Source of the DNA: Ascochyta rabiei
Lineage: Eukaryota; Ascomycota; Dothideomycetes; Pleosporales; Didymellaceae
DNA: 64,000 nucleotides
Assembly: GCF_004011695.2 (NCBI RefSeq)
Contig: NC_082424.1
Span: forward strand, 1,205,206 to 1,269,205
Direction: 5' to 3'
Part shown: one piece after another, positions 1 through 64,000 of the stretch
How the letters are laid out: every line of letters starts with the position of its first letter
Numbering within the stretch: the first letter of the stretch is position 1
The notes under the pieces: generated by a model
The model's database searches: none
Told to the model about the DNA's origin: nothing
Seen by the model: only the letters and a program-made list of their open reading frames with translations
Program-made: the position numbers and the translations under genes

Positions 1-510
1 CGTACTGGCCGATCATGAAGGCTTTTATTCAGGCATGGAAGGCTGGTGACACAACAACCGCAAACATGGTACCTACAAATGGCAAGCCTGTTGAGGGTGC
101 GTTTTGGCACCACACAATGACCGTGGACGCCAATTGCGGCACTGAAAAGCAGCCCAAATCCGCCGATATCAAGACAGCTGCTGAAGATGCTGTAAGTGGT
201 ATCCTCCTTGTAGCCAAGGGCAAGACAAACCTGGTTGCTGTGGTCAACGTCAATGGAAATAAGCTCGACCAGAAAAACTTGAAGGAGGGCTACAATGCGC
301 TCAAGTTTACTGGCCCGAACTTCAAGCCTGGAAAGGTGCAGCTCGAAGTTTGGGACGGCAGCACCATGGTTGGTGGTGGCTACGGAGCGATCCCGGTATG
401 TCACTTACATCCGCTGTTGTTGTGTTGTGAAAGGAGCTAACAAAATCCAGATAACTGACTCCGCTACGGTGTGCAACTACAACTTCCAGGTAGTCGCCGT
501 GCCCAGCTAG
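1..510 (+). CDS. GH71 alpha-1,3-glucanase (mutanase), 3' end only
   Basis: Partial gene entering from the left edge; the frame is open from base 3. Exon 1 runs to 395, a GT-AG intron covers 396-450 (GTATGT donor, phase 0), and the last exon 451-510 ends in TAG. The start seen (YWPIMKAFIQAWKAG) and the later FWHH motif match the end of the GH71 catalytic barrel, where a YW...YI..WK..G stretch precedes a small beta-rich C-terminal domain. That domain is visible here: LLVAKGKTNLVAVVNVNG, LEVWDGS and a VCNYNFQVVAVPS terminus. Family members are secreted and cleave alpha-1,3-glucan, a fungal wall polymer. The catalytic acids lie upstream of the window, so activity cannot be judged. A beta-sandwich C-terminus from another hydrolase family is the main alternative. 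Confidence 0.68.
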
Positions 511-2376
511 GTATCGTGATTCAGATCAAACGCACAGGGCAAAAGCGTACCAAGCGAGAAGGAGCCGAATTTATTATTTAAGACCTCTAAAGCGCTCTCT
601 ACTAAGGTAGCATAATAAATGTCAATAAGAAGACCTGAATATCTCCTAACCTACCTCGTAAGCCAAGAAGGTGCCATTGCATGCTCAAGTGATAGGCGAT
701 ATAGACGCAACAGTGATTGTTCGCCTCATACTGCACTCTCAGGCACGACCACTTGACTCTTAAAGATCCCTGTGAGCTTGGGTCTATCTCCAGTTGCCAC
801 CGGCCAGCTGGCTCATACTGGCTGCGGCATGGCGCAAGCGAGCGCCTTCGGAGCTTGCGGTGCTCCGAAGATTCATCGTCCGCTGGTATCGTTCCGCTGG
901 AGGGATATCTTTTAGTCATAGGACGAGTACAGTCCATGTTGTGTCCAGCCAATACTTATTCAGCAACAAGAGAAAGCGACACAAACTTGATTATGTTGTC
1001 TTTCGAAGAACGTGGGGTTCATAGTATTCCATTCTTGCCGAACCACCTTCGGAGGTAACACTTAGCCTGCCGGTACAGCGTGCCCACAAATGCCACGCCC
1101 AGTCTATACCCCAAAGTGGCCTTCGACATAGCCCCACCTGCAGTACTCCTTGCGCTTTATATCGCCTCAGCTGTATGCCACCAGATCACTCCCTAACGGG
1201 ACCACACAAAAGGCGTCAAATTCCCACTGCCCTAGGTAACATGCAGATAATCGATGGTAAGAGTCGACATCGTGGTTCTTGGTGCTGCATACTCAATGCA
1301 GCCAGACAACACAAGCATGGCGCTTGTTGTCCCTATCCTCGCCCCACTTGGGGTTGAGCTTACCTACGTTTTCGTTACCTCCTCTCGCTACGGGTGTTTC
1401 GGGTCGTCATTCAAGACTCGAGTGGAATATCTGGCCATCGACCTACCGTATGAGTTCCATCTTCTCGTAGTCTTCCCCTTCAGTACTCTGTTCAGCTTCA
1501 CAGATGATCCAGAACTGCCTTGCGCGTCCGCCTGGAATGCAACAACAGAGGTCCTCTACTTCCTAATGTTCGGCTGAAGAGCACCGACCCTTCGCCTTCC
1601 TGCCCTTTTCCTGTCACAACTAAGGAACAATCAGTCTGAATACTTTGGCCAGGAAAGCATGCAGGCCAAAATCGTCAAACTTGGGGTTGCCCTTCATTTT
1701 GCCAACATAATCTCAGTGCGACGTTTAGTAGTAGCCTGTGTGTCCTATTGACCTCTTCCAAATTTTGCATAAAAGGATAGTAGGGCTACGTAATGTATCG
1801 TCAAGCTGGGTTTAGAGTTGGTGGGCGCTTTTATTTCGTGTTTTTACGCGCTTTGATAAACGCGTCTGGATGCACCGGCCGCGAGTAATCCGGAGATTAT
1901 CCCAATTTTAATTTCGATGGCAGCCGGCACAGATCGATCCAATTGAATTACCTAGTTGCAACACGCATCGCCGAGCCGTGGCCAAAATAACGACAAAACG
2001 GTCGTTGGCCAGTTCTTCTACCTTTTCAAGCCAAGAAAAAGCGAGAAAGCTTGCCTGAACCGGGAGAAGAGAGGAAGGTAATGGAGATAATTTTTCCTCC
2101 TGCAATCTCCGATCTCGAATTTGGGAACAGGTTCAGAGATTCACTGATCCTTTCTTGGAAGAATGGCAATGATCGAAGCTCATGGTCAATTCGCACGATG
2201 CCATCAAGCGTCTCAGAAAGAGACAGACAAGTAGCTGCATGCAGCTTAAGTCAAGCATACGGCTAGCGATCCCAGCATTACTGTATAAGTAGCCTTTCGT
2301 ATTGGCCTCACCTAGTCAATCACGAGAGTGACCGTTTGGAAAGTGGAAAGTCAGCTGTTGCCAGTGGAGGCGAGTA
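511..2376. other. Gene-poor stretch, no supported gene
   Basis: Only short overlapping open frames are present (for example 1254-1577), and they show no recognisable domain, codon pattern or splice structure. No repeat, tRNA-like fold or transposon ends were seen. The 3' untranslated region of the GH71 gene should occupy the first one or two hundred bases. Confidence 0.5.
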
Positions 2377-2378
2377 TA

Positions 2379-2449
2379 CGGAGGAGCATTTCAAAAGTCT
2401 TTTCCCCCCCCCTTGTCAACGCACGGGGCAGTCAGGGGTAATCGGCCCG
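2379..2449 (+). repeat. Left terminal inverted repeat of the Tc1 element
   Basis: It pairs with 3840-3910 in reverse complement with a handful of mismatches, mainly in the length of the poly-C tract. It begins CGGAGG directly after the TA duplication. Confidence 0.92.
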
Positions 2450-2543
2450 GGTTTCCATGACGTGTTCTCTTTCTGCTTTCTCTCTTCTATCCTCCTCTAC
2501 CCCACCTACCCTATCTACTCTATCTACTCTATCTACTTCTATT

Positions 2544-3827
2544 ATGCCAGTCTTTGATCTTGCAACTTGTGCTCTAATTATAGCCTATAAGGCTGATGGG
2601 AAGACAAATTCAGAGATAACTTAATTAACTAGTGTTAAGAAGCGTACAATTAACTCAATCTACACACAAGCAATTAAGAGAGGCTTTGATCCTGCTGTCA
2701 GGCCTATTTGATTAGAAAACAAGCACGTTGAAGATGCACAACGATCTGGGAGGCCTTCAAAACAGCAGGAGGCCTTTGAGAAGGTTGTAAACCTTGTGAG
2801 ACGGGATCGTTATGGTAGAGAGAAGACCTGTGCTGATATTGCTGGCGATCTTAGTCAAGATGGCCTAGACATCTCAGCCTCTACAGTGTGGAGAGTACTC
2901 AGAAAAGCAGGCTACAAGAAGACAAAGCCAACAAGGAAACCTGGGTTGACGAAACAGATGAGGAAGGAGAGGCTAGCGTGGTGTCTTGAGCATAAAGATT
3001 GGACTATTGAGGATTGGAAGAACGTTATCTGGACTGATGAGACTGCTATAGTACTCCTTCATCGACGTGGGGGGTACAGAGTCTGGAGAAAGGTAGATGA
3101 GGCTATTGTTAAAAGCTGTATTCGGGAGAGATAGAAAGGCTACTCTGAGTTTATGTTCTGGGGTTGCTTCACATATGAGAAGAAAGGTCCTTGTCACTGC
3201 TAGACACCTGAGACAAAGCAAGAGAAGGAAGAGGCTACAAGAGAGATTAATAAGTTAAACCAAGAGATAGAGCCTTTGATGAAGGAGAAGTGGGAGCTTG
3301 AGACAGGTATGGCAAGGCTTGGTCTACGTACAAAGCCTGGTAAGAAACCTCAATAGAGATGGAATTAAAAGAATGGCAAGCTATCACGAGGCAAAGGCTT
3401 AGGTATAGACTGGTGGCGCTACCAGTCTATTATTATGCGGCCAAAGCTGATTCCTTTTGCAAAGGAGTGTATGAAAGAGAGGCCTAGCACTCTAGTTTAA
3501 GAGGACAAAGCACCTGCTTATAATTACTATATACAACGTATAGTATATAGCCAAGAGCACGTAGCACAGCTACTTTGGTGTGGTAACTCACCAGATCTGA
3601 ATGCTATTGAGCCTTGTTGGTTCTGGATGAAGAGACGTACAACAAGGAAAGGAGCACCTAAGAGTAGAGCTCAGTCTATTCAGGCATGGAAACAGTGTTG
3701 GGATGAACTACCTCAAGAAAAGATTCAGAGTTGGATTGAACGTATCCTAATTCATATCCAAAAGATCATTGAGTTAGAAGGAGGAAATGAGTACAAAGAG
3801 GGCAGAGATGTACGTAGGACTGATTGA
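2544..3827 (+). pseudogene. Tc1-family DD34E transposase, seven internal stops
   Basis: One frame runs from the ATG at 2544 to the TGA ending at 3827 (428 codons) without any frameshift, interrupted by seven stops (TAA, TGA, TAG, TAG, TAG, TAA, TAA). The helix-turn-helix N-terminus is recognisable (LATCALIIAYKADGKTNSEI), followed by a winged second helix (ISASTVWRVLRKAGYKK). The catalytic triad is still readable: D in VIWTDET, D in EDKAPAYN, and E in PDLNAIEPCW. The second D and the E are separated by 34 residues, the Tc1 DD34E spacing. Family enzymes cut and paste DNA at TA sites. Stops without indels fit C-to-T changes of Gln and Arg codons, as produced by repeat-induced point mutation. No functional transposase can be made. 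Confidence 0.92.
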
Positions 3828-3839
3828 GATGAATTGAAT

Positions 3840-3910
3840 CGGGCCTATTACCCCTGACTGCCCCGTGCGTTGACTGGGGGGGGGGGAAAGACTTTTGAAA
3901 TGCTCCTCCG
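3840..3910 (-). repeat. Right terminal inverted repeat of the Tc1 element
   Basis: Reverse complement of the left terminus. It ends ...CTCCTCCG immediately before the TA at 3911-3912. The G-tract here is slightly longer than the C-tract of the left copy. Confidence 0.92.
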
Positions 3911-3912
3911 TA

Positions 3913-5168
3913 ACATAGACGCGATCCGTTCAATTGTTCAGACAGATCCATAGGCCCGAGCTCGTTGCTAAAACAGGGAGACATGTGAGAGTCAAGGTGG
4001 TGGACTCGGGACTGTGAGCGAATCAACGCCAGTGCAGCTCGTGTCAATCCGAGAATTTTGGCTATTATTGTGGATAGCTTTGACGGAACCCAACTTTCTT
4101 GATATTGATCCCACTCAGCTACCTGGGGTAGATAACCCGGTTTGAGAGATCGTACCAGTCAATATTATCACGCATACATAGTTAGGTACAATCTAGATAA
4201 GAGCAAGGCTGCTTCAATTCCCTCAATAGTACCAGCAAGAATATCGTTGGTTTTGGCGACTTGTCTAACCATATCTGAGACATTCTCGATGAACATTGAG
4301 GTTCTGCATATTCTCAGACGTTGGAACCTTTGCCGCGCATGACGAATGCTCTACTGTCGTTGTGCTAAGCAAGATGAGAGTAGTTCAAGAGACACGGGAA
4401 TATCTTTATAACGTCAAAATTTTGTTCGTTTGTCGAGGTTTTCAATAGGCATTTATGGGGCTCAGGCCTTGCTGCCCCCACCACCATCGGTACAAGAGCT
4501 GGCGTGGCCGCTAGATGCGTACCACTGCAGGTACAGACATGTAAATATGCTGCTTCAGTCATGATTCTAATGTAGAAATATCGCGACGGAGCGCGCAGAA
4601 CGACACAAAAAAGCAACATTGCTGCGCTGTATATATATATTGTCAAATGATGAAACCGTTGCAGACTGACAGTCGGTCCGTCTCAGAGTCGAGATCATTA
4701 GAGAAGACGCTTGTGTCTGGTGGTCGAATAGAACCAAGCTTACCAAGCTTTTTATCCCCACCATCTCACGAGCTTATTTCGGCAGATGTGGATGAAAATT
4801 TCTGGATTCGGGACATAGTGTGGTAAGGAGCAATTACGATGCCGTTGCGCGGTGCACGGAGCAGCCCGTTAGTTGACATGAAACGGCCATGGGTAATTGT
4901 CACCAATTAACGGGCAGACGGATGCTGTCCGTATCAGTACACAACCACCTCATTGGCCTCATACCCCACATGGCGCGTTGAGATACGGAGATGAGAAATG
5001 ACCGCACAACGAGAGTGACATGCATCTCGGCACTTCTTAAAACACCTCTTTTCCCCTCAGGCATCTTCGTCTGCAGCATTGTCTTACCCAGAGTCTCTCT
5101 TTTACTCCTGCTGTTGCGCTTGACTAGTTCAAATTTCACTCTTTTTTCAAAATCCATTCATTTTCATC
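3913..5168. other. Intergenic; upstream region of the GH5 gene
   Basis: No gene is supported. Short open frames on both strands lack domains. A (TA)n tract sits near 4629-4640. The last 100-150 bases before the GH5 start are rich in CT stretches, typical of a fungal promoter/5' leader, but no specific operator was recognised. Confidence 0.45.
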
Positions 5169-6536
5169 ATGGCTCGTTATTCATTTGCCTTCTCCGCCTT
5201 GGTGGCAATTGCTGCCGCGGCACAAGGTACCGCATACTCACAGTGTGGTGGAGACGGCTGGACCGGTGCTACCTCATGTGTTTCTGGCTTCCACTGCCAA
5301 TACCAGAACGAATGGTATTCTCAATGCATACCTGGCGGCGCTGCCACTCCCGTCAAAACCCCAACTGCGGTGAAGACTACAGCTACCGCAAAGATCACCG
5401 CTGCAGCCAAAACGCACGCAACGACGCTTTTGACCATCACACGATCTTCATGTAAAAACGACATCGAGTGACAAACATTTGAACCTTCACTGACCAATTC
5501 AGCGATACCCACACCGCCAGCGGCGTCGCCGAGCAAGCCGACAAAGTCTGATGGCCCTGTGCCAACTGCTGCTGGGAGCACCTCTGGATCTTCGGGAAAG
5601 ACTCAGTATGCTGGTGTCAACATCGCTGGGTTCGATTTTGGCTGTTCCACCGATGGGTCTTGCGGAGGCTCCTACGTTGACCCCGGTGCCAACGGTATTG
5701 CCCAGATGAAGCACTTCGCGACTGACGATAAACTCAATGTTTTCCGTCTGCCCATCGGCTGGCAACATCTCCTCAACAACCAGCTTGGTGGTTCGATCGA
5801 CGCCACAGTTGGCGCTGCATACGACAACCTGGTGCAGGGCTGCTTGGCCACCGGCGCTCTCTGCATTCTCGATTTGCACAATTACGCACGCTGGAATGGC
5901 GCGATTGTCGGCCAGGGTGGACCTACAGACGCTGAGTTTGCCGACGTGTGGTCGAAGCTCGCCACGAAATACGCATCGGAGAAGAACATCGCCTTCGGTT
6001 TGATGAATGAACCCCATGATCTCACCATGACATCATGGGCTACATCTGTTCAAGCCGCTGTTACTGCTATCCGCAAGGCTGGCGCAACTTCGCAGTACAT
6101 TCTTGTCCCTGGTACCGATTACACCTCTGCTGGCAGCTTTGTTCAGAACAGTGGCCCAGCCCTTCTTACCGTTAAGGATGCGGACGGTTCTACCAGCAAG
6201 ATCATCTTCGATATTCACCGTTACCTGGACTCGGACAACAGTGGCACAAACGCAGAGTGCACTACTGATCATGTTCAGGACTCGTTTGTCCCGCTTGCGA
6301 CTTGGCTCCGAAGCAACGGTCGTAAGGCTATCTTGTCCGAAGTTGGCGGTGGCAACACTGCTTCTTGCGAGCAAGACACCTGCGCAGCCATTGCTTCGAT
6401 CAATAAGAACAGCGATGTTTACCTGGGATATGTAGGCTGGTCTGCTGGTGCTTTTGATGCCTCCTACGTCCTTTCCTTGACGCCATCAGGCTCTAACGAT
6501 AAGACATTGATGTCAAAGTGCTTTAGCCGCGCATAG
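5169..6536 (+). CDS. Secreted GH5 endo-beta-1,4-glucanase with N-terminal CBM1
   Basis: Two exons, 5169-5451 and 5503-6536, are joined across a 51-base intron (GTAAAA donor, CACTGAC branch site near 5489, CAG acceptor), giving 438 residues. Residues 1-18 or so form a signal peptide ([20 protein letters not shown]). A CBM1 cellulose-binding module follows ([11 protein letters not shown]..., four Cys, aromatic ligand residues). Next is a Thr/Ala/Pro/Ser linker, then a GH5 subfamily-5-like catalytic domain. The acid/base Glu is in LMNEPHD and the nucleophile Glu in ILSEVGGG; the HxY motif IHRYLD is also present. Family enzymes hydrolyse internal cellulose bonds outside the cell. The gene looks intact and probably serves plant-biomass breakdown. 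Choosing the ATG at 5169 places the signal peptide at the N-terminus. Confidence 0.95.
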
Positions 6537-7043
6537 TCGGCAGAAATGACGAGCTTCATATGATACAGCTCTTTTCCTAACTAGATACTCTCCTTTAGCT
6601 TCGGACTTACTTCTTCGTGTGTGTTATCTATCCAGGCAGTAGAACCGCTTCTTTTCAAGCATTTCATTCAAACCCAACAAAAGATCACACCAATGACGAC
6701 ATAATCGTGTTTATTCAATGGTAGATCATCCAATACGAACTACGTTCTGAAATCCATAAAAATGCGCAGGCGAGAAACTATTAGCAACCGTGAATTAGAT
6801 ATGCTACTCATGCAGCTGTCCGCATTCAGGAATTGAATTATGCTCCTGATGCTTCACAATCAATGCAGATGCTATTGTTCCTTCATATGCGCTCTTATAA
6901 TAAATACGGATTCAAATGCTTTCGACCAATACTGCAATGCTGCATTCTCTGTGGAGAGGGGGAGTGGATACAAATCGAGACCGCCTGGCAGCAGTCTAGC
7001 ACGGCTGAAACCCCTTTCTTGGTCTAGTTCTCTCACTAACGAC
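6537..7043. other. Convergent intergenic region between the GH5 and P450 genes
   Basis: It holds the two 3' untranslated regions. Open frames here are short and mutually overlapping, and no structured RNA or repeat was seen. Confidence 0.5.
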
Positions 7044-8899
7044 CTACAAAGCAGTGCCTCGACGCTCAATGCGCACCCAGAAGTCCTCCATAACCCACAT
7101 CCCCTATGATTGAATTAGCGTGAGTGTGTTGGACGATTGTAAAGGCGAATGGGGCACGCTTACAGCATTGGACAGTGTGGCCGGTCTATCCGGCCGGCAG
7201 GCACTGAAATCAAACCTTCGGAAGATCTGTTTCTGAATCAACAATTGTCATGCATAAAGAAATTGATACCCTCATACCTCTACAAAGAACTTGTTGAACT
7301 CCATCCACGCGACTGGCTTGCCGAGACAATGATACTTCCCGTAGTGGAAGCAGAGATCGACCGTGCTCGTCATTTCCTGAGCCTTCTCAAGACTTGCTTC
7401 AATCCATCTCTCTGGTCTGAAGAGGTCCGCATCGGTGCCATACGTATCCTTGGAGTACTGAGTTCCAAGCGGTGAAAACCCAATCTGCGTACCTCCGGGC
7501 AAGAACTTGCCGGCGATTACATCCCCGGCTGGAGGTACCTGCTTGAATAGGGCTCCCGAAGCAGGCGGCATAATGCGGAGACCTTCTTTGATTATAGCTT
7601 GCAGGTATGGCATGTTACGGGCTTCGGCATCCGTGATTGGGGAAGAGATTCTCCCCGAAGCAATACCGTGATCGATTTCAGTCTGCAACTTTCTGTAGAC
7701 GCTAGGATTAGTGAGAACGTTGAGCATGACGGTCCGAATGTTCGCAGCCGTTGTTTCAAGACCAGCAGCGATTTGGAGTAACGCTTCTCCTGCAACCTCT
7801 TCCTGGGTAAGGCCGTGTCGCTTGAAAGAGCCAAGCATGTCAAACTTGGACTCAGCATTGGGGCTATATCGCTCTGCAACAAGTCTCTTGGCGACTCTAT
7901 GAGATTGTCAACTAAAGCTACGCAGTCCATGGGAAGGTTTTACATACCCAATAAAAGCACCAAAGCCGGTTTTGTCAGCCTCGGAAGGTAAAAGTTTTCG
8001 AAAGATGCGAGATTGAAGTATTACTGCCACTTCAGGGACATCAGACAAACCTGTCATGATTGGCAGCGAAGACTTGGTTATCTTTAGATAGTCGTACACG
8101 TCGCTGTCGGTGTCTAGATTCCCAAAGGGCTGTCCAAAGGCCAAGTCGGTAATTACATCCATGGTGAAGAATGATGTCTTCTCGCCGAGATCCACTGGAC
8201 GAAACTCTTTTGCTGTGGAAAGATATTTGTCCTCGATCAGATTGATAAAACTTGCGACCCGTTCGTCTACGACCCCCTCCATGGACGTGTTCTCCTTTCC
8301 GGAATACTAAGGTTGTATAAGCAGAGATCTAAGGACTTGTAGCGGGGCGAGTTTACTCCAGCAGCCATCTTCGCGCGCAATTTTGTATGAGCGGCTTCAT
8401 CGCGCATCGAGAATAAATTGTCACGTGTAGGGTCAAATTTAAAAGCTTTGTGGACTGTCTCATATCAGCAGCAGTGTATTGGACATGGGAGGCGGCGCTC
8501 TTACAATTTCCGCGTGTGTATTCGGAGCGCACAGCCATAACTTTTCGGAGGACGTTTGGATCGTTCGTGATCACTTCATTGGGTCCAACGCGGACGAGTG
8601 GGCCTGCATTGTGAGTCGATTAGGTGGGGCCTGCGAGGACAGTACTGCTTACCATATCTATCATTCGCCTCCTTGAATGCATGCGGCTGCCTGCGCTGTT
8701 GCGATTGATAAACCATCCAAAGTTTGGTGAAGCCTGCCCACAAAGGTCCTGGAACATGCGATAGTCGGCGCCATTCGTACCACACTAGGACGAAGTATGC
8801 GATCAATGAAGTGCCAATTAGAGCAACAAGAATCGTTTCAATCTTAGTATAACCCATGGCAAGCTCGCTAGGCATTCGCACTGGGCTTGTATTTGACAT
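7044..8899 (-). CDS. Cytochrome P450, pisatin-demethylase-like
   Basis: Seven exons are supported by GT-AG introns of 45-60 bases: 8653-8899, 8505-8603, 8357-8454, 7948-8306, 7278-7896, 7164-7232 and 7044-7103 (516 residues). The protein starts with a hydrophobic anchor (ILVALIGTSLIAYFVLVW) and a proline hinge (HVPGPLW). The substrate-recognition region KLRAKMAAGYSGKEN is typical of the pisatin demethylase (CYP57-type) group. The I-helix AAGLETT, the K-helix ExxR (KEGLR), the RPERW motif and the heme loop FHYGKYHCLGKPVA with its Cys ligand are all present. The C-terminus MEDFWVRIE, recovered by splicing two tiny last exons, matches the family end. The family does NADPH-dependent monooxygenation, often of plant antifungals or secondary metabolites. 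The substrate is unknown. The 45-base intron is short but consistent. Confidence 0.93.
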
Positions 8900-11020
8900 C
8901 TCGCCAATGGTGGGAAAGATACCCTGAGGACTAGATAGGATAAAAAGTGTAAAAAAGCTTTAGGCTGTTAATTTTCTTAAGTCTATGGTTAGGTATGAAG
9001 AGCACCGTAAGAGTTGATGATTCTAAAACTTATGCAGACGCTTATTTATTTACACTGCGTTCTTGCTGAATAGAGCCTCGCTGAACACATTTCGTGTGCC
9101 GTGCATACTGCATCACGCACGCATGTTGAATTGGCAAACGCTGGCTACTGGTTAGCTGGATGAATTCAGTGGTGCGCGCCAATCAAATATGGCATGTTGT
9201 GATGTCCGCGGGCAAAATCTACGTGGCTTAATTAAGCAAAGGGTGATGCACTGGCAATCCTGCTTCGCATGGTTGCATGCGACAATTCTCCAGCTCGCTA
9301 GAGCATTCCTTTGCGAAATACAAGCCGAGTCGGGGTTAATTTTCTTTTGTTGGACTACTTGTTCTCGTTCAGGGCGACTTTCCACGCTACCACGACCGCA
9401 GAACTAGTGAGAGTTATGTCGACGTCGGCTGAATAGAATCCTCATCATGATTTCCCAATGCTTCGTGCATGGTCCGTACGTCGCTTCGAATGCTAGTAGC
9501 TCAAGATCCTGCAGGGTTCCGTGAGCGTGATTCGAGCTGCCTATTGGCCCTACCCATGTTGAGGTCTTCGACAATGGAATTCAACAAAGAAATCTGCTAA
9601 TTGGGCTGATCAACATCTCCAGACGCGGAGGATCACGTAGCGAGGACCTGTAGGTTGCCTAAATTATTATTTTTGTGGCTATCAAGCATGTTTAGCTCTG
9701 CGCCAACCATGACAGCGGCAGGCAGCATTGTAGTGAGTCGGGCTGCAAGAAGCTTGTTCGAGTTAGATGATACATGTCGGTAGATGAAGGACAGATTATT
9801 GAGTTTGATTGGATGGGATAGATATCCGGTTGACAACACCGCATGTGGCGCAGAGTGTTTGGTTCGTTCGCGTAGAACGCGCATGCAATATTCCGGAAAA
9901 TAGCGGGGAACAGCAACTTTGTTTGCACTACTCGTATCCGGGTGCCAGGTTTGGACTGGCATTGATCCTGCTGTGTGAGAGTGAGAAAAGCTGTGAAGGT
10001 GATGACGTCAGTCCACCCTGATTGAGACATCATCCAGGACGCAGGCCCTCTAACCATAAAAATTGTGGGCCTGACCATAGACTAACGCATAGAGGTAGGT
10101 CTGATAGAAATAAATCTTATATACGTATACTAAGAACACATTTAGAACATGTTAAGAACACATTAGAGAACGTAAACTTTGTAATAGTTACCTATAGCGT
10201 CTGATCTCTACACCAGTATTAGTAGTAGGCACTGTTTTAACTGTAAGGCTTACTGTCAAAGTAAGCATTACTATCTAATAGATGCTTAGTATACCAAGCA
10301 GAGCTGTGTTTAAATAACTATAATAATTCATTTTAACTTTATCTTAAATGCGTTCTAAACGATTTTTTGTATTTTCTATCGTTAATTCTAGAATTTGTTT
10401 GAAATACAGATTGATAACAAATTTCTGCTGCATATAGCCAGCATATAGTTAGCTAGATTCTTATGACACGTTAGCAGTCAGTCTCTAGTTGGGCCATAGT
10501 TCCTATGGTCAGAAGGCATGCGGCCTTAAACATCACCTCTCGGCTTAGCTTATTTACTTCAGCATCACATCAACAATCTCAAGCCAACTTTGACAGTCTC
10601 CAAAATTGCTCTATTGCTTTGACCAGAAATCAGCCACCACGCAGGGGCTTTGAACAGCAGGCTATCCTCCACGTAGCGACTACGGGCCTCAGTTGCAGCG
10701 TATCAAAAACAAATTCAAAAAGCACAAAGTACACAAGAGATCAGCAGAAGTTCATCTCTCTGATTCTGATTACCCCTGCTACACAAGATGCGCGTTGATA
10801 TATGGGTTGAATCAAAAAATCGGCGTTGGCAATCACTCAGCTTAGCAATCAACAAGCTTAGAATTCCAAACATCAGAATCGCACCACACGATAGCCACAC
10901 CAAGCTTATTCTAGCAGCAGAACGGCATGCTTGATCTCGTTCAGAGGAAACAAAAGATGCAGGCTGTTCGAATCCATGATCGGCATTCGATTGCGAAGAT
11001 CGACTTGCAGCGCGGCCAAC
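8900..11020. other. Long gene-free region with an AT-rich core
   Basis: No gene was recognised. Bases 10080-10480 are clearly more AT-rich than their surroundings and contain TATA-like runs. This could be a decayed repeat, but no ends or coding remnants could be named. Short ORFs at 9152-10204 and 10505-10798 have no support. Confidence 0.45.
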
Positions 11021-12266
11021 ATGACTGCAATGCAAAGTAACCTCGCCTGGACCGTACCTGCGCACGCGTCTTCCATCGCTCACCTCGAGCAACTTTCTCG
11101 TCCAGTACCAACTCCGGGAGACTACCAAGTGCTAGTTCGTTTGACTGCCACCTCGCTCAATTACCGCGACCTCCTCGTTGCAATACGCTCCCACAATATC
11201 CAGGCAACCACAAGCCGAATCTTGTTCCATGTTGTGACGGTGCTGGTGTCATTTATGCTGCGGGTGTTTCATCGCGTTGGGCCAGTCGCGAAGGAACTAA
11301 AGTGCTTCTCGACCCCAACGAATGGTTATCACGAGATGTAAGAAATCTTGACTTGGGCAAAGTGTATGGCGCAGCAGGCTCGGATGGTACGTAATTGTCC
11401 GCTCGAGCTTTCCGACACATAGTAACTCAAACATTCAGGCATCCTGCAGCAATGGGTAATTGTGCCCGACGAGCGAGTGATTGAGGCGCCTAAGCATCTC
11501 AATGCTGGGGAGAATGCAGCTCTACCGACCGCAGGAGTAACGGCGTGGAGTGCGATCAGAGAAGGCCTTGATGCGTCGTTGAGCAGAGAGTCGCGCGCCT
11601 GGAAAGATGGGAAGAGACTGGAAGTCAAGGCGATATTGACTCAAGGAACAGGCGGAGTGAGCTGTTTTGCGATCCAGGTGCGCATCTTGTAGCGGTACTG
11701 TAATAATTTGGCTGCTGACATTATCAGATTGCTGTTGCCTTGGGAGCCACGGTAATTGCTACCTCTTCCTCAGATACGAAACTTGCGCTGGCCCAAGAAC
11801 TCGGAGCCACGCATGGCATCAATTATTCGACGCATCCGGATTGGGACGAAGAGGTGCTCCGGCTCACAGAAGGGAAGGGCGTTGATCATGTCATCGAGCT
11901 AGGAGGCGCTCAAACGCTGATGAAATCTATCAACAGTGTCCGCAGAGGTGGCCTGGTCAGCGTCATTGGGATTCTGAGTGCGTCTCAAGACATACCCGGA
12001 GAGATTGTGCCAAGTCTGCTGTTTGGAGGCAAAACAGGTAAGTGAATGCTGATTCATGACATGTCAGTACTGACGTTGGAACAGTCAAAGGTTGTGTAGC
12101 CTTCAATCGGGATGCAACGGCCGAATTCGCACAGTTCGCCGAGCAGTATGGCATCAGGCCTGTCATTGCTAAGGAATTTGAGTTTGGAGATGCGATTACT
12201 GCTTTTGAAGCCTTGCAACACCAGAGTGAAGTAGGAAAAATTATCGTCAGGCTGAACAATGAATAA
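11021..12266 (+). pseudogene. MDR (zinc-type alcohol dehydrogenase-like) oxidoreductase with a one-base frameshift
   Basis: Four exons: 11021-11386, 11439-11677, 11728-12037 and 12085-12266, with introns of 52, 50 and 47 bases. Exon 1 begins in frame with the N-terminal GroES-like fold (LNYRDLLVAIRS), but from about 11190 the homologous sequence (GNHKPNLVPCCDGAGVI, then KVYGAAGSDG) continues one base out of frame. The expected SP-YPGNHKP motif shows one base missing near 11190. Downstream the nucleotide-binding fold is intact: LTQGTGGVSCFAIQIAVALG, then GATVIATSSSD, VDHVIELGG and a C-terminal EVGKIIVRL. Family members reduce aldehydes, ketones or quinones with NAD(P)H. Every other splice junction is clean, so this is either a recent mutation or a base-call error. 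If the call is wrong, the gene is functional. Confidence 0.85.
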
Positions 12267-12461
12267 CATGGAGAATTTCTAGTGGTTTTGGGTATCCTTG
12301 TGGCTGCAATTCAAGGCTTGTTCGACGTCTCTCGTCGCTTCTTTAAAGGTCAGCCCTCGTGAGCGAAAATGAAAAGTTCAAACCAGTTGCTTACAATGTA
12401 TAATGCCTTGTTTTTTTCAACGTTCCGCAACACCCGCGCTTTCATATATCTAACGCATCTC

Positions 12462-12701
12462 TCATCGGAACCATCCCCTCCCTTTCTCCCGATTCAGCGC
12501 TTCTAATTCTGCTCTGATTCCCCTCAGTTCCTCTCTATGCTGCTTGTGCGTCTCATCCAGTAACCTCGCATGCTCGTTCCTCAGCTCTTTAAATTCTTCA
12601 TCTAGCTGCTCATGCCATGGATACAGGACGAAAACTTGGAAACTCAATGCCGACGTGCCGATGACGAAGTTTGTGAGCGAGAAGCCACGCGTGAACCACA
12701 T
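12462..12701 (-). CDS. Small conserved-type membrane/coiled-coil protein (79 aa)
   Basis: The ATG at 12701 gives a compact protein. Residues about 8-28 form one hydrophobic segment (LTNFVIGTSALSFQVFVLYP). A highly charged helix follows with strong coiled-coil character (LDEEFKELRNEHARLL, LRGIRAELEALNREK). I do not recognise a named family; the layout (short N-terminus, one membrane span, then a soluble coiled coil) is seen in small mitochondrial or ER membrane proteins. The frame stays open upstream to 13055, but that extension is Cys/Arg/Leu-rich and shows no conserved character, so the shorter start is preferred. It converges with the MDR gene, whose stop is 195 bases away. Confidence 0.6.
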   Translation of the reverse strand: MWFTRGFSLTNFVIGTSALSFQVFVLYPWHEQLDEEFKELRNEHARLLDETHKQHREELRGIRAELEALNREKGRGWFR

Positions 12702-13456
12702 CGTGGGGCTTGAGCGAGTCGTATCGATAGGCTCTGTTGCTGCTGGTCTGGCGGCTGACGTATACGATGCCGTGAACAAAGGAATGCGAAGAGTCCGGAG
12801 TATGGAACTTCTCACGTTATCGCAATACCGAATGAGTCGTCGAACGTGCCGTAAGAGCCTATGAGAAAAACAGAACAGCGCGTCGTTGCGACACAAACCC
12901 GAGGGAGTTGGAAAACCGCAGGCGCACAACATGTGCGACGTCGCAAACCTATGTAGTAATAAGTCACATGCCTCGATTCCCAGTTCTCGAACCAAAATCC
13001 GAATCAACCCCAGCATCTGCGCACGTTTCCAAAACCAAAAGTGGCATGATTCCATCCGAATTGGGCCGATTTGGCGCTAGCACCGAGCAACATCAGACCA
13101 CCTGCGCAGGTCGTGACATCTTAAGCCCGCTGGGCGAAACGAACGGCAAGAGCATCATTGGGTGTGGACGGGATGGGCAGGAAATAAGAACGGAAGGGAT
13201 TGTGGTTTTGCTTCGAATTTGTGATCTTGGAGTTTGATTGAATTGTCACTGAGACAAGCGCACGTGACGGACCGAATCGAGAATATTGTGGTATCATATG
13301 AACTACTTTGAAAGAAAGAGGAACCCAATTGAAAAGGCTTGCTGGAGATTCAGAGCTGCTAATGGATGCCTAGCACCGCTCGGTGTCAGTGTTGTACCCG
13401 CGAAAAAACCCAACGCCCAAAATGGGTTTTAAGCCGAAGAGCCAACGAATCTACCC
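12702..13456. other. Intergenic region between two leftward genes
   Basis: It holds the promoter of the 79-residue protein gene and the 3' flank of the next gene. Nothing else is supported; the frame at 12908-13237 has no recognisable features. Confidence 0.45.
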
Positions 13457-15130
13457 TCACATCATCAGGTAGATACCAACCACCAGCACGAAAAGCTGCC
13501 CTGTGATCATGGCCAACACGGTGTACCAAGGTATAAAGTGGCTACCGGCTTGCAGCTCCATGGGTCGGCCCATGGCGGCAGCGACAGCCTTGCTGGTCTT
13601 CCAGCGCAGTGCTCCAGAAGGCTTGTTCTTCCTTAGTGGATATGGAGGCATCTCCACATCTTCATCCTCCTGCTCTTTTGCTCCAACTCCCTGGTCATCA
13701 ACCACAGGATCACCGCCGGACGTAGGAGCTGCCACATTAGACTCCGCGTCAGTGGCGGCGGCGGCAGCAGCAGCCTCCTTCGCTGCTCTCCGCTGCGCCT
13801 TTGTCTGGTTCTTCTTCTTGCGAGGAACTGAAGGCTTGGGCAGAAAGTTTCCTGCTTCTTGGGCAGAGACTTTGTCGCCGGCAGCGGCAGTCATAGCGTC
13901 ATCAATCTCGAGGACAGGCTCCTCGAGTGCCTCCTGCGCAGTACTGCTTGAAGGCTGAAGGTCCTCCATAGCGACCACGGGAGTGCTCCCGCCTGTCGTT
14001 GCGTCGACAAATACATCCTCCGGAGTGATGTCTTCATCTTGAAGATCTGCAACACCCCCAAGAGTCTCGACTTGAGGTTCGGGCGCTGCGATCGAGAATT
14101 CGGCATCTCCAACATCAACTAAAGCCGTCTTTCCATTGATATGGAGAGTGGGCTTTGGGAGCTCTTCAATACTGGGTGCGGTGACGACCGAAGACCCTGA
14201 TCCAGAGTGGGGAGACACTTGAGCAGGATCGCCAGCCTCAGTTGTCCTCCCCGTCGCAGCCTGGGCGTGTTCAACCATGAACGAGGTGTTGGTATGAGCC
14301 TTTACGATGGCATCTGTAGACTCTGTGGCGGCAACAACGTTCTTCGCGGTGGCAGCCTTCCTGGTGGCTTTTTGGATGCGCCTCTTTCTGCTCTTCAATG
14401 GAGTGATCGGCGCGTCCTCAGCCATAGCTGCAGAACTCTCGACTCGCTCATGATCGGCGGATGTCTTGATTGTCTCCTGTTCTTCCTCCTCCTCCTCCTC
14501 CTCCTTCTTCTCCTGTACCGCAATGACCTCCTCCAGCTCAGTGTCCGTAGTGGCTTTCGACTCACCAGCGTCGGACGAAGCTTCCGCGGCATGATTTGGC
14601 GTTCTGACTGATGAGCTCGCAGACCATGAAGACTCCACAGTGTATCGAAGATGCATGAACGGAGCCGGGGCGAAATCCGGAGCTTGAGCAGAAAAGACAG
14701 GCATACCGGCAATGTAGTCATCCCATTCAGGGACAAGGCCCCGCTTCGTAGTGGCAAGCTTAGTGTCTGAGTGCCTGATGTGAGATGTTGTGTCCTCGGA
14801 ATCTTCGGCGCGCTCCCAATCTGCCTCCACCTCCACACTGACTCCAGCATCAGTCATTGCATCAGCCTCAGCTTCAGCCTGACACTCATCTGCCCAAGAT
14901 ATCCTACGGCCAGGGGCAGCCGGAGCAGAAGCGCCGTCAACAGCACGTGCGACCCGCTTAGCCGTCTTCTCAGCTATCCACTCAGCGTCGCGGACGCTGT
15001 CGGACTCGTCCTGCGCATTCAAAGCGGCGACCATACTCTCCTCGTCGTCCTGCTCAGGCAGGCTGCGCAGCTTGCTGACGGTCTCCAAGGCGAACTGGTC
15101 GAGCAGAGCGTAGCGGTTGGAGAAAGCCAT
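13457..15130 (-). CDS. Unrecognised acidic, low-complexity protein with a C-terminal membrane anchor
   Basis: A single exon of 557 residues is read from the ATG at 15130 (MAFSNRYALLDQFALETVSK); the frame continues 32 codons upstream with an unconvincing sequence. The protein is dominated by disordered acidic and Ala/Thr/Ser-rich stretches, including a run of more than ten Glu (about 14480-14510). A Lys-rich segment (PRKKKNQTKAQRRAAKEAAA) follows, and the final hydrophobic helix (VLAMITGQLFVLVVGIYLMM) ends at the C-terminus. That layout is typical of a tail-anchored ER or nuclear-envelope protein; the N-terminus would then be cytosolic. I do not recognise the family. Its promoter faces the gap at 15131-15924. 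Confidence 0.72.
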   Translation of the reverse strand: MAFSNRYALLDQFALETVSKLRSLPEQDDEESMVAALNAQDESDSVRDAEWIAEKTAKRVARAVDGASAPAAPGRRISWADECQAEAEADAMTDAGVSVEVEADWERAEDSEDTTSHIRHSDTKLATTKRGLVPEWDDYIAGMPVFSAQAPDFAPAPFMHLRYTVESSWSASSSVRTPNHAAEASSDAGESKATTDTELEEVIAVQEKKEEEEEEEEQETIKTSADHERVESSAAMAEDAPITPLKSRKRRIQKATRKAATAKNVVAATESTDAIVKAHTNTSFMVEHAQAATGRTTEAGDPAQVSPHSGSGSSVVTAPSIEELPKPTLHINGKTALVDVGDAEFSIAAPEPQVETLGGVADLQDEDITPEDVFVDATTGGSTPVVAMEDLQPSSSTAQEALEEPVLEIDDAMTAAAGDKVSAQEAGNFLPKPSVPRKKKNQTKAQRRAAKEAAAAAAATDAESNVAAPTSGGDPVVDDQGVGAKEQEDEDVEMPPYPLRKNKPSGALRWKTSKAVAAAMGRPMELQAGSHFIPWYTVLAMITGQLFVLVVGIYLMM

Positions 15131-15924
15131 TGCCCGGTGTGCGTTTGTGAGGCGGTGAAGAGCGAAAGAAGGCCGCAGATATAATTGTCGATTTTGCGCT
15201 CGGTGGGTATTATGTGATGCAAGCACTTTAGGGGGTTGGAGGTGCTGGAGTGTGTTACGAAGGTTGCTTGAGAGCTGGAGCGAAGAACTTACAGATTGAT
15301 ATGTAACCGTACAAGGAGCTGGCGCGTACCGGAAAGGGACAGTGAAAGGCTTGTGCTAGCGAGGAAGCGGTCGAAGAGAATAGAGTGGATATTTCGTGCT
15401 AGAAGTTGAGAAGCTGGATGATAATTGAAAGAAAATGAAAGGTGAGTGGGTGGCCAATATATAGTTACAAGGACGAAAAACTTTCTTTCACTTTGGCTCG
15501 CATGAATAGCACGCAACCCATTTGACCAATGTTTAGAGTCCAGTGCCTATGGTAGTGAATTTTCTCTTGCGGGGATATATCTGGTTGAGGGAAAGCGGTA
15601 GCGAGGTAGGGACCAGGCGAGATACGAGCAGTGTGAAAGTCAATGTGGGATATATATTGACCATTGGAGCAGATCCAAGAGGTTGCGAAGAGGAAAGCTA
15701 AGAAAAAACAGCAGTCATACGGTGAGCTTGTAGGATTCTAGCGACAGTCAGTATAGGCTTGATGCAACGAGTCTCGTCTTATGACTGTGATGTGTGCCCA
15801 CTGAGACACAACCATAAGTGAGCACGCACCGCAAAGTTTGGTTGCAAAACACGCCAATCAAGAAAACAGACGGGCATCGGTAAAAGGAAGGTGAAAACTG
15901 GCTTAAAATCTCCAACAACTCAGA
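15131..15924. other. Intergenic region upstream of the tail-anchored protein gene
   Basis: No gene is supported. The frame at 15289-15516 looks spurious. Several AG-rich and CT-rich stretches are compatible with promoter and 3' UTR sequence. Confidence 0.45.
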
Positions 15925-18328
15925 CTAAGGTAGTACGGGGATGTTTTTTACCCATTCTGGAATCTCCCAACCATGCTGCTGCGACAGTCGCGACCATCCA
16001 GAACGGATCCAGTCCAATTTAACAGTAAAGTCTGAGACCGAGAAGGCACGCAGAGCGCCGCCGGGCCGGCAGTGTGTCTTGAAAATATCTTCCAGAACTG
16101 TACACTGTAAGTTAGCACAGCGCAAAAAGATGAGACGCACCGAGCAAACCTACCAGCAGTTGATTGCAGAGCATCAAGCAACACTTTCTCCTGCTCCTCC
16201 GTCCAATCTCTGCTGCTAGGCGCAGCGACCCAATGTGGTGGTGGCATACTGCGCTCCCCGAAGAACGGTACGCGCTCAAACTCAACCCCATTCGCATCGG
16301 TTTCCACAACCTCAACAGGCTCGAAAAACCTAAGCTTTCGCCTTCGCGCAGGGTCGGGCTCGCACTGCATTCGGACAATGTGAAGATTTTGCCAGCGTTT
16401 CCTCCTTTCCTTCCTGGCACTCAGCTCCTCTTCCTTTCTCACCAGCTCCAGCTCCAGCTCCTCATGCTTTTGTTGGAGATGAAGGTGGGCCTGGCGTCTT
16501 CGTTCTGCCCCCTCAAGCTGTAGAAGCCAAAATCGGAACTCCTGATCAACAGCTCTCAGTGGAGTGATCAGATGACTTGCAACATTCTTGATGAGTCTGT
16601 CGCCGCGTTCACGCTGTGGAACTGAAACTTTCCAGGAATCAATACCATCTTTTAACCTGAGCATCTCATATACATAGGAACATAGAATTTGCATAGCGCC
16701 CAACGACTTAGTGATATCGCCTTCAATCTCTTGCAACTTGACATAAGTTGCTTTGAAGACCAAGGCCAAATCTCGAAAGAGATGGGCGAACGCGTCAACT
16801 TTAAAACTCACTCTTCTCTCTTCCCTAACTGTTGTATCGATACTTCGAAGCAAGTCGGTGATGTCATCTAAACACTTGGCAGCGTGATCCAGAGACGAAC
16901 CCTCACCGGACTGGCCAAGTGCGACGAGCGACACCTCGCACGTGCGATGGATCTTTTTACCAAGCTTGGTTAAATACGTGTCGGGACGTTTCTCGGATTC
17001 TGTGTACTGGAACACTTCTTCCAGTGCGGAAGATTGGTGGGACTGAACGTTGGTTGCTGACAGAGCGGCCGAATCTTCGGCGTCAAGCTTTATATCCTGG
17101 TTTGAATGCCTTATGTCATCTTCCGGAACGCTATTCTCCGGATCAGCTTCAGCCAACTCGCCGTCAGCCTCTGAGTTACCCTTCGGCTGCCCTGCTGTAG
17201 TTTGTGGGTGTTCTCCGTCATCCTTATCCGCTTCTTCAGGCTCGACCGTGTTGTTATCTGGGAGCGCTTTCTCCTTGCTCGCCTTGGACTTAGCTCGCGT
17301 TCCTGCGACTCGTGAAGGCCGTGACGGCTCCTCCTGTGGTCTAGAAGCAGCAGCAGCAACAGCGGGATTTGCGAACACTTCCGTGGTATCCTTGGCTTCG
17401 GCTTGTGACGAACGCCTCTTGGTAGACCTGATCGGTATCTGCACCTTCGGTTGGGGATTGCCACGTGGTCGCGTCTCGTACTGGGTTGTGACGATGGAAA
17501 CTCCCAGACTGTCCACTAGAGCATCGGCATCTGGGTCCAAGAACTTTGGGCCTCGCAAAAGTCTTTGCTTCTTGTTCACAGGCACGTTGATGTTTTCCGT
17601 GATACTGTTTGTAGAGAAATGCTCGTCCGCATTTTGCACTTCAGCGGGGCCAGTATCAGAAGGGCGAGCAGAAGTTGGGTTATCTGCACTCCTGCGCTTG
17701 AGCAGACGAGCGGTCAACGACGAGTCCTTCCTTGACGATGCTACTGGTGACGTTGGTAGTGTTTCGGCTATGCGCTTCAGTGCTACGCTGCTGTCCTGGG
17801 CTGGCAAATCCGCACTCTCTACACTTCCATCAGTTTGTTCAGCTTCTGGGTCCGCTTGGCTGGTCTCTGGCACCATGTCCTCGACCTGGTCAGCAGGATC
17901 CACCTCGTCTTGCCCTTCCTCTTCGGGGGCTGCAACCTGCACTGGCAAGGTTGTTCTCTTCTGTGGACTAGGTTCAATGTCGTACACCTTCGCGCCTCGA
18001 GGCTTTCTCTGAGGCTCATCAGGAAAACTGATTCGCTTGAGTTTGCCCGGTTTTGCCAGCTTTCCTGCATTATCTACGGGTGTTGAGGGCGCCATCGCAG
18101 GCGGCTTGGGAAGGGCGTCGATGCGGGCAAGATTGAGTTGGCTGGCGCGGATCGCGGCGCGTTGACGTATCAAAGGACTAGTCTCGGTGAGAAGCTGCTG
18201 CGATGCGGCTTCTGTGTCATCATTGTATGAGGGCGACGAGGTGGGCTGTGAACGATTGCGTGCTGTAATGAGGTTAAACAGAGAAATAACACCACGCCCG
18301 TGTACATACCTCCAGATTTGAGCGACAT
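15925..18328 (-). CDS. Unrecognised nuclear-type protein, 766 aa, with a SANT/Myb-like C-terminus
   Basis: Three exons: 18310-18328 (MSLKSG), 16154-18262 and 15925-16097, joined by introns of 47 and 56 bases. The N-terminal half is disordered and basic/acidic (KPGKLKRISFPDEPQRKPRG, several KKR/KRR stretches that look like nuclear signals). Residues roughly 420-600 form a predicted helical domain (LDDITDLLRSIDTTVREERR). A long charged coiled coil follows (LQQKHEELELELVRKEEELS). The last segment, DWTEEQEKVLLDALQ...WIRSGWSRLSQQHGW, resembles a divergent SANT/Myb helix-turn-helix found in chromatin proteins. I cannot name the protein. The spliced end removes an out-of-frame tail in the unspliced reading. 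The 224 bases to the divergent PTPA gene probably hold a shared promoter. Confidence 0.78.
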
Positions 18329-18552
18329 CGCGAGCTAAGTAAGCGGGGCTTAAATCTGCGATTCACTTGTCATGTCATTCCTTTCTCAGGAGACAGCACC
18401 CTGCTTCACGTGCATGTGGTGTGGGTGTAGTATTTATCAATTGAGAGGTTGGCAGCCGCGGACACCAACAACCAACAATGCCGCCGCGCCAAACGCGCCA
18501 TCACATGCATGCCCTGTGCCGGCACCGACCACAACACCACACCCAATCCATC

Positions 18553-20129
18553 ATGGCCTCGAACTCAACATCAACGCCTGCCCTGACGAGACTGGACCCA
18601 AGCAAAGGCCATGCGTTCGAGACGCCCAAAAAGTGCATCAATGACGGCGATGATGTCACGTTCTTCTTGGCATCAAAGGCCTATGCCGACATAATGACTT
18701 TTATATTCCAACTGAACACGTCTATGATCCCGAGGAAGACCAAGAGTGAAGAGCAGGACACAGAGTCGGTGAAAGAATGGACATTACAGGACCCAGACGT
18801 GTCACACCCACCTGTGGTGCAGAACCTTGCCAAGCTCCTCGAGGCATTGACAGCTATCATCGACGAAGCACCGCCAGACACCGGCCCACGTCGATTTGGC
18901 AACGTGAGTTTCAGGAAGTGGTATGACATTGTGCGTGAGCGAGCCTCGGATCTCCTCGATCAGTATTTGCCGCCAGAGGTGCTGGCCCACCAGTCTTCGT
19001 CCTCAGCCTCAGCCAAAAACGAGCTGGAAGCCTACTTCATCGGCAGCTTCGGCAGCGCGCAGCGTCTGGATTACGGCACAGGCCACGAACTCAGCTTCCT
19101 CGCATTCCTAGGCAGTCTCTGGAAACTCGGCGCCTTCCCCGCATCCCAAGACGGCGATCAAGAGCGAGGGATAGTGCTCCGTGTAATCGAACCATACCTC
19201 GTGCTAATCCGCCGTCTGATACTCACCTACACCCTCGAACCAGCCGGTTCACATGGAGTATGGGGTCTGGACGACCATTCCTTCGTGTCGTATATTTTCG
19301 GCAGCGCCCAGTTCTCCCCGCCAATCTCGACACCCGCAGACATCGCGACCGAGGGCTCCCTCGCCAACGCACCGAACCCAGCCGATGTCGCCAAGGCCGC
19401 AGCCGTTCAGCGCGAACGAGGGCGGAACATGTACTTCAGTGCCATAGGCTTCATCTACGACGTCAAAAAGGGACCCTTCTGGGAGCACAGTCCGATTCTG
19501 TACGACGTATCCGGGGTGAAGGCCGGATGGGCCAAGATCAATAAGGTGCGTCCTGAACCCTCACGTCTCCAACCTCTATTTTCTTTTTTTTTCCCCAGCT
19601 AACAAACATCCAGGGTATGATAAAAATGTACCACGCAGAAGTCCTCTCCAAGTTCCCCGTGGTGCAGCACTTCCCCTTTGGCTCGCTCTTCGCCTGGAGC
19701 GCCGATCCAAACGCCCCCGCAATCCAAGCCAGCGTGCACACGTCGTCGCAGCCCAAGGCAGTCACGCCGTCTAACTCGGCGCCCACGGCACGCCAAACGG
19801 GGCCTCCGCCCCCGCCACAGCAGCAACAGCCGCTGAGAGATCCGCTGGCGGAGTCGAGGGAAGGGATTACTCAGATGCAGATGCCGATGACAGCGGCGCC
19901 ATGGGCGAGAGTGTCAGGGCCAAATGTACCAGCGGGGCCAAACCAGCCCACGAGAGCGCCATGGGCGGCGAGTACACGGGCACCGCCGCTACCGCCACCT
20001 GGGGCGGGGACGACGAGGATGCTACCTCCCGGTGTAGGGACTGCGGCGCCTTGGGCTGGGTCTGGAACTGGTGCTGGAAGTTTGGGGCAAGGGGGGGGAG
20101 CAGAGCACGAGGGCGCCGTGGGCGGGTAG
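18553..20129 (+). CDS. PTPA-family activator of protein phosphatase 2A (Rrd-like peptidyl-prolyl isomerase)
   Basis: Exons 18553-19545 and 19614-20129 (502 residues); the intron starts GTGCGT and ends CATCCAG after a pyrimidine tract. The PTPA fold is clear: [20 protein letters not shown], then [49 protein letters not shown], and [20 protein letters not shown] after the intron. The YGTGHE loop is the family's signature for nucleotide and PP2A contact. The protein helps fold and activate the PP2A catalytic subunit in cytosol and nucleus. The roughly 120-residue Pro/Gln/Ala-rich tail repeating APWA is an extension typical of filamentous-fungal Rrd1-type proteins. A further in-frame ATG at 18478 exists, but its extension is His/Arg-rich and unlikely. 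Confidence 0.93.
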
Positions 20130-20311
20130 GAGAGAATAGACGGGATTAGCTTCTTGTTGATTTAAAAAATTGTAGAATGAGGATATCAGCATCTGCACCA
20201 GCCGCTTATGAAGAAAGCTCCATGACATTCCCCCAAGCAGACGAACGGACGAGCAAATGCACAAACTCATAAACAAGCCAACGAACAAACAAAAATACAC
20301 CAACAGAGTGC

Positions 20312-22159
20312 TCAAAACCCAAATTCCTCATGCTCCACCTCCTTCCCCTTCAACCAGCCCAGCACCTGCTCCTTGAACCCCTTGCCAGCGCACAAATACC
20401 ACTTCTGCGCACCCACAGCAACCAGGTCCTCCTTGGCCAGTCTGCGCGTCTCAACTCTAGCCCCGAGCTGCTCGATTTTCTTCCTTACATCTGCTTCCTC
20501 GCCCTCGGCACAGCCCGTGACGTACATGGTCGTGGCAGCCGCCAGCCCGTCGTGGCGCGTCAGCGTGTCGACGACGAAGTCGAGATCCGCGGCTCTGATG
20601 GTCCAGATGAAGATGAACTTTTCGGGGTCGAGGTTGAGCGTTGGGAGTTGGCCCAGGAGCGGCGTCAGGCCCACGCCGCTTGCGACGAAGGGGAGTAGCG
20701 CACCGGCGTGGTCTCCGTTTTTTCGCTCGGCTTCGCCTTGTTCGATGACGAAGTCGCCGCCAACGCCAAGGATGGGCAGTTCGAGTTTTGAATCGGCGGA
20801 TTGCTTGAAGAGGAAGTCGGTCGCGGTGCCGAGAGAGCGGATCGTCATGTGGAACTCCTGGTTCTCTTCTTGTTTCGGAGAGGGGAATGAGGAGATGGTG
20901 AAGGTTCGCACGAGGTCGTCATTCAAGCTGCGTGGATCTGAGTTGTCCATGTGCCGGTACCCCTGCTTTAGCTCATCTGCAAAGGATAAGGCCATCCATT
21001 GGCCTGGTTCGTAGGCGAGGCCGTCGGAGACGGAGAAAGTGAAGCGACCAATGGTGGGAGTAAGAAGCTCTTTCTTGACGAGCTTTGCGGTTTGGTGGGA
21101 GGCGGATGAAAAGAGAGAAGCCTTGTTACCTTCTGAGGCAAGCGTGCGGAGGAGCGGGTTGTATGGACTTGCTCCGTTGGGCTTCCGCTCTCCTCTGAAG
21201 GTGAGCCCCTTGGCTACGAAGCGCGTGTCTGTGAAATTGATTTTTACGGCGAGATTTGCGCCCGGCATCATCTGTGCTGCGTCTTCGCCAACGAGTATCT
21301 CTGCGGTACCTGTGGTGTACAAAACATCCCCTGTTTCGTAGTCGGGGAACGTCATACCGATGAGTGGGTTATGGTACAGGTTTCCGAGAGACTGGTAGAA
21401 CCGGTTGCCAGAGTACTCTGGGTATATGATGCAGGTGGGCGAGATGATGCGGACGAAGCCCGGCGGGCCGCCCCGGTGGTTCGTGTCCATGTCTGAGGCA
21501 GTGGCGGACGAGAGGAAGAACATGTCAGCTTTGTCGATGAGGGCTCTGCCTTCAGATCCAAGACTGGGTCCTTCAGACACGAGACTTGGTGTGGCCATCG
21601 CAGGTCTGAATTCGTACTGATTTAGATACTTCGGACAGTTCCCCAGGCTTTCTTCAATCTTGGTGACCAGCTGTACCTGGTTTTGTGTCTTGGGCGCATC
21701 CGCAGGCAGCTCTGCATCGGCTTCGCTCTCGATGTCCACTTCCCTCACCGTCGCAGCGATCATCTTGCCGCCAAGCTTCATTCTCTTTCGCGTGACAAGG
21801 TCGATTGCCAGCCCGGAAAGCATCTTGCCGCCATCCTTTGGCTGCATTGTCATGTTCTTTGGCGAGCTCCCAAGAAGCGCGTGCACAACTGGATCATGCT
21901 TGCTGTCGACGAGCGTTCGCGTTCCAACAAAGTTGCCTCCAATGGGCTCGGAGAAGCCAGGGGTCCCACCCCACAGCGCAGTCCAAGGGCGGCCTTGACC
22001 ATCGAGCGTTCCAATAGCGAGAAGTGGCGCTCGCTGGAGCATCGAGGAGGCTTGGGGAGTGAGCATGGATGAGGTTGGGTTGTCAATGTCGGGGACGTTG
22101 AGGAGCTTCTGCATCTTCAACTCCCCATCGCTCCAGCCCATGGCCATGGAGAAGGCCAT
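20312..22159 (-). CDS. Two-domain flavoprotein: PNPOx-like FMN domain fused to an FNR-type FAD/NAD(P) reductase
   Basis: One exon of 615 residues. The N-terminal half (LQRAPLLAIGTLDGQGRPWT, later DKADMFFLSSA and GFVRIISPTCIIYPEYSGNR) is a pyridoxamine-phosphate-oxidase-like split-barrel FMN domain. The C-terminal half is a ferredoxin-reductase module with the FAD motif VRTFTISSFPS, the pyridine-nucleotide loop VASGVGLTPLLGQL and the terminal YLCAGKGF. Such fused proteins are common in ascomycetes, but their substrate is not established. Start choice: MAFSMAMGWSDGE matches the usual N-terminus. The frame stays open about 30 codons upstream without an ATG, so a spliced first exon is possible. 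It converges with PTPA, with 182 bases between the stops. Confidence 0.9.
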   Translation of the reverse strand: MAFSMAMGWSDGELKMQKLLNVPDIDNPTSSMLTPQASSMLQRAPLLAIGTLDGQGRPWTALWGGTPGFSEPIGGNFVGTRTLVDSKHDPVVHALLGSSPKNMTMQPKDGGKMLSGLAIDLVTRKRMKLGGKMIAATVREVDIESEADAELPADAPKTQNQVQLVTKIEESLGNCPKYLNQYEFRPAMATPSLVSEGPSLGSEGRALIDKADMFFLSSATASDMDTNHRGGPPGFVRIISPTCIIYPEYSGNRFYQSLGNLYHNPLIGMTFPDYETGDVLYTTGTAEILVGEDAAQMMPGANLAVKINFTDTRFVAKGLTFRGERKPNGASPYNPLLRTLASEGNKASLFSSASHQTAKLVKKELLTPTIGRFTFSVSDGLAYEPGQWMALSFADELKQGYRHMDNSDPRSLNDDLVRTFTISSFPSPKQEENQEFHMTIRSLGTATDFLFKQSADSKLELPILGVGGDFVIEQGEAERKNGDHAGALLPFVASGVGLTPLLGQLPTLNLDPEKFIFIWTIRAADLDFVVDTLTRHDGLAAATTMYVTGCAEGEEADVRKKIEQLGARVETRRLAKEDLVAVGAQKWYLCAGKGFKEQVLGWLKGKEVEHEEFGF

Positions 22160-22625
22160 GATGAAGTTGAGATTGTCTCGGACTGGGCGAGGTGGTGAGT
22201 GGGGGGCTTTGTAGTCCGACTCTGTTGGGAAGTCACCTTCACCTGGTAGCTACTTACTGTCGAATTTCATGCAGACGCTGCCTATTTCACTGGCAGGTCG
22301 AGGCTGTCAAGCTACAAGTCAGCCCAAGTCAGTGTCACACTGGCCCTGGAGGTAGTGCTGACAATGCCAACATGTCGCCATCCGCACAGACTAGCTCGTG
22401 CCGGCCGCGCACAAAGCCACAACAGGACACAGGCGGGCGTGATGATTAGTCGGCGCAACAAGCAGGTCCAGGGTTATGCCAGTGTTTGGGCCAGCGGGTG
22501 CAGAGCTTTGCGTTTACAGGGGTAGCGGGGTAGAGAGTTAGTAAGCAAGGGAAAATCACAACAGTAACAGGAGTGTAAATAGCACTGTAAACACTGTTTT
22601 ATTCATGTGCAGACCTGTAAACTAT
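22160..22625. other. Promoter of the flavoprotein gene and left edge of the Helitron
   Basis: No gene is seen. The right part (about 22490-22625) shares the CTGTAA/TTACAGG vocabulary of the Helitron. A bottom-strand CTAG followed by T ends at 22391, preceded by a short GTGC...GCAC inverted repeat, and is one candidate for the Helitron 3' terminus. A bottom-strand CTAA|T near 22445 is another. Neither is proven. Confidence 0.35.
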
Positions 22626-22830
22626 TTAATCCTCATCATCTTCATCACTGTCCTCTAAGGAGGAGGAATCCATAGCAAGCTCTAGAGCCGCTACAGACTT
22701 CTTTACGTCCCGTACGCACTTACAGACCTCTGTAAAAAATGTTAGCAGCCAGTAGATTTCTTTTACAGGCCTGTAACCTACTCTTCTTCTTCCTCTTCCT
22801 CTTCTCCTTCTTCTTCTCCTTCTTGGAGGC

Positions 22831-22865
<35 letters not shown>

Positions 22866-23637
22866 GGGAGGCAGCAGGGGTGGCGGTGGTGCGGCGGCGC
22901 TTCTTGGAGGGGGTGGCAGGGGCAGGGGCAGGGGCAGGGGCAGCAGCAGCGGCAGCGGCAGCGGCAGCGACCTGGCGGCGGGACCTGGAGGGGGTGGCGA
23001 TGGCGGGGACGGGGACGACGGGGGCGGGCGTGGCTGTAGCAGGGTCAATAAGGTCTGTATGGGGAATGTGGAGGCTGTAAACTTACGGCGGAAGGAGCAG
23101 CGGGCGCCCTCACTGCCATAGTGGCAGTTGGCGCACGAGTCGAGCAGCTGGCCTGTAACTACCACGCAGGTAGTATACGGGCCAGCTGCTCGCTGGCAGG
23201 AGTCGCATTCGGTGGGGGCGACGCGGCCGACAACCTGCGCGAGCGCAGATTCGAGGTTCTGCTGCCGAACTGCTTACTGTCAGTACAGGGCTCTACAGGA
23301 CACTTACAGGGGGTTACTTACCAGCGAGGTTGAACTTGCTGGGCTCGTAGCCCGCGCGGAACTCCAGCTGGCGCTGGACTGGCCGAGAAGCCAGCCTTGT
23401 GCAGGCCCGCGAGGCGGGCGGCATGGCGAGCAGGGCGGCAGCGAGGGCGGCGGCGGCAGTGGCAGCAGCAGCAGTGGCAGCAGCAGCAGCAGCGGCGGCG
23501 TCAGCGGCGGCGGTGTTGGCGGTGTTGGCAGGGGCGGTGTTGGCGGTGTTGGCGGGGGCGGCGAGGGCAGCGGCGGCGTCGGCGGCGGCGGTGTTGGCGG
23601 GGGCGGCGACGTCGTCGGCGGGGGCGGAGGAGTCCAT
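22626..23637 (-). CDS. Helitron-borne Cys-rich protein (DUF3716-like), four exons
   Basis: Exons 23322-23637, 23087-23269, 22782-23033 and 22626-22729 splice in phase to a 284-residue protein from MDSSAPADDV. The first exon codes for an Ala/Pro/Thr-rich repeat, then ends in FRAGYEPSKFNLA. Exon 2 holds a Cys cluster, CDSCQ...GPYTTCVVV...DSCANCHY...RCSFRR, which resembles the fungal Cys-motif family of unknown function that I recall as DUF3716. Exon 3 is basic and Ala-rich (SKKRRRTTATPA, KKEKKKEKRKRKKK), suggesting nuclear targeting. Exon 4 ends in an acidic tail (DSSSLEDSDEDDED). All four introns have clean GT-AG ends. Placement inside the Helitron on the RepHel strand suggests a captured or accessory gene. 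Its function is unknown. Confidence 0.7.
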
Positions 23638-24080
23638 ATTGATGACCTAGAGAGTAGTAAAACGGGGGGAGGGCGGCTGCCTATATAGTATATCGCAGCC
23701 AGCTAGCGGCTGCCAAGACCTGCGATATTTTGGTGTTGTAGCTCACTGTGAATAGTATATTCTGTTTGTCGGGCCAAAACAGTGAATAGGCAGCCATTAA
23801 ATAACGTTATAGGGCCTGTGGCTATACTGTATCTGGATTGTACAGTCACTGTACGTGGCCTGATTGGTGCTGGATACTGGTACGCGGGGGGTTTGTAAGC
23901 TCACGGTGAAGGTCAACCTGCGGGCACAATAGCACCTGTAACAGCAGAATAACTAGGCGGTGACGTACTATTAATAGCCGTTAGCCCGATATACTAGTAG
24001 GTTGTAGCAGTGACGTTGACGGGCTGATATACTGGTAGCGGCGACGTTAGCGGGCTGATATACTAGTAGGTTGTGGCTGG
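23638..24080. repeat. Spacer with short tandem motifs between the two Helitron genes
   Basis: No gene. Bases 23975-24075 carry three diverged direct copies of a motif reading approximately GCGGGCTGATATACTAGTAG plus GTTGTGG/GCGACG. The remainder is AT/GC-mixed and probably holds the promoter of the accessory gene and the 3' end of RepHel. Confidence 0.5.
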
Positions 24081-27000
24081 CTACAGGAGCACCTCTAGGT
24101 ATACAATATTAGGGACCGTACAGGATGGCTCATCGCTAGTATCAGGTGCTGGCAGCAGGATTAACAGGCCTGCAAGTGTAGTTACACGGGACATAGCTAC
24201 GTATAGCTGGCCATGTGTAAACACAGCGTAACGCAGATTAACGCCTACAACAGAGAGTGACTGGCCCTGTGACTTGTTTACAGTGATTGCAAAGGAGAGG
24301 CGAACTAGAAACTGGACCCGGCTGACGATAAACGGGAGCTCTCTACTGGTTGAAGTGAGCCTGATACGTGGCAGCAGGCGGAGCTGGCCTACAAACTCGC
24401 CAGATAGGATGCGGGCCTGGATACAGCGAGAGGATATCTGTGTAACCGCTAAACGGGTACCGTTGCAGAGCCCCTGGCTTAGGTACAGGTTCCGTAGAAG
24501 CATTATTGGTACGCCTACCTTGAGCAGAAGGCGTGACAGGGGCAGTGACGGGGGCTCAAAGGACTGCAGCAGCTCTACGGGAGGCAGATCCTGTGTTGTA
24601 TTGTCCTCAACCTCAGCAGAGTCCACTGCAACCAGCTCTACTAGCTCACCAGGGAAGGCAGCAAGCATTGCGGCGTTGATTACAGCTACTGCGTCGTTCC
24701 GTACGGCCAGTATAGCACGGCCGTTGAGGACCTGATAGTCCGCAGCAGCCTGCTGGAGGAGGTGCGGCGGATAGACGTGATCCAGGAAGCCCTGTAGGCT
24801 GTAGTAGACGGTCATCCAGTCTGGGATGGAGATCAGGCCATCCATCTCACGGGTAGCCAGTCCCCGGCACCAGGCTGCAAAACAGGTGTTGTCAGCCCCA
24901 GATAGCACCCGCATATTCTGACGCAGGTGCAGTACGGTCATGTGCGGCCATATGAGCGTAGACTGCTGCAGGCAGGCGTTAACAATGGCAGGCCGCTGGC
25001 CCCGGCGGACGACGGGTAGGATCTGGGCAAAATCGCCGCTGGCAATTACAGGGAGGCCGCCAAACAGGGCAGGGGAGCTACGGACGTCCTGCAGCATACG
25101 GTGGACTGCCTCGAAGCAGTAACGGTGCTGCATAGGCACCTCGTCCCAGATAACTAGAGTAGCGGCCTGCAGCAGCCGCCCAAGCTCCGAGCCTGGAGCA
25201 ACAGGGCAGATGGAATCGTCGTGGATATCCAACGGGATCCGGAAACGGGAGTGGGCAGTGCGGCCGCCGGGCAGCAGGACAGCAGCTATACCCGACGACG
25301 CAACGCACAGGACCACCCAGCCTGTAGAGCGATAGTAGGCACATATACAGCGCCAGAGGAACGTCTTGCCTGTGCCTGCTGGGCCCTGTACAAAGAAGTG
25401 GGCAGTGCTGTGGTCAGCCTCAATAGCGGCAGTAACGGCATCAAATACGGCGCGCTGGTCCATATTCAGCCCTGTAACAGTGTCCCAGAAGGCAGTGTCC
25501 TGCCCGTCTGTATCGTAGGCCAGCTCAGCGGCAAGAAGCTGATTCTGCAGCCGTACTCCCCAGTTGAACTGGCACGCAGGGAGTGAGAAATCCGTAAGAC
25601 GTTTGCCAGACTCTGCCAGCAGCCCTTCTATCAGATACAGGCCGTAGTCAAGGTACGCGTCTGGATCTGCGGATACTAGCAGGGCAGCAGCAGCCTCAGG
25701 TAAGTCGTCACACAAATCCGCCTGGAAGGCTGCCCAGATAGCAGCTGGATCTGTAACAGGCCCATTTAAGAGAGCAGCAACGAAGAAGTACTGTAACGCC
25801 TGGCCTGTGGCAAACGTAACGGCGTCCTGGAAGCAGGCTACCCAGTCTCCATCGTGTAGCAGTAACCCGCGGGCAGCTGCGGCGGCCTGGAAAGTAGGAT
25901 ACTCTGTGCCGCTAAAGGTACGCAGGTCCGCGTAGGACTGTGGACCCCGTACGGTAGTCAAGAGAAGCCGTAGATAGAACCGTTCACCCTGTAGCGGGCT
26001 GCAAAAGTACATGCGGCCAATCGCAGTGCCGCGCTGACGCACGTGCCAGGTCCGTGACGGGAGGTGCCAAACAAACTGGGATGGATAGTCCTGATATAGG
26101 ACCTCACGGCCATACTCATGGTCAGCGTTGCGCTGGAAGAACGCTGTAAGCGTAGTTACAGATCGCTCCAGGCGGGCTGATAACTCTGCAGTGGTAGCGT
26201 TAGCAGGGAACGTAACTATCTGCTTATTCGGTAGGTGGACCGCTAGGGGCACTACAGTGGGCCGCTCCATATGTACTGGGTACTCAAACAGCCGCCAAAC
26301 AGCCTCAGATGGACTGATATATCGCCCGTTTAGATGCTGCTTAACCTTATCTGCTTCTGAGACGTTTAGTACTGCCCTGTCAGTGCCCTTGTAGATGTAC
26401 TTGTGGACGTATTTGATAGCGTGGATAGTGCCGCAAACCTCTACATTGATATGGGCCTAGTACTTACGGAGCAGACCAGGGTTATACGGGACAACCCAGC
26501 TGTTATTAAGGTGTACAATACGGCCCTTACACTGTACAGCAAGCGTGCGGCCATCATCCCAGCGCTGATACTCAGGGTACCCGTCCTTATGGACCACTGT
26601 AGATGGGCAGTAACGCTTAGGAAAGTTCTTAGAGCACCGCGGCGGGGCGCTGTCGCGCTGAGGCACCATACACGGGGCCTGCAGATTGTGCTCCCCACAT
26701 GGCCCGTGAAGCATGAAGGTCCGTACAACCTCTGTAAGCAGGCCGTCTGGGTCATCCACAGGGGAAGGGATCTCAGCCCGGATAGTGCTATCAATTGTTA
26801 CAGGATCCGTGAACGCCTCGCGGTTGTGTGGGGTCAGGAACAGCAGCAGGTGTATATGGGGCAGGCCCCGTTTCTGGTACTCAATCGTGTACACGTGGCC
26901 CAGATGGGTGCCGAACAGGTTGCTCTTCACATCGGCTACTAGCTTCTGCACCTTCAGATGGAAGGCCCGGCAGATTAGATCAGGCCGATTCAGGCCTGTC

Positions 27001-28541
27001 TCCCCAGGGCGGAGCTCACGGGCAACCTCTGGCCAGTATGGGCTAGCTGTAAAAGTGATAAACAGGGTAGGGCGGCCATATCGACGGACGATAGCCATAG
27101 AGTCCTGATAGCACTGGCTGACAAATCGTGAGCTGCCTAGATAGGACGACGGCAGGACAACGCGGCGTCCAACAGGGCCTGCCTGGGCGTTGTTGTTGCC
27201 CATAACGGCATCAGCAACACCGCTATACAGGTCTGCCCGCAGCTGTGCCTGGTTTGCTCGGATCCAGGCCAGCCGGGCCTGGTCGCAGATAGCCCAGATA
27301 TCCACAACGTACTGCTGAAACAGCCTGTAGAAGCGGAACGGATTTGTAGTCTGCCCAGGGCGGGGGTGTAGATAGTATCGATAGTAGGTTTGCTGGGTCA
27401 GCGACGTCTGCAGACGGGATCCGTCCTGGTTACGGAGCGTTAGCCCCGGCCGCCACCCAGAATCCCTGTGGGGAAACATCAGTACGTAGTGTAGCGGCAT
27501 GTAAGATGGGTGGGCGGCGCTGATAGTAAACAGGGCGCTAAAGTTACGGGCCGCTAGGACGATGGGACGGGACGTCTCTGCACCTGCTGCGTCAGGTATT
27601 ACTAGGCCTAGCTCATCGCTAGTAGGTACGTTCTCCCTGCGGCGGTCCTGCCCAGTCTCTAGGGCTAGTGTAAGCCTGCTGGTTAGTATGACGCGGGCGT
27701 CTGCAGCGCTACTGTTGAGCCGATCCTGGGCCGTGCGGTATATAGATATATATGGGTTATTGATCTCATATAGCATTGCTGTTAGATCTTGGAGAATCTG
27801 GAGCTGTAAGTGGCTGTTCCGCTGGTGGCGGGCGTTGGCAGCGTACTGTGGGTCGTAAAAGTATAGCTGAGCGTACTGCGGCAGGCTTCCCTTAAGAACC
27901 TCTACAGGGCCGCTGCGGTGGTATAGGGCCCCGTGGATCTGAAACACCTGCACGCCAGGGCCCTGCGCCCCACGGCTGGTAGGTGTACAGTCTACCGAGG
28001 TAAACGCAAAGGCAGCGTTGTAGGCCCGTAGCTCCTTACGGAAGTGCCGCGCTGCTAGAGTATTCGTGTTGAGTAGCTGATACAGGTACGACGGCAGCGG
28101 TGTGAGGGCTGGCAGGTCGACCTCGCTGTCCAGGCAGCAGAGAGTAAATCGCGGGTCTGTTACAGAGGTAGTGCTCTTCCGCTCATCTATCCAGTGTAAG
28201 GCGCCGCAGGCTGAACAGGGCACCTGTATGCTGCCAATATCGTAGTATACACCATCAGGACGACGTCGCAGGAGCGGGGTAGTGTCCTGTTGGAGCCCTA
28301 CAAGGACTGTCTCGGGCAGGTTGTTAAACGGGTTATCACTATACTGGGAGCTAGGGGCAGCAGCTGGAGCAGCAGCAGCCGGGTTATTAGGAGTATTACT
28401 GGCACTGCCCTCACGGCGTGAGGCCTGTTCAGGGGCGCTAGCACTGGGCGCTGGCTGGGAGGCAGTTAGGCGGTCCCTCTGGGGGCTTGATGGACGTGGA
28501 GGTGTAGAGAGACGGCGTCGCCGGCGGCCTGCACGGGACGT
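24081..28541 (-). pseudogene. Helitron RepHel (HUH replication initiator plus Pif1-type helicase), one internal TAG
   Basis: One frame is open from 28541 to 24081 (1487 codons) except for a single TAG at 26457-26459, in the sequence LLRKY-stop-AHINVEVC. The Rep domain has the two-His motif (GLPHIHLLLFL) and, after the stop, the tyrosine motif IKYVHKYIYKG. The Pif1/SF1 helicase follows, with Walker A GPAGTGKT, Walker B LVIWDEVP and the late motif SFAITVNKSQGQS. Its length suits a RepHel protein. Upstream, a zinc-finger-like exon (FCSSCRTYLPS...PCSNCSA, 28588-28680) may be joined by an intron at 28549-28587. An in-frame TAG at 28542-28544 clouds that join. With one stop only, the copy died recently, or readthrough would be required for activity. 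CAG to TAG is the simplest cause. Confidence 0.9.
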
Positions 28542-29365
28542 CTACTGACTGTAAGCGTAATCAGAGAGAGGGGGAGGTAGTAGTTACAGCACTGCAGTTG
28601 CTACATGGCTGGTAGACGCCCCCTATCCAGTTGCGGCGGAAGTTAGCAGATGGGAGATAGGTCCTACAGCTGCTGCAAAATACTTGGGATGATGGCTGGC
28701 TGACGGCTAGGGAAAAGACTGGAGGGGGGGGGGGCTAGAACACGCCGTGGACGGGCCATACGAACCTGTAGCGAGCCTGTACAGGACCTGTAAAGCTTTT
28801 TACAGGAGTTTACAGGAGCAGATTACCGGAACAATATAGGGCCGCTACGGGCGGTGTAGGACGTCAGTATAGCTGAGAGTTGACGCTAGAGGGTGCACGG
28901 CCAGAAAACGACAACTTTACACGTCTGCTGCGCCCGCTACAGGGCTGATTAATTTGTCTCAAGCAGATAGGCAGGTAGCGGCGAGTTTTACCAGCTATCT
29001 GGCACTTATTTCAGGGCTTACAGGGGCTTTGTTGGGGAGATCACTTTAACCTGTTTATATATAAGATGTGGACGAGAAGACGCGAGGCAGCTAGCGCGCG
29101 GATCGACCCACAGAAGCGCGCAGAGGTGAACGACGAGTTGGGGGCTTGCTCAGACGCCGAGAATGGTACATCTCTGATCTGCGAATTATGACGCAGGGGT
29201 TTCAGAGTTGTCTACGGACTCACGAAGTAAGTCGCTGTTGTGCACCGCCGCAGTCAGGAGACAGTGAGCCGCACATGACTACGACTACCTGACGCTTGGC
29301 ATCCCTCGAGGTAGGAATTGCACGACCGACGACGCTCCACTCCTCCTCCAACGACCCTGCCCAAC
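28542..29365. other. Helitron 5' part and promoter of the MARVEL-like gene
   Basis: Bases 28542-29040 are Helitron: a probable zinc-finger exon on the bottom strand (28588-28680), a G-tract near 28722-28735, and repeated CCTGTAA/TTACAGG words at 28760-28815. Bases 29041-29365 appear chromosomal and lead into the MARVEL-like gene. No further gene was seen. Confidence 0.5.
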
Positions 29366-30183
29366 ATGGCCGTCACCAAGACGCGCATCAAACCGACGCC
29401 CTATCCCTTCCTCCCCTTCCACATGCTCCGCACCGCGCAACTAGCCTCCTCCCTCACCGTCCTATCCATAACAACCTACTTTGCACGCGAACTGCACCGG
29501 ACCAACTACGCCTTGCCGTGGACGTTTATCCTAGTACATCCCCCCCCCCACAGCCAGCAAGCTCCTATTCGAGCTTAGCGTCTTTTCTTTGAACCAACTG
29601 ACTAACCACTCAGCTCCTCACCATCTCGATTCTAACCCTGCTCGCCCTGACATTTACCATCATCCTGCACATCCAGCACGGCCTCTCGCCGCGGCTAAAT
29701 CTTGCGCTCAATGCCGCTCTAGCACTCGTCTGGACGCTGTCTTTTGCGCTGCTCGCGTGGTGGTCCTCGACCACGTTGACGCACGCCTGTGCGCTCGAGA
29801 CGTGGGAGTCGGAGACGGGCGTCGCAGTGTGCAGGATGTACAAAGCGCTTTTTAGTATGGCGCTGCTGGGTATGCTGGCTTCGTGGGGTGCGCTGGGGGT
29901 GGATGTGTTTGTGCAGAAGGGGAGTGCAAGACGGGGGCTTTTCATGAGTCTGGGAACGGTGCAGGGGAAGAGAGGCGCGGTTGGAAGCGGGAAATGGGAC
30001 GAGGATGATGTCGATGGTGGCATCTGGGACATGAACCCTCATGCGGCGGCGCTGAGGGACGCAGGCAGGGAGAGGGGAGGGGACGGGTATGCGCTGCCTG
30101 AGGAGCAGTTTGGATATGCTGATACGGCCTATGCGGGCGCAGCAGGGCAGGTGGGGAGACGGAGCGTGGAAGGGCGGCTGTGA
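29366..30183 (+). CDS. Four-span MARVEL-like membrane protein
   Basis: Exons 29366-29533 and 29614-30183 are joined in phase 0 across an 80-base intron (donor GTACAT, branch-like CTAACCA, acceptor CAG). The product has 245 residues. Four hydrophobic segments are visible: AQLASSLTVLSITTYFAREL, then LLTISILTLLALTFTIIL, LALVWTLSFALLAWW and FSMALLGMLASWGALGVDVF. This is the arrangement of MARVEL-domain proteins, which sit in the plasma membrane or secretory pathway. The remaining hundred residues are a soluble Gly/Arg/Asp-rich tail. No named orthologue was recognised. The gene is complete and converges with TFB3, whose stop lies 114 bases downstream. Confidence 0.82.
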
Positions 30184-30296
30184 GAATGGGTTAGAGTACT
30201 AGAATTATGTATGTGCGCGGTGCTGTGCCGCCCCAAACGCGGCCCCAAACGCCGCCCAATGCATCGTTTGGCAGAAGCCGGGTATCATAAGCAAGC

Positions 30297-31378
30297 TCAG
30301 AAAACGTCGTCCATGTTCACGTCCGCCCCTCCCGCTGCAGCCGTGGCCGCCTGTTGCGTGCCAATGGCTGCGTCCATGGTCGGAATCTCTCGCGCTCTGA
30401 TCTCGTCGTCTACAAAAACAGCCAGACCACCAAACGCATCTTGCAGCGCGCGATTGTAGAAGTCGCCCCACTGGTAGCCTCCCACCAGCTGCTTGACGTC
30501 GTTCTTGTGTTGCGTGAGCCAGTCGGCGCTGTAGTCGCTCTGCAGCGTGTAGTACTGCGGTGCTATGCTCCAGCCGTCAAAGGCATCGAACGGCGCTTCT
30601 GGCGGCGGCACAACCTTCTTCTTCAGCCCGTGGAAGCTAAAGCCCTTGTCCTTGATGTTGTTGGTGTTGTTGCTGTCGGTGTTGTTCCCTGCGGGAGCGT
30701 CGAGCGCCCTCCTCTGCGTGCCGCCCTTCTTCAGCACCACGCCCGAAGCACTCGGCAGCGACGGGTCCGGCTCGTAGGTGCGTCGCGTGGCGCCTGTCTC
30801 GGCGGCTTGTGCATCAGCCCATCTCTGCAGTCGGTGGTTCGTCTCGTCGACGTCGATCTTGAGGATGAGGTTCCAGGTGATCTCCTCGACCTGCTCGAGG
30901 TAGTCGTTGTAGTCCTTGAGCGTCTCGAAGTCGCTCTCCTCCTTGTTCATGCTGAAGCCTTGATCAGCGTCTGGAGAGGCACAAGGGCATGCGCGTGAAC
31001 ATACATGGAGGCCACCCGCCGCCGAATGTCCACCTCCCTCTCCACCTTCAGGTCCTCAAACGTCGCCTCCCGGAACTTGCCCTTCCTGAGCGTCCTGGCG
31101 CAGCCGGCGATCGGGCAAGGCGCAGGGCCGTGGCTGAAGATGCGGTCCACGCACGACTCACACATCTTGTGGTAGCACTCGGGGTTGACGAGGAACTTCA
31201 TGTTCGGATTGAGGTAGCGCGACGATTTGCATACTGGGCAGACGTCTGAGGCAGCATCAGTAGGGGGACGAGGCTCGGGCTTCAAGGTCAAGCTGTAGAG
31301 AGACTTGGACAGAGGAGACGCACCGCCAGCTTCGCCCTGGCGCACCTGGCCGCCATTGCGGGACGCGACTTTCGACAT
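30297..31378 (-). CDS. TFB3: TFIIH/CAK assembly subunit Tfb3 (MAT1 orthologue)
   Basis: Exons 31005-31378 and 30297-30951 (342 residues) flank a 53-base intron with GTATGT donor and TTCAG acceptor. The N-terminal RING finger is clear (VCPVCKSSRYLNPNMKFLV, then CYHKMCESCVDRIF and CPIAGCARTLRKGKF). The conserved MAT1 helix follows (EESDFETLKDYNDYLEQVEE, then ITWNLILKIDVDET), and the C-terminal half contains GGYQWGDFYNRALQDAFGGL. The protein bridges the CDK-activating kinase to core TFIIH in transcription initiation and repair. Length and domain order match the family. It is divergent from the URI-like gene, sharing a 528-base intergenic region. Confidence 0.95.
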
Positions 31379-31906
31379 GGCTCAGTGGTGCGCGTGAGCG
31401 ACGGAGCGCCGAGCGGGACGAGGTCAAGATGGATGGCAAGCAATGACTAAGCGGGAGGAGGTCAAGACCGATGGCAGGCAATGACTAAGCGGGAGGAGGT
31501 CAAGACCGATGGCAGGCAATGACTAAGTGGGAGGAGGTCAAAACCGATGGCAGGCAATTACTAAGCGGGAGGAGGTCAAGACCGATGGCAAGCAGTTACT
31601 AAGCGGGAGGAGGTCAAGACCGATGGCAAGCAGTTACTAAGCGGGAGCGTGGTGGTCAACTGCGAAGGGTGCACCTTTGGCCAGAACGACGTGGGAAGTT
31701 GCCAAAAGCGCAACTCCACTCAGCCAGACCATAGCAAAGCTACCTAGCGTTCGACGTGAGCCCGCTATACACACGACGTGGACAGCAGCTGCATGGTACA
31801 AGCTTCTTGCTTCTCTTGCCGAGCTAGTGCCGCGCTACTGTAGACGTCCGCGCAGAATCCTCGCGCCGCGTCCTCTCCCCTCCCTCCGCCACCAGCTCAG
31901 CTCGCA
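31379..31906. promoter_or_regulatory. Bidirectional promoter between TFB3 and the URI-like gene
   Basis: The two start codons face apart across 528 bases. The TFB3 side is filled by a 38-base minisatellite (31413-31650). The URI side has mixed sequence with CT-rich tracts close to the start. Specific factor sites cannot be named. Confidence 0.5.
31413..31650 (+). repeat. 38-base minisatellite, about six units
   Basis: Units begin near 31415, 31453, 31491, 31529, 31567 and 31605. Each reads approximately GGGAGGAGGTCAAGACCGAT followed by GGCAGGCAATGACTAAGC. The last units carry CAGTTACTAAG in place of CAATGACTAAG, and the fourth has AAAACC for AAGACC. A seventh unit begins and breaks off after GCGGGAG. 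The units lie immediately upstream of TFB3. Confidence 0.93.
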
Positions 31907-33685
31907 ATGGCCGCATCCACGCAGAGCACGCTAGAGGGCATCGAGCGCCGCCGTGCGCAGCTCCAGGACAGCGTGGAGAAGCTGCAGCGCGCGCTCACGC
32001 ACTGGACCACGTGGGAAGCCGAGTACCACATGTTCAAAGAGGAGATAGAAAGCGCCCATGACCCCTCGCCATCACAGATGCGCGCCACAGCCCAAGACCT
32101 CCAGGCTTCTCTGCTCAACGAGAAGGAGGTCGACGAGCTCCTGGGCAAAGACCGCTCTGCTAACCAAGTCGTTGACCTCGTGCAACGGCGCATTGACTAT
32201 GTGCAGCAGAACAGCGCCACCATTGAAAGGCAGCTCGACGCCGCTGAAAAGCAGCTCGCCGGCGTCGACGTGCTCCTCGACCCGGGCGTCGATAACGAAG
32301 AGGGCCTGCCCATGATGGACATCGAGGAAGAGCTGGACGAAGAGGGCAACGCCGTCTCGAGCTCCGTCAACCAGACCGGCAAGGGCGCGGCTGAGGTAGT
32401 GGAAGCTCTGCGCAAAGCTGGCGTGCAAAAGGCGGATCTGGACAAGATGATGCAGGCTGTTGGGCAGGGGCAGAAGCAGACGCCTGTGGCAGACACTGTC
32501 CCAGTCCCAGTCCCAGCGTCCTCAGCACCAGCAGTGACGGAGGCACCACCCATCGCTGAAGCCAAACTCGATGCACCAGACACGACAAAGAAGTCGGTGT
32601 CTTTCGCAGAGGAAGTCGAGGTCGAACCGCCGAAAGCACGAGCTGCACTGGAAAAGGACGGCTACAACGAGGACCTCGAACCTCTCAACTTTACCCGAGG
32701 AACCAAGGTCATCGAGCTCGATCAGGACGACAACATGGTCGCTTCATACCCGGTCATCCCACAAGGCGAGTCGCCCGAGGACGCTGAACTGCGGCGCCAA
32801 ATGCTGCAGTACGGCCTGTCTGAAGTCGGCCAAGTCGTTGCTGAGCTCGACCTCGACAATCCTACCGCTGAGTACTCTGACTTCGACGACGATTACGACG
32901 AAGAAGAGGACGAGGATGACGAAGAAGAGGACGAGTACGGGCGCAGCACCAAGCCCGCGGTCACCGACGACTACCGGCAGCAGATGCTGGAACTCGAGAA
33001 GAAGCTCAATGCGCGCATGCTTGAGAACGTCGGGCCCCGGTCCCAGGACGACAACACGGTAGAGCAGGCTGAGAGCGTTCGTTTGCTGAAGGTGCAAAAA
33101 GACGTCAAGTTCGACGACACCATCAGTGCGGCCATGCCCAAGACAGCGGCATCGCAGTCTGGGAAGAAGGGCGTTCGCTTTGCCGACGACCTTGACGTGT
33201 CTGGGCCAGTTCAGGCGCCAGAGGCCAGTTCAGCTTCGTCGAAATCGACATCCACCATGTCAGACGTGGTTGAGCGCCCTGCACAGCCGTTCCAAGCGCC
33301 CGCACCTCCCTCCAAGTCGGCGAGAGTTTCACGGTTCAAGAGCGCACGCGCTACAAATCAACCACCGCAAATGCTTCCCAATCCACAAATCTACGAGGCG
33401 CCGCCTATGCCGACCGGCCCTGCTGGCCGCACGTTGGCCAACACGGTAGTCGAGCACGTCCCGTCGTCTTCCGAGCCCTCCGCGCCTGACGAGTTCGACC
33501 CAGCGGTGGTCAACCGTGAGATCCAAGCCGAGTACCACAAAGCACGCAACAAGTTCATCCAGCAGCAGGGCGGGTTCAAACCGACGGAAGAAGACGAGGC
33601 GAGTCCGATCGTGGAAGAGCGCAACGGGAGGACTAAGAAAGTGAGTCGTTTCATGGCGGCTAAGCTGCGGGCGGAGGGTATGTAA
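31907..33685 (+). CDS. URI/Bud27-like unconventional prefoldin protein
   Basis: A single exon of 592 residues. The N-terminal 130 residues form a prefoldin-alpha-like pair of coiled coils (LEGIERRRAQLQDSVEKLQR, then VDLVQRRIDYVQQNSATIER with a VDVLL hinge). A long disordered acidic region follows, including a DDDYDEEEDEDDEEEDEYG run. The conserved blocks LNFTRGTKVIELDQDDN and KKGVRFADDLDV recur as in fungal DUF3835/URI proteins. The C-terminus VSRFMAAKLRAEGM is the usual end of this family. Bud27/URI proteins assist RNA polymerase assembly through Rpb5 and act in the cytosol. I call it URI-like because the prefoldin part and C-terminal motif agree, though no direct comparison was possible. 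Confidence 0.82.
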   Translation: MAASTQSTLEGIERRRAQLQDSVEKLQRALTHWTTWEAEYHMFKEEIESAHDPSPSQMRATAQDLQASLLNEKEVDELLGKDRSANQVVDLVQRRIDYVQQNSATIERQLDAAEKQLAGVDVLLDPGVDNEEGLPMMDIEEELDEEGNAVSSSVNQTGKGAAEVVEALRKAGVQKADLDKMMQAVGQGQKQTPVADTVPVPVPASSAPAVTEAPPIAEAKLDAPDTTKKSVSFAEEVEVEPPKARAALEKDGYNEDLEPLNFTRGTKVIELDQDDNMVASYPVIPQGESPEDAELRRQMLQYGLSEVGQVVAELDLDNPTAEYSDFDDDYDEEEDEDDEEEDEYGRSTKPAVTDDYRQQMLELEKKLNARMLENVGPRSQDDNTVEQAESVRLLKVQKDVKFDDTISAAMPKTAASQSGKKGVRFADDLDVSGPVQAPEASSASSKSTSTMSDVVERPAQPFQAPAPPSKSARVSRFKSARATNQPPQMLPNPQIYEAPPMPTGPAGRTLANTVVEHVPSSSEPSAPDEFDPAVVNREIQAEYHKARNKFIQQQGGFKPTEEDEASPIVEERNGRTKKVSRFMAAKLRAEGM

Positions 33686-34560
33686 GCCTTCATTATCGTC
33701 AATCCTAACCCTAGCCCTCATGAAGTATTGTTGCACGATTCCATTCAGTCCAATCTTACTTCACCGCAGCAGTTGGCATGCGAGATCCTGTCTCGACTAC
33801 CCTGCAGTACTCCATTGCGCGTTATCAGGGTCATGACGTTCCTCTATGACTGTGATGTGAAGCCCTTCAAGACTCGTTACATAACGCCCAAGAGAGCTTA
33901 TTCGTGCTTACACGATGCCGGGGATTAGAGAACCGCAAGACACACGGCTTAAAAGGCTTAAAATGCTTAAAAGGCTCCAAAGGCGATTCTCAAATAAATT
34001 GTTGTCGCAGTGAAGTGAGAAGTCAGGTGAGCTTATTGCGGATTAAGCGGACTACGGACCCAACCAGGATGTGACCAGGTAATCAGACTAATTATGTGTT
34101 TAGACTAGGGCGTAGGCAGACTCATTTATAGGCTTAATCCTTTACTTAAATAATATAATAAGGAACCTAATCAATTCTTTTACTTTAATCCTCTAAGAGT
34201 ACTCTACAAGCAAGTAATCAGCACAAGCAAGTAACCGGGTTTTGCCAAGACCACACTAACACTGTCCCTACTTTACAATATTACAGTATATTAAACTAGT
34301 CTATAGTACCCTATGTGTAAAGCACTAGTCCTTTTAAAGGTCCCTGTCCTAAAATATACCTAACTTATCTCTAAGTAATAAGATAGTAGACCTATAGTAA
34401 TAGAAGAATCTCTGTGTTATCTATTCTAGTACACCTATACACCTTATAGTAAATACACACCTATTCTAAAGCCTTCTATTATTCTACAGTATTTTATTAG
34501 TAGAGTAGGTAACTTACCTATATAGCTAGTTGCTGAGGCAACTTACCTATAAGGTACGTT
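33686..34560. other. AT-rich, gene-free region downstream of the URI-like gene
   Basis: After about 34,100 the sequence becomes strongly AT-rich with many CTATAGTA and TTACC words. A short CTTAAAAGG series occurs at 33950-33985. There is no coding signal. The composition resembles RIP-degraded repeat sequence. Confidence 0.5.
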
Positions 34561-34813
34561 ATACTAATCTGTTTCTCTATTAGCCTTATAGGCTATAATT
34601 AGAGAATAGGTTGCAAGTTTAAAGACAAGTAAAGAAAAATTGTAGACAAAAGTAGACAGAAGTAGACGAAAGTTAATAGAGTGGATAGAGGAGGACAGAA
34701 GAGAGACATTAGAGAGAGGACACGTCATAGGAAACCCAGGCCGATTCACCCCTGGCACTACCCCGTGCGTTGACCAGGGGCAGGGAGGGGGGTCTTTGAA
34801 ATGCTCCTTCGTA
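34561..34813 (-). mobile_element. Truncated Tc1 element: one terminal repeat and transposase start
   Basis: Read on the bottom strand from 34811, it starts CGAAGGAGCATTTCAAAG, has the same C-rich tract and CAACGCACGGGG block as the element at 2379, and continues through the leader into the first transposase codons (LATYSLIIAYKA matches LATCALIIAYKA). Homology stops near 34561, so about 1.3 kb including the catalytic region and the other end is missing. A TA flanks the terminus at 34812-34813. Confidence 0.88.
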
Positions 34814-35184
34814 TACGCTGCTAAATCGCGCATCGAAGCTGTTGTCACATCGCTTACTTGGCCAAATGCGGTTGCAGTACGCACACATCCCCGCATGCGG
34901 AGCATCCGCACATGCGCTCCACTTGCTGCAGCAGATAACGTGCACTGGACCGGAATTTGTCCGTCTTGGTTTCTACTTTGGTGCCCGGCACAAGTGGTAA
35001 AGGTGGGCCACGCCTTGGCTGTTGATCAGACCATGTGGATTGATATTCTTTACGGCCCTACACGGGGTAGACAGCAGAGAATGTAAGCAACATATACTAT
35101 GATCTGGCCAGTGCAATGTGGGGGTAAAGTAGAGGCTTGGCAAGTCCGACTTTAAAGGTTTTCTTTAGCTTTACACCAATTACT
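34814..35184. other. Spacer between the truncated Tc1 and the foldback element
   Basis: Moderately GC sequence; the open frame at 34796-35086 has no recognisable domain. Nothing else was seen. Confidence 0.4.
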
Positions 35185-35898
35185 GTGTCTGTGCGCGCCA
35201 CGCCTAGATTCGCGCAACACCCGCTTTTTACCAGAAATAAAATCTCTTATTTTAAAAGCTAATTAACTCTATAATTAGTAGAGATAAAAACTAACCTCTA
35301 TTATAAAAAAATTCTATTTATATAGCTCTATAAGCTAATAGTGTTTTTATTATATAAAATAAAGTATTAGCTATAATAATATTATTTACTAGTAAAATAA
35401 AAGTTATAGAACTTTAATAAAAATCTTTAATATTTAAATTTAGAGCATAAAACATAGTCTATAGAGTATCTTTAGTATTAAATTTATTTAATTTCTAGTG
35501 TCAAATCTTATATATACTACTTTTAGCTACTTTTAACTTTATATTTTTAGAAAAAGTAGAATATATAAGAAACTACATAAGAAATAAAAAAACTTTTATA
35601 CTAAAGATATTCTATAAACTAGGTTTTATGCTCTAAATTTTAATATCTAAGATTTTTATTAAAGTTCTATAACTTTTATTCTACTAGTAAATAATATTAT
35701 TATAGCTAATACTTTATTCTATATAATAAAATCAGTATTAGCTTATAGAGCTATAGAAATAAAGTATTTTTTAAATAGAAGGTTAGTCTTTAGCTCCACT
35801 AATAGTAGAGTTAACTAGCTTATAAAATAACAGATTTTAGTGTTTTTACTAATAAAAAGCGGGTGTTGCACGAATCTGGGCGTTGCGCGCACAGACAC
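35185..35898. repeat. 714-base foldback / long-inverted-repeat element, extremely AT-rich
   Basis: The outer ends read GTGTCTGTGCGCGC (35185) and GCGCGCACAGACAC (ending 35898), with CGCAACACCCGCTTTTTA matched by AAAAAGCGGGTGTTGC inside them. The arms continue inward as diverged inverted copies, for example ATTTAGAGCATAAAACATAG near 35440 against CTAGGTTTTATGCTCTAAAT near 35620. They meet near 35,545. Almost the whole element folds on itself. GC is confined to the outer 45 bases. No coding frame was found. It is probably a non-autonomous foldback or MITE-type element, or an inverted repeat pair degraded by RIP. No clear target duplication was found. Confidence 0.85.
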
Positions 35899-36267
35899 GG
35901 TAGTGGACATATTCTCTCTTTGTCGTCTGCAACAGCATCTGTGCGCGCTCGTTATAAACATTAATAGGCGTTTCTGCATAGGACCCACCGCACTGGCCAT
36001 AGGTGCTGTTCCATGAAAGACAGGGAATGATGCATTCGCACTATATCAATCGGCAAGTGTAGTAACAACGAATTGCAGCAAGATCACCCGTTCGGATGTA
36101 CGAAATCAAAGCAGATTGCTATAAATCCGCCTGATGCGCACCGAAGTGGTGTGTTAAGTGCCACAGCTTGATACTATTCGATCAATATACATCTAGTTCC
36201 TTTTGAATCTTTTACCTTCACACTTGAGCAGTCAATTTCTCGTCTTAAGCAATTCATCTTATCCAAA
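35899..36267. other. Promoter region of the CocE-type hydrolase gene
   Basis: Non-coding. The last 100 bases are pyrimidine-rich (CTTTTACCTTCACACTTG, TCTCGTCTTAAG), as is usual before fungal start codons. No other feature. Confidence 0.45.
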
Positions 36268-38163
36268 ATGTCGACCGTCCAACGTGAAACATTCACGGTC
36301 AAGCTTCGACCAGCACTGCGCCCTCAAGAACCGCCAGCAGAACCGAAGACCACCGAACTACCTGTAGGGCACAAGAAGCGGCCAGGATGTCGAGCCTTTA
36401 CCACTCCCACAATCTTTGAATCAGATCAAGTCTTAATACTCCGCGATGGCACGAAACTCAGAGCAGACATCTTCCGCCCTAAGACAGATGAAAAGGTCCC
36501 TGGTATCATTATGTGGGGACCATACGGAAAGACTAACTCTGGGATGCTAACTCTCGATGCTATGCCCTTCAGAGCCGGTGTACCGGAGAGCTCGCAGTCT
36601 GGATATGAAAGCTTCGAAGGGTACAGCACATATGTCCTCTTATAGCATCAAAACATTAACGGCAAGACAGACTCGATCCCGCTGAATGGGTCCCCCGAGG
36701 CTACTCCATAATCAATATTGACGCTCGTGGTGCCGGTCACTCTGAAGGTGATATATTATGGTGGGGCAGCAGCGACGGGCGTGACGGGCACGACGCTATC
36801 GAGGAGCTTGCAAAGCTACCCTGGAGCAACGGCAAACTCGGCATGTCGGGTAACTCATGGCTCGCTGTAGCGCAATACTTCATAGCCGCTGAGCAGCCTC
36901 CTCACCTTGCAGCCATTGCGCCGCTAGAGGGTGCCGCGGATATGTTCAGGGAAGATTCTTTCCGTGGCGGGATACCGAGTGTAGTGTTTGCAAGCTGGAT
37001 TGCTGGAATTCTGCCTGGTATGAGTTGCATTGGGACACGTTAAATTCATTTTGATCAGTTGCTAATATGGCACAGGACGCAACCAGCAAGAAGATTGGCC
37101 TGCTATGATCGAATCCACTTCAACAACGAATGACTATTTTGAAGATAGGCGCGTTGACTTCTCGAAGATCAAAGTCCCAGCATATATCGGTGGTAGCTAC
37201 TCGACCGACTTACACACCTTGGGCTCATTGCGCGCCTTCGAAGAGATTCCTCACCAGGACAAATGGCAAGCCACCCAGCGTCTCTGTCTCGTCAACTCAG
37301 CTGACTGAAACAGGCTCGTTGTGCACTCAACACAGGAATGGTACGACCTGTACTCTTCCTCGCGAACCGCGGACCTGGACAAATACTTTTCCCGATATCT
37401 CAAAGACGCCAATAATGATTGGGAGACCACACCTCGCGTCCGATTATCTCTCCTCAACTACACAAGCCCAGCCATAGACAATATCCCCTTCCCCGATTTG
37501 CCGTGGCACTTACCATCCGCCCAATGCACAACAATTTACCTCGCGCCCAACCTCACCCTCTCCCCGACCGCACCATCCGATCGCAGTACCCTGGCCTACC
37601 AAGCTGATGGTTCCGAAACACTATCATTTACACACACATTCGCATCCCGCACCGCGCTCGTCGGGCCTAGCACGCTAACGGTCTACATCTCGAGCCCAGA
37701 CCATGATGACCTTGACATATATGCCCATATTTTCAAGTACTCCGCATCCGGGCTCGAGTTGTCAAATCTGAACATCCCTGTCTCCTCAGATGTTTCTGTT
37801 GAAGAAGCAAGGGCAGGGACGCAGAACCGCGTGTTCCGGTACTGGGGCCCAAGTGGACAGATACGGGCCTCGCAACGGCACGTTTGTCCTACCAGGAGCA
37901 CAAAGACATGGTCCACACTGAGCCATGAGGAAGTGCAGAAAGTAGTGCCAGGCGAGGTGGTGAGATTAGATGTGCAGCTGTGGCCAACTGGCATAATCTT
38001 TGCGCCCGGCGAAAAACTGGTTTTAACGATCAGTGGTGAGAAGATAGGTATTCCTACGTTGCCGAACTTGCTCAAGGGGCAGAATCAGAACAGAGGAAAG
38101 CACACACTTCATCTCGGCAGAGATCAAGAGTCGAGTTTCAAGTTCTTTACTGTTGATATTTAG
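36268..38163 (+). CDS. CocE/NonD-type alpha/beta hydrolase (X-Pro dipeptidyl-peptidase S15 superfamily)
   Basis: Four exons, 36268-36620, 36671-37017, 37076-37265 and 37314-38163, encode 579 residues. The third intron (37266-37313) uses a GC donor, TG|GCAAGC, with a normal CAG acceptor; with it the protein reads DKWLVVHSTQEWYDLYS without a stop. The fold is typical: RDGTKLRADIFRP, then IIMWGPYGK, NIDARGAGHSEG, and the nucleophile elbow GMSGNSWLA with Ser. The later VHSTQEWYD motif carries the probable catalytic His. The C-terminal jelly-roll beta domain includes LTVYISSPDHDDLDIYAHIF and ends in FFTVDI. Relatives hydrolyse esters or acyl amides of varied small molecules; the substrate cannot be told. 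No signal peptide, so it is probably cytosolic. Confidence 0.88.
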
Positions 38164-40976
38164 ATAGCGTACTATACAAACAAGCAAGCTGCTAACCGTG
38201 TCTATACACAAAGCACCCGATTAACCTGTAAGGCAGACTTCACAAGCATAAAAGTAGCGATCTGGTGAACTAATAGATTCAAAAGAGGAGTGAACAAAAT
38301 AGCAGACAGCGAGCTACAAGAGGGCGGAGAGAGAGACCTACTTATAGTAGTAAGGCCTGTGCTCTCTGCAAGTGAAAGTGAAGGCGAGTGAAGGAAGGTT
38401 CTACTAGGTTTGATGGAATCTGCTAGTAGGTTGTGACACATACTAGTAGGTTACCATCTTACCTTAGCAGAAGTCCTGACATAACCACACCAGCACCTCT
38501 ACTTCAACTCGTCATAACCGAATAAAAAATGCAGCTATTAATAAAGCGATTGTAGTAATTAAAGTGTAAAGTCTATGAAAAGTATACATGTATGCCAAGA
38601 TTGCAAAGAAGTCTAGTGTTATTAAAAAATCCCTAATATGGTGTTGCCGGGTTGAAGAGACCAACAGGACTAACATGAAACTTGAGAGACCTGAAATTAT
38701 CCCTATCCTAGAGCATTAAGTGAATTTAGCTCTTAGTTGTGTTAGGGCCTGTTTTAGGGCCTGTGTACTTGTTCGATAATATACTTAATGTGTAAAGATA
38801 ATAATAAAGGTTATTAATGAATAGCTATCTGTTTAAATAGCTAATTTTATGTGTAGGTAGCTAGCCTCTAAGTTAACTTAGGGTTAGCCCAAATCTAGTT
38901 CAGTAAGGTTAGTTGTCCAACACACTGTTAAAGTCGTACTTTAGTTAAAGACCGTAAGCACTTATTCTGTTGGTTCTTAGGGATAAGTATAGTTTCTAGA
39001 TTAGGAGGGGTTATTAACTAAGCAAAGCTCGTAAAGATAGGGTGTAATAAACAGTACAGAGTAGACTGTCTAGTTTAAGAGTAGGTTAAGATTCTAAAAA
39101 CAAATTTAATTAACTAGGTTAAATGAAAATTATAAGGGTTGTGTTCCTACTAACTATATACTAAAGTTGTTGTTATAGGCTTAGAGCCTTAGATCTTATC
39201 TAAGCCTTAAGCAAGATAGAGCAGTCACGTGTCCCTATTAAGTTTCACACTTTAGACAAAGTCCGTAAGTAATCGTTTGATTGGATCTTAGGGATAAGTA
39301 CAGGCAGGGGTTCTTAAGGGGGTAGTTGTCTAGTTAAAGACTGTAGCAACTAGGGGTTGTAAGGAAGAGTATAGAGTAGACTATCTGTTTTGCAAGCAGG
39401 GTTAAGAAAACCTAATAACAAAGTTAAGTAACAAAGTTAAACATAAACTATAAGGGTTGTGTTCCTATAAACTATATACTGTAATAATTGTAGTAGTAAT
39501 ATAGACTAATTAGTGTTGTACATCCTTATTAGATAATATGCTTAATATACAAAGATGATGATGAAGGTGTTTAATTAATAATTATCTGTCTTAGTGGCTA
39601 ATTTTATGTGTGTGTGCCGCTAGCCCCTAAGTTAACCAAGGTTAACCCTAACCCCCCAACTTGGTTCGGCAAGGTCGGTTATCTGACAATCCTCTAATTG
39701 CACTAAGCACTAATTACACTTATTACTAATTATCCTAATTGCGCTAAGGCTTAATCAGGTTACATATCCCCTTAGTCTCTGTCTAAGAGCTAACATTATA
39801 ATTATTACTTACTTATTGTTTGTTTAATTATTATAATTACTGTACTGCAGCTACTGTAATTAGGTAAATCCTTCCTATATTCTGTACATTATAACACTAT
39901 CCCCCTTCTGTCTTAGCTTAGTCTCTTAAGCTTATTTATATAACGCAGGGCCCTTCCTTAATTATTAGGTAGGTCTTAACAATGCTAAAACAACTAACTA
40001 TCTTAAGTTTAGCGTGCTGTTATTATTTATATAAATTTATTTAGTCCTTTAAAGAGATTATAGTATAGAAGTATAAAACTTATATAAAGTATAACTACGT
40101 ATGTAAGGATTACACCTAATCTAGAAAATATAGCAAGTATGTTTACTTAGGGCAACATTGTAATATAAAGGTAACTTAATCTAAGTTTACCTAACTAGCG
40201 TCTAAGAAAGAGAAGTTGTATACGTGTATAAAAGAGAGTTATTATTAGATTAGATGGTAATAGTAATGAGTTAATAATGATGTATTAATGTTCTGTTGTT
40301 CTATGTAAGGGTGATTTTCGTCTTATCTAGGTTCTAGTGGAGGCCCCTGTACGGTTTCTTGGCAGGTATATTGCCTAACCTGTTTCTCTAATACCTTTTA
40401 TTTAACACACCCCCTTAGCTTAGAATTTTATTGCAAGCTGTATAAACTAGTTAATTAACTCTTTAATATAAGGTCCTCTAGTTGCTCTTGTATCTTCTTA
40501 AGTAGGATATCCCTTAATATACTGTTCTAGCCCCTAACAAGTCCTAACTAATTAAGAAAGCTAGCCTATTTGCTAATTAGCAACAACTTTGTAAATCTAA
40601 CCAAGATGGGTAGGCCAACCATTCCAATGGTTGATTTAGGGGTACGGATTTGTTAGGGACCAGGGCTACAGATTTTGCGCGGATATCTTATCATGGGTAC
40701 AGTTGGTTTTTCTCCTAACTACAGTCATTCTGCAATAACAGATTAGATCTGCTTTAAACTTAGACATATATTTTGCGTTAATAACCTATATTACCTATGT
40801 AAGTTATAGCAAAATCAGCTTTGTAAATTATAGGGGTAGGGTTTGTTATTGTAGTTAGGGTTGCGCTAGCGCGCGGACAATAACTGTATTAATACAGCAG
40901 AACATTAACACTGTAAATACTAACGTAAGAAAGTAATACACTAAATACATAGTATAGAGCAATTAATTACAGCACA
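38164..40976. other. AT-rich gene-free boundary between chromosomal genes and subtelomere
   Basis: About 2.8 kb with no supported gene. It is AT-rich throughout and contains the internal duplications described separately. CCCTAA-type motifs appear near 39655 (TTAACCCTAACCCCCC). Decayed, RIP-like repeat sequence is the best reading. Confidence 0.5.
38770..39610. repeat. Nested diverged duplications, order X-Y-Y'-X'
   Basis: Segment X (ATAATATACTTAATGTGTAA, then GCTAATTTTATGTGTAGG and CTAGCCTCTAAGTTAAC) occurs at about 38773-38885 and again at about 39531-39645. Segment Y (GTAAGCACTTATT, CTTAGGGATAAGTATAG, AAGGGTTGTGTTCCTACTAA) occurs at about 38938-39180 and 39248-39490. All copies lie in the same orientation and differ by scattered transitions. 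Confidence 0.7.
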
Positions 40977-42750
40977 CTACGTGCCTACAAAAGGCTTACA
41001 GAGCTTAATCAAGGTAAGCTGGCGCATGGCACAGGCGACTGCAGGGCTGTTTGTAGTCCTTTGGGAGGGCGCAGGCTCGACGCTGTGGTCGTCACCATCT
41101 TCGCCGTCTTCTAGCTCGCTGTCTTTAATCTCCTCCACTTGCGTCGCTAATGTTGGCGTGTTTGCCTTAATTAACAGCGTTGCCTTCTTGCTGATAGATC
41201 CGCCAGAGATGCCTTCTAAGCCTAGCCAGGCGTCTAAGGCCATGCTTGCTTTGTAGGCCTCCAGATTCACCTCTACAACCAACTTAAGCCAGATGTGCCA
41301 GAAGGGGATGCGGAGATTGTTCTTAACCTACAAGTTAGAGATAATGTTGTGCAGCATCAGGCAGAGTATACCCTAGCCAAGTTACTTAGCTGCTTTATAC
41401 CAGCGGAGCGCTTGGTACAGCTGCTTCTTGAATTGCTGACGCTGCTGAGGCCCTGACGTGGCGGTGACAGACAGCAGCAGGGCGTCTATGGCCTTAGAGC
41501 TGACTTTGCCCCTGCTGCCTTAGTTCTTAGCATCCCTGCTGCGGGCGACGTCTTGCTCCTTGATCTGGTCCATCCTCTTAGTGTAGGCCTTGCTGAGGAA
41601 AGCTATAGCCCAGCGGTACTTGATATAGATAATATCTAACTCCTGCTTGTAGCAATCGCACAGGCTCCAGGCGGAGGCGAGCGCGCTCTTCGGCACAGTC
41701 GAGGCACTGCTCTTCTGCGACAGCGACCAGCGGGTGCGCGAGGAAGCGGACGGGCGATCCTTAACAGACTCCTGCGCAAAGGGTGAGCCTTGTGTGCGCC
41801 AGCTCCGCAGAAACGCAGCCGCAGAGGCCTGGGAGGTAGTGTTGCTGATAGAGTCGGCCTTTTTAAGTATGCTAGAAGCTGTTAGGTAAGGCGTTGCGGT
41901 ACTGCTGTACAGGTCGTTGTTGTCAACTGGCTGCTTAAGGATCTAAGAGATGAACGGCTTATCCTGCCGCAAGATGGAGGCATAGGCACCGTGTTCCCTG
42001 CAGGATGCCGACTTGGGCAGCAGCACCAACCTAAGGTCCTGTTTCTTCTGCGCTTACATAAGCTCCAGCTTCCTGGCGCGCTCCCGCTTAGCACGGCGGT
42101 TTTTGTTAGAGACGCTTGTGATCTGGGCAGGTTCCTCCTGTCTAACCTGTCCATGGACAGGCTCTTTGGGGTCCTCAGCCGCCTCAGGTTCGCAGGGCGG
42201 CGCAAGCTGCTCAGGTTCCTCCGCTTCGTCCTCTGCTTCCAGCGGCGCCGCAGGGCTGGGAGGCTCGGTGGCTTGTCGGAGGCGCTTGAACGGCCGCGCT
42301 GAGCTGGATGCAGCAGTACGCTTTGTTGACAGTAGTAGGGAATTACAGGGCCACTGCGCTGAAGGGGGTTCCTTCTAGAAGCTGTCGCTCAGGCTGCTTG
42401 CAAGATCCTGCGCTGCAGAGACCAACCAGGCCTAAGCATCAGCAGGCAGCGCGTCCTTGTTGAGCGTCTCCCTCAACAGCCATATCGCCGACAGCACCAA
42501 GTAGGCGACAAAGACAGGCTTGCAGACACTTGTCTTGTCCAGAACCAGCCAGCCTGCGCTGTGCGGGTGCAATAGAGCATTACGCTGCAAGTCTGAGACA
42601 GTGGCCTTGTTCTAAAACAGCTTTTAGTAGTCTAGGTTTAGCGGGTCGTATGCGAGCCTGTGGGCAAAGCTCGACTTGCTGGCTAGCGGGAAGCTCTGGG
42701 GCCCGCCATCGAATTGCTCGGCGGCATCTTCCAACGCAGAGATCTAGGGT
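40977..42750 (-). pseudogene. Module A copy of the subtelomeric leftward gene, decayed
   Basis: Counterpart of the open gene at 51900-53624. Matching stretches read with breaks: DAAEQFDGG.QSFPLAS, HPHSAGWLVLD.TSVCKPVFVA, LSAIWLLRETL, then, near the end, ALDAWLGLEGISGG and VEEIKDSELEDGEDGDD, MRQLTLIKL. Several in-frame stops and shifts interrupt it, for example near 42720, 42625 and 42615. Its terminal stop region at 40977 corresponds to 51900. It lies head to head with the decayed helicase copy, as in module B. Confidence 0.82.
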
Positions 42751-42984
42751 AGATTAGATGGTGACATAACTGTTTGTTTATCAATGTAGGAGATAAAGCA
42801 GAAGAAGAAGGATGTTTGTTAGGTTTAGCCCCTAACCAGGGTAACAGACTGAACAGAGATTAGCCTATATAACATGAGCGGGCGCATAAGCTAGAGTACG
42901 AAACTTAACACAATTTAGAGATAAGAGCAGTCGCCTTAAGGAAAAAAAAAAACACACACACAGAGGCTCGCAGAGGACTGCTAA

Positions 42985-45900
42985 CATGTCAGAAGCCACC
43001 GTTAAGCATCAGTACTTTAAGCACTTGGCTAAGTACCAGGTAGCAGTGTGCAAGGAGTGCTGGTACGCAGTATGGCCGGACCAGATTAAGAGCCACTTGC
43101 AGAAGTAACACAAGAGGCCGCTAAAGAACGTTAGAGCTGTAGGGGATGCCGTCTGTCAGTGGGCGGGCTTGCTACAGTACCCCAGCGAGTGGACAGTACT
43201 AGACAACAACGTGCAGCCTATCCCCCAGCTGCTAGTATACAACAATGGCTTGCTATACCAACTTAAGCCTAAAAAATGCTGGCATATTACAAGAACTGTT
43301 AACTTGATTAAAAAGCACTGGCGCAAAGACCACAACGGCTGGTTGCTGGGAAAAAGGCAAGGACGTCCTAGCTGAACTCGGGCAGGGGCGTTATAAGCCT
43401 AGATAGAAGACGGCTGCAAGCGCGTACACTGCCAGCGACTTTTTAGCAGCTAGCACAGATCGCAGTACTTTAAGGTGCGTCACACCCCAGACAGCGGCCC
43501 GCAGCCCGTCCCTACAGAGGGCGAGGCAGCGTGGGCGCGCGTAGGCGAAGAGATGGCCAAGACGTGGGCCAACGTCAAGAACCGGGCAAAGACAACGATC
43601 AAAGACAGGGAGAAGGACGAGGCGGCCCCATGGCTGGAGCGGACTGGGTGGCTGCCGTACTTGAACAAACTAGATTGTCCCAAATTGCTAGCAAGCATCA
43701 AGGAGCCTAACATAGACCTAGAGAAAGATAAGGAGCCTGTTAAGGCTGCGATTTAGAGCGCGATAGATGGACTGGCCTGCGTAAGCCAGACGTCTGTTAT
43801 TAAGCGGACAGGCATATTTGTGCGTATAGAGGCCATTTGTACAGAGAAGCACCAGACTAGGTACACGCCGCTGCAGGCGTACATGGACGAGAAGTCAATT
43901 AAAGAGCGGTCACGCCCGTGGAAGCAGATACTGATGTTTTTCGCAAGGACGCAGAGGGAGCACCGTTGGAACAGCCCCAAGTACCGCTTCACACAGCAGC
44001 AGCGCGAGGCGTGGGAGGCATTGATTGAGCAGGCAGAGAGAGACGTAGGCGGGGCAGAGATGGAGGTAGCGGACAAGGACCAGGATGAGGACGAGGAGGA
44101 AGAGGAGGAGGAGGACGAGATGATGATCGATGAACTTAACGACGAGCAGGACCCGTCCGAGTGCGACAACAAGCCCGAGAACAAGCCTAAGAACAAGCCC
44201 AAGCACGCAAAGCTGACGCTGATTAAGAAAGCGTGCTTAATGTTTTGCATTGCGCTGCTTAACTAGCGTATCTGCTGCAAGGAGTATAACTGCGCGTTGG
44301 TGTGTGCGTTGGCTGTGCTCGGCGTTAAAGAGGACGGCTGGAAGGATGCTGAGCTGTACCCGCTGATATTGTTATTAGTAATTAAAATCACCTGTTTTAT
44401 GGTTGTACAACACGCACTTAAGCTGTCTAAGCCGTTTAAAGAGGAGGTGTTTAACAACAACAGCGCGTACAGGGGGAGCGACAGCGGCAGCAGTAACCCC
44501 AGGCTGCGTTAACTAAAAGGCTGCTTAGAGTTTGTGCAGCAGATGATGGACAGGTTTATGGTACGAGGCAGCCACAGCCTAATGTAGTAGATGCTCGACT
44601 TGCGTACGTACAGGCTGAAGGTGCATTTTAACACCACCGCGCGAGGGAACGTTAAGTGGATAGGTAGGGACGAGCTGCTGTATAAGAACGTGCACTTTAC
44701 TATAGCCTAGTTCTGCAGCATAGTGCACAGGATGCAAGCAGAGAACAAGCAGATGCTGGTTAAGGAGCTGCTGTTTTGCAACGGGCAGACGGCAGATCAA
44801 GTCCCCCAGATTCCGTGGGAGCAGCTGCGCGACAACCCGACCGACGATCGACCTGGGTGGAACTTTTTAAAAGACCAGCGCACCCGCATGCCTGTGGACA
44901 GAGAGAGCTGGTTGTTTGAACAAGTAGGGCAAGACGCCACAATGCGGGAGCGGTTCATCAAGCCAGCCACCTGTTCTAGGATTGATAGGAACGAAGTGGA
45001 GCGGTACATGGACTGTGTAGTTGCGTTTAGGGAGAAGCTGCTCGCGCTCATGCACATGACGGCAGGACAACCTGCGCGGGCGACGGAGATATTGAGCGTC
45101 CGACACAGCAACACAATCAAGGGCAGGCACTGCAACATATTTATTAAGGACGGCATAGTTGTTTTTGTTACGCGATACCACAAGGGGTACGCTGTTAGCA
45201 GCAACGTTAAGATTATCTATTGGTACTTGCCGCGTAAGGTAGGTGAGCTGCTGGTGTGGTACGTATGGTTGGTGTTGCTGTTCTAGCAGCAATTAGAGGC
45301 GATGGTGTGGGAGAAGGAGACAATGTTATCCCACTTGTGGCCCGCCGACCTGAACGGGCGCAAATAGACTTCGGAGCGTGTGCAGGAGACGTTGAAGCGC
45401 AAGAGCCGAATCAGGCTTAAATAAGAGTTGACGATTGCAGCGTACCGTGAGATCGCTATTGGCATCAGCTGGCGATTTTTGCGCGGCTCGACAGCGTTCG
45501 CCGCCAAGGAAGGCGAGGAAAACGAGGAGTGGAAGGAGGAGAACATGGCGGCCATTATTTAAGACAAGCAGTCTAGACATATGTTGCACGTAGCAGGTAT
45601 AGTGTACGCACGCGGCATTATAGAGATAGCAGGTGTCACAGCTAACAGAAGGCAGCTGTTCTGCAACTCAAGCACTGATTGGCACCGGTTTTTGGGTTTT
45701 TAGTTGGCTGTAGACGCATCGGCAGACGTAAAGAAGCGCAAGCAGGCGCTGTTTGAGAGCGAGGCCGACGAGGCGAGGATCGAGAGGCTGGAGCGGCTGA
45801 GGAAGATAGACCTGGCAGCGCAACTTAAGCAAATAAAGGGCAAGAAAGCCAAGTTCAGAGGCGTGCAGAAGGAGGCCATCAAGGCGATCATTGCCGGCGA

Positions 45901-47690
45901 GAGCCCCGTCGTGGCTGTGATGCCAACCAGCGCAGGCAAAAGCATGTTGTTTATGTTGCCAGCGTGGGCAGAGCAAGGCAGGACAACAGTAGTCGTTGTG
46001 CCGTTAATTTTGCTGCGTAGTAACATGATGCGACAGTGCAAGGAGCTGGGGATATCGTGTGCCGAATAGGCAAGTTGCTGCCTGCCTGACGCAGCAGCCA
46101 TTGTGTTTGTAACGCCCGAATCAGCTGTAGGAGAAGCGTTCGCAACGTTTTTGAACCAGCTGCGAGCGACGCGGCAGCTGGACCATATTGTGATCAACAA
46201 GTGTTACATTATGTTGAACCGTTAATACACATTCCGCAAGCAGATGCAACAGCTCAGCAGGCTGGCAGCAGCCGAGACGCAGATAGTGCTGTTGACAGCA
46301 ACGTTGCTGCTGACAGAAGAGGACAAGCTGTATCAACAAATGCATTACAAGCAGAAGCAGGTCAGGATGTTCAGACAACCAACCACCAGGACGAACGTGG
46401 CGTATCAGACTATTAAGATCAGCCAGTCTGCAAAGAAGAAGGACGTTAAGTTAATGGTTGTTAAGACAGTGCAGCAGAAGATGCAGAAGTACAAGACAGG
46501 CAAGCTTATTATATATAGCAATTCAAAACTAAAGGTAAAGGCGTTAGCAGAGCAGTTGGATTGTTACGTGTATCACGCGGATGCCGTAGGCAAGCCGACC
46601 ATGTTGGCGGACTTTATGGCAGGCAAGCAGCGCGTGATTGTAGCAACGAGCGCGTTAGGGATAGGCGTGGACATACCAGATGTACAGTGTATTATTCACA
46701 TTAATTAGCCATTCACTATATTAGATTACGCACAAGAGAGCAGCAGGGCAGGCCAGGACAGGTTGCGAAGCGAGGCAGTTTTAATTGTTCAGGATAGGAA
46801 ACAACGCACTAACAACAACAGGACAGAAGCTGAGCAGCAGATGGTGAGGGAGTATGTGGAAGGTGGCGAGAGCAGGGCGGTTAGCTGCAGGAGGGAAGTG
46901 TTGGACGGGTATTTGGATGGGAGGAAGGATCAAGCAGGGTGTAGAGAGGAGGACAACAAGGAGATGTGCAACGTGTGCCGAGGGATAGACAGGCAGCTGG
47001 AGGAGGTGGTAGAGGAAGAAACAGAAGAAGAGAGCGAGCCAGAGAACAACGATCAGGACGAGATGGACGTTGTTGAAGCCGAGCGAGAAGAGGTGCAGCA
47101 GGTGTTTCGGCAGCAGGAGCAGGCGCGTCAGGGGCCGTGGCAGACGTTAACAGAGCATCAACAGCAAGAGTTTGCTGATATAGAGTGGGTGCGCAGGCAG
47201 TTAGCATAGTAGGCGAATCGATGCGGGATATGCAAGGGAGCAGGCAACGCGCAGAGCAGACATAACATACGGCAGTGTTAGAGGGCAGAAAGCAAAAAAG
47301 CAAAAGAGATAGTACAGAGGATAGATAATCAAGTTTGGTTTAACATGTTTTTAGGCTGTTTCCCGTGCAGTGGCGTGCCGCAGGAGATTTGCAATAGCTG
47401 GGAACTGAACGGGGAGGGGCGATATCAACGAGTAGAGGACGGAACTTGTCAGTACACTGGGGTATTAAGCGCAGGGTTAATAGGCATAGTATTCAGTTAC
47501 ACAGAGGCAAATGCCTAATAGCAGGTCCAATTAGTAGAGCTTGGGGTGGACGATGCAGGACCGGGTAGGATGTTAATCGAATATTTAGGGAAGAAGCAGC
47601 CGCTGGACAACGTGGAGAGCAACAATTTAGTTAAGGAATTTTGTTAGATTACGCGGTTGTTAGCTGAGTAGACGCAGTAGATGCAGTAGT
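42985..47690 (+). pseudogene. Module A telomere-linked RecQ-like helicase, decayed; DEAH box lost
   Basis: Begins MSEATVKHQYFKHLAKYQ with a C2H2-type zinc motif (VCKECWYAVWPDQIKSHLQK). The zinc motif fits an OrsD-type (former DUF3505) module. Successive blocks are readable between many in-frame TAG stops. The central domain (MTAGQPARATEILSV, TRYHKGYAV, LTIAAYREIAIGIS, HVAGIVYARG) is followed by the helicase: Walker A MPTSAGKSM (about 45925), LLTATLLLTEEDK, IIYSNSKLKVKA and ATSALGIGVDIPDVQCIIHI. Motif II reads VINKCYIM where module B has VIDECHVL, so the Asp and Glu that bind Mg-ATP are gone. A Cys-rich tail (RCGICKG, CFPCSGVPQEICNSW) extends to about 47,690. It cannot make an active helicase. 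Confidence 0.85.
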
Positions 47691-48067
47691 AGCAAATGAA
47701 AGAATTTCCGCTCACAATTCATAGAAGCGGTGCAGCCGAGTTAGGTTCAGGCTGGGACGGAAGTCAGGGTAGTGGAGTTGCAGTCAGGCCCGGACGCAAG
47801 TTAGCATTAGGGTTAAGTTCCAGTCTGGACGCAAATTAAGGTAGAGTTACCGGCGTTTACGGCAAGCAGATTATTAACAAGACAGACAAAGGAGCAGAAG
47901 CGCACACAAGCGCAGAGAGTATAAGTAAAGAGGGTAGTAGAGACAAGTAGAGGTGTTAGAGCTGCGGTGGGGGCTGGGACGCATGTCAGGATAGGGTTAG
48001 GGTTATACGTGGTTTAGTTGAGCAAGCAACAGCATGTAGAAGAACACAGACGCCCGCAAGAGACAGC
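47691..48067. other. Spacer after the decayed helicase, with degenerate repeats
   Basis: It contains loosely repeated GGACGCAAGTTAG / GGGACGCATGTCAGG motifs and a TAGGGTTAGGGTTA stretch near 47990-48004. No gene. Confidence 0.5.
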
Positions 48068-48690
48068 CACTAACCTAAGTAGTTCCCCCCAACCTATGCA
48101 GATCCCCCAACCTAAGTAAAGCCCCCAACCCAAGTAAAGCCCCCCAACCCAAGTAGAGCCCCTAACCTATGCGGATCCCCCAACCCATGTAGAGCCCCCC
48201 CGACCCAAGTAGAGCCCCCAACCCATGCGGATCCCCCAACCCACGTAGTTAGCACCAACCCGCATAGTCAGCATTAACCTGCGTAGTAAGCATCAACCCG
48301 CGTAGTAAGCATTAACCCGCGTAGTATCCCAAGTGGTTCCCAAAGTGGTCCGCCAACCCAAGTGGTTGCCTAGTAGTCCCCCAGCCCGAGTGGGTCCACA
48401 AGTGGTTCCCTAAGTAGTTCCACAAGTAGTGCGTTAACCCAAGTAGTTGCCCCACCTAAGTGGCACGTCCAACCTGAGTGGGTCCCCCAATCCAAGTGGT
48501 TCCCAAGTAGTTCCCCCAAGTGGCCCGAAAGTAGTCCCCCTAAGTGGCCCGAAAGTGGTCCCTGCAAGCTAAGGGAGTCCATATTAGTGCCCCCAAGTAG
48601 TAAGAGCCAATCATTTAAGAACAGCGCACAGCCTAGAAAGAGCCCGCAAACCAGGAAGAGCACCTAAAAGCAAGTAAGTCCCTAACCTAA
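48068..48690 (+). repeat. Module A array of CCCAACCCAAGTAGAG-type repeats
   Basis: An irregular tandem array with a period of roughly 17-20 bases. Units are variants of CCCCCAACCCAAGTAGAGCC, CCCAACCCATGCGGATCC, ACCCGCGTAGTAAGCATT and CCCAAGTGGTTCC. It precedes the GC-rich block and matches 58700-59400 in order of variants (GTAGAG units, then GCGGATCC, then CATAGTCAGCA, then AAGTGGTTCCC). It has no spacers of constant length, so it is not a CRISPR array. Confidence 0.88.
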
Positions 48691-48779
48691 AGCAGCCGTT
48701 TGTATTAAAAAGAAAGCGCAGGATCAAGACAACGAAAATTAGGGAAAAGTAAGATATAGAGAGGAGGAGGCATTTAAAA

Positions 48780-50340
48780 AGGTTTTTAGGCGTTTAGAGA
48801 GTATTGTTACAAGATAGAACAGTAGTTAGGGGAAGTTTAGCAAACCCGATCGTGGTGCCGCAGCCAGAAAGGCATTCCTAATCCCGTAGATGTTGTAGTG
48901 CGTAAGAGAAGGGTGGGCGGTAGGCCCGTCAGGTGTTACAAAGCAGTCGGGCGGGGCGGTAGAGGGTGAAGGAGAAAGAGGGGAGGTAGGTAGGGCCGTA
49001 ATAAGGTATCACAAGCAAGGGATGAGGGAGAGAAGAGGGTAGAAGAAGGGGTGGGCGGTGGGCCCGTAGGTGTTTTAAGAGAGGGTTGCTAAGAAGAAGG
49101 GAGAAGAGGGTAGGCGGTGGGCCCGTAAGGTGTCACAAAGAAGCCGAGCGCAGCGGTGAAGTAGAAGGGGGGGGCGGAAGGCCCGTGGGGAGGCACAAGA
49201 AGCGCAGTAGTTAAGAAAAGAGAAGAGGTAGGCGACGAAGCCGTGATGAGGTATCATTGAGAGGTTAACATAGCAAAGCAGTAGAGAGGTAAGCCGTAAT
49301 AATGTATTACAAGGACGCCGAGCGAAGTAGTTAACAATAGCACAGAACAAGAAGAGGCTGACAGTAAGGCGTACAACCTGTAGAGGTGCCCCCGAGCCCG
49401 TAGAGAGGTCTGTAACCCGTGAAGAGGCCCCTGTAACCGGTGCGTTAGTGACGCGTAACAGGGGTGTAGCAGATACCCGTCTGAGAGTGCAGCAAGTGTC
49501 AACAGAAGCGTGGTCGAGACCGTTAGAGAAAGGCGAAAGGGTGGAGAGGGAGGGAAGGCGGGCAGTCGAGGAGCATGACCTGTGACTAGTAAGAGACAAC
49601 AGCAAACAGCCTGTAAAAGGCCAGGTAACCAGCAAGAAGGTTAACAGAGCAAGCAGATCCGTTGTCAAAAGCAGAAGAGCACAGCATTAAACCGTAGAAA
49701 CAATTGAGACAGCGTTTAGGGGAGAAGAACCAAAGGGGGGCCTGTAAGGTGTCACAAGAGAGTAAGCGTAACAAAGACGTCAGATAAGTGAAGTTAGGTT
49801 TAGGACCAGACACAGGTCGAGGTTAGGGTTAGGGTTACCCGCATTTGCAGGCCGGCAACCGGTAGGGGGTATGACGGAAACCCGCCTAAGAGTGCACAGG
49901 GCATATTGTGCGTTAGAGAGACGCGCCTGCAAACCAAAAAGGCTGTAACGCGCAAGAGAGGGGTAGGTGGTAGGCCCGTCAGGTGTCACAAGAGAGCAGT
50001 AAGGAGGGAAGGGAAAGTTAATAATAGGAAAAAGTAAGTGTCGAGTTGAAAGTAAAAGAAGGAGAAAGGAGATAGGAGTTGAGGAGAAGAGGGTGGTTGA
50101 GGAGAAAGAGGGTAAGGGAGAAAGAGGGGTAGGCGGTGGGCCTGTGATAAGGTATCATGGGAGAGGGAGTAGAGGGGTGGGCGGGGGGCGTTGGATGTGC
50201 CCCTGGGGAGCGAAGCGGTTGAGAGTGAAGGAGGGAAGGTGGTTGAGACCGCGGAGCGGAACAGAAGAGAGTGAAGGAGGGGAGGTGGTTGAGACCGCGG
50301 AGCGGAATAGAAGAGAGAGAAAAAGACAGTAGCGTAGTAA
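48780..50340 (+). repeat. Module A GC-rich block with recurring GGCGGTAGGCCCGT units
   Basis: At least eight dispersed copies of a GGGCGGTGGGCCCGT core followed by AGGTGTCACAA or ATAAGGTATCAC (about 48907, 48990, 49047, 49110, 49168, 49967, 50127, 50175). The first about 300 bases align closely with module B at 59709-60010. A GGTTAGGGTTAGGGTTACC telomere-like stretch lies at 49813-49835. The bottom-strand open frames here (for example 49075-49668) arise from the lack of stops in GC-rich repeats and show no domain. Confidence 0.82.
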
Positions 50341-50401
50341 TAGTAGTAAAGAAGAAGAAAAGAAAGAAGAAAAGAAAGAAGGAAAATAGCATAGTATTAG
50401 T

Positions 50402-51580
50402 TAAGTATAAAGGAATAGAGTTAAGAGTTGTTTATAAGTAGAAGAAGATAGTAATAATAATAAAAAAAGTACAAAAGAAAATCGAGAGATGGTAGATAGA
50501 GATAAAAAGAAAAAGGAAAGAAACAATAGATATATAGAAGAGGGAAGTTAGAAGATAAGATATAAATAAGTTTTAAATAGTAAAAAGAATTAAAGAGAAA
50601 AGAGGGAAGTAGAAGAAGAAGATAGTTAATTAGAGGAGATATTGAATAAAAGAATAGTTAGAGAGAAGGTAAAAAGATAAGAAAAATTAGAAAAAGTTAG
50701 TAGAGTAAAAGAGAGAGTACAGATTGAAGGTAGGTGTAAGAAGAGAAGGAGGAAAGTTAAGGTGTTAGAAAAGAGAGTAGTAGAGAAAATTAAGTAGAAA
50801 AGAGGAGTAGAAAAGATAAGAAGAAGAGAGTAAGTATTAAGAGTAAAAAATTAGAGAGAGAAGAGAAAGGTAGAAAGAGAATAAGTAAGAGAGAGAGAGG
50901 GTAAGTAAGAAAGTAAGTTTATATGTAAGGAAGAAGGTAAGGAATAGAGTAAGAGAGAGTAGAGAAGAAAGTAATAATAATAGTTAGGTTTTAGTGTAAG
51001 AAGAGGGGTAGGGTTAGAAGAAAAGTTAGAAGAGTAAAAGTTGAAGTTTTAAAAAAGAGAGAAGAAGGAGAGTAGGAAAAGAAAGAGTGGTAGTTTAAAG
51101 AAAGATTGTTAAAAAGTGAAGAAGATTAGGAGTAGTAGAATAAGGAAAGAAAAGGATAAGGGAAGTAGAAAGGATAAGGTGTGTAGAAAGGATAGAGAAA
51201 AGTAGTAAGGATTAGAGAATAGGTGTTAAGAGTAGAAGAGTAGAGGGAAGAAAAAGATAAGAGAAGAAGAAGTAGAAGAGAGTAGAGTAAAGAGAAGAAT
51301 AAAGTAAGGAAGAAAGTAGAGTATTAAAAAGAGTAGAGTAAGAGAGAAAAAGAGGGTAAGTGTAAGGGTTAGGGTTTTAGAGTAAGAAGAGGGTTAGGGT
51401 TTTAGAGTAAGAAGAGGGTTAGGGTTTTAGAATAAGAAGAGGGTTAGGGTTTTAGAGTTAGAAGAGAGTTAGGGTGTTAATATAGAGAGAGTAGAAGGGG
51501 TTTAAGAAAAAAGAAGTAGAAATAGATAAAGAAAGAAGTAGGTAGAAGTGTAAGAAGAGAGATAAAAAGAAGGAAGAAGA
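50402..51580 (+). repeat. Module A purine-rich, nearly cytosine-free block
   Basis: Only about four cytosines occur in 1179 bases of the top strand. It consists of GAAGAAAGAGAG-type sequence with GTAAG and TTAGG words. A section around 50758-51000 is nearly identical to module B near 61497-61730. It ends abruptly at 51580. Confidence 0.9.
51366..51465 (+). repeat. Interstitial telomere-like array, four 25-base units
   Basis: The unit GGGTTAGGGTTTTAGAGTAA plus GAAGA starts at 51366, 51391, 51416 and 51441, with one or two changes in the last copies. The same unit type occurs near the true telomere at 62083-62140 and 63337-63380. Confidence 0.92.
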
Positions 51581-51899
51581 CTCCCAGTGATTATACGAAC
51601 AAAGACAGTGTATTTGTTCGCTTTGCCTATGTAAATTTTAGCGTGAGCACAGACACTCGACTGTATTTGTTCGCTTTTTCAGCGTGAATTTGTTCGCTGT
51701 TCCTGAAGTCAAATATTGCTGCAACGATTGCGGAACGTGTACAAAGTGCGTCCCAATTGTATGTTGAATTTCTAGAAGAATCGAGCATACGGTACGTGAG
51801 TGGAATATAGTAGATGTTTCAATATTAATGTTTGTGATGTTGTAGGGCAGTATCGATAAGGTATGTAGCACAATGTTCAGAGTTGAGCGCAGGTAACAT
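51581..51899. other. Junction between modules A and B
   Basis: Normal base composition returns at once. Three copies of TTTGTTCGCT occur at 51613-51622, 51666-51675 and 51689-51698. The remainder is the 3' flank of the leftward gene. No other gene was seen. Confidence 0.6.
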
Positions 51900-53624
51900 C
51901 TACTCTACAGGATGGAACAATTCAAGCAAAGTTAGCTGACGCAACCGCGGAGCTGGCGTAGGACTCTTCGGCGAAGCATGACTTTGCTCTCTGGTGCTGT
52001 CGTCAACGCTGTTGTCAGTTTCGTCGTCTTCGCTGTCTTGAATCTCTTCCACCTCGTAGATGGTTGCTGGCGCCTCCGCCTCAATGCTCAGCGTTTTCTT
52101 CTCGTTGATGGGCCCGCCAGCAATTCCCTCTGGCCCTAACCAGTTCTTAAGTGCCTTGCTAGCTGCACAAATGTCTGGACACTCCTTCTTAAGTAGCTCA
52201 ATCCAGACATGCAGCTGGCCTACACGGAGGGTGCGTTCTATCCAGCGATTCGCAATCTCGTCGTGTGGTATCAGGGTCAGAATGCCCCAGCCTAGCTCCT
52301 GACTAATGGAGTACCAGCGCATGGCTTGGCCTAACCGTCGTCTAAACACCTGCTTGTCCTTCTTAGTGGCGTTGGGACTAACTAACTCTACTAGCGCTGC
52401 AACTGCCTCTGTGCGGATCTGTCCCTTTCCGTATCGATTTCGCGTCCTGTCGTTGCTAGATACAAAGTCGTTATGCCGGATCTGCGCTATCTTGTTAGAG
52501 TATGCTTGACCTAGGAGAGCTGACGCCCATCGAGACTCGATATGGACAGCTGCTAGCTCTGCTTCGTAACGTGTGCACATGTTCCAGGCAAAGCAGAAAT
52601 CCCTGTCAGCATCGTTGCGCACACTCAGCAGCTGCAAGCGCTTAGCTCCCGCACCGGTCCTGCTCTGGCTGCCAGCGAGCTCGCCGCCACCTCTGAAGGG
52701 TGAGCCACGTTCTCGCCAAGCCTGCAGGAACTGGGCAGCGTGGTACCGAGAGGACTGGTTTCCAAGCACGCGCGCTTTCTCTAGAAGGGTGCAGGCCGTG
52801 AGGTAGGGAGTTTGGGTGGAGCTGTAGAAGTCCGTGTCATCGGAGACCGGCTGCTTGATGATCCAGGCGACGACGGACTCGTCCTTTTGCACAATAGAGG
52901 TGTAGGCAGCCTGCTCTGGAAGAGGAGCCTTGTCGCCAGGTGCTACCAGACCAAGGGCAAGCCGCTTCTTCGCACGCGAAGTGGCGAGTGTCCTGCTGCG
53001 TTTTTGCTCCGCACGGCGGTTGTTGTTGGAGATGGTAGTGATGTGCAGAGGGGAGTCTTTCAGCTGCTTATCCGGTTTGCTAGGCTGTGACAGCTGAGGG
53101 CTGGCTGGATGTGTCTCATTGGTGGTTGTTCGAGCGCGCTTTGGTGTAGGGGCCGGCGCAGATAGGTGTGGCCGCTTCTTTTGTTGCGGGGGTGGAGCGG
53201 AGGCCTGTTGTGAAGGGGAAGCAAAGGGCTTCTGCGCAGACGGCGGCTCTTCCATCCCGTCCTCCGCAAGCGACTCGGCCGCGCAGACCAGACGATCCCA
53301 GATATTGTCAGGCAGGACGTCGTCGGCGAGCGTCTCGCGCAGAAGCCAGATCGCTGACAAGACGGAGTGGGCAATGAAGACGGGCTTGCAGACGCTGGCA
53401 TCGTCACGGGTGGGGATCAGCCATCCTGCGCTGTGCGGACGAGCACCTGGATCACGCTGCGAGCGTGAGATGGTCGCTCGGCAGAAGAAGAGCTTCTTGT
53501 AGTCCTCATTCGGCGGCTCGTACGCGTAGTTGCGAACGAAGTCAGCTTCGCTGGCCAGAGGAAAGCTCCGACGACCGCCATCAAACCGCTCTGCGGCGCT
53601 GTCTAATGCTGCCAACCAGTGCAT
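51900..53624 (-). CDS. Subtelomeric leftward gene, unrecognised (574 aa)
   Basis: The only full-length open leftward gene in either module. The first in-frame ATG at 53624 (MHWLAALDSAAERFDGG) coincides with the start of similarity to module A; the frame is open without ATG to 53732. Residues 1-115 are a conserved globular part (HSAGWLIPTRDD, VFIAHSVLSAIWLLRETLAD). A Pro/Ser/Lys-rich disordered middle with KKRPHLS and RAKKRLALG basic patches follows. The C-terminal 250 residues are helical (NKIAQIRHNDFVSSNDRTRN, then LIPHDEIANRWIERTLRVGQ and LKNWLGPEGIAGGPI). The acidic VEEIQDSEDDETD ends near LTLLELF. I know no family for it. Its head-to-head pairing with the helicase in both modules implies a linked role. 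Confidence 0.78.
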   Translation of the reverse strand: MHWLAALDSAAERFDGGRRSFPLASEADFVRNYAYEPPNEDYKKLFFCRATISRSQRDPGARPHSAGWLIPTRDDASVCKPVFIAHSVLSAIWLLRETLADDVLPDNIWDRLVCAAESLAEDGMEEPPSAQKPFASPSQQASAPPPQQKKRPHLSAPAPTPKRARTTTNETHPASPQLSQPSKPDKQLKDSPLHITTISNNNRRAEQKRSRTLATSRAKKRLALGLVAPGDKAPLPEQAAYTSIVQKDESVVAWIIKQPVSDDTDFYSSTQTPYLTACTLLEKARVLGNQSSRYHAAQFLQAWRERGSPFRGGGELAGSQSRTGAGAKRLQLLSVRNDADRDFCFAWNMCTRYEAELAAVHIESRWASALLGQAYSNKIAQIRHNDFVSSNDRTRNRYGKGQIRTEAVAALVELVSPNATKKDKQVFRRRLGQAMRWYSISQELGWGILTLIPHDEIANRWIERTLRVGQLHVWIELLKKECPDICAASKALKNWLGPEGIAGGPINEKKTLSIEAEAPATIYEVEEIQDSEDDETDNSVDDSTREQSHASPKSPTPAPRLRQLTLLELFHPVE

Positions 53625-53852
53625 TATCGACTTGTGTACTGCGAATGAGGTTGCGAGCGGAAGTTTGGACGAAGGTTGTGCGGAAAGGGGGTTGGGTGTT
53701 GTTGAGGTTCTGACGCGGTCACACCGCGGCACCGAAAGTCAGGCCGCGCACGGATGTACCACGACGCCCTCACCAACCAGCGTTAGCAGAGCTGGGAGCG
53801 CAATCAAACCAAAAGCAAGATCGATACACAGTCTGTCGATCAATATGCTGGG

Positions 53853-56800
53853 GATAGCAAACACTAGGCCAACGGACGTGTTGCATAGCGCCCACTTGTG
53901 TCCCTTCTGCTCCTTACACTATAGAACTATTTGCGCAGCTGTTTGAACACCAGCCTGAACTTCGAGTCGTAGTTTGTAAACCATGTGCCACTGCTATTCC
54001 ACCAGCGCAGATCGTTACGCACCTCAAAGAGCGCCATCCCAAGGTCACAGTCGCTACGCGCAAGAGCCTGGCGGCAGCTGTACGCGCGCTACCAAACCTT
54101 GCGTGGAGTCCAGGAGACGTGCGTGTACCAAGGCCGGCTAAGGAGCCCGTCTTTGGTCTGAAAAGCCGAGAAGACGGGCTGGTATGCTTGTCGGAGCGTT
54201 GTTGGTATACCTGCATCTCGCTGCAGGGCATGCAGAAACATTGCAAGGATGAGCATGGCTGGGTGAACGAACAAAAGCGAGGGGGAGATATGAGGCAAAA
54301 GAGCAAGCACTCGCGCAACCGAGTATGGCGAGACAGCCAATCCTGCCAGCGCTTGTTTAGAGCTGTTGGCTGGCCGGCGTATGTTGCAGTCGAGACGAGC
54401 GTTGGAGCTGCGACTCTAGCAGACATCTCCCAGAGAGTGAAGGCAGATCGCCAGCATCAGCGAGAAGAGCGTGAGGCAGCAGCAGCGCAGGATAAGATTA
54501 AAGAGGGCATCCGTTCGCAGGCTGATCCGTGGCTAGAGCTCACAGAATGGGTCCCGCACCTACAAGGTATCCCAAGGGCGGCACTTCTGCGCGCTAAACA
54601 GCTAGCTGGTGGGGAGGTAGACGCGCGTGGGAAGGAAGAAGTGGCGTTTGACAACACGGGCTTACGCGATGTTTGCAAAGCTATAGAGCGGCTGATACGA
54701 AAAGCGTTCGATAGCAGCCGAGCTGAGGTTGTCGGCAGACTCGCACTGGAGATTATCGAGCGACGTGAGGCGGGCGCAGAATCGAACGAGCGGCCCTTCT
54801 ACGCTAGGCATCGAGTCGGTACGATCAAGAAGTACAGCCAGAAGCTGGTGAGCATCCTCTGCTACCTGTGGCGCACATATGACCAGGTCGAGCGGCCGCC
54901 ATACAAACTTACCAGCACGCAAGACGCCCTCTTGGTGTCACTCCAGCAAATAGCCCGCTCAGACGACGCTGCGAAGAAAGAGAAACTGGAAGAGCGATGC
55001 CTGCGCTTTTGGATCGCCTTGCTCAACCACAGCCTGACTGGCGACGAGCACGAGAGCGCACTGCTGAGCGGAGTGGCTGTCCTCGGCCTCAAGCCTGATC
55101 ACCATGGCGGTGGGTGGGTTCCGGCGCACGAGTTCTCGCCAACGCTGTCTGCTTTGATCACTACCTCGAAAGCGCTTGTAGTGCATCATGCCCGCTGCCA
55201 GCGAGATAAAGCGCTTCAGAAAGACCCTTGTACAGCACCTACTGCGTATGAGCTAGTTAAAGACATGTCTGAACGGTTTATGACGCTGTCCGACTTCAAA
55301 GGCACACCCAGTCCTATGAATCGAATGCTCCGCTTGCGTACGCTAGCTAGAACACAGGCAAAGCGACGTAATACTCCCGGTATCGTGTCGTGGGATGGAG
55401 ATCGGCTTCTCATTGACAAGCAGAGCTTTTCGCTAGCCGATCTCCGGTCGATGGTGAAGGGACTCTGCGAGACGGTGCGGTTGCAGCTATTCAAGGACGT
55501 CCTACTCTTGGATCTAGACGAAAGGGGTTGCGTGCGACCCGGGACCACCCCGCTTCCAGAGGTGTCCGTGGACAAACTCGTCGATCAGCCAGCCGAGCTG
55601 GCTACGGGCTGGAGCTTTCTGAAGCACCCTAACAACCAGCTAGATAGATGGCAAGACTGGCTTCTAGACCGGGTGTTGGACGAGGCTCCGCTAAGGGAGA
55701 GATTCATTCGTGGGATAGATAGCACACAACGGCCGGAACGGACGCTATGGCGCGATGACGCTGTAGCTAGGTACATGAAAGGAGTGCGTCGGTTTAAAGA
55801 AGGCCTCTTCACGCTTGTTCACATGTCTGGCGGCGGGCCTGGTCGCGGGACAGAGATTACCTCGATACAGTGCGAGAACAGTGCAGACGGGGTAGGGTAT
55901 CAGGGGGTGTTTGTAGAGGGTGGCCTGGTATCCTTCACCACCACGTACCACAAGGGGTATAGCTTCAGCAAGCGTGTCAAGACGATCCACCGCTATGTTC
56001 CCTGGGAGGTGGGTGAGCTGGTGGTGTACTTCCTCGGGCTCGGTCGACCGTTCATAGATGATCTCCAGATGCTGCACAATGGCGTTGCCCGCCCTACCGC
56101 TTTCATCTGGGAGCCAGAGCCGGAGGAGCAGTGGGGCGACGAGAGCGATAGCGAAGAGAGCGACGACAGAGACGAGTACGGCGAAGCCGACCGTAAGAAG
56201 GCACGATCCGCTAACCCAGACGGGTACTGGGGCACCGATCGCATACGCCGTGTCCTGCGCGAGCAGACCTTTCAGTACATGAACACCGCTCTCGGCACCC
56301 GCGCCTGGCGGCATGCCTACCCAGCCATCCACCGAGAGCTGGCAAGAGATGGACAAGCACGCGACTGGTTGGAAGTGCTCTACTGGAACAAAGCGCCGGC
56401 GAAGAGCAACGCGCAAGCGTTGCAGTCCGGCCACAGCCTTGAAACAGAGGAGGGCAACTACGGCCGCTCCATGATGGAGTCTCCCTTTCAGACCATGGCC
56501 GAGCGGGAGGAGTTCCGGCGGGTGAGCATGGACTGGCATCGCGTGCTGGAGTTTGCATCCGCCTGGGAGGACGGCCGCATGCACCCCGGTGTTCGCGCGG
56601 AGATGGTAGCGCAGCAAGAGAAGCAGGCGCTCCAGCGCTGGTCGTCGCTCGCGATGGTGGACCTCAAGGCAGAGTTCAGGCGACTCGCTGGACGGCCGGA
56701 CGCCGAGTATCGTGGCAAGCAAGAAGAAAGCCTTGAGGCTGTGATGCAGCGACGGCTGCGCGTGCTAGTTGTTATGGCTACCGGCACCGGCAAGAGTATG

Positions 56801-58515
56801 CTGTTCATGCTGCCCGCGTCCGTCTCGCCAGGCGGCGTCTCCGTGGTCGTGGCTCCGTTGAATGCCTTGCGAGACGATCTGCAAGATCGCTGCGACCAGC
56901 TCGGCATCCCCTGCGCGAAGTGGGATGGAAGAAGACCGCCGTACTGGGCTCGTATTGTGCTGGTGACGCCTGAGAGCGCAGTCACGAAGGCGTTCGGCAG
57001 GTTTATTGACGAAAAGCGCATGCTCCATCAGCTAGATCGTATCGTGATAGACGAGTGCCACGTGCTGCTGGAGTCGACACAGGACTGGCGGCCAGACCTC
57101 CTCAAGATGGTGGAGATGACGGAGAAGGGCACACAGGTTGTCTACCTGACTGCAACCTTGCCGCCCACGCTGCAGCCCGCCTTCTTGCACACCGCAGGGC
57201 TCGATGCCTAGACCGTAACCATATGCCGCGATGAACGCACCACGCGAACGAACATTGCGTACCAGGTGCTAGAGTACACACGTGGCACGCTAGAAAAAGT
57301 ACTTATTGAGCTTGTGGCTGCGAAGAGGAGTAGGTACGGACCCAAGGCGCAGATCATCGTCTATTGTCCAACTGTGGACGAGACGAAACGGCTTGCGAAG
57401 CTTCTGCAGTGCTCTGCATACTACCGTCAGATGGGCTCAGACGAGGAAAAGGCACGCATGGTGCGAAGCTTCACCCTAGGCATAGAGAAGCTTTGTACAG
57501 CCACGAACATGCTGGGTCTTGGGCTCGACGCTGCAGGCGTCCGGGTGGTGATCCACGTTGCCATGTGTCCCCTGCTGCTCCAATATGTGCAAGAGAGCGG
57601 CCGGGCGGACGAACGGGCTCGACAGCGAGTCTATTGTTATGAGAGCGTGCTATGTAACAAAAGAGGGGAGGGTAGAGAAGGCGCTCGGCTACAAGCTGGA
57701 GCGACCTGCAAAGGAGTTTATGACAGTCGAATCCTGTCGGCGAATCGCGATAGACAAGCACATGGACGGCAGACAGAACAGCAGCAATGCGAGATGGGAG
57801 AGTCGAAGTGTGATCTATGCGAGCGACACCCTGGTAGTACCAAGCGAAGCCGTCGAAGAAGAGCAGGAAGAGCCAGAGGAGACGCAGGCCGACACCGCGG
57901 CGGTGGCAGCAGAGGAGCAGCGCAGATGTATAGAGCGAGCTATAGTCGTTAAAGAGCAGAGGGTTGAGATCCAGCAACGGCGAAGGACGGAACAAAAAGT
58001 ATATGACCTGGAGCGGCTAGAGCAGCACTTCCAGCGCTGGAGCAATGCGTGCGCCATCTGCATGGCCACTCAGGCTGACCCGGCGCGCCACGACTGGAAG
58101 GACTGTTCAAAGGCCAGCGGAGCGCAGATGACATTAATGGAGTCTAAGGTGAAATCTATGCACCAAGTGAAGTAGGAGAAGTATGCGCGGTGTTTTACTG
58201 CTGGGCGCCCCAAGCCATCTGCAAACAAGGGAGGAAACAAGCATACAGGGTGCGTTTAAGACACAAGGGATGCATGTGCCTTGCCAGTACGATGGAGTGC
58301 TCCAGAGAGCAGTAGCTGCGCTGCTTGCCTGCCAGCCACTGATGTGCACGCCATGGCTGGAGCAGCAGATGCAAGACGCCGCGATTGTGCACGGTAGCGA
58401 TGAGCTCCGGCTTTACAAGTGGCTCGGATTAAAGATCAAGATGGGCCAGAGAGACGCGAGCCAGATGTGTCGTTTCCTATATGCTTGGGAGGAGGGCATG
58501 TGCAGTCGTATTTAG
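53853..58515 (+). pseudogene. Telomere-linked RecQ-like helicase with zinc fingers and a recombinase-like core, interrupted
   Basis: One frame is open from about 53853 to a TAG at 57209-57211 but has no ATG, so a spliced first exon or a lost start is likely. Residues are counted from 54119. Zinc-finger-like motifs come first (VVVCKPCATAIPPAQIVTHL and CWYTCISLQGMQKHCKDEH, OrsD-type). A central domain carries R576 (GRGTEITS), K612 (YHKGY), R731-H732 (RAWRHAYP), H772 (SGHS) and Y781 (NYGRS). The RecQ motor follows: Walker A TGTGKS (K892), motif II IDECH (D978), and LTATLPP. After the TAG (expected Gln, in GLDA-stop-TVTICRDERTTRTN) the same frame continues with helicase C-terminal motifs to about 57605. 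Shifts near 57605, 57780 and 57835 and another TAG near 58173 then interrupt the Cys-rich tail. Family members unwind DNA and are confined to fungal subtelomeres. Confidence 0.85.
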
Positions 58516-58699
58516 CAGACTAGAAAGAATGTGTTTGATATAACCGTAACCGAAACCTTAGGTCAGGAGAAGTCAGGAGAAACGTGCTGTAGGCTGACTT
58601 GCGACTGCACAGTGATCACAAGTCAGAAAGTGCAAAACAGCCAAATAGCAACACAGACACTTCAGAGACGTAGAAAGAAACGCCCAGAGAAGGGCCACC

Positions 58700-59400
58700 G
58701 ACCAAAGTAGTCCCCACAACCCGAGTGATACCGCCAACCTGAGTAATACCGCCAACCCAAGTAGAGCCCCCAACCCAAGTAGAGCCCCCAACCCATGCGG
58801 ATCCCCCAACTCAAGTAGAACCCCCAACCCAAGTAGAGCCCCCAACCCATGCGGATCCCCCAACCCAAGTAGAGCCCCCGACCCAAGTAGAGCCCCCAAC
58901 CTAAGTAGAGCCCCCGACCCAAGTAGAGCCCCCAACCCATGCGGATCCCCCAATCCACGTAGTCAGCACCAACCCGCATAGTCAGCATTAACCCGCGTAG
59001 TAAGCATTAACCCGCGCAGTAAGCATCAATCCACATAGTCACATGGTCAGCATCAAGCCGCGTAGTCAGCACAAACCCGCGTGGTTCCCTGAGTAGTTCC
59101 ACAAGTAGTGCGTCAACCCAAGTGGTTGCCCCACCCGAGTGGCACGTCCAACCCGAGTGGGTCCCCCAATCCAAGTGGTTCCCAAGTAGTTCCCTACGTG
59201 GTTCCCTAAGTAGCGCGCCAAGTAGTGCGCCACCCCAAGTGGTCCGAAAGTAGTCCCCCAAAGTGGCCCGAAAGTGGTCCCCGCAAGCCAAGGGAGTCCA
59301 CATCAGTGCCCCCAAGTAGTAAGAGCCGATCATTTAAGAAGAGCCCCCGATCCAGGAAGAGCCCACAATCCGGAGAGAGCAGACCAAACCAAGTAAGTCC
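58700..59400 (+). repeat. Module B array of CCCAACCCAAGTAGAG-type repeats
   Basis: The same irregular 17-20 base units as at 48068-48690: CCCCCAACCCAAGTAGAGCC repeated about eight times, interleaved with CCCAACCCATGCGGATCC, then CCGCGTAGTAAGCATTAA and CCCAAGTGGTTCCC types. Read on the bottom strand it creates a repetitive frame LGALLGLGALLGLGDPHGLG; this follows from the unit length and is not taken as a gene. Confidence 0.9.
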
Positions 59401-59708
59401 CCATCCGAAAGCAGCCGTGCGTATTGAAGAAAGTGAGAGTCAGGACAAAGTAAATTTGGATAGATAGTAGAGTAGTTAAGAAAGACATGCGCAATAGGTA
59501 GAAGAGCCAGCAGGATGGTGGATGGGAGAGGTACAAGAAGTTGTTCGTGCAAGAGGGCGTCAATCGCGTTGATCGCGCGAATTTGGATTAGGCAGGGTTG
59601 GTTGCTTTGTAAATCGGGTATAAGAATGAATGGTAGAGGGAAAGGGCATTTGAACAGGGTATCAGGTGGATTGGAAAGATGGAACGGGATAAAATGACGT
59701 GGAGCAAG

Positions 59709-60240
59709 GTGTTTTGGGCGTTTACATAGTATTGTCACAAGATAGAACAGTAGTTAGGGGAAGTTTGGCAAATCCGATTGTGGTGCCGCAGCCCAGAAAG
59801 GCATTCCTGAACCCGTAGATGCCGTAGTGCGTGAGAGAGAGGGGCGGCGGAGGGCCCGTCAGGTGTCACAAAGCAGTTGGGCAGGGCGGTAGAGGGTAAA
59901 GGAGAAAGAGGGGAGGTGGGTGGGGCCGTGATAAGGCATCACGAGCAAAGGATGAAGGAGAGAAGAGAGTAGAATAAGGGTGGGCGGTGGGCCCGTGATA
60001 AGGTATCACGGAGAGGGGGTAGAGGTTGCGGGGGGGGCCCGTGGATGTGCCCCGGAGCGATGCGGTTAAGAGTGAAGGAGGGGAGGTGTTTAAGACCGTG
60101 AAGCGGGATAGAGAAGAGTAGCAGGTAAGCAGGGTGAAGAAGAGAAAGTGGTGGGCGGTAGGCCCGTCAAGTGTTACACAAGAGTGAAGAGGCAGTTGTA
60201 GAGATAGATAAGCGGTACAGAGAGCGGTTTTAAGGCGAAT
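59709..60240 (+). repeat. Module B GC-rich block with GGCGGTGGGCCCGT units
   Basis: It starts with a segment matching 48790-48960 almost base for base (AGATAGAACAGTAGTTAGGG, then GTGGTGCCGCAGCC and GAAAGGCATTCCT). Four or five GGCCCGT-centred units follow, each with AGGTGTCACA or ATAAGGTATCAC. It is shorter than the module A block. Confidence 0.85.
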
Positions 60241-60315
60241 TTTTTTCAGCAACGCAATGGTAGTAGCAATTAGAGTAGCGTTGTTCATGCAGCAGTATAA
60301 CAGCGCGCAAGTAGC

Positions 60316-63300
60316 AGAGATAGGGTTAAGAGATGTATAAAAGAAGAAAAGGAAAGAAAAGAGAAATGAAAGAATTGTTAAGAGAAGAGAATAGTAGAGA
60401 GGATAAAGTAAGAAGAGAAGTAGAAAAAGGTAAAAATTGTTAAAAGAGTGTTAGTAGGATAGAAAAGATAGTTAAATGTAGTATTTAATAAAGAGAGAGT
60501 GTAAAAGTATTAGAAAAGATATTTAAAGTGATTAAGATGTAAAGATAGTAAATGAAGAAAAAAGAGTAGAAAATAGAGAAAGATGAAAAGAAAGAATTAA
60601 AAAGAAGAGAAGAAAGTAGAAGAAGAAGTTAGTTTATTAAAAGATGTATGAAATAAAAGAGTAGTTAAAATAGAAGGTGAAAAGAAAAGAAAGATTAGAA
60701 AGAGTAAAAGTTGAGAAAAGAAAGAAGGTTGAAGAGAAAAAGTGTAGAAAGAGGAAGGAAAGGAAAAAGTAAAGTAAAAAGGAAAGTTGTAGTTTGTTAG
60801 AATTTTAAAAAGGTTGAGGAAGAAGTAAATAAGGAGAAAAAGAAGAGAAAAGGTATAAAAAGAAGTAAAAAGTAGAGAGTATATGTTTAAAGAGTTTATA
60901 AAGAGTTTAGGGAAAGAGATAAGAGATAGAAAGAAGAGAGAGATTGAGAAGAAAATTTAGAAAAGTAGAAAGAATAAGAATAGAGTAAAGAAAGTAAGAG
61001 GTAAGGATAGAAGAAAGAAGTAGAAGAAAAGGAAAAGAAGTTAAAAGAGGTTAGTTAAGAAGAAAATAATGTTTAAGAAAGAAAGATAAGAGAGTAAAGT
61101 AGGTTAAGAAGAGAGTAAGAATAATAGGTAGGTGTTAGTATAGAAAGAGAGATAAGTTTAGAAAAGAAAAGTTAGTAGGGTAAGAAGTAAAAGTAGTGTA
61201 AATAAAAGAAAAGAAGAGAGAAGAAGGTTAAAAAGAGAGATAAAAGTAAGAAGGTTTTTAAAAAATAAAGAAAGTAAGTTGTAAGAAAGAGAGTAAGAAA
61301 TAAAAGAGAAGAGTAGGGTTTAAGTGTAGGAGAAGAAGTAAGAGTAAGAGAAAGAAGGTGTAAGGATAAAGGTGGGAATATTAGTATAGGAAGAAAGTGT
61401 AATTTTAGAGAGAAAAGTAAAAAAAAATTAAGTTAGTAGAGTAAAAGATAGAGTAAAGAGTAAATATAGGTGTAAAGAGAGAAGGAAGAAAGTTAAGGTG
61501 TTAGAAAAGAGAGTAGTAGAGAAAAGTAAGTGGAAAAGATGAGTAGAAAAGATAAGAAGAAGAGAGTAAGTATTAGGAGTAAAAAATTAGAGAGAGAAGA
61601 GAAAGGTAGAAAGAGAATAAGTAAGATAGAGAGAGGGTAAGTGAGAAAGTAAGTGTATGTGTTAGGAAGAAGGTAAGGAATAGAGTGAGAGAAAGTAGAG
61701 AAGAAAGTAATAGTAATAGTTAGGTTTTAGTGTGAGAAGAGAGATAGGGTTTGGAGAAAAGTTAGAAGAGTAAAATTTAAAGTTTTAAAAAAGAGAGAAG
61801 AAGGAGAATAGGAAAAGAAAGAGTAGTAGTTTAAAGAAAGATTATTAAAAAGTAGAGAAGATTAGGAGTAGTAGAGTAAGGAAAGGAAAGGATAAGGGAA
61901 GTAGAAAGGATAAGTGTGTAGAAAGGATAGAGAAAAGTAGTAAGGATTAGAGAATAGGTATTGTGAGTAGAAGAGTAGAGGGAAGAAAAAGATAGAGAAG
62001 AAGAAGTAGGAGAGAGTAGAATAAAGAGAAGAGTAAAGTAAGGAAGAGAGTAGAGTAAGGAAGAAGGAGAGAATAAGTGTAAGGGTTAGGGTTTTAGAGT
62101 AAAAAGAGGGTTAGGGTTTTAGTGTAAGAAGAGAGGTTAGGGTTAAAGTAGGAGAGAGTGTGGAAAGAGAAGAGGTAGAGGTAAGAGTGTAAGTAAAAGT
62201 AAGGAGTAAGGTTTAAGTGTAAGAGAAGAGTAGAGGTAGGAAAGAGAGAGTAGAGAAGAGGGTGAAAGTAGAAATAAGTAGAAGTAAAGGTAAGGGTGAG
62301 GGAGAGAAAGTAGGAGGAAAGAAGAATTTAAGAGTAAGAGAGGGTAGAGTGTAAGAGGAAGAGTTAAGGAGAGAAGTAGAGAGTAAAGATTAGAAGAAGG
62401 AAGAAAGTAGGGATAAGGAAGAGAAAGTGTAAAGTTTTAATGTAAGAATAAAGAAGAGTGTAAGAGTAAGTATAAGGGTTTTAGTGTAGGAAGAGGGTTG
62501 GGGTTTTAAGTAAAAGTAGAAGAAAAGAGAAAGATGTAGTAAGTGGTAGAAAAGAGTAGAAGAAAGAGAAGGAAGAAGTAGAATAAGTTAAAGAAAAAGT
62601 AGTGTTTAAGAGTTAAGAAAGTAGGAAAAAGGAGAAGAAAGTAGAGGTAATAAGTAAAAAGAGAAAAGAAGTAGTAGAAGTAGTAGAAGAGGTAGTAGTA
62701 GAGAAGGAGTTTAGATTGTAAAAGGGTTAGGTTTTAGTGTAGGAAAAGTGTTAGGGTTTTGGTGTAGGAAGAGTAGGTAAAGGTTGAGGAAAAGAAAGGT
62801 GAGAAAAGGAAAAAAGAAGAAAGAGAGTTTTGTAGTAAAGTTTTAGAAAAAGAAGGAGAAGGTGAGTGTAGGTTAAAGAAGAAAGTAAGAGGTGAAAAAA
62901 AAGTAAGTAGAAGGAAGTAAGTGTTAGGAGAAAAGTAGAAAGAGAAGGAGAGTTAAGAAGAAGAATTAAGAAGAAGAGAGTAGAAGTGAAGGTGAAAAAG
63001 AGGGAGAAAATGTAGGGGTGAGGGAGAAAGAGAGTAAGAGAGTTAAAGAAGAAGAGTGTAAGGGTAAGGGTAGGGTTAAGTTAGAAAGAAGAGTTAGAGG
63101 AGTTTAAGGGTTGGGGAAAAAAGGGTAGAAGAGAAGGAGGTGAAAATAGAAGAGAGGGAAGAAAAGTAAAGTAGAGTGTGAAGAAAGTAAGAAAAAGAAA
63201 GTAAGAGTAAAAGTAGTAGTAGAAAGAGAAGTAAGGATAGAAGGAAAAGTAGAAGAAAGAATAGAAAAGAGTAGAGGAAAAGAAAAGAAAAGGGAAAAAG

Positions 63301-63907
63301 GGAGTAGAGGTAGAAGTAGTAGTAGTAGAGAAAAGGGTTAGGGTTTTAGAGTAAGAAGAGTGTTAGGGTTTTAGTGTTAGAAAAGAGGTTAGTAGAGAGA
63401 AGTAAGTGGAAAGAGTAGGAAAGAAAAAAAGAAGGAAGGAGGTTTTAGAGTTGTAAAGAAGGAAAAAGAAGGTAAGTGTAAGGTGAAGAAGAGAGTAAGG
63501 AGTTAAAAAGAGGTAGGTAGGAGAAGGTAAGTGTTAAGAGTAAAAAAGAAAAGAGATAAGAAAAAGATAGAGAAAAAGAGTTAAGAAGAAGGAGTTAAGA
63601 AAGAGTAAGAAAAAAAGAGGTTAAGGTGAAAGTAGAAGAGAGTGTAAGTAAGAGTAAGGTTTAGGGTTTTAGTGTATGGAAAGAGGGTAGGGTAAGAGAA
63701 AAGAAGAGAAAGAAGAGAAGAGTAGAGGTAAAGAGAAAGAGTAGAGATGAGTGTAAAAGGAGTAGTAAGTGTAAGTAAAGGTAAGGAAGAGGGAGGGTTT
63801 AGAAGTAGGAGAGGGTGTAAGAGTAAGGGTTAGAAGAAGGAAGAAAGAAAGTAGGAGTAAAGAAGAGAAAGTGTAAGAGTAAGTGTTAGGGTTTTAGTGT
63901 AGGAAGA
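60316..63907 (+). repeat. Subtelomeric purine-rich tract with no cytosine on the top strand
   Basis: From 60316 to the chromosome end I find no C on the top strand. The sequence is A- and G-rich with minor T, made of irregular AGAGAAAGTAAG words, and carries interspersed GGGTTAGGGTTTTAGTGTAA units (for example 62083, 62108, 62480, 62720, 63340, 63890). A segment near 61497-61730 is almost identical to module A near 50758. It has no open reading frame of interest and lies directly inside the telomere. Confidence 0.95.
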
Positions 63908-64000
63908 GGGTTAGGGTTAGGGTTAGGGTTAGGGTTAGGGTTAGGGTTAGGGTTAGGGTTAGGGTTAGGGTTAGGGTTAGGGTTAGGGTTAGGGTTAGGG
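63908..64000 (+). repeat. Telomere, (TTAGGG)15
   Basis: After GGG at 63908 the sequence is 15 uninterrupted TTAGGG hexamers, 63911-64000, up to the last base of the window. The G-rich strand runs 5' to 3' toward the end, which is the orientation of a right chromosome terminus. TTAGGG is the usual telomere unit of filamentous ascomycetes. Confidence 0.98.

Follow-up and report, generated by a model that had tools for sequence, protein, structure and literature searches.

The subtelomeric R element of Kluyveromyces lactis, which Nickles and McEachern are said to have described in 2004, reportedly spans 1.5-2 kb, lies next to the telomere at most chromosome ends and carries a strong purine/pyrimidine strand bias. 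By this description, the tract studied here in Ascochyta rabiei resembles it as a telomere-adjacent, strand-biased element found at most ends, but differs in that one base is missing over kilobases while T stays at ~19%, and in its host and telomere repeat. Degenerate telomeric repeats lying at telomere bases share with the tract a hexamer echo, telomere-like words and telomere adjacency; the tract, however, is far more decayed, extends over kilobases, has a non-repetitive look and occurs as near-identical copies at different ends. Further comparisons are offered by Encephalitozoon cuniculi, in which, according to the part of the source drawn on here, chromosome ends likewise have asymmetric strands, G becoming more frequent on the way from the core to the telomere (PMC4704409), i.e., a skew rather than a base missing altogether. 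In Naumovozyma castellii, the subtelomeric TelKO element contains scattered telomere-like sequences within strand-biased DNA, as does the tract, yet in the sections cited TelKO is TG-rich (75-82% T+G), measures 220-445 bp and is not described as C-free (PMC12408736), whereas the tract is A+G-rich. Finally, RecQ-type helicase genes lie beside the telomere in Ustilago, Magnaporthe, Metarhizium and Agaricus, an arrangement paralleled here by the helicase that flanks the tract and lies near the telomere of numerous ends; unlike the situation here, the relevant sections of that paper do not mention C-free DNA separating the helicase from the telomere (PMC7473861). A search of the open-access literature found no description of a C-free subtelomere, and the absence of one base over kilobases exceeds what we have seen described there for strand-biased subtelomeres, which are themselves known.

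A C-free tract and its spread over chromosome ends

The analysed window, a stretch of 64,000 nucleotides, forms the right end of contig C20 in a genome of 40.9 Mb and 23 contigs (22 of 1.0-3.4 Mb, plus one of 55 kb); its features are collected in Table 1. From 60316 to the end (3685 nt), the top strand comprises 1786 A, 1210 G, 689 T (18.7%) and no C, exactly as an earlier note on this DNA had claimed, and the last C before the tract stands at 60315. Since the flank at 54001-60315 contains 1587 C in 6315 nt, chance is excluded as the cause of a tract without C. Within positions 1-60300, the longest C-free runs measure 860 and 195 nt, both inside module A, followed by one of 91 nt, and the longest runs without A, G or T measure 50, 70 and 58 nt, respectively. 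Module A, regarded in the same note as a parallel C-poor tract with about four C, indeed has this composition and matches the tract at 90% over 61413-62143. The telomere-ward orientation of the C-free strand was likewise read correctly.

Table 1 Features of the window at the right end of contig C20. RIP, repeat-induced point mutation.
Feature	Coordinates	Strand	Basis
Module A, internal nearly C-free copy of the tract	50402..51580	+	4 C in 1179 nt
Shared subtelomeric flank	54001..60315	+	Copies at 16 ends differ in a RIP-like manner (437 SNP columns)
ORF, RecQ-type subtelomeric helicase, N-terminal part	54119..57211	+	DEAD helicase domain, weak OrsD match
ORF, continuation of the helicase	57266..57952	+	Helicase_C
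C-rich tandem repeats of 18-19 bp and related (CCAACCCAAGTAGAGCC type), between helicase and tract	58694..59211	+	
Proximal tract boundary	60303..60332	+	Exact 30-mer at 32 places
C-free tract, A/G-rich, T the sole pyrimidine, telomere-ward strand	60316..63906	+	Base count; homologous tract at 40/43 readable ends
Tract block aligned in five lineages (pool, C21 internal, module A/C6 left, C18 left, C11/C12 left)	61413..62144	+	
Cluster of telomere-like words in the tract	62086..62142	+	TTAGGG at 62086, 62111, 62137
Terminal TTAGGG array, 15.7 perfect copies	63907..64000	+	Tandem repeats, final 94 nt

That the tract is not a simple repeat, as the earlier note put it, holds at first look; at a low level, however, it contains blocks ~617 bp apart that match each other at 74-75% (blastn), a 25-bp telomere-like unit and a weak 6-base period. 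Its commonest words are AAG/AGA purine words. A triplex-forming function, proposed in the same place, fits poorly, as does a quadruplex-forming one, with the longest purine run within 60316-63880 being 32 nt and a search of that interval for strict G4 motifs yielding none. Rfam gave no matches at the gathering score, so that no RNA genes were found, and a tRNA search found none either.

The C-free tract is real and widespread in the genome. Its boundary 30-mer recurred with 0 mismatches at every one of its places, with 3 mismatches allowed, and full-length matches at 99-100% occurred at no fewer than 28 places, the window included, among the 40 of 63 candidates that were scored; additional copies are partial or older. 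For the 40 tract-bearing ends, the letters themselves were examined in 27, and the other 13 rest on genome-wide tract matches. The examined stretch covered 2.0-3.2 kb at C21 left, C22 left, C11 right and C16 right, and the 10 kb examined at C4 left consisted of N. At C8 right, C17 right and C19 left, the stretches examined contained no tract match, and the telomere repeats are joined directly to other DNA. Being absent from these three readable ends, the tract is not needed by any single end. The suspicion that it might be an artefact confined to this end is at odds with its recurrence at the others.

Among 16 closely similar ends, the strictly C-free suffix measured 3647-3706 nt in all but C14 left, where it reached 3445 nt, and over the 17 ends examined at full length the C-free length ranged from 3.4 to 4.3 kb. 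The 16 pool tracts contain one C in ~59 kb in total, located in C14 left at the equivalent of window position 60553; it may represent an older state that was lost from the other copies. At C13 right, 4339 nt are without C, on a different proximal boundary, namely the one also found in module A. Other tracts contain a few C (6 in 2675 nt at C6 left, 3 in 1425 at C12 left, 8 in 950 at C18 left and 2 in 3675 at C4 right). An old internal copy, ~30 kb from the end of its contig (C21:1190400-1194300), includes a purine array of the GAAGAAGAAGAAGAG type and carries ~10 C in its tract part, one of them seemingly at the position noted for C14 left.

The helicase in the flank gave at least 48 genome matches, most within ~10 kb of a contig end, with 45 of 183 candidates scored, and in-frame stops interrupt 12 of the 14 copies that match residues 1-1030. 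With its DEAD and Helicase_C domains and its position near the telomere at many ends, this gene has the hallmarks of a RecQ-type element. The C-rich 18-19 bp tandem repeats adjoin both modules (58694-59211 and 48072-48430), with a strand bias opposite to that of the C-free tract. Elsewhere in the window, two adjacent ORFs on the minus strand (24084-28223) carry PIF1-like helicase and Helitron_like_N domains, i.e., a Helitron-type element.

RIP-like mutation in flank and tract

SNP columns were counted in an alignment of 16 ends over 10 kb. The flank showed 8-31 of them per 250 bp (~17), right up to the boundary, whereas successive 250-bp bins of the tract held 23, 3, 1, 2, 4, 8, 0, 0, 0, 0, 0, 0, 2 and 0; the 23 columns of the first bin look like misalignment beside indels, nearly all being single-copy runs. 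Of the flank columns, 417/437 were transitions, and the rates of C>T/G>A depended on context: 0.55 in TCA, 0.49 in TCG, 0.40 in CCG and 0.37 in CCA, as compared to at most 0.064 in all others. Target sites changed at similar rates on both strands (159/371 vs 195/442), and so did non-target sites (C>T 26/1226, G>A 32/1553). The divergence of the flank is RIP-like: in this duplicated DNA, either strand undergoes C>T in the context YCR, where Y stands for C/T and R for A/G. RIP in Neurospora acts in a plain CpA context, unlike the YCR context (TCA, TCG, CCG, CCA) observed here. RIP proper is premeiotic and requires a RID-type methylase; three C5-methylase loci (PF00145) are present in the genome, on C1 and C10.

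On its top strand, the tract has 0 YCR sites, and 39 YGR sites represent bottom-strand targets. Mean pairwise difference among the 16 copies is 0.0017 in the tract vs 0.0176 in the flank (ten-fold), and the tract is quiet between ends mainly because targets of the RIP-like process are rare. Five of the 39 YGR sites are polymorphic, as compared to 195/442 in the flank (p 7e-5) and 19/56 in the adjacent 59401-60315 (p 0.03). Four of these five fall among 11 sites in the proximal third, and one among the 28 sites of the rest, which argues that target scarcity is not the whole story, and the distal two thirds are perhaps spared even at targets by recent exchange or telomeric chromatin. Trinucleotide counts in the tract (TGA 29, TGG 10, TGT 61) suggest that part of its targets was lost in the past.

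Telomere-type signals and a proposed origin

Along the tract, the autocorrelation of T, tested with an order-3 Markov null, is strongest at lag 6 (z 6.6), followed by lags 24, 18, 12 and 30. The lag-6 signal is concentrated in the distal (z 6.0) and middle (z 5.6) thirds, with z 0.2 in the proximal third, and with TTAGGG-like words masked it stands at z 4.1; a 6-base signal of G is not clear in the distal third, and in the C21 internal copy G periodicity is confounded by the purine array. Near-tandem hexamers number 223 vs 164 expected (z 2.3), with the proximal third below expectation. The flank at 42-50 kb likewise has an excess of such hexamers (z 6.5), and in core DNA a lag-6 signal (z 3.2) forms part of a 3-base pattern. 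From the proximal to the distal quarter, AT declines (50, 37, 13, 7) and GG rises (27, 51, 66, 79), and most of the nine TTAGGG words in the tract are distal. The C-poor part of the C21 internal copy starts with TAGGGTTAGGGTTAGGGG, TTAGGG repeats. A telomerase domain is encoded on C14 (E 2.6e-46).

A 6-base period together with telomere-like words beside the telomere is the signature of degenerate telomere DNA, albeit a weak one here that the proximal third lacks. TTAGGG-variant units were not found throughout the tract, most of which is unreadable as repeat units; we therefore do not class it as a telomere array, but consider it probably derived from one. Among the origins considered in the earlier note, drifted telomerase products fit best, given the hexamer period, the TTAGGG words, the repeats bordering the old copy and the telomere-ward gradient.

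We propose, with a probability of about one half, that the tract is a telomere-derived, three-letter, RIP-poor chromosome-end cap that decayed, was duplicated and spread to most ends. It would have begun as a telomerase product, whose G-strand is without C, since a TTAGGG telomerase copies a G-free template. According to the protein-counting model of telomere length, decayed repeats go uncounted; inner repeats could thus have decayed and ceased to count as telomere while telomerase went on adding fresh repeats beyond them. Blocks of the tract may then have been duplicated at TTAGGG junctions and copied from end to end via recombination. RIP-like mutation, the likely main source of the neighbouring differences, would turn C into T or G into A and never create C, so that the strand stays nearly C-free, and rarer mutations may have supplied the few C in copies outside the main pool. 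The nearly identical tract in 16 aligned copies, the telomere-like signals and the C count of zero support this proposal. Against it, strand-symmetric decay should have added more C, a deficit that is not significant at the strictest filter. In addition, the 6-base signal is weak and missing from the proximal third, hexamer and lag-6 signals occur elsewhere too, and it is not obvious how a TTAGGG template would yield A-rich stretches of purines. The sparing of distal YGR sites and the negative result for templated patching between blocks (see below) count against it as well.

Alternative causes of the missing base

The most interesting alternative to a telomere-derived cap, if an unlikely one in our estimate, is that C is actively excluded from the G-strand, being selected against or removed by biased conversion. 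Two motives are conceivable: a C-free repeat might evade RIP and methylation and thereby keep long identical homology between ends for recombinational repair, or a transcript of the tract might have to stay unfolded. C gains were counted in the five-lineage block, using 572 columns at a lenient filter; raw blastn difference counts had been set aside, many of them stemming from alignments of non-equivalent blocks, in favor of filtered or multiply aligned columns. Among 120 changes, 7 were to C. With expectations from strand symmetry (T>C from A>G outside RIP context, A>C from T>G), 2 T>C were observed vs 10.9 expected (p 0.001) and 3 A>C vs 22 (p 5e-7) at this lenient filter. Successively stricter filters gave 1/5.9, 1/2.5 and 1/1.3 (observed/expected) for T>C and 3/11.8, 2/12.8 and 1/3.0 for A>C, the last of each series no longer being significant. 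T>C was also rarer in the tract (2/100 T) than in a flank block (10/53 T; Fisher p 0.0005), the latter covering 59706-59997 in the pool, module A, C6, C11 and C12 with polarity set by majority.

Over 1705 aligned columns (91% identity), the window end and the C21 internal copy show 154 differences, of which 9 put C in the internal copy and 0 in the terminal one; yet this comparison is conditioned on the window end being C-free, the reason for its choice, and the imbalance shrinks to 5, 4 and 2 to 0 if 3, 4 and 5 matching bases are demanded on each side. The folding of a putative transcript is predicted to be minimal, at -0.9 kcal per 100 nt for the top strand and 0.0 for the bottom strand vs -24.9 for the flank, as the second motive would have it. 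On the other side, 3/43 readable ends do without the tract and several terminal copies contain C. Taken together, we see moderate evidence for an exclusion of C beyond neutral expectation. The fuller claim, that selection or biased repair keeps C out and that the tract serves as protected homology for telomere rebuilding, is rather doubtful. If it were true, the paucity of mutator targets would let the tract remain one long near-identical sequence common to most ends, protected while the neighbouring helicase module mutates to stop codons.

Templated patching from other C-free blocks was considered as well and rejected: once all blastn matches to the block had been taken out of the donors (4027 donor bases), matches amounted to 1/138 vs 1.2 expected at k=13 and to 11/139 vs 7.4 at k=11 (z 1.4). 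An earlier signal (k=13, z 6.0) had been obtained with donors that still contained homologous copies of the block.

The proximal third without a 6-base period and the dominance of AAG/AGA words would suit an unrelated, non-telomeric purine-rich repeat that came to cap the ends and spread from a founder that happened to lack C. We consider this improbable in light of the gradient and the TTAGGG words, both telomere-ward, and of the TTAGGG repeats that border the old copy.

Deamination of one strand appears quite improbable. The G-strand near the end might often be single-stranded, through resection, break-induced replication or R-loops, and its C converted to T to exhaustion. A trend of C>T by strand and distance at flank YCR/YGR targets (p 0.014) would agree with this, but is treated as weak, as it fades to p 0.29 without the repeat at 58650-59400. 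Moreover, T is too scarce in the tract, A>T (0.051 per A) is not in excess of T>A (0.060 per T), C>T and G>A occur at equal rates at non-target sites of the flank, and the C-free DNA has an abrupt boundary. As for ordinary DNA changed by simple C>T deamination, an origin already discounted in the earlier note, the tract has too little T and too much A for it.

A sequencing artefact is highly improbable: strand-specific nanopore miscalls of telomere repeats, with (TTAGGG)n read as (TTAAAA)n and (CCCTAA)n as (CTTCTT)n, are documented in the part of the source cited (PMC9414165), but TTAAAA (11 vs 8.9 expected) and AAGAAG (54 vs 56.6) are not enriched, AAGAAGAAGAAG is absent, and complex sequence recurs in full length at all of the places counted above, with internal copies that have diverged by ~9%.

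Kilobases lacking one of the four bases at many chromosome ends represent an extreme composition that needs a strand-specific cause. The tract bears on two questions, namely how telomerase products and subtelomeres are converted into one another, and how repeats persist where the genome itself mutates them. Together with its flank, it constitutes a natural paired experiment, in which adjoining stretches of the same copies do and do not offer C>T targets and each gain of C can be counted. The consequence to which our analysis points is a tract that stays near-identical between ends despite a genome that mutates repeats.
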